Source of the DNA: a virus
Strand: one strand, 5' to 3'
IMG/VR virus record: IMGVR_UViG_3300035698_012734
Coordinates: 1 to 45,383 of that record
DNA length: 45,383 nt
Shown here: positions 1-45,383 of the stretch, one piece after another
How positions within the stretch are numbered: position 1 is the first letter of the stretch
Layout of the letters: every line of letters begins with the position of its first letter
Position numbers and translations under genes: made by a program
Notes under the pieces: generated by a model
Database searches by the model: none
Seen by the model: only the letters and a program-made list of their open reading frames with translations
What the model was told of the DNA's origin: nothing

Positions 1-2
1 AA

Positions 3-887
3 TCCACTGGCGGCGGAACCGTGGCATACTCTGCTGACGGAGTGGTGCTGTATACACCGACACAGGCTGAGACCAACTACACGTCAATTGTGTTTATCGC
101 CAGTAAGTCAGCTTGCATCCCGGCGAGTGCAACTGTGGTAACGTCGGCGGCTGGTGTTGCGGGCCAGAGCTATGTCGGCGTAGTCGCAACAGATGCAATC
201 ACAGCAGCAGCAATTGCAGCAGACGCGGTGACTGAGATCCAAAACGGACTGCAATCGACTGCCGTAGGTGCAACAGTTGAGCGATCAACCGCAGACACAG
301 GCTCGATCCGGTTTTCATGGCCAGTGTCTGGGGCGACGATCACGGGCGATGTCAGCATAGATTACGGAGCCTATGCCACAATGGTTGGGGCTGTGGCTTC
401 ACTGATTACCGAGTCGGGAAAATATTGGTACACGATCGCTCATGATGCAGATGACCGACCAACAGCGGAGGGGACAGCAAGATACAAGCTCACCGATGGC
501 ACCTATACGCGGTATGTTAATCTGCGGGTTGAGATTGCTGCTCCTGCAGTGGGTGTGATTCAAGACGGCTTGGCCACTCAGGACAACTTAGATAATCGAA
601 CCCTCACTACAGCCCAAAGAGATATTCTTGCCACGGCGTTGAAGACCGCGTCAATCGGATCTGTTGCCGCAGGGGCGACAACAAGCTCACTCCCAATCAA
701 GGCACTGTCGCCCTCATCGATAGTGAATGATCAGTATAAGGGACTAATCCTTAAATTTACTAGTGATACGGCGACTACGGCATTAAGAGGTCAGGGGACC
801 GATATCACGGCTTCTACTACCGGAGTATTAACGGTTACTACTCTTACTACGGCACCATCTGAGGATGACTCGTTCATCATACAATAA
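3..887 (+). CDS. Virion structural protein, 5'-partial
   Basis: The frame is open to the left edge, so the true start lies outside the window; a GTG at 21 is possible but has no ribosome site. The 294 visible residues are rich in Ala, Thr, Ser and Val, with an Ala-rich stretch near residues 65-85 (AITAAAIAADAVTEIQ) of a kind common in phage head-decoration and tail-fibre proteins. The rest looks like beta-sandwich sequence with no catalytic motif. It ends in a TAATG overlap with the next gene, just upstream of the head-tail connector genes, which suggests a structural role such as capsid decoration or a head fibre. The exact role is inferred; no family is recognised with certainty. Confidence 0.55.
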   Translation, partial: STGGGTVAYSADGVVLYTPTQAETNYTSIVFIASKSACIPASATVVTSAAGVAGQSYVGVVATDAITAAAIAADAVTEIQNGLQSTAVGATVERSTADTGSIRFSWPVSGATITGDVSIDYGAYATMVGAVASLITESGKYWYTIAHDADDRPTAEGTARYKLTDGTYTRYVNLRVEIAAPAVGVIQDGLATQDNLDNRTLTTAQRDILATALKTASIGSVAAGATTSSLPIKALSPSSIVNDQYKGLILKFTSDTATTALRGQGTDITASTTGVLTVTTLTTAPSEDDSFIIQ

Positions 888-1669
888 TGCCAATAACAAG
901 ACACTCACTAGGCACGTTCGGTAAAAGAACAGGCAATCTATTCAAAGGGCAGTTGGGCTACTCTAGCCCATTCTCCCGACACGTAGGTAATGCATCAGTC
1001 GCTTCCTTAATTCTGCTAGCGGAGGGGACTTCGTATGTCCTAACCGCTAATCAGGCGTCGCTATTATTTGGCCGAATCTTACCATCTGATGTAGGAGCCT
1101 TCTTACTAGACGGTATAGACGCCTCTTTTCTTAGAACGAGGATACTACCCGCAAACTCTGGAGGATATACCTTCTCCGGAAACGATGCTATTACCGCCTA
1201 TGGAAGAGTCCTGCCAAGCCTGACGGGGCAATTCGCCCTATCCGGACAGAACGCATCCCTCTTGCGGGGGTATTTAGCGAGTGCTGATAGTGGCCCCTTT
1301 CTTTTATCTGGATCGCCCGCCGGAGTATTAGCTTCTAGGATAATAAACCTAGACACTGGACAGTTCACACTACTAGGCCAGCCAGCGGACGCCTTATTCG
1401 GGCGTTTAATATCTGGCGAAGCCGCTTCTTTTTTGGTCACGGGCAAGGACGCATTTCTTTTAGCCGGCTTTGTCGCCTCGTCAAACGTAGGCGACTTTAC
1501 GCTGTCAGGCCAAGACGCGACCCTGACAATAACGCTAGGCCCCAGCGAATTTAATTTCGAGTTTCTACTTAGCATCAAGAAATTACACTCTTTGAGCGTA
1601 TCTATAGTTAGAGGAACTTCGTTTGATTTGGGTATAAGTACGGCAAAATCTTTTAGTGTTGAAAAATAG
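887..1669 (+). CDS. Repeat-rich virion protein with about seven 23-residue beta repeats
   Basis: This 260-aa protein starts at an ATG overlapping the upstream stop (TAATG). From about residue 45 to 215 it consists of degenerate repeats of about 23 residues with the pattern G-x-F-x-L-x-G-x-x-A-x-L-L-x-x-R/G, for example GQFALSGQNASLLRG and GDFTLSGQDATLT. Similar GxFxLxGQxA repeats are known in phage proteins of unknown function and probably form stacked beta strands. The ends differ: a short N-terminal region without repeats and a C-terminal tail of about 40 residues. Position beside the connector genes suggests a virion component. No enzymatic motif is visible. Confidence 0.6.
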   Translation: MPITRHSLGTFGKRTGNLFKGQLGYSSPFSRHVGNASVASLILLAEGTSYVLTANQASLLFGRILPSDVGAFLLDGIDASFLRTRILPANSGGYTFSGNDAITAYGRVLPSLTGQFALSGQNASLLRGYLASADSGPFLLSGSPAGVLASRIINLDTGQFTLLGQPADALFGRLISGEAASFLVTGKDAFLLAGFVASSNVGDFTLSGQDATLTITLGPSEFNFEFLLSIKKLHSLSVSIVRGTSFDLGISTAKSFSVEK

Positions 1670-1681
1670 CGAGAGACGAAA

Positions 1682-1993
1682 ATGACCTGTGACTCATTTA
1701 TTCATATGGGCGATGTGAACGTAGGGTTTACCCTTACTATTCAAGAAGACTGTGTGGCATCAGACGTCTCTTCCGCGACTTCGAAAGTCGTGCGATTTAA
1801 GTCTCCCACGGGGGGATCGGTTGATCGTATAGCCACTTTCGTTACTGACGGCACAGATGGCCTGATTTACTACGCAAGTACGGCCAGCGACTTCACAGAG
1901 GCTGGAACGTGGAAGATTCAGGCGATCATCACGGTGGGTTCATCAATTTATAATAGTTCAGTAGAGTCGTTCAAAGTAATGTGTAATATCTAA
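1682..1993 (+). CDS. Small beta-sandwich (BppU/Ig-like) structural protein
   Basis: A 103-aa protein behind a purine-rich ribosome site (GAGAGACG). It begins with a short lead, followed by a pattern of alternating strands: VGFTLTIQED, KVVRFKSPTGG, GLIYYASTASDFTEAGTWKIQAII is the core region. The succession 'R-F-K-S-P-T-G-G ... A-G-T-W-K-I-Q-A' resembles the Ig-like domain at the start of phage upper-baseplate (BppU) proteins and related small virion proteins. The family assignment is inferred from pattern only. Its place between the repeat protein and the connector suggests a capsid- or neck-associated accessory protein. Confidence 0.5.
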   Translation: MTCDSFIHMGDVNVGFTLTIQEDCVASDVSSATSKVVRFKSPTGGSVDRIATFVTDGTDGLIYYASTASDFTEAGTWKIQAIITVGSSIYNSSVESFKVMCNI

Positions 1994-2003
1994 GGAAGAC
2001 GAC

Positions 2004-2498
2004 ATGTCATGGCAAACTGAAATTAGTACAATCGTTAGATATCTGGTCGATGACACATCCACCGCCCCCACATACCCGGACATAAGAATAGAGACGACTA
2101 TCCTAGTCGCTGCTCAGCTTGTCATTACAGAAATTAGCTTTGAGCAGTCCTACATCGTCAATGTGGAGCAATGTCAACTAACACCGGACCCAACTACTTC
2201 GTCAGCGAGGGATGATGGCTTCATTAACATAGTCGCCTTAAAGGCGGCATGTATCATAGCTGGTAGTGAGTACAAGGTACACGCTCTTTCGAGTGTGAAG
2301 GTATCTGACGGACCTTCAAGTATCGACATGAGTAGCATAGCCGACCACATGAAGACACTGTATCAAACCCTACTCACTCGCTACGAAGATTACAAGATCA
2401 ACTTCTCATCCAACAACAGTAACGTGGGGCAAGCAGTTCTTGGCCCTTATTCATTAGGGAATTACGGGAGAAACTACGATGGCCGATGTTCTTACTAA
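2004..2498 (+). CDS. Head-tail connector (adaptor) protein
   Basis: This 164-aa protein follows an AAGGA ribosome site. It has a helical, connector-like layout: an N-terminal region that runs into the helix ETTILVAAQLVITEI, then a central helix (VALKAACIIAGSEYKVHAL), then a short segment VKVSDGPSSIDMS and a C-terminal amphipathic helix. The 'A-A-ahh-x-A ... V-SDG-S-I-D' arrangement is typical of adaptor proteins that bind the portal (gp6/gp15-like). It opens the usual siphovirus order connector, head closure, neck, tail completion, tail tube. The gene overlaps the next one by 20 bases. Family membership is inferred from position and pattern. Confidence 0.6.
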   Translation: MSWQTEISTIVRYLVDDTSTAPTYPDIRIETTILVAAQLVITEISFEQSYIVNVEQCQLTPDPTTSSARDDGFINIVALKAACIIAGSEYKVHALSSVKVSDGPSSIDMSSIADHMKTLYQTLLTRYEDYKINFSSNNSNVGQAVLGPYSLGNYGRNYDGRCSY

Positions 2499-2667
2499 AA
2501 TCAATCACGATCAAGAATTCTCAAACGGTGCAGCTATCACATCGGCCAATATGCTAGGCGGATATAAGAAGGTGGCCGCGACTGTTGAGAGAAACATACT
2601 CATCGCCCAGTCCGGTGCTTTAGACCCACGGTTTGACGATATCCGTTATTACACGAACAATACGTAA
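2479..2667 (+). CDS. Small hypothetical protein between connector genes
   Basis: A 62-aa protein that starts inside the end of the connector gene, with a good ribosome site (GGGAG about 8 bases upstream), and ends in a TAATG overlap with the next gene. It has no Cys, no membrane segment and no motif I recognise. The tight coupling on both sides supports it as a real gene of the head-tail module. Confidence 0.6.
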   Translation: MADVLTKINHDQEFSNGAAITSANMLGGYKKVAATVERNILIAQSGALDPRFDDIRYYTNNT

Positions 2668-3131
2668 TGAAGATACCCGCTAACATATTCTCAAAATTTG
2701 ATGAAGTCACAGACTTAATGAGGTCTGCCGACGTTTTTGGTCGTACCTGCAAGCTAGTGTTCGAGAGCGTCGTTACTACTACAACGACAGTCCCGTCAAT
2801 AAAGAGGCATCTGACTATGTCCCCACCTGCCGGGATAGCCAGCTCCTTAAGGGGATCGGAGTCTACTAAAACGGTAGAGACTACTGAAGAGATCATTCTT
2901 AGGGTGTATTGGTCCAAAAAGGATTTCAGTAAAATAGGAAATATCCTAGTCCCTGAGGGAGGGTGTTTGACTATTTGCGAAATAGGAAAGCTTGAATCTT
3001 TGGCAAAGGCCAAATTTCTTTTGGTCTATACGGATATTGAGCAATCAGAATTAAAAATGGCCAAATTGTCAGAGCCTGTCGTGTACGGTCTCAGTAAAAA
3101 AGAAGCAATATGTTTTTGGAGTCGCGTCTAA
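2667..3131 (+). CDS. Probable head closure (head-tail stopper) protein
   Basis: A 154-aa protein with no recognised motif. The central half alternates short beta strands (TTEEIILRVYWSKKDF, GCLTICEIGKLESL), which suits the small beta-barrel head-closure proteins of long-tailed phages. The assignment rests mainly on its place directly after the connector and before a neck-type protein. It is coupled at both ends by TAATG overlaps. A copy of the dispersed motif (minus orientation) lies at 3092-3101 near its 3' end. Confidence 0.45.
   Translation: MKIPANIFSKFDEVTDLMRSADVFGRTCKLVFESVVTTTTTVPSIKRHLTMSPPAGIASSLRGSESTKTVETTEEIILRVYWSKKDFSKIGNILVPEGGCLTICEIGKLESLAKAKFLLVYTDIEQSELKMAKLSEPVVYGLSKKEAICFWSRV
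3092..3101 (-). repeat. Dispersed motif TYTTTTACTG, copy 1
   Basis: Exact copy on the minus strand (CAGTAAAAAA on plus), antisense in the head closure gene. The next base in motif orientation is A. Confidence 0.8.
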
Positions 3132-3766
3132 TGGCTGTTAGAGCGAGAGTCAAGATAACGACCCCCATAAGTGAGATCGAGGGGTGGATACTGTTCGAAT
3201 TCCGAAAGCAGGTGGATGCTAGGCTCCGCAGAGCGAGTCCTGTAATCGCTCGCCAAGTTGGTCGGCTTTTAGAAAAGAAGATCCGGTCCACTCCACATAT
3301 AGCTTCTCTTTTACATGGTCAGCTCAGGCAGGACTTCGGACTAAGCGAATCTGATGCCGCTCAATATACTGAGGAAATAATCTCCGCAGTTAAATCACAC
3401 ACATCCACCACTCTAAAATTCAAGACTGACAAGAAGGGGAACAGGGCTGTTTCTATTGTTGTCAAAGTGGCTCCCGACGGATTCATCAGTGCGATAGCCC
3501 CAATTGGGGCGTACCAATCGTATGGAGGTCAGGTTAGCTGGCTTAGCTGGCTACTCACCAAGGGAACTGAAGTCGCTGTGGACGGATTCCGAGTATTCAA
3601 CGGCGACGACTTGACTGGTAGTAGGGCCGGAGACGCCCTAATGATTAAAGGTGGGGTTTTTAGAGTTGATCCAGAGTTCGCCGGGACTGAGAATGACAAC
3701 TTTATACTTGAAGCGGTTCGGGGGTCTTTGGTCGAAATTTCTGAAATAATCAGGACATATATCTAA
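3131..3766 (+). CDS. Neck protein, HK97 gp10-like
   Basis: A 211-aa protein. I place the start at the ATG in the TAATG overlap at 3131, with GGAG about 10 bases upstream; an in-frame ATG at 3110 would add seven residues. It has a basic helical N-terminal third (RKQVDARLRRASPVIARQVG), a mixed middle, and the segment GGQVSWLSWLLTKGTEVAV. A 'W-L-x-W-L-L-x-x-G' segment followed by a short strand is frequent in phage neck and tail-completion proteins. Together with position this supports a role in joining the tail to the closed head. The assignment is inferred, not proven by a catalytic motif. Confidence 0.55.
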   Translation: MAVRARVKITTPISEIEGWILFEFRKQVDARLRRASPVIARQVGRLLEKKIRSTPHIASLLHGQLRQDFGLSESDAAQYTEEIISAVKSHTSTTLKFKTDKKGNRAVSIVVKVAPDGFISAIAPIGAYQSYGGQVSWLSWLLTKGTEVAVDGFRVFNGDDLTGSRAGDALMIKGGVFRVDPEFAGTENDNFILEAVRGSLVEISEIIRTYI

Positions 3767-4593
3767 TGACTATCAAGGGCTTCGTAAATCTAGGCGATTC
3801 TACCATCACCAACGATGTTCGAGAGAACATCATCTCCTACTTGGATTACAACCTACTACTCAAGGGTAACTTTATAACGGTCGAGGTATCGCCCCTAGCG
3901 AATGTTGATGACCCTAGATACGGTAGCGGAGAAGTTTGGGCGACATATCGCAAGAACTTGGTATGGGAATCGGGCGGAGTGTCTGGCGTTTCCGTAGACT
4001 CGGTATTCGTCCCGACCTCTGGTGGTGACGTATACGTAGATTATGCAAATGGCCGATTCGTGTTCGCGTCTGGCCGACCCATTACCTCTAGTATAGAGGC
4101 CGATTTTTTATACAAATACGTAAATGTCGTCAAATGTGACGGGGTAAGTTGGTTCACCCAGATTCAAGGTGGCCCCTTTCTTTTACCTGAAAACTCTACG
4201 CAGCTACCAATTATGGGCGTAGAAATCGCTAATGGTACGAAACTATCCCCCTATCAGCTCGGCGGGGGGCAGTATATTCGCCCAAACATTTTTGTACACT
4301 GTGTTGCAGAGGATTCTTATACGCGGGATTCTATGGTCGATATTGTTTTGTATCAAAACGACGCCACCTTCCGCATGTATGACCTCAACGCAATCTCGGA
4401 TGCTGACGCTTTCCCGCTAGATTATAGGGGTGTGCCAGCATCCGGAGCTTTAACGTATCCGGATCTTGTGTCTCAGTATGGTGGGAGAAATCTTTCTATC
4501 ATAGATTCCAAGCTGGACTCAGTTTATGAGTTAGGATCTCTGTTTGTTGGGACGGTTAAATTAACCACCGAAGTGGTTCACTTTGGCGTATAA
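3766..4593 (+). CDS. Probable tail completion or terminator protein
   Basis: A 275-aa, mostly beta-type protein coupled to the neck gene by TAATG and lying just before the major tail protein, which is the usual place of the tail terminator. It lacks any catalytic motif. Its length is greater than the usual 120-180 residues of tail terminators, so an extra domain is likely. A short inverted repeat (AACCAC-CGAA-GTGGTT, 4563-4578) sits at its 3' end without a T-run; it might shape the mRNA ahead of the tail tube gene but is not a terminator. A relaxed copy of the dispersed motif lies at 4179-4189. Confidence 0.45.
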   Translation: MTIKGFVNLGDSTITNDVRENIISYLDYNLLLKGNFITVEVSPLANVDDPRYGSGEVWATYRKNLVWESGGVSGVSVDSVFVPTSGGDVYVDYANGRFVFASGRPITSSIEADFLYKYVNVVKCDGVSWFTQIQGGPFLLPENSTQLPIMGVEIANGTKLSPYQLGGGQYIRPNIFVHCVAEDSYTRDSMVDIVLYQNDATFRMYDLNAISDADAFPLDYRGVPASGALTYPDLVSQYGGRNLSIIDSKLDSVYELGSLFVGTVKLTTEVVHFGV

Positions 4594-4616
4594 ATCAATA
4601 GAGGAGAAAAAAATAA

Positions 4617-5804
4617 ATGACAAATCGACGAATTATTTATGCAACTCAGGGAGTTGCGATTGGAGACATCGGGGCAACTGGAGTTTCAGACTCTTGGGGC
4701 TCAAGCGATGTGTCCGTCGTAACTGGTTCTGGTAATATGTTCGTAATGCATGGGCTTCAGTCGATCGCCGTCTCGACTAATTTCAACCTTGAAGCGGTCA
4801 ATGAGCTTGGTCAGCTCTCTGCTTATGAAAACGTGGAAGACGTTCCAGACATCGAAATCACGATGGAGCGAGTTCTTGACGGATACACCTTGGCGTATCA
4901 TGCAGGAACGGTACAGGCTCTCGACCCAACCTTGACTGGCCGTCAGAACGCTCGTGCGGACATTCGCATCCTTGTCGGCCTAGACACCGATTCCGCCGTG
5001 TCGGCTGGCGATGCGATTACCACAGAAATGTACGGTTCTGGCACCTACATCTCTAACATCTCTATCAGTATGCCAACCGATGGGAACTTCACGGAATCCA
5101 CTACTTTTGTTGGAAACAACAAAAAGTGGCTGACGGCTGGAGGAGCCCAACTCCTGCTTGGTGCGGGTGGGGTGGCTAATGCGGCATTTTCGTTCGGATC
5201 AGACTCTCCTGATTCTCCCGACGGCGGGGTCATGCGTCGTAATAACTTCATCACTGGCTCCGGAATAACAACTCTCGGTAGTAATGGATTCGTTACGGTC
5301 CTACCATCATTCATTGATGGTATCACCAACAACGGATCTATTCAGGCGGGAGCCGATGGTTATGCTAGCTTTGCTAATTGTGGTACGGTAGATAATACCT
5401 ACGTTCATATTCAGAGCATCTCCTTCTCTGCCGATCTTGGTCGAGAAGCCATCAACAACCTTGGTACGCTGGCTCCTTACTACCGTTACATCAACTTCCC
5501 AGTTAACGTAACGACCGACATCGAGGTTATCGCTACAGCGGGTGACAATATCGACGCGGTCGAAGCTGTTCCTACGGGAGGTAATCTTAACAACCACACG
5601 ATTCAGGTATTGCTGGACGATAGCACGGTTGTTCAGACCGGGAATAAAAACAAGCTGACATCTGTTTCTTGGGGCGGAGGAGACGCTGGTGGCGGAAACG
5701 CTACTATCACCTACTCTATGCAAAACAGCAATGACTTCGTCATTCTTCACTCAGGCGATCCAATCGGCATGACAGCCGCCGCCTACTTCAGGTATTGGTT
5801 CTAA
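4617..5804 (+). CDS. Major tail tube protein
   Basis: A 395-aa protein behind a strong ribosome site (GAGGAG 9 bases before the ATG). It shows features of phage major tail proteins: an N-terminal arm, the paired segments MHGLQSIAVSTNFNLEAV and DVPDIEITMERVLDG, and a low-Cys beta-rich body with a duplicated pattern (HIQSISFSADLGREAINNLG near residue 265 echoes the N-terminal LQSIAVSTNFNLEAVNELG). The duplication suggests two tube-like domains in one chain. It has a perfect terminator right after it and a good ribosome site, consistent with very high expression. There is no sheath gene between the neck genes and this gene. Confidence 0.7.
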   Translation: MTNRRIIYATQGVAIGDIGATGVSDSWGSSDVSVVTGSGNMFVMHGLQSIAVSTNFNLEAVNELGQLSAYENVEDVPDIEITMERVLDGYTLAYHAGTVQALDPTLTGRQNARADIRILVGLDTDSAVSAGDAITTEMYGSGTYISNISISMPTDGNFTESTTFVGNNKKWLTAGGAQLLLGAGGVANAAFSFGSDSPDSPDGGVMRRNNFITGSGITTLGSNGFVTVLPSFIDGITNNGSIQAGADGYASFANCGTVDNTYVHIQSISFSADLGREAINNLGTLAPYYRYINFPVNVTTDIEVIATAGDNIDAVEAVPTGGNLNNHTIQVLLDDSTVVQTGNKNKLTSVSWGGGDAGGGNATITYSMQNSNDFVILHSGDPIGMTAAAYFRYWF

Positions 5805-5837
5805 GACATGTCATTTGGACCTTAAAGTTATTCTATA

Positions 5838-5869
5838 GGGGTGGTGCTGAAGCACCACCCCATTTTTTT
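5838..5869 (+). terminator. Rho-independent terminator after the tail tube gene
   Basis: A perfect 10-bp GC-rich stem (GGGGTGGTGC / GCACCACCCC) with a TGAA tetraloop at 5848-5851 is followed by A and seven T. It lies 34 bases after the tail tube stop codon. It would cut or reduce transcription between the abundant tube protein and the less needed chaperone and tape measure genes. Confidence 0.93.
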
Positions 5870-5884
5870 GTAGTCTGATCGCCA

Positions 5885-6826
5885 ATGCTTCAAGAGATCT
5901 TATCGGGAATTAAGCGGGTTCACATTTCCTGCGGAAACGAGATTGTCCGAGTTGAGAATTTTTCGCCAGATCAAAAGGCGGAGGCGGAGAGTTTTGCTAG
6001 TGAGGTCGCTAAAGACGCCAAATCTTGGGGTTGTTACACGGAGATGGAATTAGTCAATCTGAGAGAGCGACTGGGGATTTGGACAGCAGAAGATGAGGTC
6101 AAATACAAAACGGATTTGGACACAATCTGTTCACTGAAAGTGACATATCTGGATAATTTTTTTCTCCCTTCGAAAGATCAGGTAAAAAAGAGGATCATAT
6201 CAGCATTGAGTACAATAGACCTTTCTTTTACTCGAAAATCTGAGTTCTGGCCGCTCTCCTGCGAATCAATCAAGCAGGACTCTTACTTCAATCATTTGTT
6301 CTCGTCTCATAAAGACCCACAGGGTCTCTCTACCGCTTACAGACTATCAATTAGATCGGAGTCCGACATCAGATCCTTGCGAGCCAAATACGCATGGAGC
6401 ACCATCTGGGGTGTTTGCAAGAGTCCTTTTGAGATATTCGGACAGAGCCTTAATTGGCTAAACCCAGACCAGCTATCCTTAACCTATTGGTCAAAGGTGT
6501 ATGACAGCATTCACGAGGCTATGGAGCCTCCACCATCCGCAATCTTAGATGATGACATTGCTGTAGACGGATGGTTCATAAAGCAAAATAGAAAAAAACA
6601 GGCCGAGGAGAAGATTAATATTTTGCCGAACATCAAGGGTGGCGAGGTCTTCCTTCCGGTTAGAAATATAAAAGAACAGGCAGCAATTTTAGATCTTAAT
6701 TCCTCTGAATCAAAGTCCGTAATCAAATCAAGAACTAGGGACATGTTGAGATCTACGTCCTTGGATGAGCAAGACTTTTCTGACGTGAAAAGAGATCGAG
6801 CCATGGAACAGAACAAGAGGAAGTAA
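5885..6826 (+). CDS. Unknown protein in the tail-assembly region
   Basis: A 313-aa protein, the first gene after the terminator. The start at 5885 has only a weak ribosome site. The sequence is charged and helical, with Trp-rich middle segments (RSLRAKYAWSTIWGVCK, LTYWSKVYDSI) and a basic C-terminal tail (RDRAMEQNKRK). I recognise no family. Its place between tail tube and tape measure suggests a tail assembly chaperone or similar non-virion factor. An A-run at about 6590-6596 (A AAA AAA in frame) could act as a slippery site, but the -1 frame stops after about eight codons. It carries two relaxed copies of the dispersed motif in opposite orientation (6179-6189 and 6224-6233). Confidence 0.6.
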   Translation: MLQEILSGIKRVHISCGNEIVRVENFSPDQKAEAESFASEVAKDAKSWGCYTEMELVNLRERLGIWTAEDEVKYKTDLDTICSLKVTYLDNFFLPSKDQVKKRIISALSTIDLSFTRKSEFWPLSCESIKQDSYFNHLFSSHKDPQGLSTAYRLSIRSESDIRSLRAKYAWSTIWGVCKSPFEIFGQSLNWLNPDQLSLTYWSKVYDSIHEAMEPPPSAILDDDIAVDGWFIKQNRKKQAEEKINILPNIKGGEVFLPVRNIKEQAAILDLNSSESKSVIKSRTRDMLRSTSLDEQDFSDVKRDRAMEQNKRK

Positions 6827-6827
6827 T

Positions 6828-7064
6828 ATGCAAGATAGCAGAGTAAGCCTATTGGGCCTAATAAGAAAAAGAATACAGACAACCATGATCGGTGCTATCG
6901 CCAGTGCTGAAAAAACCGATCTGGGCGAGGAAGCATTTGAGATGTTAAGGAGTGAGATTCTTGACAGGGGGAATGCTCAAATTAGGTATCTTGAAAAAGA
7001 CCTAGATTGTTACGAAGTCAGTTACCGTAAGATTTATTTCATCCCACTTAAGAAGGAGTCTTAG
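6828..7064 (+). CDS. Small hypothetical protein in the tail-chaperone region
   Basis: A 78-aa protein starting one base after the upstream stop, with GAGGAAG as ribosome site. It is a mix of charged helices (RVSLLGLIRKRIQTTMI at the start) and a C-terminal stretch, YRKIYFIPLKKES. No known motif. Position suggests a small accessory factor in tail assembly. Confidence 0.6.
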   Translation: MQDSRVSLLGLIRKRIQTTMIGAIASAEKTDLGEEAFEMLRSEILDRGNAQIRYLEKDLDCYEVSYRKIYFIPLKKES

Positions 7065-7082
7065 ACTCTAAAAGGATTCATT

Positions 7083-7844
7083 ATGGACCGTTTTGAAATT
7101 GAGGACAAAGAGTATTTTATCAAGATTGACCCAAAGGGCTTGGCCGAGGGGAAGAAGGCACATGGCAGAGCTTTTAGAGAGTCGCTAGAGGGCGGTGCCC
7201 TGCTTCGTAAGGGTCTCGCTAAGTACATGAAAGAGCAGGGGGTTTGGGACGACGAGAAAGAAACCGAGTATAGGAAGTTCGTTGAAGATATTAACGACAT
7301 GGAGCATCGCCTATCCTCCGGTCGTGTTGATGGCCGACTCATGAAGATCTCAGAAGGGAAGGATCTAGCCCTGCTATTGTCCGAGAGGCGTCGTGGTTTT
7401 CGCAACCTGATTGCGGAACGCAATCTGATGGATTCCGATACTGCTGAGGGTCAGGCAGACAACGTACAGTTCGAGGTTCTCTTGGTTCACTCTGTCTATG
7501 ATTACACAACGCAGAAGCGAGTGTTCGATTCGGCAGATGAGTACACAGAAAAGAACTCGGAAGAACTGACTATTAAATTGGCCTCTAAATTCGCGAATAT
7601 TATGTATGGGGTAGATGACGAGTACGAGAAGAACCTTACAGAAAGTAAGTTTCTTAAGAGATTCAAATTGATTGACGATAAAGGCCGGTTCGTCAATAAA
7701 GAAGGTCATCTCGTAGACATCGATGGTTGCGTCGTTGACGATGAGGGTTATCGACTTGATCCGGACGGCAACCGAGTAGATTTGTCAGGTCGTCCACTAA
7801 ATGTGAATGTGGAGACTGCGGAATTTGAAGATGACAGCGATTAA
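7083..7844 (+). CDS. Putative tail assembly chaperone with acidic D-G repeats at the C-terminus
   Basis: A 253-aa, strongly charged protein behind an AAAGGA ribosome site and 10 bases before the tape measure gene, the classical place of tail assembly chaperones. Residues 1-190 are helical. Residues about 208-243 are tandem units of about seven residues ending in D-x-x-G or D-G (GHLVDIDG, CVVDDEG, YRLDPDG, NRVDLSG), followed by an acidic end. Similar 'VD-x-x-G' repeats occur at the ends of putative tail chaperones of other large phages. They could bind Ca2+ but lack a full EF-hand. Function is inferred from position. Confidence 0.6.
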   Translation: MDRFEIEDKEYFIKIDPKGLAEGKKAHGRAFRESLEGGALLRKGLAKYMKEQGVWDDEKETEYRKFVEDINDMEHRLSSGRVDGRLMKISEGKDLALLLSERRRGFRNLIAERNLMDSDTAEGQADNVQFEVLLVHSVYDYTTQKRVFDSADEYTEKNSEELTIKLASKFANIMYGVDDEYEKNLTESKFLKRFKLIDDKGRFVNKEGHLVDIDGCVVDDEGYRLDPDGNRVDLSGRPLNVNVETAEFEDDSD

Positions 7845-7854
7845 GGAGATTTAG

Positions 7855-10800
7855 ATGGCAGCAGGGCCCTATGACTTGACGGTTAGTATCAATGCGGTTC
7901 CAAACACTAGGTCTGTTAACACTGCCGTTCAGCAGATGCAGAATCAGTTAGCAACGGGTAGGGTAGCGGCGGATTCTTTTGGGGATTCTCTAGTACTCAA
8001 GGGTAGAAACTTCTTAGCGTACTCTGCGGCAGCGGCTGCCGTAGCAAAGTTTACCGCAGTTATTGGCCGAGCGACTAGAGACGCTATCAAGTTTGACTTC
8101 GAGCTAGCTAAAATCGCCCAGACGACCAATCTCTCACGAGTAGAGATCAATAAGCACGCTGATGACATAAGGAAGATGAGTGTCACTTATGGGTTCTCCG
8201 CCGTAAAAATCGCTGAGACAGTTCGGGTTTTAGCACAGGCGGGATTTTCTCTAAGGGAAGCAAAACAGGGGGCGGACTCCCTAGCGGGAACCACCCTCCT
8301 GTCCACCTTCAATAGTATTGCGGATACTACGGACGGTCTTATCGCTATCACTAAGCAGTTCAACGGGACGATGGCTGACTCTGCTAAAATCCTAGGCATC
8401 CTAAACGTAGTTTCCAAGAAATATGCTGTCGAATCTTCGGACCTTATTGAGGGTGTTAGAAAAGCCGGTGGTGTATTTGCGGCTACTGGTGGAAATCTTG
8501 AACAGCTAGTAGCCTTGTTTACAACGGTTCGCGATACTACTAGAGAGAGTGCGGAGACTATCGGTACTGGTCTTAGGACTATTTTCTCTAAGATTCAGAG
8601 GCCTAAATCAATTGAGTTTTTTAAACAGTATGGGGTATCGCTGACTGATCTTAAGGGTGATTTCATCGGCAACTTTGAAGCCATCCAGAGGATTCAAAAA
8701 GGTCTTGAGAATGCAAAGATAAAGCCCGGCTCCATAGCTTTTGCCCAGATCGTCGAGCAGTTGGGCGGATTGAGGCAAGCGTCTAAAGTTATCCCTTTGC
8801 TTACCCAGCAAAAAAAACTCGCGGACGCTTACGCCGACGCTAGTGCCGGGACCAATCAAACAGCTACCGACATCGCGAAGGCTCAAGAGACGATATCTGT
8901 CCGCATCTCCGTTGTGCAGCAGGAGTTTTCTAAGCTAATTTCTGAAATAACCGAGACCACGTCTTTCAAGCTATTCTTAGACGTAGTTCTTGGTATTGCT
9001 GATGGTTTTATAAAAATAGCCCAGACGGTGAAGCAGATTCTCCCGTTGCTAGGTGTCTTTGCGGCGTTTTCTGCTGGTCGAGCGTTAGTCGGGGCTACGG
9101 CTGGAGGAGGAAAGGGGCCACTTGCCGGAATAGCTCGATTATTCTTAGCTAAGGGGGGTGTCGTTCCCCAGTATTTTGCAGGCGGAGGAGAACCAAGGGG
9201 TACCGACACAGTGCCTGCGATGTTGACTCCGGGCGAGTTCGTTCTTAATAAAGACGCGGCTAAGACTATTGGTTATTCTCGACTACAAGGTATAAATAAA
9301 AAACCTCAGTATCTCGCCGATGGAGGAATCGTCGGGGCCGCCTCTGATTCCTCAGGATCTTCGGAGGGGGTTACTGTTAGCATGGTTGCGTTCGCATCTC
9401 TATCGATTCAGGCTATTGTTCTCGGAAAGAGTCTTATCGCTCTGTCTGGAGCAGCCAATAAGGGTATTGAGTCGATGAAGAGCTCTGCGGCCCAACGGGT
9501 AAAGGCGACGGCTAAAAGAGAAAAAATAAGCAACGCCCTGCTCGACATAATAGACGCAGAGGAGGGTAAAAGGATTGAGTTTGTCGCCAGCATCGACAAT
9601 GCCGAAAAGTTGATCAGGGCAAAACTAGTTCTACTTGAAGCTAAGATAGTAGAGATCGATAACAGTTCGGACGCAAAAACTCCGGCTGGGCTAAATGCTA
9701 AGCAAAGATTAAGAGGTGGGATACAACAAAGAGAAGAGCATCTTAGTAACATTCCCAGAATGAGACATGATGCGTTAACTCAAGACTCCCCAAGAGAGAA
9801 GAAAGCTAAAAACGCACTTAACGTTTTCCAGTCTAGGGGTATTTCTAAAGCCCCCCTCATCACAGCAGAAAGGGCCCTCGGTGGCTTCGCTGCGGCTGTA
9901 GTAGTTGCTAACGCAGTACTGAATAGCCTATCGGCCCAGCAGGAAAAGTTGACGCAATCAGCGATCGAGAACGGATCTGCTATAGAAGCAGAGGCGGCCT
10001 CTCGCGCAGAGAGTGAAACAAAATTTACTTTAGCAGCCGTCGGTTCACTTGCCGCAACGGGGGCGTCTGTTGGAGCAGCTATTGGAACCTTTGTTCTTCC
10101 CGCTGTAGGAACAGCCCTCGGGGGTGCCGTTGGTGGGGTTGTGGGGGTCGTCGCTGGTCTTGCCCTACAGGCCGAGGTGCTTGGTAGCACGGTCAGAGAT
10201 GGAGCTAAGGGCTTCGCAGACTTTGGTTTAGGATTATTGGGGTTTCAGACTTTCGGAGAGGCGGCAGATGCTGCCGCCAAGGAAGCAAAGGAATTAGCTC
10301 AAGCTAATCGGGAGCTCAGGGTCTCTAACGACTTATCGGAATCTATAGAAGCCCAGATAAATACGCGATTACTCAAGAGCTTTATAAGGTTAGAAATAGC
10401 GGCTAACAAAGCCGCTAAGATATCAGAGTTGGGGGATTTGGTAGCTAGTTTATCTGGTGGAAATTTCAGGTCTTCCTCATTATCTTCTGGCGTAGAAAGA
10501 GGGGATACTGGGGCTATTATTTCTGCTGGCAAAATATCGGGAGCTAGTGCTGCCGGGGCCGAAGTCGCTAAATTCTCTTCGGCATCTACCGAGTTTAAAA
10601 AGGCGAAGGAAGAATTCGCCGCTACCGGAGATTTGAAAAAATTTCAAGCAGCCGTACAGTCGGCTGCTGACTCCGCCGACATAGTGGCGGGGGATTTAAT
10701 GACGGGCCTATCTACTGAGGCTTTAGAAAAGGTAGGTGCGGATCTGGAGGCGGCTGGGTCCAAGGCAAGAGATGTATTGTCTAAGACGGCAAAGGATTTA

Positions 10801-11895
10801 GAGGATGGGTTCAATAAGTACTTAGACTCTATCAGTCGGGCCTCAGATGCTCAGATCGAATATAATCAGTCTTTGATCGATTTTGGCGATGGTCAGAGAG
10901 GTAGAAGAAAGGACTTAGAGGGATTTAAGGCCAGTGGGTCATCACTGGCAGACATAAAAACCAGAAGATCTACGATAGATCGACCTATCAGCCCAGTGAT
11001 TAGACAAGACACCTTAAAACTATCTTCTAACTTGACGGCAAAAGGACTGGAATTAGGAAGAGCCCAAAAAAGAGGTCAGAACGTATCCAGTCTTTCTAAA
11101 CTAGGAGGCGACTTTGCAGCCCTGCAAATCGCCACAAAGGCTCAAGTATCTTTAATTAAGCAGGACATCCAAGTCAGAGAACAGCTTATTACGTCACTCA
11201 AAGAGGAGCTATCTCTAGAGCAAAGCAGAGCTAAGTCCCTAGAAGATATTACCTTTTTGGCCAGTGGTGCCGCAGGATCAGAAGCTGCGGACGCTGCGAA
11301 ACAAACCCTTAAGGCGGCAGCCGCCTTGGAGCGGGCCGCTGCGTCTGGCGGCGGGGTTAAGGCACTTGGCAGAGCCTCAAACAATGGCGAAAACGCTCAA
11401 GAGCTACTTGGGCTTTTAGGTCCTCAACAGGCTGAGAATATTAGAAGGCAAGCCGCCAATCAGGGTGCTCAGGTAATCCAATCTAAGATTGGCGGAAATA
11501 TTGGGGCAGAGGCTAGGACGGTAGCCGATACCGGATTTACCGAACAGGGAAAGGTACTAGTTAAGGGGGTTGCAAAGCAGGGAAGAGAGCAGACTAAGGG
11601 AGAGGCCGTTATATTACAGGTCCAGCAAGACAACTTAATCCTACTACAAGAGTCCGCTCGTCTATTGCAGCAGTCGGTCGGGTCGATGGCTGGGCACTTC
11701 ACGAACTTCGGAGAAGAGCTGAAAACAATAGTTTCGTCTCTAAAAGATTCCAGTATCAGCATGACGATGACACCACTCAAAGTTTCTGTTTCGCTCAGTG
11801 ACCCGAAATCTCTGCAGGACCTGAGGGAGGGTATCGATAAAACAATATCTGAAAAAATCAAAGAGGCATTTGCCGCAAAAGAACAGGGACGATAA
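7855..11895 (+). CDS. Tail tape measure protein
   Basis: A 1346-aa protein with an AAGGAG ribosome site. Residues about 80-330 form a TP901-type tape measure domain (helices around MSVTYGFSAVKIAETVRVLA, AGGVFAATGGNLEQLVALF and GTGLRTIFSKIQRP). Residues about 435-470 carry the Gly-rich motif common in tape measure proteins (GGGEPRGTDTVPAMLTPGEF). A Gly/Ala-rich hydrophobic stretch at about 725-775 may insert in the host membrane during DNA entry. The rest is coiled-coil-like and Ala/Ser/Lys rich. Its length would give a tail of roughly 200 nm if 1.5 angstrom per residue holds. No lytic or peptidase motif is seen. This gene carries no exact copy of the dispersed motif. Confidence 0.93.
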   Translation: MAAGPYDLTVSINAVPNTRSVNTAVQQMQNQLATGRVAADSFGDSLVLKGRNFLAYSAAAAAVAKFTAVIGRATRDAIKFDFELAKIAQTTNLSRVEINKHADDIRKMSVTYGFSAVKIAETVRVLAQAGFSLREAKQGADSLAGTTLLSTFNSIADTTDGLIAITKQFNGTMADSAKILGILNVVSKKYAVESSDLIEGVRKAGGVFAATGGNLEQLVALFTTVRDTTRESAETIGTGLRTIFSKIQRPKSIEFFKQYGVSLTDLKGDFIGNFEAIQRIQKGLENAKIKPGSIAFAQIVEQLGGLRQASKVIPLLTQQKKLADAYADASAGTNQTATDIAKAQETISVRISVVQQEFSKLISEITETTSFKLFLDVVLGIADGFIKIAQTVKQILPLLGVFAAFSAGRALVGATAGGGKGPLAGIARLFLAKGGVVPQYFAGGGEPRGTDTVPAMLTPGEFVLNKDAAKTIGYSRLQGINKKPQYLADGGIVGAASDSSGSSEGVTVSMVAFASLSIQAIVLGKSLIALSGAANKGIESMKSSAAQRVKATAKREKISNALLDIIDAEEGKRIEFVASIDNAEKLIRAKLVLLEAKIVEIDNSSDAKTPAGLNAKQRLRGGIQQREEHLSNIPRMRHDALTQDSPREKKAKNALNVFQSRGISKAPLITAERALGGFAAAVVVANAVLNSLSAQQEKLTQSAIENGSAIEAEAASRAESETKFTLAAVGSLAATGASVGAAIGTFVLPAVGTALGGAVGGVVGVVAGLALQAEVLGSTVRDGAKGFADFGLGLLGFQTFGEAADAAAKEAKELAQANRELRVSNDLSESIEAQINTRLLKSFIRLEIAANKAAKISELGDLVASLSGGNFRSSSLSSGVERGDTGAIISAGKISGASAAGAEVAKFSSASTEFKKAKEEFAATGDLKKFQAAVQSAADSADIVAGDLMTGLSTEALEKVGADLEAAGSKARDVLSKTAKDLEDGFNKYLDSISRASDAQIEYNQSLIDFGDGQRGRRKDLEGFKASGSSLADIKTRRSTIDRPISPVIRQDTLKLSSNLTAKGLELGRAQKRGQNVSSLSKLGGDFAALQIATKAQVSLIKQDIQVREQLITSLKEELSLEQSRAKSLEDITFLASGAAGSEAADAAKQTLKAAAALERAAASGGGVKALGRASNNGENAQELLGLLGPQQAENIRRQAANQGAQVIQSKIGGNIGAEARTVADTGFTEQGKVLVKGVAKQGREQTKGEAVILQVQQDNLILLQESARLLQQSVGSMAGHFTNFGEELKTIVSSLKDSSISMTMTPLKVSVSLSDPKSLQDLREGIDKTISEKIKEAFAAKEQGR

Positions 11896-13496
11896 TGCCA
11901 GTACTACTTAATGATAAAAGGATTCTTCCTGCCCCCATGGTCACCTTCGGTAAGACGCCGCAATTTGCCGACGATGGAAGTGTGATTGGGGCGGATTATA
12001 CAGTTCGTTTTGAAGGAACCATACTTCAGAACAAGGGGAACCCGATAGCCACGAACGGGGCTAGTTTTTCCTCTTCGTTATCCGCAGACGGCTGGACGTC
12101 AACCCAGACCCCTGACGATGATCCATACCATAACGTTGGCACGTCCGATCTACTGATTTCTACAATAACCAAGATTGAGCAGCTTCGCAATCTTGTATCG
12201 CCAGCGTCAGGCATAAAGGTCGAGATCGTAGGATTTAATCATGATCAGGGGTTGAAATTCTATGGAGACTTAAGGCAGTTCGACGTTTCCCCGGATGGTA
12301 TGTGGGCGAAGCCCGCGAGCTACACCATGGAATTTGGCTGTAATAACTTCATAGGCCCGGCCATATCTGGGCTGTTCCCGGAGGGCAGTACTGAAGACGG
12401 GTTCAACTACTATGTGTCATCAGTAAAAGAAAGTTGGTCTATTCAAGAGGGCGACAGGGTTATCGTCTCGACCGGCGACTTTAACGACATCCATAAGACC
12501 TACACGATCAGTCATTCGGTAGACTCTAAAGGGAAGAGAGCCTATAACTCATCAGGAGTAGTCGAGTTTGAGCCTTGGCAGCAGGCCAGCGGGTATGTAA
12601 TCAACGAGATAGGGTTGGGCACGGGCAATATGCCTACCTCTCTTTTACTTGGACTCGTCGACTACTACGTAATTGACCGCAAAATCTCTGAGAGCGTTGA
12701 TAAATTCGGCGGTACGTATGCGGTAGAAGAAACCTTTACGTACCTACCTACCGGCCAATTGCCAACTTATATGGCGTATGAAGAGTGCTCTATCAATATA
12801 GAGAATACTGAAGGCGTCCTAAAGAACGTAGCAATTCAAGGAACTATTACTGGTGCAGAGACTGGGGTATCCACAACGGGTATCAATCGCTACACGAACG
12901 CTTCTAATTACTTCGGATTGGTTTCAAGCACCCTCTATAATAGAGTTAGACAAAATTCGGGCTTGACATGGATACATCCCATGGCTAAGTCATCTACCGT
13001 GGGTCGGTCTCCAAACGCGGGACAGATTACATACGCTTATAATTATGACAACCGGCCACCAAATCTAATCCCCGGAAGTGTTTCGGAAGACATTAAAGTT
13101 TCGGATACTTTTCCGGGGCAGCTTTTTTCTTCCACCCCGGTTATAGGCAGAAGTCAGGCCATACTATCTTACTTAGGGTCCAGAAGCTCTTACAAAAGAT
13201 CGCTATCTATATCGTTATTCATGGCGGAGATCCAGCAGGACTGGTCTTATGGAGACGTAGATTCAAGCGGCGTCTGGGCCGGGGTGACCGAGTCAGGCTT
13301 GAGGGATATTTTCATACATAGAAAACCGAGTCTCCTACAATCGCCCTCGTTTGAAAAGATCTTTCAGTCAGTCAATCCCGCCAATGAGTCGGGCGTAGTC
13401 AAAAGTAAAGTGTTTTACGACGAGCCACAAGAATCGTTCGATGTAAAGACCGGGGCTTATAGTTATTCGATCAATTGGACCTTTGAAAGAGAATAG
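11895..13496 (+). CDS. Distal tail protein (baseplate side)
   Basis: A 533-aa protein coupled to the tape measure gene by TAATG. It begins MPVLLNDKRILPAPMVTFGK, then a beta strand pattern typical of tail-tube-like or distal tail proteins. It contains few Cys, no catalytic motif, and a C-terminal segment with strands ending in YSYSINWTFERE. Position directly after the tape measure is where distal tail or baseplate hub proteins lie. The length fits a two-domain distal tail protein. An exact copy of the dispersed motif (minus orientation) lies at 12421-12430 and a relaxed one at 12641-12650. Confidence 0.55.
   Translation: MPVLLNDKRILPAPMVTFGKTPQFADDGSVIGADYTVRFEGTILQNKGNPIATNGASFSSSLSADGWTSTQTPDDDPYHNVGTSDLLISTITKIEQLRNLVSPASGIKVEIVGFNHDQGLKFYGDLRQFDVSPDGMWAKPASYTMEFGCNNFIGPAISGLFPEGSTEDGFNYYVSSVKESWSIQEGDRVIVSTGDFNDIHKTYTISHSVDSKGKRAYNSSGVVEFEPWQQASGYVINEIGLGTGNMPTSLLLGLVDYYVIDRKISESVDKFGGTYAVEETFTYLPTGQLPTYMAYEECSINIENTEGVLKNVAIQGTITGAETGVSTTGINRYTNASNYFGLVSSTLYNRVRQNSGLTWIHPMAKSSTVGRSPNAGQITYAYNYDNRPPNLIPGSVSEDIKVSDTFPGQLFSSTPVIGRSQAILSYLGSRSSYKRSLSISLFMAEIQQDWSYGDVDSSGVWAGVTESGLRDIFIHRKPSLLQSPSFEKIFQSVNPANESGVVKSKVFYDEPQESFDVKTGAYSYSINWTFERE
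12421..12430 (-). repeat. Dispersed motif, copy 2
   Basis: Exact copy (CAGTAAAAGA on plus) within the distal tail gene; a relaxed copy in the opposite orientation lies 211 bases downstream at 12641-12650. Confidence 0.8.
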
Positions 13497-13501
13497 TCTC
13501 T

Positions 13502-16500
13502 ATGGAAAATATACTACCGTTCGGCTCCGGAAACTCTGGCGACATTCCTGTTCAGAGCTTCTTCGGAGCCACAGTGTCAAGGTTTAGCTCTAGTGCCGAT
13601 TTTGCATCGCAGCCCGGCACATGCTCGATAGATCTAATCCAAGACGATGTGGCCGGTGATGTGTTTCTACCCGGAGTAATAGGATCACCTCAGTTCTTTA
13701 AGATAGTGGACGTACTCGATAAGACTATCTTTGAATTTAACGGGGTGCTAGATTCGGTATCGAGAGACACAAGTGCTTCATCAAAAATGTATAAGGTGGT
13801 TCTCGTCGGACCGCTCAGGATACTTGAAGCGGTTACTATTATATTGGACGGGTACACAGGATATGGAACTGCGAGAGAGGGGCTTCCTCAGTTCTATTCG
13901 GAAGACGGATATTATAACATCGGAGAGGATGATAAAGAGCCGGGGTACGCACCGGACGGGGTCACCACGATTCCGGTAGCTGACTATTTTGAGGTCACGG
14001 ACTATTCGTTTGCGACTAACAATTCGAACCTAAACTTCACAGGGATGTGGAACAGGGTATTCAATCTCTTGAACGTGTTTGGTGCGTATGAGAATGAATC
14101 TATCTCAATGACGGACTACGCGGGCTTTGGGGCTTCCTCATCTGTGAGAGGAGGAATGAGAGTAGACAAGATTGCTTATGCTCTTGACCAACTAATAAAT
14201 CACGCCCCTCCAGACTCCCTAAGGAGATATCTCGGAGGAAACATCCTATATGGCACAAGTACGTACAACGTCTGTGCTACGGCTACTGGATACGAGGAGC
14301 CGATGCCTTATTACTATGGTGTAGACATCATAGATTTCATAAGCAAACTACTTAATTACCTGCCGCAGGATTTTTTGGTACCCGGACCGTCTTTAACACT
14401 AGCGGAATTCATCGGTACGGTTTCTGATATTGTGAACGCCGATTTTATAGTAGAGTTAAATGATGCGGCCACCTATAAAGATGGTGAGTTCTTGGCGATG
14501 ATGGATCAGACCTATCCCGCCTCTTCCCTTGGTGGCATAATCTCTTTTTTACTGATCCCCCGAAATGAATACGTTAATTGCGATGCTCCATTCAGCAACT
14601 TCACGTACGATCTAATCAATCTGGAAAAACCGGATCGAGGAGATTTTGGCTATTCCGAATCGAAGATCAATCCGGGGGTTTTGACCCAATCCGGAAATCC
14701 TCTGGATATGAATTTCACCTACAGGGGAACTGAAGGCTCCTCTCCTTACGGAGGTTCTTTTCCGGAGGGGACCGGTACGTCGAGAGGTTCCTTTCCTGAA
14801 GGGACCGGTACGCCGGTCGAGATTAGGGCGAGCGACATCTCTGTTTCTCTCAAGTCTTCCAGTGGCACCGTAGGAAAAATGGTAACCGGAGGATTTCAGA
14901 CAAGAATGAATGTAGTCCCTCGGGACTACATCTATCAGTACTGGGGCGAGATAACACTGGTGGACTCGCCATCTGACACATGCGGAATAACCACTAGCTC
15001 TCAAAAATCCATTCCCGTCATAACTCAAATCTTGCCACCTAACGATACTTGGGACTGGATAGCGATTGACCTACAAGATATCTTTGGTCAGTTCACAGTT
15101 CCCGGCCTACTATATTCCGGAATTTATTTTGCCAGCGTAACAGAGATTCGCTCGGCGATGGACTCATTCGAGGCGTGGTACAAGTTTTTGTCTACGTTTA
15201 AGATGGGCAAGCACTATCTGTTCGGGCTAAACGTATTCAAAAATATCAAGAACGCAGCCCAGTTTAGGTATCCGGCGAGAATAAAGAGATACATAGCAGC
15301 CGCCAAGCAAGTTGGCGGAGATATTGAGATCGCTGATAACTCAGAGAAGCCAGAGCCAACTACTGTCGGTTCGGCCAAGAACTCAGTCCTCACAAAGATA
15401 CACGAAAAGATAAGTGGAATTGGTAACGAGCACTATGGCAAGAGCTGGGTGGCACCAGTCCCTTTCATGAGAACCAAGCAGACCTTTTCAGAGGACAACT
15501 TGGTTGGCAACTTCGTCCGCAGTTGGGACATAGCGGATTCTGCTTACGTGGAGCCGTATGCTTATAAGGATATCGAAGCCCCAAAAGACTCCCGATTTAT
15601 AGATGACGGAAGACTAAAAGCATTCGCCAACTTCGAACATTCTTTTTCCGGAGACGCCGGGTCTATAGGTTACGACATCATCACTGGCGAGCTTACGGGA
15701 TTTCTAGACGGAATCAGTTATAAGTTTGACTTTTCAAGCAGTAAGGACACCGCAGTATTCGACACAGACCCATCGGCCACTGGGAACTGTACTACCGTTG
15801 GATTAGCCCATATCCCAGCGGAAATAGATAAGGAGATATTGCTTATATCTCCTAGGTATTTCGATTTCTATAATAGAGGACATTGTCCATTCTTAAATCT
15901 GAGTACTACTGGAGTAACGCCTATCGCGAGTATGTACACTTATGAATACCCAATGAAACAAAGTGGCATTCCTCAGCCTTCGCAGAATAAATACGGGATA
16001 GTGTCCTCTTTGACTAACGATCCAAACTTTCAGTTCTTCTTCGAAGAAAACCAAATACAGGCGACTATCAGCTTTAACGAAGATGACCCAAGTGGTTATT
16101 ACTTTGCTCCAAAGTCGGACCTTTTCAATCCTAATCCTCCAAGCGGGTTTGTTCCCGGAGCGTTCTCTTATGTAGAGACATTTAATTCTAAAGGTGCGTT
16201 GATGTTCCCTATGCCGTCGGGAAGTGGTCACGAAGCCTTCTTTTCTTACCACCTGTCTGGCAGTGCCTTCTATGACGTACTCAAGGGTATAACGGATACC
16301 CCAGCCGGAGATAACGGATCGGGGCTGCCTATGGTTAGGTTCTCCACTAATCCAGTATACTACCCGAAATCGATTTCGGCAAACGGCTTCAATCCCCTCA
16401 CTTCTGATTTTGCTGACGCCTTTGAGGAAAATATCAGAGCGGCCATTTACCCAAACATAAAGCAGTCATCTCGTGGAGGTTTTGACACAGAGGGTTTTAA

Positions 16501-17092
16501 TAACCAAGTAAAGAATGGTCTGGCTCCCGCTCCAGTAGCTCCTAGGTCTGTGGGTATTCCACAAAGGTCGAATAGATACACCTACGGTCCTTGGATCACT
16601 AATTTCTCTAACGTAATTTATGCTGGTAAGTTCGAGTACGAACAAAAGGAAGAGCTGACTCCTGAGAATTTCCTAATACCGATTTATGGGACTACCGACA
16701 CCAACTGGAATATCATGGACGGAAACGGAGGAATTACTAGAGTGATCGAGTCTATTGACGGATCGAACCTCTCTGGTTTCGCGGGGATGAATCTGGCGGG
16801 ACAAGCCATCGCAAATAGCATTGATGGGTTCAGCCTTTTTGCTCAGGAGGAAGGAACTGTCACAATTCCGGGTCTTCCACTAATATCTAAAGTTGGCCAG
16901 TTTTTGTTTGACGGCCCAAGGATTAGCGATGTAAGCATAAACTTTGATAGTAATGGAAATGTCAGTACCACCTATAATTTCCGTAGCCTGAGTTTTAGAC
17001 AAGGTAAAACAGATCGAGAACTTGTCAAGAATTTAAGAAAAATGTCAAACGCAATAAAAGCACAGTCACAGAGTAAGGGCGGTAACAGATGA
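13502..17092 (+). CDS. Large tail hub or tip protein
   Basis: A 1196-aa protein. The first 110 residues (IPVQSFFGATVSRFSSSADF ... CSIDLIQDD ... FKIVDVLDKTIFEFNGVLDSV) resemble the first beta domain of tail hub (gp27/Tal-like) proteins. The middle is mixed and has a tandem 11-residue repeat at about 418-439 (GSFPEGTGTSR, GSFPEGTGTPV). The C-terminal part contains the segment QFLFDGPRISDVSINFDSNG, followed by YNFRSLSFRQGKTDRELVKNLR, a layout seen in hub proteins that end with a helix. No peptidoglycan hydrolase motif is visible. It overlaps the next gene by ATGA. The hub assignment is inferred from order and N-terminal pattern. Confidence 0.55.
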   Translation: MENILPFGSGNSGDIPVQSFFGATVSRFSSSADFASQPGTCSIDLIQDDVAGDVFLPGVIGSPQFFKIVDVLDKTIFEFNGVLDSVSRDTSASSKMYKVVLVGPLRILEAVTIILDGYTGYGTAREGLPQFYSEDGYYNIGEDDKEPGYAPDGVTTIPVADYFEVTDYSFATNNSNLNFTGMWNRVFNLLNVFGAYENESISMTDYAGFGASSSVRGGMRVDKIAYALDQLINHAPPDSLRRYLGGNILYGTSTYNVCATATGYEEPMPYYYGVDIIDFISKLLNYLPQDFLVPGPSLTLAEFIGTVSDIVNADFIVELNDAATYKDGEFLAMMDQTYPASSLGGIISFLLIPRNEYVNCDAPFSNFTYDLINLEKPDRGDFGYSESKINPGVLTQSGNPLDMNFTYRGTEGSSPYGGSFPEGTGTSRGSFPEGTGTPVEIRASDISVSLKSSSGTVGKMVTGGFQTRMNVVPRDYIYQYWGEITLVDSPSDTCGITTSSQKSIPVITQILPPNDTWDWIAIDLQDIFGQFTVPGLLYSGIYFASVTEIRSAMDSFEAWYKFLSTFKMGKHYLFGLNVFKNIKNAAQFRYPARIKRYIAAAKQVGGDIEIADNSEKPEPTTVGSAKNSVLTKIHEKISGIGNEHYGKSWVAPVPFMRTKQTFSEDNLVGNFVRSWDIADSAYVEPYAYKDIEAPKDSRFIDDGRLKAFANFEHSFSGDAGSIGYDIITGELTGFLDGISYKFDFSSSKDTAVFDTDPSATGNCTTVGLAHIPAEIDKEILLISPRYFDFYNRGHCPFLNLSTTGVTPIASMYTYEYPMKQSGIPQPSQNKYGIVSSLTNDPNFQFFFEENQIQATISFNEDDPSGYYFAPKSDLFNPNPPSGFVPGAFSYVETFNSKGALMFPMPSGSGHEAFFSYHLSGSAFYDVLKGITDTPAGDNGSGLPMVRFSTNPVYYPKSISANGFNPLTSDFADAFEENIRAAIYPNIKQSSRGGFDTEGFNNQVKNGLAPAPVAPRSVGIPQRSNRYTYGPWITNFSNVIYAGKFEYEQKEELTPENFLIPIYGTTDTNWNIMDGNGGITRVIESIDGSNLSGFAGMNLAGQAIANSIDGFSLFAQEEGTVTIPGLPLISKVGQFLFDGPRISDVSINFDSNGNVSTTYNFRSLSFRQGKTDRELVKNLRKMSNAIKAQSQSKGGNR
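14545..14554 (+). repeat. Dispersed motif, copy 3
   Basis: Exact copy in the tail hub gene. In its frame it codes FLL (ttt tta ctg). Confidence 0.8.
14753..14818 (+). repeat. Two tandem 33-bp units inside the tail hub gene
   Basis: Units at 14753-14785 and 14786-14818 are in frame, encoding GSFPEGTGTSR and GSFPEGTGTPV. They share most bases, including GGGACCGGTACG. The duplication probably forms a flexible loop; copy number could vary between strains. Confidence 0.8.
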
Positions 17093-18678
17093 TAAAAAAC
17101 CATAGCTTCATTGTATCTACCGTAACGGATATTTTAAGATCCGAGGAAGAAATTTTTGGATCAACCACTAGTGGCGTCTATGTGAACAAGGTGAATACGG
17201 CTCTAGTAGACGAGTTTAGTTTCACCGAGTATACGAATCTGATGATCTCTAGTGATCTGACGGACTATTACGCCGCCGCATCTATGGATTCAATGTTCGT
17301 TCCTTACACCACTAATTATGACCACACTGGGGTACTGCCGAGATTTGAGAGACCTACAGACGAAACGGACGTAAATGTCTATAGCCTGAACCCATTTAAC
17401 CCAAACCACATCTTCGGTACTGGCGTCTTAAATACGGGGGTCGTGGATACCGGAGTCTTTAACACCGGAGTCTGGGTAAGTAGCGGCCACAACATCGCCT
17501 ACAGTATGACCGCCAGTCAGTACGCAACTGAGGAGTCTATAGAGTCCGGCGTTCATCCCGGCTCGACGCATTTCGATGCCGACTTTTATAATCGTGGCAG
17601 AACAGAAATTCGAGATGTTCGTGCCATCGCACACAGGGCACCAATGATACTGTCGGGATTTGGCTATGACACGGACGGAGGCCCTGTTCCATCATCAGGA
17701 GAGATATGGAATACGGAGCTTTGGAAAACTGGCCCTCTCGATGTCAGATGGGATAATGGAAGAAAGGTCTGGACCGGCGGTAGTACGACCAAAATCTTCC
17801 TAGTAAAACTAACGAATACGTACAACCCAAAAAACTTCTCTTACGAGGTAGAGCGTAGTAACTCAAGAGACCAATACACAAGGATAGGACCAGCCACCGC
17901 TCAGGTATATTCAACAGGGAATACGGCGATTTACGACCCAGAGCTTTTGGCCTATTCTGGAAACCCAGACAATCAAGGGTCATACGAATATCTGAATTAC
18001 ACAGGAGTAGATTTTCCCTTTTACGAGGCCTTCATTATTAGAGAGACCTCCGACGATGTCGGAAATGAGTATTATAATATCTGGACTGAAGATTGTCAAG
18101 ACTGCGGGCATGTTACCAACCCCTGCCAAAGTCCGACGAATCAAAGAATTCTTATTGAAAACCCGTTGAAGCAGAGCTTCGACGCGGGGGATCTGGCATT
18201 TACCGTCAAGACCGGTAGGAGTAAATTAGTAAACACGGGCAGCTTCATTGGGGGTAGCGGCGTAGATGCGACCGCGTCAATCACCACTGATGGTAGCGGG
18301 GTCGCCTCCGTAGTGGTGGAGACAGTCGGCAGTGGCTACATATACGGCGGATTTGGCATAGTGACTAGCGATATCTGTGCCTCAGTACAATTATACTTTA
18401 ATGCCGGGACTTTAGCATCGGGGGTCGTAGTACCATCTTCTGGCTACGACTATAATAAGACATATAACATGTCCATCTATCCAACAAACGCACAGATAGA
18501 ATCGGTGTCTTTGCCGATTCACTGGGTGACTCAATCAGAGTTTAAGACACAGCAAGTAGTTACTCACGTTGAATGTGATGGCGGAATCATGCAGACCTGT
18601 AGTGTTAAGGTACAGACGCAGGGAATGAAGTCCTGCGAATTCTGTGGTGACCCAAGCACCTTAATCAATAGTTTCTAG
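17089..18678 (+). CDS. Minor tail protein with TGV repeats and a Cys-rich end
   Basis: A 529-aa protein coupled by ATGA to the hub gene. Residues about 111-128 are four tandem five-residue units (TGV-x-N/D-type: TGVLN, TGVVD, TGVFN, TGVW). The central part is Tyr/Ser/Thr-rich beta-type sequence. The last 210 residues include paired Cys (EDCQDCG, CSVKVQTQGMKSCEFCG), so this protein may pair with the Cys-rich protein encoded next. There is no enzymatic motif. It is likely a component of the tail tip. Confidence 0.6.
   Translation: MIKNHSFIVSTVTDILRSEEEIFGSTTSGVYVNKVNTALVDEFSFTEYTNLMISSDLTDYYAAASMDSMFVPYTTNYDHTGVLPRFERPTDETDVNVYSLNPFNPNHIFGTGVLNTGVVDTGVFNTGVWVSSGHNIAYSMTASQYATEESIESGVHPGSTHFDADFYNRGRTEIRDVRAIAHRAPMILSGFGYDTDGGPVPSSGEIWNTELWKTGPLDVRWDNGRKVWTGGSTTKIFLVKLTNTYNPKNFSYEVERSNSRDQYTRIGPATAQVYSTGNTAIYDPELLAYSGNPDNQGSYEYLNYTGVDFPFYEAFIIRETSDDVGNEYYNIWTEDCQDCGHVTNPCQSPTNQRILIENPLKQSFDAGDLAFTVKTGRSKLVNTGSFIGGSGVDATASITTDGSGVASVVVETVGSGYIYGGFGIVTSDICASVQLYFNAGTLASGVVVPSSGYDYNKTYNMSIYPTNAQIESVSLPIHWVTQSEFKTQQVVTHVECDGGIMQTCSVKVQTQGMKSCEFCGDPSTLINSF
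17419..17472 (+). repeat. Tandem 15-bp units encoding a TGVxN/D pentapeptide
   Basis: The units translate as TGVLN-TGVVD-TGVFN-TGV in frame. Each begins with ACN GGN GTC. This low-complexity turn-rich segment lies near residues 111-128 of the minor tail protein. Confidence 0.7.
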
Positions 18679-18687
18679 GACAAAATA

Positions 18688-21600
18688 ATGGCAGATATTT
18701 ATCAAGGATGCTATTCCTGCGGCAAAAACTGTATCGAGACAGCATTTTGTTCAGAGGGGGGGGGCTACGACAACAACGAGACAGGAGGAATTTCTGTTCC
18801 GAGAAACTTTCGTGTCAAGATTACGGCCAACCCAGCCTTCTGGGGATTCAGCGGAGTACTAATAGAGGGATGGGCCCATTATGAGAATGGGTACTTCGAC
18901 TATTTCGACGGATTTGATGCCGACCACTCGGTATCCAAAAGCTGTGGCCCCATCATTACCGGGCCACTCACTAACGAGCAGCGACCAGACGTGTTCTATC
19001 GGTCAGTATACGACCCAGACACTGACACTTCGACCCACTACGGCTCCGACGGGATCGAGGACGGAGTAAATCGTGGCGGAGCGGAGATCTATCTAGTTGA
19101 TAGAATGAAGGGTTTGGTTCAGGGGGTGAGCTCCGACCGACCGTCTTGCGACACGGTAGAAGCGACTCAGGTATACAAGAAGTTCCCAGAGAATTTTGGC
19201 TTTGGTAACAAGATAAACTTTAATGAGAGTCTATACAAGAACGCTACCAGTGCTTGGCGGATGATCGACTTCTCAGGGTGTTATGATTCCACCATCAATG
19301 ACAGCGGTCAAATAGACTGCTCGGGCAATGAAAAAGATCACATAGTAAGAGACAGCCACTACCTTGAAAAGTACGAGGCGTTTAATACTAGAGTGGCCGT
19401 ATTGGACTGCACTCAGGACGGAGCCGTAGCCCCACCATACTCGGGGGGTTTTACACTCATCTCCGGACTTACAAGAGACACGGGCGTATCGTATTTGGCC
19501 TCAGTGAATCTTGAGCTATCTCCGGCATTGAAGGACGGCATGTCCCTTGTGCTTTCTACAGCCCCCCTTTCTTTTACTGGAAAATACGTCATACAAGATG
19601 TCGCCCATGGCGTTAGCACAACAGCTAACCTACTGGGTACTTGGGGTCTCGATAATTTTTCTTATAATATGACCTCTGATAATTTCTGGGTGGCCATAAA
19701 TACGCACGACCCATCTAGTTGTTGCGGTGAAGCCGCCTATGGCGTTGATTCAGATTCAAAAATAATCCCAAATGAAACAAACTACCATATCGACTTCGGT
19801 AGGGCTTTCAATAACGATAAGAATAAGATTCAATCAAATAGACTTATCGCCAATAGGGATACCTACGGTACTCCGCCGGTTCTAGTATCCTCTTCTGGAT
19901 ACCGTCAGGATAGAAGTTATCCGTCGGTCACCTCTTCTGGTACGATAGATTCCGTGTCTGGCGTTCCCGTATTTGAAAAAGATCTGCCCTACTACGGCCC
20001 GTTTTTTGAAACCGATAGATTCGATACGGAAACTAGAACCGAAAATAAGTACAATCGGGTAAAAGGAAGGAATGCTACTTGCTACTCGAAACATGCATCG
20101 CTTGAGATTTTCCCTGATTGTCTTACCCAGTACGAGGACTATAGCGAGTGCGATACCGAGACCGCCAAATTTAAAACCAATCGGCTATCCCGACTGGCTT
20201 TTGTGTATCGCGGATGCGACTTCTACGACCCCTGCGAATTTGATGAGTCCGGTAGACCATACTCGGCCCCCACTGGCATTGCCGACCTAAAAAGAGGCTT
20301 GGCCGGCCAAGAGATGTATATGTATCTCAATATGAATCAGGCCTTTGGTGGCCTGATTGCTAAATGTGCTTGTGGCTGCTCAAACCCAGTTCCCGGACAA
20401 AATCCTCCTGAGATGGTCGAGATCGCCTCGCCCGTATCTTTTCCTTGCCTGTTTAATTTCGACCTGCATCCAGAACGATATGGGTGCAACGATTCAAGAT
20501 ATCAGCTACAGAAATACAAAGAATTCGTAAGTACGATATTTGAACACGAGACATGCGACGCTATTCCAGAACTCCCGGAGTCTTGTAATGTCAGGCAGCC
20601 ATACACGACATATGGGTTCATCAGAAATCTTTGTGGTAAGGAGACCCAGAGCCGAAAGGACGTGATAACTGAAGCTTTTGCCAAATTGAAGCACGCCGGT
20701 ACCTATCGTGACACTACGCCGAATGTCGACATAGCCGAGCCTATGTATTGGAACTTCGTAGACACTGGTCCAAGTCCAGACCTTCTGGGTAGCGGGACGT
20801 GGAACGGGCAGACTACTGGTGATAATTCGATTCATACGTCTGGAGACTATCCCTACTGGGGGTTGGCCGATAATCAGGGTAGATTAGTCGCCCCTTACTT
20901 TAGACCTAAGGTTGGAGACTTTAGCTGTTGTGCTACCGGTCCAGAGATTCCGTATGTGGACTTCGATACGTCTGGCACGTTCTATAATGGCTGGCCAACT
21001 GATAATGTTCCTTTCTTAATCGAGTTAGAGTCTACAGATATCTGCGTTGGTTGTACTACCACTACCATGCCAGTTGGCAATCTGGTTCTTACCCTTAGTG
21101 GGGGCGATACAAAATACTCTCATAACAAGGGGGTTGGCGGCGGTAAGTATGGATATAATAACTGTCGTTATTCCGGTACGGCGATAGACCCTACCTATTC
21201 GTGCCTAAGCGGTATCCCCACCAGTTTCTGCGGGGCTGGTGCAGATACTCTGCATTCTCAATTCGCAACGCCTTACACGGGAAACACATGTTCTTGCATA
21301 ACGGGATCTGAGGTGACTTTATACACCAAGACCATAGGAGAAGGACTCCACGATCTTGCTGTCGGCTGGATATCCTCTGGGATAAATAGCTCCTATGTTG
21401 AGATGACCGGATGCAATGACATTACTAGCAGCTATCTGAATGTTGACTATGCCAATGGTGCCGCCGGCGGGGTTAGCGTATATGCCTCTTTTAAGTTGGC
21501 ATGTCCAGAGAATATAGACTTTCTAACGGAACCGAGCTTCCCGTTCGCTTTTTACGAGGGGGACTCTGTATCTAATCTTTGGTCATGTCGCGGAGACTCC

Positions 21601-24126
21601 TGCCCATCGACCTACCCGTCTCCCGGAAACCGCCTCTCCTTATCTAGTAAAATGTTGTTGATTGGCGATGCCAGAAAGTCAGATTTTGAAGCACTTACCG
21701 AGGCCGAAATTGAGGGTCCCTCCTTCTCCGACATCCTAACAAATGGCGTTCTGTTAGGTGACCCAATACATGCCCGTAGGAATATTCAACTATGCTCAGG
21801 TGAGAAAGTGCTGATTTATGGATGCTACGTGGGCGGTGGGTTTTACGGATGCGGAGGGTCTTGCGATTCAGAGTCGGTCTGTGTTAGCTGCTCCGGACAA
21901 GGGGTTGGGTGCAACGACTGTGGAGCCGTCGTCTCTTTTAGTGGTATCGCAACGTCTCGTATTCCGGCCCATTTCGAACTGAACCCCTGTTTCTGCCAAT
22001 GCTCCTCACCTACGCTGATGAGGATTTACGGAGTAGATAGCTCGGGCGGGTCGTTGGTGCTTGAGACGACTTACGAGAACACGGGAAACTATGACTGTAA
22101 TGGCATACCGTACTGGTATTCAATAAGCGGAGAGAATAGGGTCTCTATTCCTGTTCTACTAAACCAACTGCCCCCATTCCCACACATGGGCGAAGGTCCA
22201 TACTCCAGCACCGCTACAGACTTCTGCTCCTTTGATTCTGGTCCTAATAAAATAGCCTCCGGGATTCAATACAAGTTCTATGAGCCGAACAATGCAAACA
22301 CATGTGGTAATCTTGATCCCTACTCATGCGATAACGGTATCTGTGCCGACTCCCGATCGAATTCTGCCAACTGCGGAAACCCAATCTACACGACCGGCAA
22401 TGTGATAGATATTTCAGTAAATAAGAAGGCATGTTGGCCTGAGATCATGATAGTCAACAAGGTGGAATGTTATGGAAGCGGATACGCTCTCCATGTTTCT
22501 AGGGAGTATCATAATCACGACCGGACTTGGCAAGAGGTAAAGGCTATTGAGGGGGGTAGTGCTTGCTTCACTAAGTATTATGGGTCTTACGTCTATGACA
22601 GTGGCTGTCAGACCATACCTTACGCCGTACCTACGGACTCCGTCACCCCAGCCTTCTCTTCTGTATGCGGAGTGCACTACCCGAGTGGGGCGAACGCCAA
22701 CCAAGACTTCTTGTTTACTGGGGACTCCGTCTGGAATTACTACAACCTTTTTTACGAATCTGGGTATCCCGCAGGCTACCAGTTTGACACGGCGATTGAC
22801 GGGGTCACCCACGCAGCAATCTGTGGCCAATCGGGAGGTGGCAGTCCCGCCCTAGAGGCCATCTTTGGAACCGGCAACTATGCTGTCGAATTCGGCACGC
22901 TGGCCGTCAACGCTAAGCATAGCTGCTTACAGGACATCAGGGCGTGCGGAGCGGATTTCTTCTGCAACAAGATGTTCTTCCCTAGACGAAAATATGCAGA
23001 GGGCACGAAAGTCTCAGCCTACGGTGCTCTCTCTATGTGTACGGACAATGCCAGACCGGAATATCCAAGCTGGTATTCTGGGTATGGTAGTTTCTCTTCT
23101 TTACCTGAAATCATCAAAGGGACGAGGTCCGGTAGGATTTTAGACGCTTGTGATCCAGATAGCGTAACTATTGTTAATCAAGAGGTTGGCATTGACGACT
23201 CTATAATCTATGTAAATGACTATCTGCCACTAATTGGGGTGACTCGACAACCGTTTCGTGGCAGTTCTTGCTTAATACCTAATAGCGGGGAGTGTAACTC
23301 CGTTACCCTCCCGTACACCCACACTGATCAGACGATGACCTACTCAGTCGGCGATATGGGTTATTACACATCCATTCTTGCGAGCGGTGCGAGCAACTGT
23401 TTGTTTGATAAGTTCAAAATCTTGGTCGATGTGAATTGTTGTCCGGACAGAACAAGGAGACGAGATAATAGTCTGGAGGAGCCAACCTCCCTATCTTATA
23501 TGTTTACAGATATTCCGTCTATCTTCTGCAAGGGGTTTGTGTCAGAACCTCCTTGTGGATGTGTCGATTCAGAATGTAGCGATCCCTTATCGCGTCCGGG
23601 TAGTTGTAAGCAAGTCTACGCTCTTTACGTATACGATAAGATCACCTGTACTGGGGTCAACTACGGCGTGTTCCCACCGGATCTATACGCTGACTACGTG
23701 ATCGATTACGATGGTACGTTCCTGCAGGCGTCCGACGCCGAGGGTTATCGAGAAAGTTGCTCGGACCCAGCTACTGGGTTTACATTATACCAGACTGAAT
23801 GCCCTGAGTTCTCAGGAAAGTATTTAGAGGCGTCTTCAGCCGGATATGTGCCGACTTGGGAGTGCGGAGAAAATGTTTATAGTCTAGCTCCCGGAGATGC
23901 GAATTCTGACTGCTGCTTTTTTGCTAATACGACCCTGTGCTCGGCATTATCTTCTGGCGTTACATTCCCAAAAACACAATCGTGTTATGTTGGGCTAGAG
24001 GCCAATTTCTCTGACGATCTTTCTTCTCCCTCCGGAATATGGATGGCCGAGTGCGGATGTTCCGCTGGGGGAGACAATATATGTCTTGACGATTCTTTGA
24101 TTTACGCAGTAATTACTGAGGCTTAA
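18688..24126 (+). CDS. Giant Cys-rich tail tip protein, candidate receptor-binding protein
   Basis: A 1812-aa protein with an AGGA ribosome site. I count about 85 Cys (4.7 percent), many in CxC, CC or CxxC pairs over the whole length: CYSCGKNC near the start, CACGC near 560, a dense block CGGSCDSESVCVSCSG near 1055, PCFCQC near 1100 and CGCSAGGDNIC at the end. It lacks a signal peptide, membrane segment or catalytic motif. So many cysteines in a phage structural protein is unusual; they may form disulfides after lysis or bind metal. As the last large gene of the tail module it is the best candidate for host recognition, but this is inferred from position and size only. Confidence 0.65.
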   Translation: MADIYQGCYSCGKNCIETAFCSEGGGYDNNETGGISVPRNFRVKITANPAFWGFSGVLIEGWAHYENGYFDYFDGFDADHSVSKSCGPIITGPLTNEQRPDVFYRSVYDPDTDTSTHYGSDGIEDGVNRGGAEIYLVDRMKGLVQGVSSDRPSCDTVEATQVYKKFPENFGFGNKINFNESLYKNATSAWRMIDFSGCYDSTINDSGQIDCSGNEKDHIVRDSHYLEKYEAFNTRVAVLDCTQDGAVAPPYSGGFTLISGLTRDTGVSYLASVNLELSPALKDGMSLVLSTAPLSFTGKYVIQDVAHGVSTTANLLGTWGLDNFSYNMTSDNFWVAINTHDPSSCCGEAAYGVDSDSKIIPNETNYHIDFGRAFNNDKNKIQSNRLIANRDTYGTPPVLVSSSGYRQDRSYPSVTSSGTIDSVSGVPVFEKDLPYYGPFFETDRFDTETRTENKYNRVKGRNATCYSKHASLEIFPDCLTQYEDYSECDTETAKFKTNRLSRLAFVYRGCDFYDPCEFDESGRPYSAPTGIADLKRGLAGQEMYMYLNMNQAFGGLIAKCACGCSNPVPGQNPPEMVEIASPVSFPCLFNFDLHPERYGCNDSRYQLQKYKEFVSTIFEHETCDAIPELPESCNVRQPYTTYGFIRNLCGKETQSRKDVITEAFAKLKHAGTYRDTTPNVDIAEPMYWNFVDTGPSPDLLGSGTWNGQTTGDNSIHTSGDYPYWGLADNQGRLVAPYFRPKVGDFSCCATGPEIPYVDFDTSGTFYNGWPTDNVPFLIELESTDICVGCTTTTMPVGNLVLTLSGGDTKYSHNKGVGGGKYGYNNCRYSGTAIDPTYSCLSGIPTSFCGAGADTLHSQFATPYTGNTCSCITGSEVTLYTKTIGEGLHDLAVGWISSGINSSYVEMTGCNDITSSYLNVDYANGAAGGVSVYASFKLACPENIDFLTEPSFPFAFYEGDSVSNLWSCRGDSCPSTYPSPGNRLSLSSKMLLIGDARKSDFEALTEAEIEGPSFSDILTNGVLLGDPIHARRNIQLCSGEKVLIYGCYVGGGFYGCGGSCDSESVCVSCSGQGVGCNDCGAVVSFSGIATSRIPAHFELNPCFCQCSSPTLMRIYGVDSSGGSLVLETTYENTGNYDCNGIPYWYSISGENRVSIPVLLNQLPPFPHMGEGPYSSTATDFCSFDSGPNKIASGIQYKFYEPNNANTCGNLDPYSCDNGICADSRSNSANCGNPIYTTGNVIDISVNKKACWPEIMIVNKVECYGSGYALHVSREYHNHDRTWQEVKAIEGGSACFTKYYGSYVYDSGCQTIPYAVPTDSVTPAFSSVCGVHYPSGANANQDFLFTGDSVWNYYNLFYESGYPAGYQFDTAIDGVTHAAICGQSGGGSPALEAIFGTGNYAVEFGTLAVNAKHSCLQDIRACGADFFCNKMFFPRRKYAEGTKVSAYGALSMCTDNARPEYPSWYSGYGSFSSLPEIIKGTRSGRILDACDPDSVTIVNQEVGIDDSIIYVNDYLPLIGVTRQPFRGSSCLIPNSGECNSVTLPYTHTDQTMTYSVGDMGYYTSILASGASNCLFDKFKILVDVNCCPDRTRRRDNSLEEPTSLSYMFTDIPSIFCKGFVSEPPCGCVDSECSDPLSRPGSCKQVYALYVYDKITCTGVNYGVFPPDLYADYVIDYDGTFLQASDAEGYRESCSDPATGFTLYQTECPEFSGKYLEASSAGYVPTWECGENVYSLAPGDANSDCCFFANTTLCSALSSGVTFPKTQSCYVGLEANFSDDLSSPSGIWMAECGCSAGGDNICLDDSLIYAVITEA
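19570..19579 (+). repeat. Dispersed motif, copy 4
   Basis: Exact copy in the Cys-rich tail gene, preceded by CCCCTTT. It codes SFTG here, a different phase from copies 3 and 5. Confidence 0.8.
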
Positions 24127-24128
24127 CG

Positions 24129-24506
24129 ATGAACAAAACAGGATGTGAATGCCCTTTGGCAGGACTATGTAATAGGCACGGCGTTGAAAAGACTGCACAC
24201 CTGCATAAGCTATGCCAAAATCATGCTGGCTATTTTAAAATGTGGGAGGAATGTCGCGGCCCGCTGCAGACCGATTGCGGGGAGAAGCTTCCGAGCCTAC
24301 TTAAACAGGCGGCTAATGTTGCGAAAGCTGTGGTGACCCACGTGGCAACCGGAATGAGTAACGCGACTCCAGAAGAAAAGAACAGGCGACTTAGTATCTG
24401 TGGCGGTTGCCCATTTTTCAAAGAGGGGCGATGCACAAAATGCGGCTGTTTCCTAGAAGTTAAAACAGGATTTTCCTCTAGCAAGTGCCCAATCGGAAAA
24501 TGGTAA
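24129..24506 (+). CDS. Small Cys-rich zinc-binding protein, DUF6171-like
   Basis: A 125-aa protein with two metal-binding-like parts. Residues 6-21 hold C-E-C-x5-C-x-R-H-x-V-E-K (CECPLAGLCNRHGVEK). The C-terminal 35 residues hold C-x2-C-x7-C-x2-C-x-C-F-L followed by C-P-I-G-K-W, a pattern frequent in short phage and bacterial proteins. A central helix of about 35 residues links them. The start has GAGG upstream. It overlaps the UDP-galactopyranose mutase gene by 7 bases, so the two are probably translated together. A role in the glycan pathway is inferred from this coupling. Confidence 0.7.
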   Translation: MNKTGCECPLAGLCNRHGVEKTAHLHKLCQNHAGYFKMWEECRGPLQTDCGEKLPSLLKQAANVAKAVVTHVATGMSNATPEEKNRRLSICGGCPFFKEGRCTKCGCFLEVKTGFSSSKCPIGKW

Positions 24507-25612
24507 ACTACGACTACGTAATAGTGGGTGCGGGACCTTTCGGCTGTGCCTTTGCGAGAACCGTCACCGACTCAGGGGCTAAATGCTTAGTGGTCGACAA
24601 GAGAGAGCACATAGCCGGCAACTGTTACACAGAAAGCCGAGAGGGTACTGACGTACATATGTATGGGCCACACATTTTCCATACGTCAAGTGATCCGGTC
24701 TGGGAGTTTGTTAACCAGTTCGGAAAATTCAATAATTTCGTGTATAGACCAAAGGCAATAAATAATGGCCGTCTTTATTCCTTCCCTATCAACCTAATGA
24801 CTCTCAATCAAATGTTTGGGGTTAAAACTCCGGAGGATGCCGAAGCTTTATTAAGATCCAAGAGGCTCCACATAGAAGCCCCGGCGAATTTTGAGGAGGC
24901 CTGCTTGGCCTCGGTTGGCGAGGAAATATATAGAACTTTCTTTTACTGGTACACTAAAAAGAAGTGGAGTATGGAGCCTAGAGATCTACCGGCTACCCTA
25001 CTGACCAGAGTGCCAGTTAGAAATACTTTTAACGATAACTATTTCAATGATCCACATCAGGGCATACCGATAGACGGCTATACGTCGCTCTTTAAGAACA
25101 TGCTGGAAGGAATCGATGTGGAGCTAGGAGTAGACTATTTTAAGCACAGGGACAGGCTAGACGGCCTATGCAGAAGACTTGTGTACACAGGTCCGATCGA
25201 TAGATTCTACGAGTTTGAATTTGGGCATCTAGGATGGGTGGGTCTTGAATTTGAGCACACCAGTAAAAGAAAGGATCATCAGGGTGCGGCAGTCGTAAAC
25301 TATACGGACGAGACCCCCTACCTGAGATCTACAGAGCATGCCCACTTTTCAATGAAGGATTTCCCTCCCGTGTCTATCGTCACACTAGAGAGGTCTTCTG
25401 CAAACGGGGAGGCATGCTACCCAATCCCTATAAGCGAAAATAGGCTCTTGCACAATAAGTACAAGAGCCTAAAAAGTAGTAAGTATATTTTCGGCGGAAG
25501 GTTGGCCAATTATGTTTACCTGAACATGGATCAGGTGATTGCGTCAGCCATCAATACCGCTAAAAGTCGTATGTTAGATACCATCCATTTTTCATCTCCT
25601 CATTTGATATGA
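24500..25612 (+). CDS. glf: UDP-galactopyranose mutase
   Basis: This flavoenzyme converts UDP-galactopyranose to UDP-galactofuranose in the cytoplasm. I chose the ATG at 24500 (370 aa) because it gives the usual N-terminus MVNYDYVIVGAGPFG; a GTG at 24485 would add five residues. The FAD-binding G-x-G-x-x-G lies at residues 10-15, with VDKREHIAGN at about 35-44 and the YGPHIFHTS signature near 56-64. The length is normal. Segments DDTPYLRSTEH-like (ETPYLRSTEHAHF) and the C-terminal YVYLNMDQV are also typical of the family. In phages the enzyme is uncommon; here it faces a glycosyltransferase cassette on the other strand. Its 3' end overlaps the convergent gene by 53 bases, and it carries two exact dispersed motifs. 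Confidence 0.93.
   Translation: MVNYDYVIVGAGPFGCAFARTVTDSGAKCLVVDKREHIAGNCYTESREGTDVHMYGPHIFHTSSDPVWEFVNQFGKFNNFVYRPKAINNGRLYSFPINLMTLNQMFGVKTPEDAEALLRSKRLHIEAPANFEEACLASVGEEIYRTFFYWYTKKKWSMEPRDLPATLLTRVPVRNTFNDNYFNDPHQGIPIDGYTSLFKNMLEGIDVELGVDYFKHRDRLDGLCRRLVYTGPIDRFYEFEFGHLGWVGLEFEHTSKRKDHQGAAVVNYTDETPYLRSTEHAHFSMKDFPPVSIVTLERSSANGEACYPIPISENRLLHNKYKSLKSSKYIFGGRLANYVYLNMDQVIASAINTAKSRMLDTIHFSSPHLI
24939..24948 (+). repeat. Dispersed motif, copy 5
   Basis: Exact copy in glf, coding FFYW in the third phase. Confidence 0.8.
25261..25270 (-). repeat. Dispersed motif, copy 6
   Basis: Exact copy in glf, opposite to copy 5 and 313 bases from it. It codes SKR in the glf frame. Confidence 0.8.
25441..25471 (-). 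terminator. Candidate terminator of the minus-strand operon, inside glf
   Basis: A perfect 10-bp inverted repeat (TAGGCTCTTG / CAAGAGCCTA) with an 11-base loop. Read on the minus strand the stem is followed by TTTTC, so it could end transcription about 90 bases after the last minus-strand gene. On the plus strand it is followed by an A-run, so it would not stop glf mRNA. The short T-run makes it a moderate candidate. Confidence 0.5.
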
Positions 25613-26429
25613 TGTGCAGGTCAGGACGAGAGGCCATGTAATACATGATCAGAAACTCTATCTCTACGGCTATCTTTCTTTTTTCGTGAAAAGAACCTAC
25701 TCTTCTTGGCTTGACCACTAGGTCGTAAAAACTAATGAAGTTTCGTATGTGTGTTTTTACGAACTCACAGATTTCCGACATTACGCTTTTGTGACAGATG
25801 AACTGATTAGATATCGGTGCTATATTACAGATTTCGTCTATCCCAATATGTCTCACAAAATACTCTACTGAATCCTCACTCGGGTTTTTAAGTCGGGCTA
25901 TGGCGTTCCAGTCGAACACCATTGTGTTTGCACACAAGACAACTTTCGGATCTCCAAAGAGCAGGCCAAGATTGGCCCACTCGTGGAGGTTGTCAATGTT
26001 GTTCGTGTTTGAGTATTTATGATTCCAAGAAGCAGTCACCATTCCGGTATACTCAGATTCAAACAGTTGAGGACAAAAGAACGCTCTTATTTCAGCGAAT
26101 CTATTATCTTGGAAGTCGGAGAACTCGCCTAAATCAAGATCCTGTAAAAGATAGGGACATAGATACTCTCTTTTACTGATGTTCTCGAACTGTCTTTCGT
26201 CGTGGCCGAGTAGGTTGATTTTGACTAGGTCAATATCAATCTTTCCGGGTATTAGTTTATCTAGCTTGGCTTTGCTTCCTCGCTCGACAGACTCCACGTC
26301 CTCAACTTGTCTGATCTGGTATTCATTCACGCATCTTAAAAATCTAGGAAGATCTTTCTCTACGCAGTGACGCTGACAATAGCCCGGCCTTGAGCACTCG
26401 CACCTATCGCCTTGTCTATTTAAGATCAT
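25560..26429 (-). CDS. Putative glycosyltransferase-like protein with N-terminal Cys-His module
   Basis: A 289-aa protein, the last gene of the minus-strand run. Residues 10-25 read CECSRPGYCQRHCVEK, the same C-x-C-x5-C-x-R-H-x-V-E-K pattern as in the small protein encoded at 24129 on the other strand. The rest (FENISKREYLCPYLLQDLD, YTGMVTASWNHKYS, and a middle with VLCANTMVFDW) is vaguely like DUF4422-type capsular glycosyltransferases, but no clear D-x-D motif is seen. It overlaps the gene upstream by 14 bases and converges on glf. A role in glycan transfer is inferred from similarity of pattern and neighbours. Confidence 0.5.
   Translation of the reverse strand: MILNRQGDRCECSRPGYCQRHCVEKDLPRFLRCVNEYQIRQVEDVESVERGSKAKLDKLIPGKIDIDLVKINLLGHDERQFENISKREYLCPYLLQDLDLGEFSDFQDNRFAEIRAFFCPQLFESEYTGMVTASWNHKYSNTNNIDNLHEWANLGLLFGDPKVVLCANTMVFDWNAIARLKNPSEDSVEYFVRHIGIDEICNIAPISNQFICHKSVMSEICEFVKTHIRNFISFYDLVVKPRRVGSFHEKRKIAVEIEFLIMYYMASRPDLHIISNEEMKNGWYLTYDF
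26169..26178 (+). repeat. Dispersed motif, copy 7
   Basis: Exact copy, antisense to the glycosyltransferase-like gene 25560-26429. Confidence 0.8.
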
Positions 26430-26634
26430 TGGAAGCCGAGATTCCTAAGGTCACGCACTCTAGATAGTTTTTTTCTAGACTAATGAAGTGTACATGAGCC
26501 CCGTCGTTAAAGATAATAACGGGCTTCTCCCAGTTCATGCCTTCAAACGTAGAGTCGTCAGCCTCTTCTTCTGTTATGTTTGAAAACACGACTTTCTCAT
26601 CTTCTTTTTTGAGTAGCAGGCGAAAGTATTTCAT
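26416..26634 (-). CDS. Small hypothetical protein
   Basis: A 72-aa acidic protein with alternating strands and no Cys motif. It starts 4 bases inside the end of the upstream ssDNA-binding-like gene and overlaps the downstream gene by 14 bases, so it appears translationally coupled. I do not recognise a family. Confidence 0.55.
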   Translation of the reverse strand: MKYFRLLLKKEDEKVVFSNITEEEADDSTFEGMNWEKPVIIFNDGAHVHFISLEKNYLECVTLGISASNDLK

Positions 26635-27233
26635 TGCTCTAGATAGTCCTCAAGTTCCAACGCGGCGAATTGTTTAGCGTCATCCACCAAATCATCAGGA
26701 GCTTCTACGAAGCTGAATGATGGTGTAAAGTATTTGACCGATCCTTTCTTCTGTTCCTCTCCGGGAACGCCTGTCACCAGATAAGTATAGACGTTAAACA
26801 TCTTCTCCTGATTGACGAACTCCATCCAGTCACGTAGGGAGGCTCCCGAGAACTGGATATTAACCGGAACAAATACCCCTTCGATATCTGCTAGAGCGAA
26901 CACGTTACTGACGAACTTACCACCCAGTGCCGCAATCTGACTTTTGATCTCCTTATAGACCCCCTTCACAAGGTCGACCCTGACCTTCTTTCCGGTCTTG
27001 ATGGATAGGGGTTCAGACAAATCCTTGACCATATTAGAGTAGATGCTCGACTCATGTTCATCGCTCCATCCACCAACTGATGAGCGGACGTCAACACAGA
27101 TGAACGAGAGAGAGGGGATCTGAATACTGGCCGACTGTGCAGCGTCCCAGTATCGCCAACTGCCGTGCTTAAACTCGATGTAGTACTTAACTGGTGACTT
27201 GATACGCGACTGTCGTTCGTCTAAAATAGACAT
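26631..27233 (-). CDS. Probable phage single-stranded DNA-binding protein
   Basis: A 200-aa protein with ribosome site TTGGAG. The layout (YYIEFKHGSWRYWDA, IPSLSFICVDVRSSVGGW, SVKYFTPSFSFVE and an acidic C-terminus DDLVDDAKQFAALELEDYLEQ) resembles a phage protein group often found beside Rad52- or RecT-like annealing proteins. An OB-like beta core followed by an acidic tail is typical for ssDNA-binding proteins, which bind replication or recombination intermediates. The adjacent gene (27237-27860) encodes such an annealing-type protein. The assignment is inferred and moderate. Confidence 0.45.
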   Translation of the reverse strand: MSILDERQSRIKSPVKYYIEFKHGSWRYWDAAQSASIQIPSLSFICVDVRSSVGGWSDEHESSIYSNMVKDLSEPLSIKTGKKVRVDLVKGVYKEIKSQIAALGGKFVSNVFALADIEGVFVPVNIQFSGASLRDWMEFVNQEKMFNVYTYLVTGVPGEEQKKGSVKYFTPSFSFVEAPDDLVDDAKQFAALELEDYLEQ

Positions 27234-27236
27234 AAG

Positions 27237-27860
27237 TTATCTCCAAGAAATATAGGGTTGAATAGTATCTTTGATTTTGTCCCCATCGTTTTTGAGGACG
27301 TTCAGTTGCTTAATCATCTTTGTCGCAATATCTTTTGTTACTTCATAAATACTCCTATAATCTCCTGTTCCACTACTGATAAATTTAAGGACATCAATGT
27401 CCAGCTTTTTACATCGAGAGTCAATGAAGTCGAGCTGTTGATCACTAATCATTTGGACCTTCTGAGCGGGCAGTTCTTCGGCTGCTACTCCTCGCAGTCC
27501 TAATGCCTTACGTAGGCATCGCCCCTCTGCTCTCGTGCACGCTGTCGCCGGTGCGAATCCTACAAACAAAGCGTCCGTATTACCATGCCAAACATCAGCA
27601 ACGTCTCCGAAAGTTAGTAAATCACCATCCTTCGTCTTGATTACGACTTCGTAAACCACCGTGGCCTCCCGCTCTGCGGGAAAAACAGTGACTGGCCGAC
27701 TACACACGACCTGTCCTAAGAGGATTCCTACTATTCGTCTAAGTCCGGGCACTGTAGGATTTCCATCGATCAGCTCCCTAGGGTCAAACATAGAGATAAC
27801 GTAATCATGCCAACCAATATCTTCCCGTCCTACAGGACTAGACTCTTCTAGACTCTCCAT
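27237..27860 (-). CDS. Putative single-strand annealing protein (Rad52-like)
   Basis: A 207-aa protein behind a strong ribosome site (GAGG). Residues 15-125 have the form seen in phage Rad52/ERF-type proteins: GWHDYVISMFDP, NPTVPGLRRIVGILLG, a strand region, then CTRAEGRCLRKALGL at about 108-122. The C-terminal 65 residues look like the small helical domain that often follows (ISDQQLDFIDSRCKKL ... IATKMIKQLN). Such proteins bind and anneal complementary strands during replication-coupled recombination. It lies next to a probable ssDNA-binding protein. Family membership is inferred. Confidence 0.5.
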   Translation of the reverse strand: MESLEESSPVGREDIGWHDYVISMFDPRELIDGNPTVPGLRRIVGILLGQVVCSRPVTVFPAEREATVVYEVVIKTKDGDLLTFGDVADVWHGNTDALFVGFAPATACTRAEGRCLRKALGLRGVAAEELPAQKVQMISDQQLDFIDSRCKKLDIDVLKFISSGTGDYRSIYEVTKDIATKMIKQLNVLKNDGDKIKDTIQPYISWR

Positions 27861-28617
27861 CCTTTACCTCAATTTCAATTAATCGTTTACCTACGCCGGG
27901 CGGGTTTTCGTAAATTACTGCCAACTCCTCCTTAATCGCGTCATACATTGCCCTCAGCCTCTTCTGAGATACTGATTTGTCTAGATGACGCACTCTAAGC
28001 ATTATGTAGCCGCTAGCCAAAACGAGTCCCTGTTTCTTAGTATCCGCAGAGACTTGCCTTGCCAGTTTCTCGTCCCCCCAAATAGGCAGAAAATGAGAGG
28101 GTCCATCTATCTCAATGGCGGTTCTAAGACTAGGAATATACATATCCACTTCGAGTTTCTCGTCGGGGATAAGATCCTTCATATGTACTGTGACGTCGAA
28201 ACCGTCTTTTGTCAAGTGTTCTAGAACATACTTTTCGGACTTAGATCCATTCCTACCAGACTCTCTAACCGCTTGGGCTCCCTGCTCTCTAAACCTATCC
28301 TTCGCGTCCCTTGACATACCGTCCCAATTGGCCCTCGCCTTATTAGAGAAATCCTCCTTCTGCTTGTCGGTTTTGTCGCTCCAAGTCTTAGAGACACTAT
28401 TACTGATTTTATCGAGCGTCTCTTGAGACTGTTTCTTACCCTTAGTTGGATGAGAAACCTCTCCGCTATCCAGTAAGCCTTTTTGGGCCTCAGAGTACGT
28501 CCGCATTTTCGTGCCAGAACTTTTCAGCAGTGTTCTGACTCGATGAATACTAAGACCTGTTTCTCTTGAGATCTTCATACAGCTAAGGCCGTTCTCGTAT
28601 AGCTCTACTACGTTCAT
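27838..28617 (-). CDS. Homing-type endonuclease with HTH and PD-(D/E)XK/Vsr-like domain
   Basis: A 259-aa protein in three parts. Residues about 1-35 form an HTH (MKISRETGLSIHRVRTLLKSS). Residues about 58-80 match NUMOD3-type DNA-binding modules (KGKKQSQETLDKIS). Residues about 125-225 form a nuclease domain: SEKYVLEHLTKDGFDV, LEVDMYIPSLRTAIEIDGPSH and a late Lys-rich helix with MLRVRH. The E...D...EID arrangement fits Vsr/DUF559-like enzymes used by free-standing homing endonucleases. It sits between a glycan-cassette gene and the annealing protein. It may have inserted there, but both flanking junctions are neat (4- and 23-base overlaps). Confidence 0.65.
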   Translation of the reverse strand: MNVVELYENGLSCMKISRETGLSIHRVRTLLKSSGTKMRTYSEAQKGLLDSGEVSHPTKGKKQSQETLDKISNSVSKTWSDKTDKQKEDFSNKARANWDGMSRDAKDRFREQGAQAVRESGRNGSKSEKYVLEHLTKDGFDVTVHMKDLIPDEKLEVDMYIPSLRTAIEIDGPSHFLPIWGDEKLARQVSADTKKQGLVLASGYIMLRVRHLDKSVSQKRLRAMYDAIKEELAVIYENPPGVGKRLIEIEVKDGESRRV

Positions 28618-29045
28618 AATTGACTCATATCTAAGTATTGTTGAATCCTCGACTCGATCCCAAAGATTTTTAGAATAGTATCGTGATGTTCTACAGACCG
28701 TGTGATTAGGTTAACTTCTGAGAAGATATTAAAAACCTCATCAAACGAGTAGGCGGACTGTAAGAAACTAAGGTCATGTAAAAAGAGGTACTTATTGGCA
28801 TTCACCGGGGCGATGCCTAAAATGGTGCCCGTCCCCAAGCATGTCGCTATGATGTTGCACCCATAGGAATTATTCAGCTCGCTGATATTTACTACCGAGG
28901 TCTCTATGTTCATGAGCCTATTTGAGATATTTAGAGAGATCACGGAAATCTCACCGAGCCCCTCCGACAACTCATTTACGTGCTTGAGGATATGGTAGTT
29001 CTTATCCTCGAACGAAGTGTTGTCTAGTACGACTACTGATCGCAT
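28614..29045 (-). CDS. Short glycosyltransferase-like protein (single Rossmann-type half)
   Basis: A 143-aa protein. It starts with alternating strands and helices (SVVVLDNTSF, EISVISLNIS), then NIIATCLGTGTILGIAPV and KYLFLHDLSFLQ. The last segment resembles the 'hhhhHD' strand at the end of the N-terminal domain of GT-B glycosyltransferases. No C-terminal sugar-nucleotide domain follows. It may be a half-domain partner or an inactive remnant. It overlaps the CgeB-like gene upstream by 13 bases and belongs to the same cassette. No catalytic residues can be named. Confidence 0.4.
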   Translation of the reverse strand: MRSVVVLDNTSFEDKNYHILKHVNELSEGLGEISVISLNISNRLMNIETSVVNISELNNSYGCNIIATCLGTGTILGIAPVNANKYLFLHDLSFLQSAYSFDEVFNIFSEVNLITRSVEHHDTILKIFGIESRIQQYLDMSQL

Positions 29046-29722
29046 GGTTTATTGCTCCTAACTTTTTTAGCCACAGCCGAATGTCCAAGACCTTCTAGGA
29101 TATCGGCCACCCGATCAAAATTAGTATGGTTCTTGGTAATCGTGGCCCTGCTAAATTTCTTCGGGAACAACTTACCATCAGCGGCTTTAGCGGCATCCAG
29201 TAAAAAAGAAGGCATATCTTTATACTTCATTGGATTGCCATCAGCCATAATAATATCGAGTTCACGGAAGCCCGGATCGCCCGCAGGAATCGGGCAGGCT
29301 TTAGCGTTATGATAAATCGAGCACATCTTATCGTGGCTCACATAGCCGCAGTAGGAACTCAAGCCTGACGGACGAGAAAAGAAGTGCTTGACATTATAGC
29401 CAGACTGGGTAAGTTTGGGCAATGCGTTTCCAAAGTCTGCGATATCTCCAACGTAAGAAAAGTCGCTCACATACCTACTTTCTTTTACTGGCTCCGCGTA
29501 CTGGAGAAGATCTATGAACGCCGGTAACTCATTAACTTTAGATAGGTCAAAACCGTCTGGTGCTCTCTGCATATCATCTGTGAATACGATGTCGGGAGCA
29601 AACGAGTCCAGTCCCTCCGCACTAAACTCCCTCATCACGCCGATCTCCATAAGTCCGCGAAGGGGGTTGATAAGGGACTGTATCCTGAAGTCATTACGGT
29701 TGCTTATAACTAGCATTTTCAT
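29033..29722 (-). CDS. CgeB-like glycosyltransferase-type protein
   Basis: A 229-aa protein whose N-terminal 150 residues follow the pattern of CgeB/YkvP-like proteins: a first strand MKMLVISNRNDF, SRYVSDFSYVGDI, then GYVSHDKMCSIYHNAKACP, PGFRELDIIMADGNPM. In this family the motif with 'SYVGDI' and the late 'REL/EAxxxG' segment belongs to a GT-B sugar-nucleotide-binding domain. The protein is shorter than usual and probably represents the C-terminal GT-B half. It overlaps the nucleotidyltransferase gene by 29 bases. It carries two exact copies of the dispersed motif in opposite orientation (29198-29207, 29481-29490). Substrate unknown. Confidence 0.5.
   Translation of the reverse strand: MKMLVISNRNDFRIQSLINPLRGLMEIGVMREFSAEGLDSFAPDIVFTDDMQRAPDGFDLSKVNELPAFIDLLQYAEPVKESRYVSDFSYVGDIADFGNALPKLTQSGYNVKHFFSRPSGLSSYCGYVSHDKMCSIYHNAKACPIPAGDPGFRELDIIMADGNPMKYKDMPSFLLDAAKAADGKLFPKKFSRATITKNHTNFDRVADILEGLGHSAVAKKVRSNKPCDQ
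29198..29207 (-). repeat. Dispersed motif, copy 8
   Basis: Exact copy, sense in the CgeB-like gene; faces copy 9 in the same gene. Confidence 0.8.
29481..29490 (+). repeat. Dispersed motif, copy 9
   Basis: Exact copy, antisense in the CgeB-like gene, 274 bases after copy 8. Confidence 0.8.
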
Positions 29723-30350
29723 AGTTTTTGTTTATCTCTATCATTTTAGCACGCTCAGATACGTAGGGAATAAGTCCGAAAGATTCGTTGAGCATGTTCA
29801 AGTATTCAAACGTACACCTATTCACCTTGAAGCCATTTATTACTTTGACGGCTTCATCATAATCGTCTCTAGCGATATAGGCGATCTGGCCCCACTTCTT
29901 AGGTAATCCATAGGACAAGTTTAGGACGGTGTCACCATAGGATAAGCCAACTCCCTTTAGGTTCTTATGGTGCGTATCTACCATGACTCCGGACCGACCT
30001 CGCTTTATCTTCAGGGCTGCCTCGTTGAAGATGACATCCCCATGAATGATGTAGAAGCTAGTCTTCCTTAGAGAGTTGATTCCTATTCTAAGGCTGTCCG
30101 TCTGGCTATTCAGATCGTATAGTGGATTGTAGACGATCCGAACATCATGCTTCTTAGAGACTAGATGTTCGGTAACCAGCTTCGATTTGAACCCGAGCAC
30201 AACTGTAATGTCTGCACTCTTATCAAAATCCAGAATTGTCCTAATCTGAAAATCAATAATTTTCTCACTCCCGTAGGGCAGTATCGATTTTGAGCCTTTC
30301 GTCTGCATGGAGCGGCCAATTCCTGCTGCCATCAGAACATATGCCGTCAT
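29694..30350 (-). CDS. Sugar or choline-phosphate nucleotidyltransferase-like protein
   Basis: A 218-aa protein beginning TAYVLMAAGIGRSMQ, with a glycine-rich A-A-G-x-G-R motif (residues 8-13) and a Lys in SKSILPYG, as in MobA/LicC/IspD-type NTP transferases. A second motif, HGDVIFNEAAL (near 100), contains the Asp that binds metal. It probably makes an activated precursor such as CDP- or NDP-linked sugar or alcohol for the glycosyltransferases nearby. The start (ATG, TAAATG junction) is directly after the upstream stop. Substrate cannot be read from sequence. Confidence 0.7.
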   Translation of the reverse strand: MTAYVLMAAGIGRSMQTKGSKSILPYGSEKIIDFQIRTILDFDKSADITVVLGFKSKLVTEHLVSKKHDVRIVYNPLYDLNSQTDSLRIGINSLRKTSFYIIHGDVIFNEAALKIKRGRSGVMVDTHHKNLKGVGLSYGDTVLNLSYGLPKKWGQIAYIARDDYDEAVKVINGFKVNRCTFEYLNMLNESFGLIPYVSERAKMIEINKNYENASYKQP

Positions 30351-30686
30351 TTAGGAAATCCTGAAGAGTGGTTCTGGGATATAGGAAAAACACGATGTCG
30401 ACATCGCTGCACTCAAATCTCCAGAATTTTCGATAAAGGTCTTGGTCCTCATAATAGATGCCGGTACCCGCTTAGGAGAGGGGACATAGTTCCCCTCTCT
30501 ATCGTAAAAGTCTGAATGGTATCCTTCGATGGTGGTGTCCGACTGCAACCACTTGGTCGGGTCTGCAACCAAATCGGCGTTCGTCAGATCTACCACAAAA
30601 TCGTAGTGGCTATATTGAGACAGGTCAGACACCACCTCACAAAAATCGCTAAGTTTAGGACTCTCTGAATAGCCGATAATTTTCAT
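30351..30686 (-). CDS. Hypothetical protein in the glycan cassette
   Basis: A 111-aa protein behind a GAGGA ribosome site, starting within the end of the upstream gene (32-base overlap). It begins with a Rossmann-like strand (KIIGYSESP), then DFVVDLTNADLV, but no family is recognised. It lies between a GT-A-like gene and a nucleotidyltransferase, so a function in the same pathway is inferred. Confidence 0.5.
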   Translation of the reverse strand: MKIIGYSESPKLSDFCEVVSDLSQYSHYDFVVDLTNADLVADPTKWLQSDTTIEGYHSDFYDREGNYVPSPKRVPASIMRTKTFIENSGDLSAAMSTSCFSYIPEPLFRIS

Positions 30687-31401
30687 ATAAATCCTCTATA
30701 GGAACCGACAGTCCGTCCTGATTAAAAGTGGCCACTTTTTCGGACATAGACATGCCCTTATAGCCATCTAAGTGCTTATAGATTATAGCCGGATACGCCT
30801 TAACTTCCCCGGTGATTTCTACAAATTTCTTCGCCTCGGAGACGGATGCGTGGTTGATTGCACACAACATCTCTTTTTTTACTGGAGTGCCAGAGTCGAC
30901 AAAAATCACCCATCCGTTTTTGCATCGACGAAAAGATTCGTCGTACATAGAGTCCTCGTATAGCTTATCGACCATATACACACAGGAGAGACGGGATTCC
31001 GGAATGATCTCTGAGGCCACCCCAATAATTTCACTATATTTATGATGTTCGTGACAGACAACCACCTTCGGTAGTCTGACAGTGTCAACCAAATTAATAT
31101 CTCGTAGTGTTTTCTCTAGATCTCCTAGTGACGCCCCCGCTTTGTGTATGACTACAAATGTCGACCGAATAAACGTCTCTTCGAATAAGAGAGATCTCGT
31201 CCCTCCAGACTCACGCCACGTTTCTTCTCGTCGATGCATGCAGACCCTGTCTACTTTACTGTAGGTCATCTCGTCCTCGACATAGTCAAGTACCTCATCC
31301 CCAACAGATTTGAATTTTTTCAACATGCCGATTTCGCAACCCACCTGATGAAAGCCATCCATAAGTTTGAAAGTACAGTTTTTACAAGTTGTAGAAATCA
31401 T
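30655..31401 (-). CDS. Cys-cluster plus GT-A-like glycosyltransferase
   Basis: A 248-aa protein. I use the ATG at 31401 in the ATGA overlap; a TTG six bases upstream is weaker. Residues about 6-55 have four spaced cysteines (CKNCTF ... VGCEIG ... VCMHRR), a likely zinc- or iron-sulfur-binding lead also seen in related environmental phage proteins. The remaining residues look like a GT-A fold: FVVIHKAG, RLPKVVVCHEHHKY, then NGWVIFVDSGTPVKKEML in the place of the usual DxD strand, here V-D-S-G. It is part of the glycan cassette. Activity is uncertain because the DxD motif is not canonical. Confidence 0.5.
   Translation of the reverse strand: MISTTCKNCTFKLMDGFHQVGCEIGMLKKFKSVGDEVLDYVEDEMTYSKVDRVCMHRREETWRESGGTRSLLFEETFIRSTFVVIHKAGASLGDLEKTLRDINLVDTVRLPKVVVCHEHHKYSEIIGVASEIIPESRLSCVYMVDKLYEDSMYDESFRRCKNGWVIFVDSGTPVKKEMLCAINHASVSEAKKFVEITGEVKAYPAIIYKHLDGYKGMSMSEKVATFNQDGLSVPIEDLYENYRLFRES
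30875..30884 (+). repeat. Dispersed motif, copy 10
   Basis: Exact copy with a seven-T run, antisense in the GT-A-like gene. Confidence 0.8.
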
Positions 31402-33038
31402 AGCCAACTCTCGTCTTTGAGAAGTGAGGGGTTCTGTCTCGCAGACTCCCAGAAATTAAACGACTTTTTCTTACCTTCGAGCATTCGGGTTACGTGCTCT
31501 TTAGAGAATGGCTGAGACTGCTCCCTATTGAAGTAGGACATCTCGGAATAGAAATAACCACAAGAGTTGTTTTTGAAGGTTTTGAAATTCAAATCTCTCA
31601 AGAGGCAAGAGGACTCGAATGAGTTTTTCGCGTCCGAGTAGGGGATGTAGGTGTCAATAGACCAATCCAAAAACTGCTTGTTGTTTACAAATTTTGGCAT
31701 GTCCGGAACTTGACCAACCTGTCGAATAGGAGAGTCCCATTTTCCATACGAGCAATCGTTGATCACGCGACTCCAATTCTCAGATGCCTTATCCCAATCG
31801 AACTCGGCCAAGCACGACTTGCGAGCCTCTGAAGACAGGATATCTCGGTCTTCACCTGACAGGCTAAAGAAGTGTTTGAAATAGTCCACCGCTGCATCAA
31901 TATCGGGAATGGCTCGGTAACACCCGGTCTCCATCTCTAAGGTTTTACATTTCAGTGGTACCGGATACCCCTTCAGCTTACGAACCACATCCGACATCGC
32001 AGAATAGTCGGTAGACATAACTGGGACGCCACATGCAGCAGCCTCCGGCTGGCTAAATCCTAAACCTTCCGAATTTGCACACTGATAGTAAAGGTCGAAT
32101 AGGTTGTAGATATCCGCCAATTGTTTTGTGGAGACACCCGTAGTTACGTTCGAAGGCTTACAGGAAAACTCCCGGCACTTTTTACACTGCCTCAACGAAT
32201 CAGAAAATTTCCCAATAGATACATCCTTACATGACTCACAACAATACGTAAACAGTACGCGAGATGAGATGTTATTATTCTTCAGTAAAAGAGGAATATC
32301 CCATCCGTTGTCGGGGTATGACGTATGACAATATAGGTAAGTGTCCTTCTCGTCATTCTCGTGAATGTATTTAGAGAATGACTCAAACAGTTCCGGAAAC
32401 AGCTTCCGTCTCTGGTTACGCATAACCGTGCCAATAATCTTCCACTCGGGATTGATACCCATGCTTATCCGATGGGCTGTTTTTGGCAAAGGACGAAATT
32501 CTGGAGACGTGCCCGGAGGTGCCGCACCCCAATAATTTACCTTATGGCCCCCCTGTTCTTTTACTAGATTGCCCGCCCAGTCGGTCAGGGTTAAGAAATA
32601 GTCGGTAGATGCAAAATGGTCAATCCATTCAGAGTTCTGAGGCATCGCGTCAACCGTCGCCATCCACGCCCAAGAGAACAGTTTCCTAAAAGGCGAATGT
32701 CTCACAAAGGAACACATCCACGGATCTCTCTGGTCGATAACGCAGTCTGGTTTAAAATCTAAAGCGGCTCGCTCGAATCGCCAAGCTCCAAACTGGTTGA
32801 CCGGATTTGAAGAATAAAACTGCTTCGCCTCATCGGTATCACTTGGAGACACCGCCACAGGATAATTCTTCCAAGGGATTGACTTACGTCTAGGATCTTC
32901 TTCGGCTCCATATATTGAATACTCGGCAACGTCATGACCAAGATCCAAAAGTCGCGGAATGATCTCTTTGCCATATACAGCATATCCAGTATTAAGATAA
33001 GTGGCCTCAGTAAAGAAAAGAACCTTCTTTTTACGCAT
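31398..33038 (-). CDS. GT4-family glycosyltransferase with an internal zinc ribbon
   Basis: A 546-aa GT-B protein. The N-terminal domain starts KKVLFFTEATYLNTGYAVYG (a family strand with the acceptor loop). A four-cysteine segment lies near residues 263-292 (CCESCK ... QCKKCREFSC), inside the nucleotide-binding half just before the helix leading to the E-x7-E motif. The latter is at about 324-332 (EGLGFSQPEAAACGVPV), which binds the sugar nucleotide. A C-terminal extension of about 130 residues follows. The start ATG overlaps the sigma-factor stop (ATGCGTAA). An embedded zinc ribbon is unusual in this family. Acceptor unknown. Confidence 0.85.
   Translation of the reverse strand: MRKKKVLFFTEATYLNTGYAVYGKEIIPRLLDLGHDVAEYSIYGAEEDPRRKSIPWKNYPVAVSPSDTDEAKQFYSSNPVNQFGAWRFERAALDFKPDCVIDQRDPWMCSFVRHSPFRKLFSWAWMATVDAMPQNSEWIDHFASTDYFLTLTDWAGNLVKEQGGHKVNYWGAAPPGTSPEFRPLPKTAHRISMGINPEWKIIGTVMRNQRRKLFPELFESFSKYIHENDEKDTYLYCHTSYPDNGWDIPLLLKNNNISSRVLFTYCCESCKDVSIGKFSDSLRQCKKCREFSCKPSNVTTGVSTKQLADIYNLFDLYYQCANSEGLGFSQPEAAACGVPVMSTDYSAMSDVVRKLKGYPVPLKCKTLEMETGCYRAIPDIDAAVDYFKHFFSLSGEDRDILSSEARKSCLAEFDWDKASENWSRVINDCSYGKWDSPIRQVGQVPDMPKFVNNKQFLDWSIDTYIPYSDAKNSFESSCLLRDLNFKTFKNNSCGYFYSEMSYFNREQSQPFSKEHVTRMLEGKKKSFNFWESARQNPSLLKDESWL
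32283..32292 (-). repeat. Dispersed motif, copy 11
   Basis: Exact copy, sense in the GT4 gene; a relaxed opposite copy lies at 32557-32566. Confidence 0.8.
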
Positions 33039-33468
33039 TAATGCGAATCTTTCTTTTTATCCGCCGAGATGCCGACGTAATGATTTCAATGGGGATCTCT
33101 AGGATATCAGAGATTTCTGAGTGAGAGTATTTTGCGAACACTAATTCTATTATGGACCTGTCAAGATCCGACATCGTCGGGAGATAATCGGGAAGATGGA
33201 ATCTCTCAGGCTCCCCCCGATCGAACGGGGCTTTAGACTCTCTAAACATTCGCTTGTGCTTGCAGATAAACGCGGTCATTCCCCGTCTGACACAAATCGT
33301 CAAATACGTAGATGGCTTAGCTATTTCCGAATCAAAACTATTCTCCACTCTCACCGCCGTCATTAGCCCGACTTGGATTAGATCTTCGAGACAGTAAAAT
33401 CTATTTTGCTTGTATAGCTTTCTTGCTATACCAGCAATCATAGCTTCAAATTTCATCGCTAGAGACAT
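33031..33468 (-). CDS. Sigma-70-like transcription factor
   Basis: A 145-aa protein resembling small alternative sigma factors. Residues about 25-70 show region 2 (YCLEDLIQVGLMTAVRVENSFD, STYLTICVRRGMTAFI). Residues about 98-142 show region 4 with an HTH (LDRSIIELVFAKYSHSEISD then IPIEIITSASRRIKRKI). The linking part is short. It has a GAAGGA-type ribosome site and overlaps the DnaQ-like gene by 23 bases. It would redirect host RNA polymerase to phage promoters, perhaps for late genes. There is no sign of a frameshift. Confidence 0.75.
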   Translation of the reverse strand: MSLAMKFEAMIAGIARKLYKQNRFYCLEDLIQVGLMTAVRVENSFDSEIAKPSTYLTICVRRGMTAFICKHKRMFRESKAPFDRGEPERFHLPDYLPTMSDLDRSIIELVFAKYSHSEISDILEIPIEIITSASRRIKRKIRINA

Positions 33469-34111
33469 TTAGACATCCTTCGAAATTGACCTTGCCAACT
33501 GCCCGGCGGATTAATCGCAGGCTTCTACACATAACATCCGCTGTAAGAAGAACGTCTCCTAGAGCATCATGAGCACCATCGGTGCTCCCGCCCATATGCT
33601 TACGAAGAAGATTGTCTACAGATAGGCTGGATACGTTTTTGTCATTCTCGAAGAACAGGAACATCATATTCAAAACGTCTAATACGTCTCTCGGATGAAA
33701 AAGGTTAGTTATTTTTTTGCTAGCCAAGTCGCGGTTCAGGATTGGCAGGTCATAGTTGACAATGTTATAACCTGAAGCAATTGGTCGCTTCCACTGCCCC
33801 TTTCCTGACGAGTAAGAAGCCGTGTACTCTTTGAAGTTCGATAGGGCGGTAGATAATGATACTCCTTTTTTACTGAGGATCTCATGTGTTTTCCCGTGAA
33901 TTCGAATAGCCCCATCTCCAAGTTCTTCTAGGCCGGCTGTCGCCGCCTCCTCCCCATATAGTGGCTTAATGAGGATGTCGAATTTAGAATTAGGAATTAC
34001 TTCCAATCGTCGGCCATCGATCGCAACGGCCCCGATCTGCACGATCTGAGCGGTAGATGTGTTTAATCCACCAGTTTCTAGGTCGAAGCAAATTATGTTG
34101 TTGTAGTTCAT
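33446..34111 (-). CDS. DnaQ-like 3'-5' exonuclease (DEDDh)
   Basis: A 221-aa protein. Exo I is CFDLETGG at residues 8-15 (Asp10, Glu12), Exo II is SGYNIVNYDLPIL near 115-127, and Exo III is DGAHDALGDVLLT near 177-189 with His and Asp in H-D-A-x-x-D. These residues bind two Mg2+ and remove nucleotides from 3' ends. It could proofread a phage polymerase or act in recombination and DNA turnover. It is encoded in the replication run between a 52-aa gene and the sigma factor. The length is normal for a stand-alone enzyme. Confidence 0.85.
   Translation of the reverse strand: MNYNNIICFDLETGGLNTSTAQIVQIGAVAIDGRRLEVIPNSKFDILIKPLYGEEAATAGLEELGDGAIRIHGKTHEILSKKGVSLSTALSNFKEYTASYSSGKGQWKRPIASGYNIVNYDLPILNRDLASKKITNLFHPRDVLDVLNMMFLFFENDKNVSSLSVDNLLRKHMGGSTDGAHDALGDVLLTADVMCRSLRLIRRAVGKVNFEGCLNVSSDEI
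33866..33875 (+). repeat. Dispersed motif, copy 12
   Basis: Exact copy, antisense in the DnaQ-like gene. Confidence 0.8.
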
Positions 34112-34266
34112 AGCGTATCTTTCTTTGTGATCTTTTTAAAATTTTCCTCTTCAAGATAATTTATAGTCGAGAACACAGATAACATACTCGCAAGATCGTC
34201 CAGATAGTCTAGGCCGTTCAGGTTTTCTGTTAAAATCTCAAGACTTCCGATTTTTAAGTTCGACAT
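34108..34266 (-). CDS. Small hypothetical protein, 52 aa
   Basis: This short frame fills the gap between the Cas4-like and DnaQ-like genes. It starts at ATG 34266, which lies 29 bases inside the end of the upstream gene, behind a strong ribosome site (GGAGGGGGAAGAG). It ends with TGA overlapping the ATG of the exonuclease gene (ATGA). The protein begins MSNLKIGSLEILTENLNGL and ends with a Lys-rich tail. Its coupling at both ends is the best evidence that it is real. Function unknown. Confidence 0.65.
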   Translation of the reverse strand: MSNLKIGSLEILTENLNGLDYLDDLASMLSVFSTINYLEEENFKKITKKDTL

Positions 34267-35284
34267 TAGCTCTTCCCCCTCCAGTGTAAGTAGTTAGCTT
34301 GCTCAAGTCTGCGTATCGATTGGTCGTTTCGTCTATTCCTAGCTCCACGATCTGATCTCTGATAAACGTACATACCGGCTGGTCTGGACTGATATCTGGA
34401 TTGATCTTAGAGTAAGCACAGAGCGATCTGCACTTCCAGTGAGAATTTGTCTGGCTTAATAAAGCCGGTCTCTGTAAAGACCGAATCTCTTCAAACCTAC
34501 TCTTCAGCATCTCTTCCGCTTTTGCGTAATCTTCGGGACCAAACACCATCGTGAATACGCCGCCTCGCACCATCTCTTTATCTATCTTGTGGTCATTTAT
34601 GTAATAGATAGATACATTGAAGTCTCGCTCCGGGTACTTATTCTTTAACGCATAATAATAGAGAAGTAGTTGCTTATCGTTCTGAAGAGAATCGTAGGTC
34701 TTTACCTCATCGGTAGACCAATCATACCTGCGACCAGTCTTATAGTCTAGGATATGGAACAACTTATTTCCCTCTCGGTAAATCATGTCCACGGTCCCCT
34801 TTATCCCGAGCTGGCCTTTTAGGATCTGCCCCCCGACCTCATACTCGTAGGACGCCCACTCATGAGGGATATCGATTTCGAAGAACTCTTCAACGGACTC
34901 AATATCCTGATTCCTAGGGTCTAGCTCTCCGTCATAACGAGAGACGGCCAATTCACTCCATTCTTGAGTTAGCTTCCGCTCCTTACTTAACATGAGACCG
35001 GGATTTATCGCATCGTAATGGTCAAACGCCAAGGTGTTCAAATTTTCAATCGTGCATTCTGAAAATTTCAACTTGCCGAAGTCATCATCGAGTACGTGCT
35101 TCTTTTTATCCTGCTTGGCAATTTTCATCTTGCCAAGTATTTCTAAAGTCTTATGTACTACGTTTCCGTAATTAGCTTTTGCATTTTCTTTGTCTTTCAT
35201 CCCGAGCACGTAAGTGAGATAGTACTTCTGCTCGCACATTGAAAATGTGCCAAGACTTGAACTTCGAAAGTACGTTACTAACAT
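34238..35284 (-). CDS. Cas4/RecB-like PD-(D/E)XK nuclease with Fe-S-type cysteines
   Basis: A 348-aa protein. It has an early Cys (Cys17, in SMCEQKYYL), a nuclease core with D in GTVDMIYREGNK and then HILDYKTGRRYDW around residues 176-186 (the D-x-K of PD-(D/E)XK), and three late cysteines near 286-307 (KCRSLCAY ... PVC). The one-plus-three Cys layout matches Cas4 and AddB-type nucleases, where it holds a 4Fe-4S cluster. Such phage enzymes act in recombination or DNA end processing. The start is at a TAATG overlap with the dNMP kinase gene. Specific role unknown. Confidence 0.85.
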   Translation of the reverse strand: MLVTYFRSSSLGTFSMCEQKYYLTYVLGMKDKENAKANYGNVVHKTLEILGKMKIAKQDKKKHVLDDDFGKLKFSECTIENLNTLAFDHYDAINPGLMLSKERKLTQEWSELAVSRYDGELDPRNQDIESVEEFFEIDIPHEWASYEYEVGGQILKGQLGIKGTVDMIYREGNKLFHILDYKTGRRYDWSTDEVKTYDSLQNDKQLLLYYYALKNKYPERDFNVSIYYINDHKIDKEMVRGGVFTMVFGPEDYAKAEEMLKSRFEEIRSLQRPALLSQTNSHWKCRSLCAYSKINPDISPDQPVCTFIRDQIVELGIDETTNRYADLSKLTTYTGGGRANVELKNRKS

Positions 35285-36018
35285 TAAAGAACACCAGCTT
35301 TCTTTAGATAGTCTAACACTTTAGTGTTGACCTCTTCAATACTAAAATCGCCAATCGTCAAATCAAACTTCTGACCTACCAGACTCGTCTCGCTAGGATG
35401 AGAATCCGTTTTCACCGAACGACCTAAATGAATGACGGTGCCACCCGCTTCTTTGATGCAGGATACTTCGTTCGGAAATCGCACGTCAGCAGCTATGGCA
35501 AAATCTGCCCCATCCTCCTTGATCCTGTTAATCAGCATACGAACCCAGACATCATCCTTAATCTTTCGAAACACGTTAGTACCTAGGTGTTGCATCACCT
35601 CACGGGCTGACATATTGCCGCCTTTATCGCTCGGTCGGTTTGGCATATTTTCCCACACGAGGTCAGTCTTCGTGTCCTTATCTTCTCCGTAAACCTGCTC
35701 AGAGGTTAGCCCAAAGAGACACATGCAGATTACTTTTAGCGGGTCCGCGAAGTTATAAACCTTGACGTAAGGCCAAATCTTTTTGCTCGCATAGCCGACG
35801 AATTCCTCATCTGTTCTGCTCATGTCAAGAACGCCATCGTCTTTTTTAACATCTCCTGCCGAATCGAGATAGTGGCAATTTACCACCAACTCCCCCTTCG
35901 GAGAGATGCTGAATTTCTCGATTAGGTCGTTCTCCTTAAGGATATGTCCTACTAAAAAATTCGCCGTCGTAGTTTTTCCGGCCCGTTTCTGGCCTGCGAT
36001 CCCAATAATTTTAGTCAT
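35284..36018 (-). CDS. Deoxynucleoside monophosphate kinase
   Basis: A 244-aa protein. I chose the ATG at 36018 because it puts the P-loop near the N-terminus (GQKRAGKT at residues 9-16) as in phage dNMP kinases; a GTG at 36138 would add 40 basic residues that overlap a separate small frame. Other features are a YVKVYNFADPLK segment with the acceptor-site Asp, the segment SAREVMQHLGTNVFR, and DFAIAADVRFPNEVSCI, typical of this family. It phosphorylates dNMPs to dNDPs, supplying dNTPs with the nrdAB genes. The gene lies in the replication operon after the primase. Confidence 0.85.
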   Translation of the reverse strand: MTKIIGIAGQKRAGKTTTANFLVGHILKENDLIEKFSISPKGELVVNCHYLDSAGDVKKDDGVLDMSRTDEEFVGYASKKIWPYVKVYNFADPLKVICMCLFGLTSEQVYGEDKDTKTDLVWENMPNRPSDKGGNMSAREVMQHLGTNVFRKIKDDVWVRMLINRIKEDGADFAIAADVRFPNEVSCIKEAGGTVIHLGRSVKTDSHPSETSLVGQKFDLTIGDFSIEEVNTKVLDYLKKAGVL

Positions 36019-36034
36019 AATATTTGCTTTCTTC

Positions 36035-36157
36035 TTACGTGGCGGTTCTTCGTTTTTCTCTACGATTGGTGCGATCAGTTCTAACCTTCTGTTTTTTCTT
36101 CTCCTGTAATTTATTGCTTTGATCGTCGCTACGATCACGCCTATGTGTCTTACTCAT
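36035..36157 (-). CDS. Small, very basic protein, 40 aa
   Basis: The frame starts at ATG 36157, which overlaps the stop of the primase gene (ATGAGTAA), with AAAGGGA upstream. It ends 16 bases before the dNMP kinase ATG. The product starts MSKTHRRDRSDDQ and is about 40 percent Lys plus Arg. It could bind nucleic acid. No homologue is recognised. The fact that the alternative dNMP kinase start would run through this region in another frame makes the call moderate. Confidence 0.55.
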   Translation of the reverse strand: MSKTHRRDRSDDQSNKLQEKKKQKVRTDRTNRREKRRTAT

Positions 36158-37130
36158 TGAACAATCCCTTTACGTCTTCAACGCTCATATCTCCGACATC
36201 CGTTTTGGGCACCTTGTGCCTGATAGAAAATAATTTACCCAGTTTTTTATCAACACTGATGCGAGCTTTTTCACCCGCAGAGTCATTATCAAAAGCTGTT
36301 ACGATACTCATAACGCCGGTCTTCTGAAGCAGTATCTCCTGCCCTAATGAGATATTAGATCCAAATATGCCGAACACGTTTTTTATCCCAGCCTCCCATA
36401 ACCTCATCACATCCCCCTGCCCCTCCACCAGAATAGCTTCCCCTATCTTGCACACATCAACAATGGCCTTTCCATAGTTGAACAAATAATTAGCTTTGTC
36501 AAAACCTTTTTCATTTATCCATTTGGGAGATTTTTTCTCAATTGCTCTACCAACGGACCCTACTAAAAATTTGTCTGTAGGATCGTAGACAGGAAAGACG
36601 GACCTCCCGAACATTTGAGTTCCCTCTCTAAAACAGTCTCCGACATCAAACTCGTTCAGGACCTCTTCAGAGAATCCTCTCTCTAGATAATATCGAGAAG
36701 GAATAGAGAGCTTAGATCTTACCTGCTCTCTGGTTGGGCCCCTTTTTTTTGTCTCAACCGATGCTAGAAGAAGGTTCGTGAAGTTATCGCAAGTTATGTC
36801 AACACGCTCTGATCCGCAAAACTTATTAGCGAGATCTAAGACGTCAGTAAAAGAAGAGATACCATTATTCTTAGAAGCAATCAGCCCCCTGATTAAGCCG
36901 AGGATGTCCCCGCCGTATTCAGAATGGCAGCCTTTAGTGTTGCAAAACCATCTACCACAATACTCACTTCTCTTGTTGATGTTGACATTGAAAGCCGTCT
37001 GGTTGTCGCCCTCGTGAACAGGGCAGTTCGAAACTAAGAGATCCCCACTAGTGTAAGTCCTGACTTCAAAGAAGTCAAGTATTTTATCTATATTCGCCCT
37101 GAGTTTCGACTTGATTGTCTCCGTCTCCAT
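36150..37130 (-). CDS. DNA primase (CHC2 zinc finger plus TOPRIM)
   Basis: A 326-aa protein from the ATG at 37130 (AGAGCAGG just upstream); a TTG at 37169 is an alternative. Residues about 35-70 hold the zinc-binding CHC2 motif: NCPVH, then YCGRWFCNTKGCH. A TOPRIM domain lies at about 226-290 with E-G in LVEGQGDVMRLWEAG and D-N-D in AFDNDSAGEKAR, the Mg2+-binding residues. It makes RNA primers for the lagging strand with the DnaB-type helicase encoded just before it. The gene overlaps the helicase gene by 47 bases. It is shorter than bacterial DnaG, with no helicase-interacting C-terminal domain visible. Confidence 0.9.
   Translation of the reverse strand: METETIKSKLRANIDKILDFFEVRTYTSGDLLVSNCPVHEGDNQTAFNVNINKRSEYCGRWFCNTKGCHSEYGGDILGLIRGLIASKNNGISSFTDVLDLANKFCGSERVDITCDNFTNLLLASVETKKRGPTREQVRSKLSIPSRYYLERGFSEEVLNEFDVGDCFREGTQMFGRSVFPVYDPTDKFLVGSVGRAIEKKSPKWINEKGFDKANYLFNYGKAIVDVCKIGEAILVEGQGDVMRLWEAGIKNVFGIFGSNISLGQEILLQKTGVMSIVTAFDNDSAGEKARISVDKKLGKLFSIRHKVPKTDVGDMSVEDVKGLFNE
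36845..36854 (-). repeat. Dispersed motif, copy 13
   Basis: Exact copy, sense in the primase gene. Confidence 0.8.
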
Positions 37131-38514
37131 CCTGCTCTGGGAAGTCACGGCTGTTTTGAATGGTTGCAATTTCTGAAATCCTAGCTACGTCGCCCTCAAT
37201 ATTCATAGAGATATAACCATCCATACCCGGACCATGTCTCGCCACTACGGGAACTAGTTTTCTGTTTCCGTTGGCTGCTCCGTCCTGAGCGATCTCTTCT
37301 GCCGACTTCTCTTTGAAGATAGATACAGAGGTTGCCGTTTGTGCTAGTCTATCAGACCCTCCGATTGCGTCAAGGGTCTCCTTGATAATACCTTCTCTAT
37401 TTAGCTGAACGAACGCTAGACAGGAGCAGTCATGCTCAACCACAAAATTGTGCAGTCTGATCATCTGAAAGCCGAGAGCCTGATGCTCCGCCATAGAAGA
37501 AGAGATGTCTCTAGAATCGGTAATCTTAAAGTAGTCGTAAATAATTAGGCAGTCATTAGTTACTCCGTCCACCATGCCGACGTCTTTAAGAACCCACCTC
37601 CTAGCGATAGACATGACTTCGTCAAACGGTTTTCCCGTAACGTTAATATGCTTGCACTTGACGGACTCGATTTTATCTATCGACGCAATGACGTTCGCGA
37701 CTTTGGCCGAGTTCAGCCTGAAGCTACCAGAGGCTATCTCGTTAACCCCTACGTTTGATACGCTAGCAGTCATCCTGTCCTGAAGTTCTTCACTTGACAT
37801 CTCGGTATCTAAGATAAGAACGGGGATCTCTAGCACCCCACCTACGTGCAATGCCACAGCCTGACTGTAAGTACTCTTGCCAACTTTTGGCCGAGCTCCA
37901 ATAAGGTCGATGCATTTACGCCGAAGGCCTCCGCCGATAGCCCTATCAAACGATGGCATTCCGCTGGGGATGCCAATACTCCGAACTTCATTGTCTAGAA
38001 GGTCCTGAATATGGTCTCTAAGGCCTTCGCCAACATCCTTGGGTTTATGGTCGTCCTGCTTGGAGTACGACGACGAGACGGCCTGCAGTGGCGACTCAAC
38101 GATCGAGACGATCTCTACCAGAGACTCATCGCCCGTAATGCCGTCTAGATTGGCATGACTAGTCTGGATCACCTCTTGGAGAGATCGCCCGAACTGTAGC
38201 CTGCGGATCTTCTTGGCGTGCGGCAATACGCTTTCTAAACCAATCGGTGTCGATAGAACACCATGGATATGTTTAATTACGGACTGTTGGTTTATGTACT
38301 CTGAGAGCCCCAGATCGGTGGCCGCTGAAATGATGCCTACGAAACTAGGAGTATGACCCTTAGCGATAATGCTGGTCAGGCATTGATATAGGATCTTATT
38401 CTCATCAACCGTAAAAGTTTTTTCTTCTAAAAAGGGACTCACGTCCAAATAACAGTCCAGCCCATGAGAGCAGATCCCCGCAAGGACCGCTCTCTCTGAT
38501 GCGACATTATTCAT
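37084..38514 (-). CDS. Replicative DNA helicase, DnaB-like
   Basis: A 476-aa protein with an N-terminal helical domain (ERAVLAGICSHGLDCYLDV; GHTPSFVGII) and a RecA-type ATPase core. Walker A is near 205-213 (GARPKVGKST), the H1a-like segment PVLILDTEMSSEELQDRM follows, and Walker B is CLIIYDYFK. Near the end is a QLNREG segment, typical of DnaB motif 3. It unwinds DNA at the fork with the primase. The C-terminal end is acidic and Gln/Gly-rich (FPEQDGDGDNQ). It is preceded by the small zinc-ribbon protein gene. Confidence 0.9.
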   Translation of the reverse strand: MNNVASERAVLAGICSHGLDCYLDVSPFLEEKTFTVDENKILYQCLTSIIAKGHTPSFVGIISAATDLGLSEYINQQSVIKHIHGVLSTPIGLESVLPHAKKIRRLQFGRSLQEVIQTSHANLDGITGDESLVEIVSIVESPLQAVSSSYSKQDDHKPKDVGEGLRDHIQDLLDNEVRSIGIPSGMPSFDRAIGGGLRRKCIDLIGARPKVGKSTYSQAVALHVGGVLEIPVLILDTEMSSEELQDRMTASVSNVGVNEIASGSFRLNSAKVANVIASIDKIESVKCKHINVTGKPFDEVMSIARRWVLKDVGMVDGVTNDCLIIYDYFKITDSRDISSSMAEHQALGFQMIRLHNFVVEHDCSCLAFVQLNREGIIKETLDAIGGSDRLAQTATSVSIFKEKSAEEIAQDGAANGNRKLVPVVARHGPGMDGYISMNIEGDVARISEIATIQNSRDFPEQDGDGDNQVETQGEYR

Positions 38515-38516
38515 AT

Positions 38517-38867
38517 TTATCGGCCAGATGCTTTCGTGATACAGTGGTCACATTGGTAATTCTTCTGAAACATGGGATCGACATTATGCTTAGAAGAGCA
38601 TCCAGAGCAGAGTACGACCACCTCCTTATAGGCTGGTCGAGACCTATCCACTCGATCTACCTTGTCATTAATTTTCTTAGAGAGTTTATCCTCGGACAAT
38701 TTAATCTCCATTGACTCGAATAGATTGGTCGATAGAACCCTAGCCTTCTTTTTTACTGTCTTTTTAGCCACCTCTCCCGAGATGTTAGAAAGAGCGTTAA
38801 GGGCTCGCCGAACCAATCCCCAGTCTTCATCCTGAATAGCCGTACTCAACGCTTTAATCACATTCAT
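38517..38867 (-). CDS. Small zinc-ribbon protein
   Basis: A 116-aa protein. I use the ATG at 38867, two bases after the nuclease stop, behind AGGTGCG. The N-terminal two thirds is helical and basic (VKKKARV). Near the C-terminus are two Cys pairs (LCSGCSSKH and QCDHCI), which would form a zinc ribbon. It is placed directly before the DnaB gene, which hints at a replication accessory role. An exact copy of the dispersed motif lies at 38749-38758. Confidence 0.6.
   Translation of the reverse strand: MNVIKALSTAIQDEDWGLVRRALNALSNISGEVAKKTVKKKARVLSTNLFESMEIKLSEDKLSKKINDKVDRVDRSRPAYKEVVVLCSGCSSKHNVDPMFQKNYQCDHCITKASGR
38749..38758 (+). repeat. Dispersed motif, copy 14
   Basis: Exact copy, antisense in the zinc-ribbon gene before dnaB. 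It is the only exact copy followed by T rather than a purine. Confidence 0.8.
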
Positions 38868-38869
38868 AA

Positions 38870-39289
38870 TTACGCACCTATTGTTTTCAATATCATGAAT
38901 TCCCATTCTGACTCCCGATCGTATGGGAGGATCACGATTGGGAGACTATTAAGTTTAGCCCACGCTATTTTGTTTCTATCTCTTAGTTTTGACTTTTTGA
39001 AGACCGACTGGGATCTGTGGAAAAAGGGATTGAACTCGTAGTGCTGAGACCCATGAATCTCCACAAATAGTGGTAGCTGTGGTAGGAACAAGTCTGCGGA
39101 CAACAGACCATTATTAGGGGTCTTAGAGCCGGGAAGTGCTACTTCCTCATAGATTGGATGATCTGAGAACATTTTCAGTAAAAGAGAGAGGGCCTTCTTA
39201 TGTGGCGTCGACTTCTTTCTTCTTTTACGAACTATGTACTTAGACCAGACAAACTTGTGCGATTCACCGTCTAGGCCAGTAACATACAT
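38870..39289 (-). CDS. PD-(D/E)XK/DUF559-like nuclease
   Basis: A 139-aa protein with the pattern of small Vsr/DUF559-like nucleases: an N-terminal helix (HKKALSLLLKMFSDHPIYEEV), then LSADLFLPQLPLFVEIHGSQHYEF with the acidic D and E-I-H-G of the catalytic strand, and a later K-rich helix KLRDRNKIAWAKLNS followed by PIVILPYDRE. It could cut branched or mismatched DNA. A DnaB-type helicase gene lies nearby. It starts at a TAATG overlap. It is a different protein from the endonuclease at 27838-28617. Confidence 0.65.
   Translation of the reverse strand: MYVTGLDGESHKFVWSKYIVRKRRKKSTPHKKALSLLLKMFSDHPIYEEVALPGSKTPNNGLLSADLFLPQLPLFVEIHGSQHYEFNPFFHRSQSVFKKSKLRDRNKIAWAKLNSLPIVILPYDRESEWEFMILKTIGA
39176..39185 (-). 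repeat. Dispersed motif, copy 15
   Basis: Exact copy, sense in the DUF559-like nuclease gene. Confidence 0.8.
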
Positions 39290-39699
39290 TACAGTTCGTC
39301 CAGCCTATTTTTATTACCACGGGGCCTGATCGGCTTGGCTTCTGAAGGCTCGACTTTCTTAATGACTTTCTGAACCCTCTTCTGTTTCGCATCAATCCTT
39401 TCGATGTCACGAAGCAATTCCTTATTAGTGATGGATAACGCCCTACTTCCTCTTACAGCCGTTACCACCGCGAACCCGCTATACTCTCTTAGCAATCTTT
39501 TGATGTTTACTATTTGGCCAACGTATAATTGTCTGTACTTATCCGTGTTCCAAAATTTTTGAGGCAGACTACCACTGCGGTCATACTCCTTTCTTCTTAT
39601 GAATAAGAGTTCGCAGATGTAGTCTGCCTCAGTGATATAGCCTTCCTTAAAGGCTGACTTATAAGGTCTAAGCTCACTCTGGTCGAATTTTCTGGACAT
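39289..39699 (-). CDS. Hypothetical basic protein
   Basis: A 136-aa protein from ATG 39699, which overlaps the upstream gene by 26 bases. It has aromatic/charged helices (GYITEADYICELLFIRRKEY, FWNTDKYRQLYVGQIVNIKR) and a strongly basic C-terminus (KVIKKVEPSEAKPIRPRGNK). No known motif is seen. The basic tail and helical pattern would suit a DNA-associated factor; this is inference only. Confidence 0.55.
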   Translation of the reverse strand: MSRKFDQSELRPYKSAFKEGYITEADYICELLFIRRKEYDRSGSLPQKFWNTDKYRQLYVGQIVNIKRLLREYSGFAVVTAVRGSRALSITNKELLRDIERIDAKQKRVQKVIKKVEPSEAKPIRPRGNKNRLDEL

Positions 39700-40048
39700 T
39701 ACGCTGCAGCCTATCAGGGAGAGATTCAATTGAATTGTTATGTTGTACGTCACCCAGCTCAGAGGCCCCCTGAGTCATGGCGATAGCCCCACCCCGCGAG
39801 TTTCTTGTCATCATGGCGTCGGCAGTAGCCTTCCTAATATGTTTTGCCTTATCAGCCCTAGATTGCTTAATCGCCGCAATTTCCTCCGCACGCTCTTTCT
39901 TGTTAAGGGATTTCAGATAGGTGCGGATCAGGGCCGTGGGCTCGCCTGTGTCAAGGACGAGCAGTCCAACATCTTTTTCTCTGTGGTGTGCGATCCAGAA
40001 CTTACTAGTCTTACTGAGTTTTCGAATATTCTCTGTTGGTTGCGGCAT
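39674..40048 (-). CDS. Hypothetical charged helical protein
   Basis: A 124-aa protein; the start is taken at ATG 40048 (CAGGAA upstream) rather than an in-frame codon at 40117. It has a first segment SKTSKFWIAHHREKDVGLLVLDTG and a Lys/Arg/Ala-rich helix (KKERAEEIAAIKQSRADKAK). No family recognised. It overlaps both neighbours (38 and 26 bases). Confidence 0.5.
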   Translation of the reverse strand: MPQPTENIRKLSKTSKFWIAHHREKDVGLLVLDTGEPTALIRTYLKSLNKKERAEEIAAIKQSRADKAKHIRKATADAMMTRNSRGGAIAMTQGASELGDVQHNNSIESLPDRLQRNVQKIRPE

Positions 40049-40325
40049 AACTAATTCCTGTTTTCTTAGCCAAAAAAGATAGGTACAGATCAAAGCAATC
40101 GATCGTAACGGGCACAAAGGCCTGAGACTTAGTCTTAATATTTATGTGTTCGTGAGGATGGTAAATCTCGGAACTAACAAACTTAATAAAGTACTTAGTA
40201 AAATCGCCAATCTTCTCAGAGAAGCAGACCCCAGATTTCTGGTCTGTATTCTCCCCATCCTTTCCGTAGTACACCGATACTGTTTCAGGAAATGGTAAGT
40301 CTGATATGTCCGATACGAATTTCAT
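40011..40325 (-). CDS. Hypothetical protein
   Basis: A 104-aa protein starting in an ATGA overlap with the FmdB-type gene. It is mostly beta-type with several Phe/Tyr (SVYYGKDG; FTKYFIKFVSSEIYHPHEHI). No known motif. The coupling on both sides supports a real gene. Confidence 0.5.
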   Translation of the reverse strand: MKFVSDISDLPFPETVSVYYGKDGENTDQKSGVCFSEKIGDFTKYFIKFVSSEIYHPHEHINIKTKSQAFVPVTIDCFDLYLSFLAKKTGISYAATNREYSKTQ

Positions 40326-40645
40326 AGTCCGTTCTCTATGTAGTGAATCTTCTGGGTTTCTGTCATCGCGTTAATCTTGTTAGTCAGCTCTCGCCCTTCC
40401 CTCTTCTCTTTTTTACCTGATAGCTGCTCAACCTCTGCGATAGAGGCACCTGCTCTCCGGCTATTTGATTCGGCCAACTTACCGATGGTAGTCACGCCTC
40501 GATCGATAGAGAAGGAGCTAGAGAATAATAGTCTATGCACAGACCCTTTGCAATCCGGACATCTCTTTAATGGTCTCGATTTTAGTTTTTGCTCTTTTTC
40601 AAATCTGACATCGCAGTCCTCGCATTCATACTCGTATGTCGGCAT
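40322..40645 (-). CDS. FmdB-type zinc ribbon protein
   Basis: A 107-aa protein beginning MPTYEYECEDCDVRFE, the signature of FmdB/CxxC-CxxC zinc-ribbon proteins, with Cys at residues 8, 11, 29 and 32. Such small proteins are common in bacteria and phages, often as possible regulatory factors, with no proven role. A basic/Ser-rich tail follows. The start is at a TAATG overlap. A relaxed dispersed motif copy (40409-40419) lies inside it. Confidence 0.85.
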   Translation of the reverse strand: MPTYEYECEDCDVRFEKEQKLKSRPLKRCPDCKGSVHRLLFSSSFSIDRGVTTIGKLAESNSRRAGASIAEVEQLSGKKEKREGRELTNKINAMTETQKIHYIENGL

Positions 40646-40854
40646 TATAGCTTATATCTTTCTTTCTCAACCATCTCGAACATGACTATATCAAAATCGT
40701 CAGCTTTAAGCTGGCGGTTTTTATCGCTAGCTTTTTTGTTGGACTTTTTCAAATGCAGCCTGAGTGCCATTTTAGCATCGCTAAGGGAAGTGAATAGCCC
40801 CGTCTTCTTGCCTTGGTTGATCCAATAGTTCCCGTTTGAAATCCTGAAAATCAT
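40645..40854 (-). CDS. Small hypothetical protein
   Basis: A 69-aa protein from ATG 40854 (AAAGGGTATC upstream); it lies 74 bases inside the phoH 3' end. It starts MIFRISNGNYWINQGK and ends with an acidic/basic segment with no Cys. An ATG at 40902 would add 16 residues. Function unknown. Confidence 0.5.
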   Translation of the reverse strand: MIFRISNGNYWINQGKKTGLFTSLSDAKMALRLHLKKSNKKASDKNRQLKADDFDIVMFEMVEKERYKL

Positions 40855-41476
40855 CGACAGATACCCTTTTGATGATCGATCCAATAATTCGACTACGAAC
40901 AATATCCCTAGATGTCATTTTACAGATTCCGACATCCGTCAGGTCTTTAAGTCGACAGCAAATATAATCCAGACCACCCGATTCATCCTTGCGAAGATCC
41001 ACCTGATCCACATCTCCGTTTATAACCATCTTAGAGTTTTTACCAAGCCGGGTCATAAACATTTTTAACTGCGTGAATGTTGCGTTCTGAGCCTCATCAA
41101 GCAACACGAATGAATCGTGGAAGTTTCGACCGCGAGCGAACTCAAGAGGAAGCACTTCTACAAACCCCTCTTCTCTCGCCTTTCGAACCTCTTCCTTACC
41201 CATATGTTTCTCCATCTCCTCAATGATGGGAACCATATACGGACTAATCTTTTCCACGAAACTACCCGGAAGAAAACCCATCGACTTACCTGCTTCGACC
41301 ATCGGTCGGGCAATGATAATCTTTTTGACCTTACTAGAGCAGAAATACTCTGCGGCCAAAGCCGCCGAGACACTGCTTTTGCCAGTTCCTGCTGGACCGA
41401 TACAGATGGTTAGGGTATTTTCGGAAATACTTCTAACATAATCTACCTGAGCATCGTTTCGTGGGCTAAATTTCAC
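40781..41476 (-). CDS. phoH: PhoH-family ATPase
   Basis: A 231-aa protein, GTG start in a GTGA overlap with the gene before it. Walker A is GPAGTGKS at residues 27-34, and Walker B is VLLDEAQN near 123-130, followed by MFMTRLGKNSKMVINGDVDQVD, typical of the PhoH family. These proteins are RNA/ATP-dependent factors of uncertain role and very common in phages of aquatic bacteria. Its place in the nucleotide-metabolism run is also typical. Length is normal for the phage subset without an N-terminal PIN domain. Confidence 0.9.
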   Translation of the reverse strand: MKFSPRNDAQVDYVRSISENTLTICIGPAGTGKSSVSAALAAEYFCSSKVKKIIIARPMVEAGKSMGFLPGSFVEKISPYMVPIIEEMEKHMGKEEVRKAREEGFVEVLPLEFARGRNFHDSFVLLDEAQNATFTQLKMFMTRLGKNSKMVINGDVDQVDLRKDESGGLDYICCRLKDLTDVGICKMTSRDIVRSRIIGSIIKRVSVDDFQDFKRELLDQPRQEDGAIHFP

Positions 41477-41805
41477 TTGGACTCCTTAATGATTTTTGAA
41501 AGTGCATCACCATCTTTTGTAGTTACGTACTTAATCTCTCCATCATCAAATACTGCCTCAACCAGTCCGTCATTAATTAGCCGCTCACAGACATGGTCGC
41601 CGATCAGTCGAGACGCTTGCTCCGTCAAGCTAATGCTATTATCTCTATTTATTAAGCAGTACCCAACTATTACTTGACCAGTTATGTCGGAAAGATAAGA
41701 TTCCTCATCATCTCTGGTGATCGGATAATCGTTAGACTCCTCTACCGCAAGTGCTAGAGATAGAAGCTGTTCATCGTTTAAGATACTTGATAGGTTAGCC
41801 TTCAC
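41473..41805 (-). CDS. Hypothetical protein between nrdA and phoH
   Basis: A 110-aa acidic protein, GTG start 11 bases before the nrdA stop. Residues 40-60 include the hydrophobic DITGQVIVGYCLI; no Cys pair or catalytic motif. The overlap with both neighbours shows that it is part of the same transcript. It could be a small regulatory partner of the reductase, but this is speculative. Confidence 0.55.
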   Translation of the reverse strand: MKANLSSILNDEQLLSLALAVEESNDYPITRDDEESYLSDITGQVIVGYCLINRDNSISLTEQASRLIGDHVCERLINDGLVEAVFDDGEIKYVTTKDGDALSKIIKESK

Positions 41806-43435
41806 AGGATTTGCACTCCATATTAGATCTTGACAACATAAGAGCCTTATTTATTCCCTTTTGGTAGTATAACCCCTTAACTCCATTCTCCCAAGCATAA
41901 ATCATTAGCTGGCTTACCTCTTTTGGTGGTGTGTTCGGATGAATCATTATGTTTAAACTTTGCCCCTGATCAATATATGGGGCTCTCTGAGAAGCCTGAA
42001 TAACTACCTCCTTAGGCGATATCTCAGCGAAGGTCTTGAATACGTTTTTTTGATGGTCAGGTAAAAAAGAGAGATGTTGTACGGACCCCCCTCTCTCAAG
42101 AATCGACCGCCAAACTTCTTCGGTATTCTTACCTAGGTCTTTTAAGACCTTTTTCAGAAACGGATTCTTAAAGGTGAACGATCCCTTGGCTAATTTCTTC
42201 ACAAAATAATTAGAGTCGGTTGGTTCGATACCCTCAGAAACTTGCCCGAGAATAAATGAGCTTGATTTGGTCGGTGCGACCGCCATCCTAGTGGCCATCC
42301 GTTCACCATATCCAACCATCAGCTCGGGCTCCCCATAGAGTATGGCTAATTCACGAGAAGCCTTCAAGGTCTTTCTATTCAATAGTTTGAAGATTTCCGT
42401 ATTCAGAAATTTTGCCGCCATACTTTCAAACTCTACGCTCTTGCTCTGCAGCAGAGAGTGCCACCCCAACACCCCAAGACCGACGGCTCGCTGTCTTCTG
42501 GAGAACCTGTTAGCCGCCCCCATATACGGGACATCTTCTGTTTTACTGATGTACTCAGTTGTTACGGTGTCAAGAAAATACATTAGTGTCTCGACAGCGT
42601 CAGTATCCTTCCACTCATCATAATGGAGCAGATTCATTGATGAGAGTACGCAAACAAACGACTCATCTTCTGAGGACGAAAGGGCGATTTCACTACAAAG
42701 ATTACTAGCATGAATAGTTTTGCCATTATCCTTATATGCCTGCGGGGCGTTCCTATTTGCAGTGTCAGTAAAAAAGAGATATGGGTATCCAGTCTCAAAT
42801 CGTTTTCTGATTATTGCCGCCCAGATCTTCAGCTTGTCTTTGTCTCTAACCTGAAGTCCCCGCATCCATGCGTCCGTGATGCACACGCCAAATGATAGGT
42901 CTTGGATAGGATTGCCCTCAGAACGGATCTGGAGGAACTCCAAGATGTCAGGATGCTCCACGTCAAGGTATACAGCCATAGACCCGCGACGGATATTAGA
43001 CTGACTAACCACCGACGTGGTCGTGTCGAACAACTCCATGAAATGGACTGGACCACTGGACTCGCCACCGCTTGATATTGACGTACCCCGTGGCCTGATT
43101 TTACCAAAGTATGCCGATGTGCCGGCACCCATCTTGGTCATCATCCCTATCTCGCCTACCTTATCAAGTATTCCAGACATGTCGTCGGGAACTACGCTCC
43201 CGTTACATGAGCACGGCAAGGCTCTAGCCTTGCCGTAATTAGCCCAGATCGGAGAGGCTAGGCTAAAGAACCCTTTTGCCATATAGTCCTCAAACTTATC
43301 CGCGAACCCCTCTATCTGAAGATACTTCTCGGCTGTATCCGAGATGTCTCTTATTCTCTGTTCTGCGGTTTGGCCATCGATATAGCCCTTTGCTAGGAAT
43401 TTTCTTGATTTATCATTGAGCCACTGGTACTGCAT
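41795..43435 (-). CDS. nrdA: Class I ribonucleotide reductase large subunit
   Basis: A 546-aa protein, shorter than the usual 750 because it lacks an N-terminal ATP-cone. The catalytic set is present: Cys in LPCSCNG near 75-77, N-x-C-x-E in NLCSEIAL near 247, the paired Cys in SFVCVLSSMNL, the tyrosines in GLYYQKG near the end, and the C-terminal CKSC pair for redox regeneration. It reduces NDPs to dNDPs with the NrdB protein. Without the ATP-cone it would not be turned off by dATP. The gene is upstream of phoH in the replication run and carries one exact dispersed motif copy and two relaxed copies. Confidence 0.92.
   Translation of the reverse strand: MQYQWLNDKSRKFLAKGYIDGQTAEQRIRDISDTAEKYLQIEGFADKFEDYMAKGFFSLASPIWANYGKARALPCSCNGSVVPDDMSGILDKVGEIGMMTKMGAGTSAYFGKIRPRGTSISSGGESSGPVHFMELFDTTTSVVSQSNIRRGSMAVYLDVEHPDILEFLQIRSEGNPIQDLSFGVCITDAWMRGLQVRDKDKLKIWAAIIRKRFETGYPYLFFTDTANRNAPQAYKDNGKTIHASNLCSEIALSSSEDESFVCVLSSMNLLHYDEWKDTDAVETLMYFLDTVTTEYISKTEDVPYMGAANRFSRRQRAVGLGVLGWHSLLQSKSVEFESMAAKFLNTEIFKLLNRKTLKASRELAILYGEPELMVGYGERMATRMAVAPTKSSSFILGQVSEGIEPTDSNYFVKKLAKGSFTFKNPFLKKVLKDLGKNTEEVWRSILERGGSVQHLSFLPDHQKNVFKTFAEISPKEVVIQASQRAPYIDQGQSLNIMIHPNTPPKEVSQLMIYAWENGVKGLYYQKGINKALMLSRSNMECKSCEG
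42766..42775 (-). repeat. Dispersed motif, copy 16
   Basis: Exact copy, sense in nrdA; two relaxed copies lie in the same gene (42058-42068 and 42539-42548). Confidence 0.8.
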
Positions 43436-43443
43436 TATTTACC

Positions 43444-44412
43444 TTAGATTAAGTCGTCTTCGTCAATCGTAACCGTTTTTACGTAGCTCGTATTTCGCTG
43501 AAAGAAAAAATCAGCAGATGTATCTCCGATAGAGTCCTCGTCCATCCATCGAAAATCTTTTTTCGCCTGACCATCTACGGCGAATGCTGTTCTGAACCCA
43601 ACCGCTTCAAGTCCGTCATTAGTTCGAGACTTGACGTATTCCTTTAGGAGACCGGCTGATATCTTATGTCCTGAGAAATCGCCCATGATCCAATCTATGA
43701 TTAAAGACTCCGCCTTTACCGCTTCCTCTGCCTCGTGCAGGACTCGCTCCTCTAGCTCCGAATCGAATAGCTCGGGGTGTTCCTCCCGGATAGTATTGAT
43801 GATTCTGGTTCCAATTGAGGCGTGAAGACGCTCTTCGGTAGTCGTATAGTTAACTTGTTGAGCCGTGTCTTTGAGAACGTTCTTGTATCGCTCCATCCAT
43901 AGGATGATATAAAACTGGCTAAATAAGGATACGTTCTCAACGAATAAGGTGAATAGGATTATCGCATATACGTATTGCTTCTTATTGGTAGAGTAGATTC
44001 TCTGATTGTACTTCTGCAGATAGTTTACCCGACCCCTGATAATATCTAGCTTCAAATTCTCTTCGAAAATATCATGGATGCCTAGCTCTTCTAATAGTCG
44101 ATTATAGGCTCTATTATGGATGACCTCGGATGCACCCATAACGATTCCCAGATCGACAATGGATGGGTGTGGCAGATTGTCTCCTAGTCGGACCCAAAAT
44201 TTTTTAACAGCAATTTCGATTTGAGAGATTGCTGATAGTGTGCGAACGAGTATTTGTTTTTCTTCCTGTGACATCCTGACGTGAAAGTCTTGTTTGTCTG
44301 ACGAAAACGAAAACTCTTTGTCTGTCCAAAATCCAGCATGCATAGCCTCGATATACTCAGAAGCCCAAGGGTACCTGTCCGGCTTACGTGAAACTTGTTC
44401 TTCAAAAATCAC
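43444..44412 (-). CDS. nrdB: Class Ia ribonucleotide reductase small subunit
   Basis: A 322-aa protein; GTG start in an overlap with the ATP-grasp stop. The di-iron ligands are visible: Glu66 in SQIEIAVKKF, Glu96 and His99 in EVIHNRAY, Glu159 in FVENVSLF, and Glu194 with His197 in EERLHAS. The radical Tyr is Tyr103 in the same E-x-x-H-x-x-x-Y motif. It generates the tyrosyl radical for NrdA. The C-terminal end (TVTIDEDDLI) fits the NrdA-docking tail. It precedes nrdA by 8 bases. Confidence 0.92.
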   Translation of the reverse strand: MIFEEQVSRKPDRYPWASEYIEAMHAGFWTDKEFSFSSDKQDFHVRMSQEEKQILVRTLSAISQIEIAVKKFWVRLGDNLPHPSIVDLGIVMGASEVIHNRAYNRLLEELGIHDIFEENLKLDIIRGRVNYLQKYNQRIYSTNKKQYVYAIILFTLFVENVSLFSQFYIILWMERYKNVLKDTAQQVNYTTTEERLHASIGTRIINTIREEHPELFDSELEERVLHEAEEAVKAESLIIDWIMGDFSGHKISAGLLKEYVKSRTNDGLEAVGFRTAFAVDGQAKKDFRWMDEDSIGDTSADFFFQRNTSYVKTVTIDEDDLI

Positions 44413-45167
44413 TGTCTATCTCGCTCCTCCAAATGAAGATTCGCCTCGACAACAATTGCCTCGGCATCGCACTGATACCAGCCTGCTGCGAGCAGGCCGT
44501 TCACTTCCACAACCCGGAATCCCATACTGGTTTTACCTATGTCCAGTGTCCACATGGGGGCGGGCGTATAATCCTCAACCATTTTGAGTATTTTTTCAAC
44601 ATACTGAACTAGTCCAGACTCTGATTCTGTCCCGTCCCAATACCTCGAATAGGTCAAGATCTTATGTTCTTCGCGGCTGGTTATTACAAATCGCCACTCC
44701 GAAGTCACCTCAACAGGATGTGAGACTAGTAGCAAATCGTCGAACCACAAGTCTGTAAGCAGGGATTTAGTATAGTCATCATACACGTGGCCAGTGAAGT
44801 TTTTCCAGCCAGAATTTTGTTTGATGAAGACATCGCCGTAGGCAAAATCCAGTAAAAAAGAGGGGGCATTACCAGCCTCTATGAAAATGTGCTTATGGTT
44901 TATCCACTCGGTACCAAAAAACTGCGAGTAATATGAACAATCGTAGACTTTATCATACGCCCAAGTGATGACGTTCGGGCAGAGCTTAAACGCCCTACGC
45001 AATTTCGGTATCGATCCATAGAAGATTCCGGACTCACAAGATCTCGGCATTGCCGGATTCATTCCTTCAAGGTACACAACATCTACGAGGCTCGATATTG
45101 CTGACTCGCTTTCCGGGAAAACTCCCTTTTCTAATATCCATGTGACCATTCGCCAAGACTCCTCCAT
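44409..45167 (-). CDS. ATP-grasp protein (R2K clade, DUF4343-like)
   Basis: A 252-aa protein. The pattern SEWRFVITSREEHKILTYSRYWDG near residues 155-178, then MWTLDIGKTSMGFRVVEVN near 203-222, matches the C-terminal core of R2K-type ATP-grasp domains (strand with R-x-h-h, and h-V-E-h-N). An upstream FIKQNSGWKNFTG holds a basic residue for the phosphate. These proteins ligate an amino acid or peptide to a carboxyl group of an unknown acceptor. It starts in a TGATG overlap and ends in GTGA with nrdB. Role in the phage unknown. It carries one exact dispersed motif copy (44850-44859). Confidence 0.75.
   Translation of the reverse strand: MEESWRMVTWILEKGVFPESESAISSLVDVVYLEGMNPAMPRSCESGIFYGSIPKLRRAFKLCPNVITWAYDKVYDCSYYSQFFGTEWINHKHIFIEAGNAPSFLLDFAYGDVFIKQNSGWKNFTGHVYDDYTKSLLTDLWFDDLLLVSHPVEVTSEWRFVITSREEHKILTYSRYWDGTESESGLVQYVEKILKMVEDYTPAPMWTLDIGKTSMGFRVVEVNGLLAAGWYQCDAEAIVVEANLHLEERDRQ
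44850..44859 (-). repeat. Dispersed motif, copy 17
   Basis: Exact copy, sense in the ATP-grasp gene. Confidence 0.8.
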
Positions 45168-45382
45168 CAGACAATCTGGTCATTTGATATGACTATTCCG
45201 TTACTGATGTAACTTTTGTAAATATCACCGTCATCGTAAATATGCACGTGGCTTATATCACCATTTTTGTCGTCGCGTACAAACACAATCCCGCCGTCTG
45301 AATCTGGAACCATGTGATAGCCGTCCAGAAACGTTGCGGAGATTGATGCGGCAACATCACAAATCTTTTTAGCCGGCCACTC
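45167..45382 (-). CDS. Hypothetical protein, 5'-partial at the window edge
   Basis: An open frame from the right edge to a TGA that overlaps the ATP-grasp ATG (TGATG). The visible 71 residues include GGIVFVRDDKNGDISHVHIYDDG, which would form a small beta-hairpin. The pattern 'G-G-I-x-F-x-R ... h-x-I-x-D-D-G' is common in short bacterial proteins of unknown role. Its start is outside the window. Confidence 0.6.
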   Translation of the reverse strand, partial: EWPAKKICDVAASISATFLDGYHMVPDSDGGIVFVRDDKNGDISHVHIYDDGDIYKSYISNGIVISNDQIV

Positions 45383-45383
45383 A

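Follow-up and report, generated by a model that had tools for sequence, protein, structure and literature searches.

A phage glycan gene cassette with an exchangeable pair probably for galactofuranose in a group of uncultured phages

Genes for UDP-galactopyranose mutase (glf) are already known from phages, but their purpose is not. Such a gene lies in a stretch of viral DNA of 45,383 nucleotides (IMG/VR record IMGVR_UViG_3300035698_012734), designated here as the window, and it raises the question of what a phage does with UDP-galactofuranose and on which acceptor the sugar would be placed. The best overall explanation, held with moderate confidence, is that soluble phage enzymes assemble a core glycan extended by an exchangeable galactofuranose unit, and that it is attached to a protein of the phage itself, probably one in the virion.

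Gene content and the conserved core

A sequence-only reading of the window had described a glycan cassette on two facing strands. Its coordinates and strands were correct, with plus-strand genes up to 25612 and minus-strand genes from 25560, so that the last plus gene and the first minus gene overlap tail to tail by 53 bases (Table 1). The endonuclease-like gene and the three genes at 26416-27860 had been omitted there. By sequence, the genes at 26416-28617 are not recognisable as glycan genes. A check of the 27237-27860 protein against known families, Pfam included, gave none, and the product of 27838-28617 matches homing/HNH PHROGs, with sub-threshold matches to NUMOD3 and HTH. The supposed half of a GT-B enzyme at 28614-29045 found no support in Pfam, in PDB or in four GT-B alignments. 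Its match to EsaI over 65 residues was taken as chance.

Table 1. Coordinates, strand and evidence for the genes of the cassette and its border
Feature	Position	Strand	Evidence
Cys-rich protein, 125 aa	24129..24506	+	N-terminal module CxCx3GxCx14C (profile A12) and C-terminal DUF6171; PF19668 33.7 bits
glf, UDP-galactopyranose mutase	24500..25612	+	PF03275 193.6 bits; 1i8t E=4e-147
DUF4422/GT111-like probable galactofuranosyltransferase, N-terminal Cys module	25560..26429	-	sibling PF14393 2.5e-4; WbbM 6u4b fold; glf adjacency
Small conserved protein, 72 aa	26416..26634	-	cluster 24, present in 19 loci
phrog_6706 protein, not recognisably glycan	26631..27233	-	
Conserved protein, not recognisably glycan	27237..27860	-	alignment A9
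Endonuclease-like protein, not a glycan gene	27838..28617	-	phrog_559 2e-13
Supposed GT-B half, 143 aa, GT identity unsupported	28614..29045	-	
Core gene 4, shortened CgeB-type GT-B protein	29033..29722	-	hhalign 99.0%, E=6e-18 to PF13524-carrying family
Core gene 3, LicC/MobA-like nucleotidyltransferase	29694..30350	-	PF12804 30.5 bits; 1jyk 6e-10; AGxGR and HGD motifs
Small protein, 111 aa	30351..30686	-	cluster 32, 12 loci
Core gene 2, GT-A-fold protein, N-terminal Cys4 motif, DXD lost	30655..31407	-	AF2 and Foldseek
Core gene 1, GT4 glycosyltransferase, 546 aa, EX7E intact	31398..33038	-	PF00534, phrog_2170
Sigma-70-like factor	33031..33468	-	PF04542; 8-base overlap with GT4

The GT4, GT-A-like, nucleotidyltransferase and CgeB-type genes are the conserved core of the phage loci. 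GT4 was the anchor that defined the locus set, and the other three genes were found in 62-63 of 63 loci of sufficient length (counts of 63, 62 and 63). The core is conserved across loci at about 42-59% GT4 identity, with the EX7E motif of GT4 intact (E324 and E332 invariant), and 566 GT4 relatives were confirmed by tblastn in IMG/VR. Anchoring the IMG/VR scan on glf returned 0 loci, and anchoring it on the nucleotidyltransferase returned one. The overlap of the GT4 gene with the sigma-factor gene, beside replication genes, is kept in most relatives; polymerase and SSB genes also neighbour the glycosyltransferase genes.

Most of the enzyme names proposed for the core were upheld. GT4 matches Glycos_transf_1 with 32.1 bits (cut-off 26.4), while its PDB profile search gave no useful match. 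The nucleotidyltransferase is above the cut-off of 27 bits for NTP_transf_3 and resembles LicC; its AGxGxR loop is present in the window and the close group, and lost in one subclade. The CgeB-like protein was recognised by profile comparison: PF13524 has no match in the window protein itself, but is carried by the homologous family. The GT-A-like protein stood as a fold, as its AlphaFold model (pLDDT 96) matched TarP, PcManGT and others in Foldseek (E=2.5e-6, probability 1.00, TM 0.44-0.51), but the DXD motif expected with it is lost, with D in 10/49 and G in 29/49 sequences at its two positions. The cysteines of its N-terminal Cys4 motif are present in 49/49 sequences, and the motif was not found in the isolated-phage search.

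Galactofuranose synthesis and probable transfer

The identity of glf is clear, as the score in Table 1 compares with a curated cut-off of 26.3 bits for PF03275 (GLF domain), and the profile match is to E. coli UGM, 1i8t. The FAD motif GxGxxG is present in the protein aligned to 1i8t, and R175, R281, W161, Y186, Y312 and Y345 are invariant in the family alignment. This arginine pair, the tryptophan and the tyrosines are active-site residues in the UGM family. Production of UDP-galactofuranose by the phage is well supported: the predicted enzyme is intact and would convert UDP-galactopyranose to UDP-galactofuranose, as established for the family. The start of glf is probably the ATG at 24500 and not the GTG at 24485 of the ORF call; there, in ATGGTAA (24500-24506), it overlaps the stop of the preceding gene. 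The product of that gene, described before as a coupled zinc-binding protein, is a Cys-rich protein whose DUF6171 match exceeds the cut-off of 27 bits. Wherever a relative yielded both this gene and the tail gene, the two were neighbours; the strand of the Cys-rich gene differs between relatives. In the window, a tail protein of 1812 aa is encoded at 18688-24126.

The assignment of the facing gene to a DUF4422-like protein was supported from two sides. The window protein has no Pfam match, and its best sibling scores 21.4 bits against PF14393, for which the cut-off is 25. In Foldseek, the medium-confidence model of the protein (pLDDT 69.5) had Klebsiella WbbM (6u4b) as the sole PDB match with E<0.001 (E=4e-4, probability 1.00, TM 0.41). 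PDB profile searches with the family missed WbbM and gave no useful match. The DUF4422 domain of WbbM is a UDP-galactofuranose transferase, GT111 (PMC12269835).

In about ten contigs (L127, L131, L132, L137, L138, L141, L142, L143, L144 and L146) the glf and DUF4422-like genes are direct neighbours or overlap, and the pair occurs in both gene orders. The two genes co-occur in 9/85 GT4-anchored loci (hypergeometric p ~1e-10, uncorrected for relatedness, many of the 85 loci being close copies). L139 and L140 have the DUF4422-like gene and no glf in the contig stretch examined. The history of Glf is separate from that of GT4: L006 and L029 share 77% GT4 but 52% Glf identity, and L042 and L018 share 45% GT4 identity but 59% in Glf. 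The two genes are an exchangeable pair, an add-on to the four-gene core. Since DUF4422 is the UDP-galactofuranose transferase domain of WbbM, the pair probably makes and transfers galactofuranose. The DUF4422/GT111-like gene can be named as a galactofuranosyltransferase candidate, and its position next to glf suggests that it uses UDP-galactofuranose. Accepting family, fold and repeated adjacency to glf, its product would add galactofuranose to the glycan that the GT4, GT-A-fold, LicC-like and CgeB-type proteins may build.

Probable acceptor of the glycan

That the phage decorates a glycan, as the sequence-only reading had it, is well supported; the choice among virion, DNA and host surface is not decided by the position of glf. 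The argument that glf after tail genes favours virion glycosylation fails to generalise, because relatives carry it on the cassette strand with the glycosyltransferase genes (glf-holding members of L006-L012, and L023 and L029). In L042, L068 and L098 it is upstream or far off.

A phage protein is favoured as the acceptor, since the searches turned up neither a base-hydroxymethylating enzyme nor a flippase nor a membrane-bound glycosyltransferase. Within this reading the virion is the best guess, reached by elimination. The contigs behind this comparison are all fragments or of unknown completeness. Among the points against the explanation, the cassette lies beside replication genes, as do the candidate UDP-arabinose genes for DNA arabinosylation in RB69, which would fit a DNA acceptor, and a lipid-linked product could leave via a host flippase.

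Modification of the host surface is possible but on balance unlikely. Here the soluble enzymes would lengthen a lipid-linked glycan of the host (O-antigen or similar) exported by host machinery, altering the receptor and blocking superinfection. GT4, CgeB, LicC-like protein and Glf, with the epimerase and methyltransferases of relatives, do resemble a locus for cell-surface polysaccharide, the core being constant and the decorations variable, and the fold match WbbM makes LPS O-antigen (PMC12269835). However, GtrA or Wzx was found in 0/38 contigs, the cassette has no membrane protein and 2/794 ORFs are TM-like, so a Gtr/Wzx-type surface change is unlikely and the phage would depend wholly on host export.

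Glycosylation of DNA, with galactofuranose-containing glycans placed on modified bases against restriction, is considered improbable. The glycosyltransferase genes adjoin polymerase, SSB and sigma genes in a way comparable to RB69, a dNMP kinase is annotated in the window, and Lactobacillus phage ATCCB has consecutive genes for thymidylate synthase, beta-glucosyltransferase and Glf. Nevertheless, a thymidylate-synthase fold was found in 0/37 related contigs (2.97 Mb; contigs incomplete) and in none of the window annotations, which makes the T4/RB69 route unlikely, and a glycosyltransferase set this large is unusual for DNA. The Tet/JBP search was negative and was run without a positive control, hence it was not counted. 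Very improbable is the absence of any decoration, with glf and the GT-like genes as passengers or host-metabolism genes: the lost DXD and the nucleotidyltransferase loop lost in one subclade would agree with it, but the core stands in nearly every sufficiently long locus with EX7E intact across its diversity, and the glf reading frames are intact.

Related systems and the four-cysteine module

DUF4422-type proteins encoded with UDP-galactopyranose mutase are described as WbbM with Glf in Klebsiella and PamA with PamB in Kingella (PMC12269835). The best fold match is the N-terminal GT111 domain of WbbM; unlike these systems, the one here is phage-encoded and lacks export genes, and its DUF4422-like protein has an extra N-terminal Cys module and could not be matched to WbbM by sequence in PDB. 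Glf proteins of Rhizobium Pootjesviridae, Agrobacterium phage Atu_ph04, Lactobacillus phage ATCCB and Streptococcus phages are ~39-45% identical to Glf here. In the Rhizobium phages glf adjoins an amidase near tail-fibre genes, with no annotated glycosyltransferase, whereas in ATCCB its neighbours are those named above. No relatives of the DUF4422-like protein were found in 50,697 phage records. RB69, with arabinosyl-hmC, has candidate UDP-arabinose donor-synthesis genes beside its polymerase (PMC6024577); the likeness is an unusual sugar with donor genes by the polymerase, but RB69 makes hmC and no hydroxymethylase-fold protein was found here. A literature search for arabinosyl-hmC together with a mutase gave no match. 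For mycobacteriophages, phage glycosyltransferases were proposed to act on virion proteins (Freeman 2023, as cited in PMC12619734); in contrast, the phages here are uncultured, with a larger gene set that includes donor synthesis, and their glycan is a predicted one.

In the phages described here, a large uncultured group for which no close isolated member was found, glf is linked with a candidate galactofuranosyltransferase and with a conserved core. The question of why phages carry glf can now be put to the test on specific genes. Were the virion the acceptor, the glycan on the particles of these phages would be modular and exchangeable.

A four-cysteine module is common to the DUF4422-like protein, the tail-adjacent DUF6171 protein and several other sugar-enzyme types, and stands N-terminally also in GT8, GT8+GT4, phosphoribosyltransferase-type and methyltransferase proteins. 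Two probes of it had no matches in the 50,697 phage records. It is conceivable, but doubtful, that the module, CxCx3GxCx(14-16)C, acts as an addressing tag on otherwise unrelated enzymes and the DUF6171 protein of the same phages. If so, interchangeable sugar-modifying enzymes would be brought to one partner or acceptor, and the phage would swap its decoration by changing the enzyme behind a constant tag. The shared module offers a way to trace additional members as well as the acceptor.

Glf, its DUF4422-like partner and the junction

The 45,383-base IMG/VR record has no end repeats and is therefore probably a fragment. Its plus-strand block includes tape measure and tail genes, and the minus-strand block codes for RNR, PhoH, helicase, primase, dNMP kinase, exonuclease and a sigma factor. 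The cassette with glf and the DUF4422-like gene lies at the junction, where the facing genes share 53 bases. Within glf, 13 pairs form a strong terminator-like stem positioned to stop the leftward cassette transcript; terminator-like sites in the region are no more frequent than in shuffles.

Coordinates of features at the junction and in the cassette
Feature	Position	Strand	Remark
Plus-strand block	ends 25612	+	
Minus-strand block	45167 to 25560	-	
Cys-rich gene	24129-24506	+	
Four-cysteine module, first copy	24129-24272	+	CxCx3GxCx14-16C
glf	24500-25612	+	likely start ATG 24500
Terminator-like stem	25441-25471	-	inside glf
DUF4422-like gene	25560-26429	-	
Four-cysteine module, second copy	26286-26429	-	CxCx3GxCx14-16C
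Endonuclease-like gene	27838-28617	-	ORF cluster 18
'GT-B half'	28614-29045	-	
GT4 gene	31398-33038	-	

Sequence makes the identity of Glf clear: it matches Pfam GLF at 193.6 bits, PHROG 9677 and, by profile comparison, the E. coli UGM 1i8t at 4e-147. The residues that we take to be catalytic or substrate-binding are all invariant in the alignment. The glf ATG overlaps the stop codon of the upstream Cys-rich gene (ATGGTAA), the product of which has DUF6171 at its C-terminus.

The DUF4422-like gene is also present in 9 of 11 glf-bearing loci. The DUF4422-like alignment, used as a query of its own, recovered part of the earlier contigs together with new ones, and 13 of the 17 DUF4422-like loci examined have glf in the available DNA. 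Loci L139 and L140 have none there, and L136 and L145 end at a contig edge. The two genes touch or overlap in ten loci, in both orders, and in three L006-type loci they share a strand with two small genes between them. Identity in Glf between loci does not follow identity in GT4, so the pair appears to pass from one lineage to another.

The N-terminal domain of WbbM is a DUF4422 UDP-Galf transferase of family GT111, and in Kingella one locus codes for the DUF4422 protein PamA and the mutase PamB (PMC12269835). Because of the pairing with glf, these parallels, a PF14393 match in one sibling (2.5e-4, under the curated cut-off) and WbbM as the sole PDB fold match at E<0.001 for a medium-confidence model, the DUF4422-like protein probably works as a galactofuranosyltransferase; it is not classed as a proven GT111 member.

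Conserved core and variable genes

The GT4 query gave 566 tblastn-confirmed loci in IMG/VR (80 retained) but only two loci in genome contigs, both on MAG contigs; isolated phages yielded nothing beyond weak matches. ORF clustering took in 85 loci. The genes follow a strongly conserved order: Pol III alpha-like and SSB-like (both labels are our own reading), sigma, GT4, GT-A-like, nucleotidyltransferase and CgeB-type. Of the 63 loci that extend 6 kb or more downstream, in a set defined by GT4, the GT-A-like gene is present in 62 and the nucleotidyltransferase and CgeB-type genes in all. Sigma overlaps GT4 in 54 of the 57 loci having both. These counts overstate independence because many loci are near copies. 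Downstream of the core the content is variable (epimerase, GT2, GT25, FkbM methyltransferase and others).

On the minus strand of the window, GT4 scores above the Pfam cut-off and has EX7E with both glutamates invariant, and the nucleotidyltransferase is MobA/LicC-like. The CgeB-like protein has no Pfam match of its own; it aligns full-length with a 347-aa family bearing PF13524, found at the same position in other phages. The GT-A-like protein (model pLDDT 96) matches both PDB entries and viral proteins of the GT-A type; its family conserves four cysteines and not the DXD position, and it may be a non-catalytic partner. With Glf and the DUF4422-like protein, this evidence bears out the glycan cassette proposed in the sequence-only reading. 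Most of its gene names were correct; the 'GT-B half' matched no glycosyltransferase and was rejected as one. The cassette is better read as a conserved core to which an exchangeable galactofuranose unit is added, with several candidate acceptors.

The same run holds an endonuclease-like gene and three further genes without assignment. The former occupies the same place in 30 related loci and therefore behaves as a resident, not a recent homing insertion. In the nucleotidyltransferase alignment, one subclade (L018, L019, L022, L024, L025) has lost the AGxGxR loop, and its proteins may have ceased to act as nucleotidyltransferases. DUF1501 genes, common in Planctomycetota and Verrucomicrobiota, occur in 18 of the 38 related contigs, with as many as three in one contig (e.g., G019:C1:9712-10863, G035, G021), and may hint at hosts; relative L084 sits in a Verrucomicrobiales MAG.

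Acceptor of the glycan

Virion glycosylation had been argued from glf following the tail genes and so probably being expressed together with virion genes. The window does show glf coupled to the Cys-rich gene on the tail strand, but among relatives its strand and place vary: L023, L029 and the glf-bearing loci of the L006-L012 group have it on the cassette strand, and L042, L068 and L098 have it elsewhere. The Cys-rich gene is on the cassette strand, directly adjoining the tail gene, in L019, L024, L025 and L028. Genes at the junction thus switch strand, and where they lie is a poor guide to the acceptor.

A virion protein is favoured by elimination. Phage DNA as acceptor is kept alive by the RB69 and ATCCB parallels, although a thymidylate-synthase-fold protein is absent from 37 contigs (2.97 Mb; controls worked). 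Lactobacillus phage ATCCB (L088) has consecutive genes for thymidylate synthase, beta-glucosyltransferase and Glf, which makes it a candidate for galactofuranosylated phage DNA. The host surface is a possible acceptor if the host provides export, but GtrA and Wzx are both absent from 38 contigs and the cassette has almost no membrane-type ORFs.

Four-cysteine module

The N-terminal 40-50 residues of the DUF4422-like and Cys-rich proteins have CxCx3GxCx14C in common. Two module probes, run against 50,697 phage records with E up to 1 allowed, matched none of them. A profile of the module (A12), built partly from the same contigs, detected it in 31 of the 38 related contigs. The module precedes GT8, GT8+GT4, GT8+phosphoribosyltransferase, phosphoribosyltransferase and methyltransferase-like domains, thus sugar-related enzymes with nothing else in common, and it also precedes DUF6171. 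One reading is a docking tag, another a nucleic-acid-binding zinc knuckle. The module of contig G007 is 69% identical to that of L029 and has a phosphoribosyltransferase-type enzyme behind it in the corresponding place.
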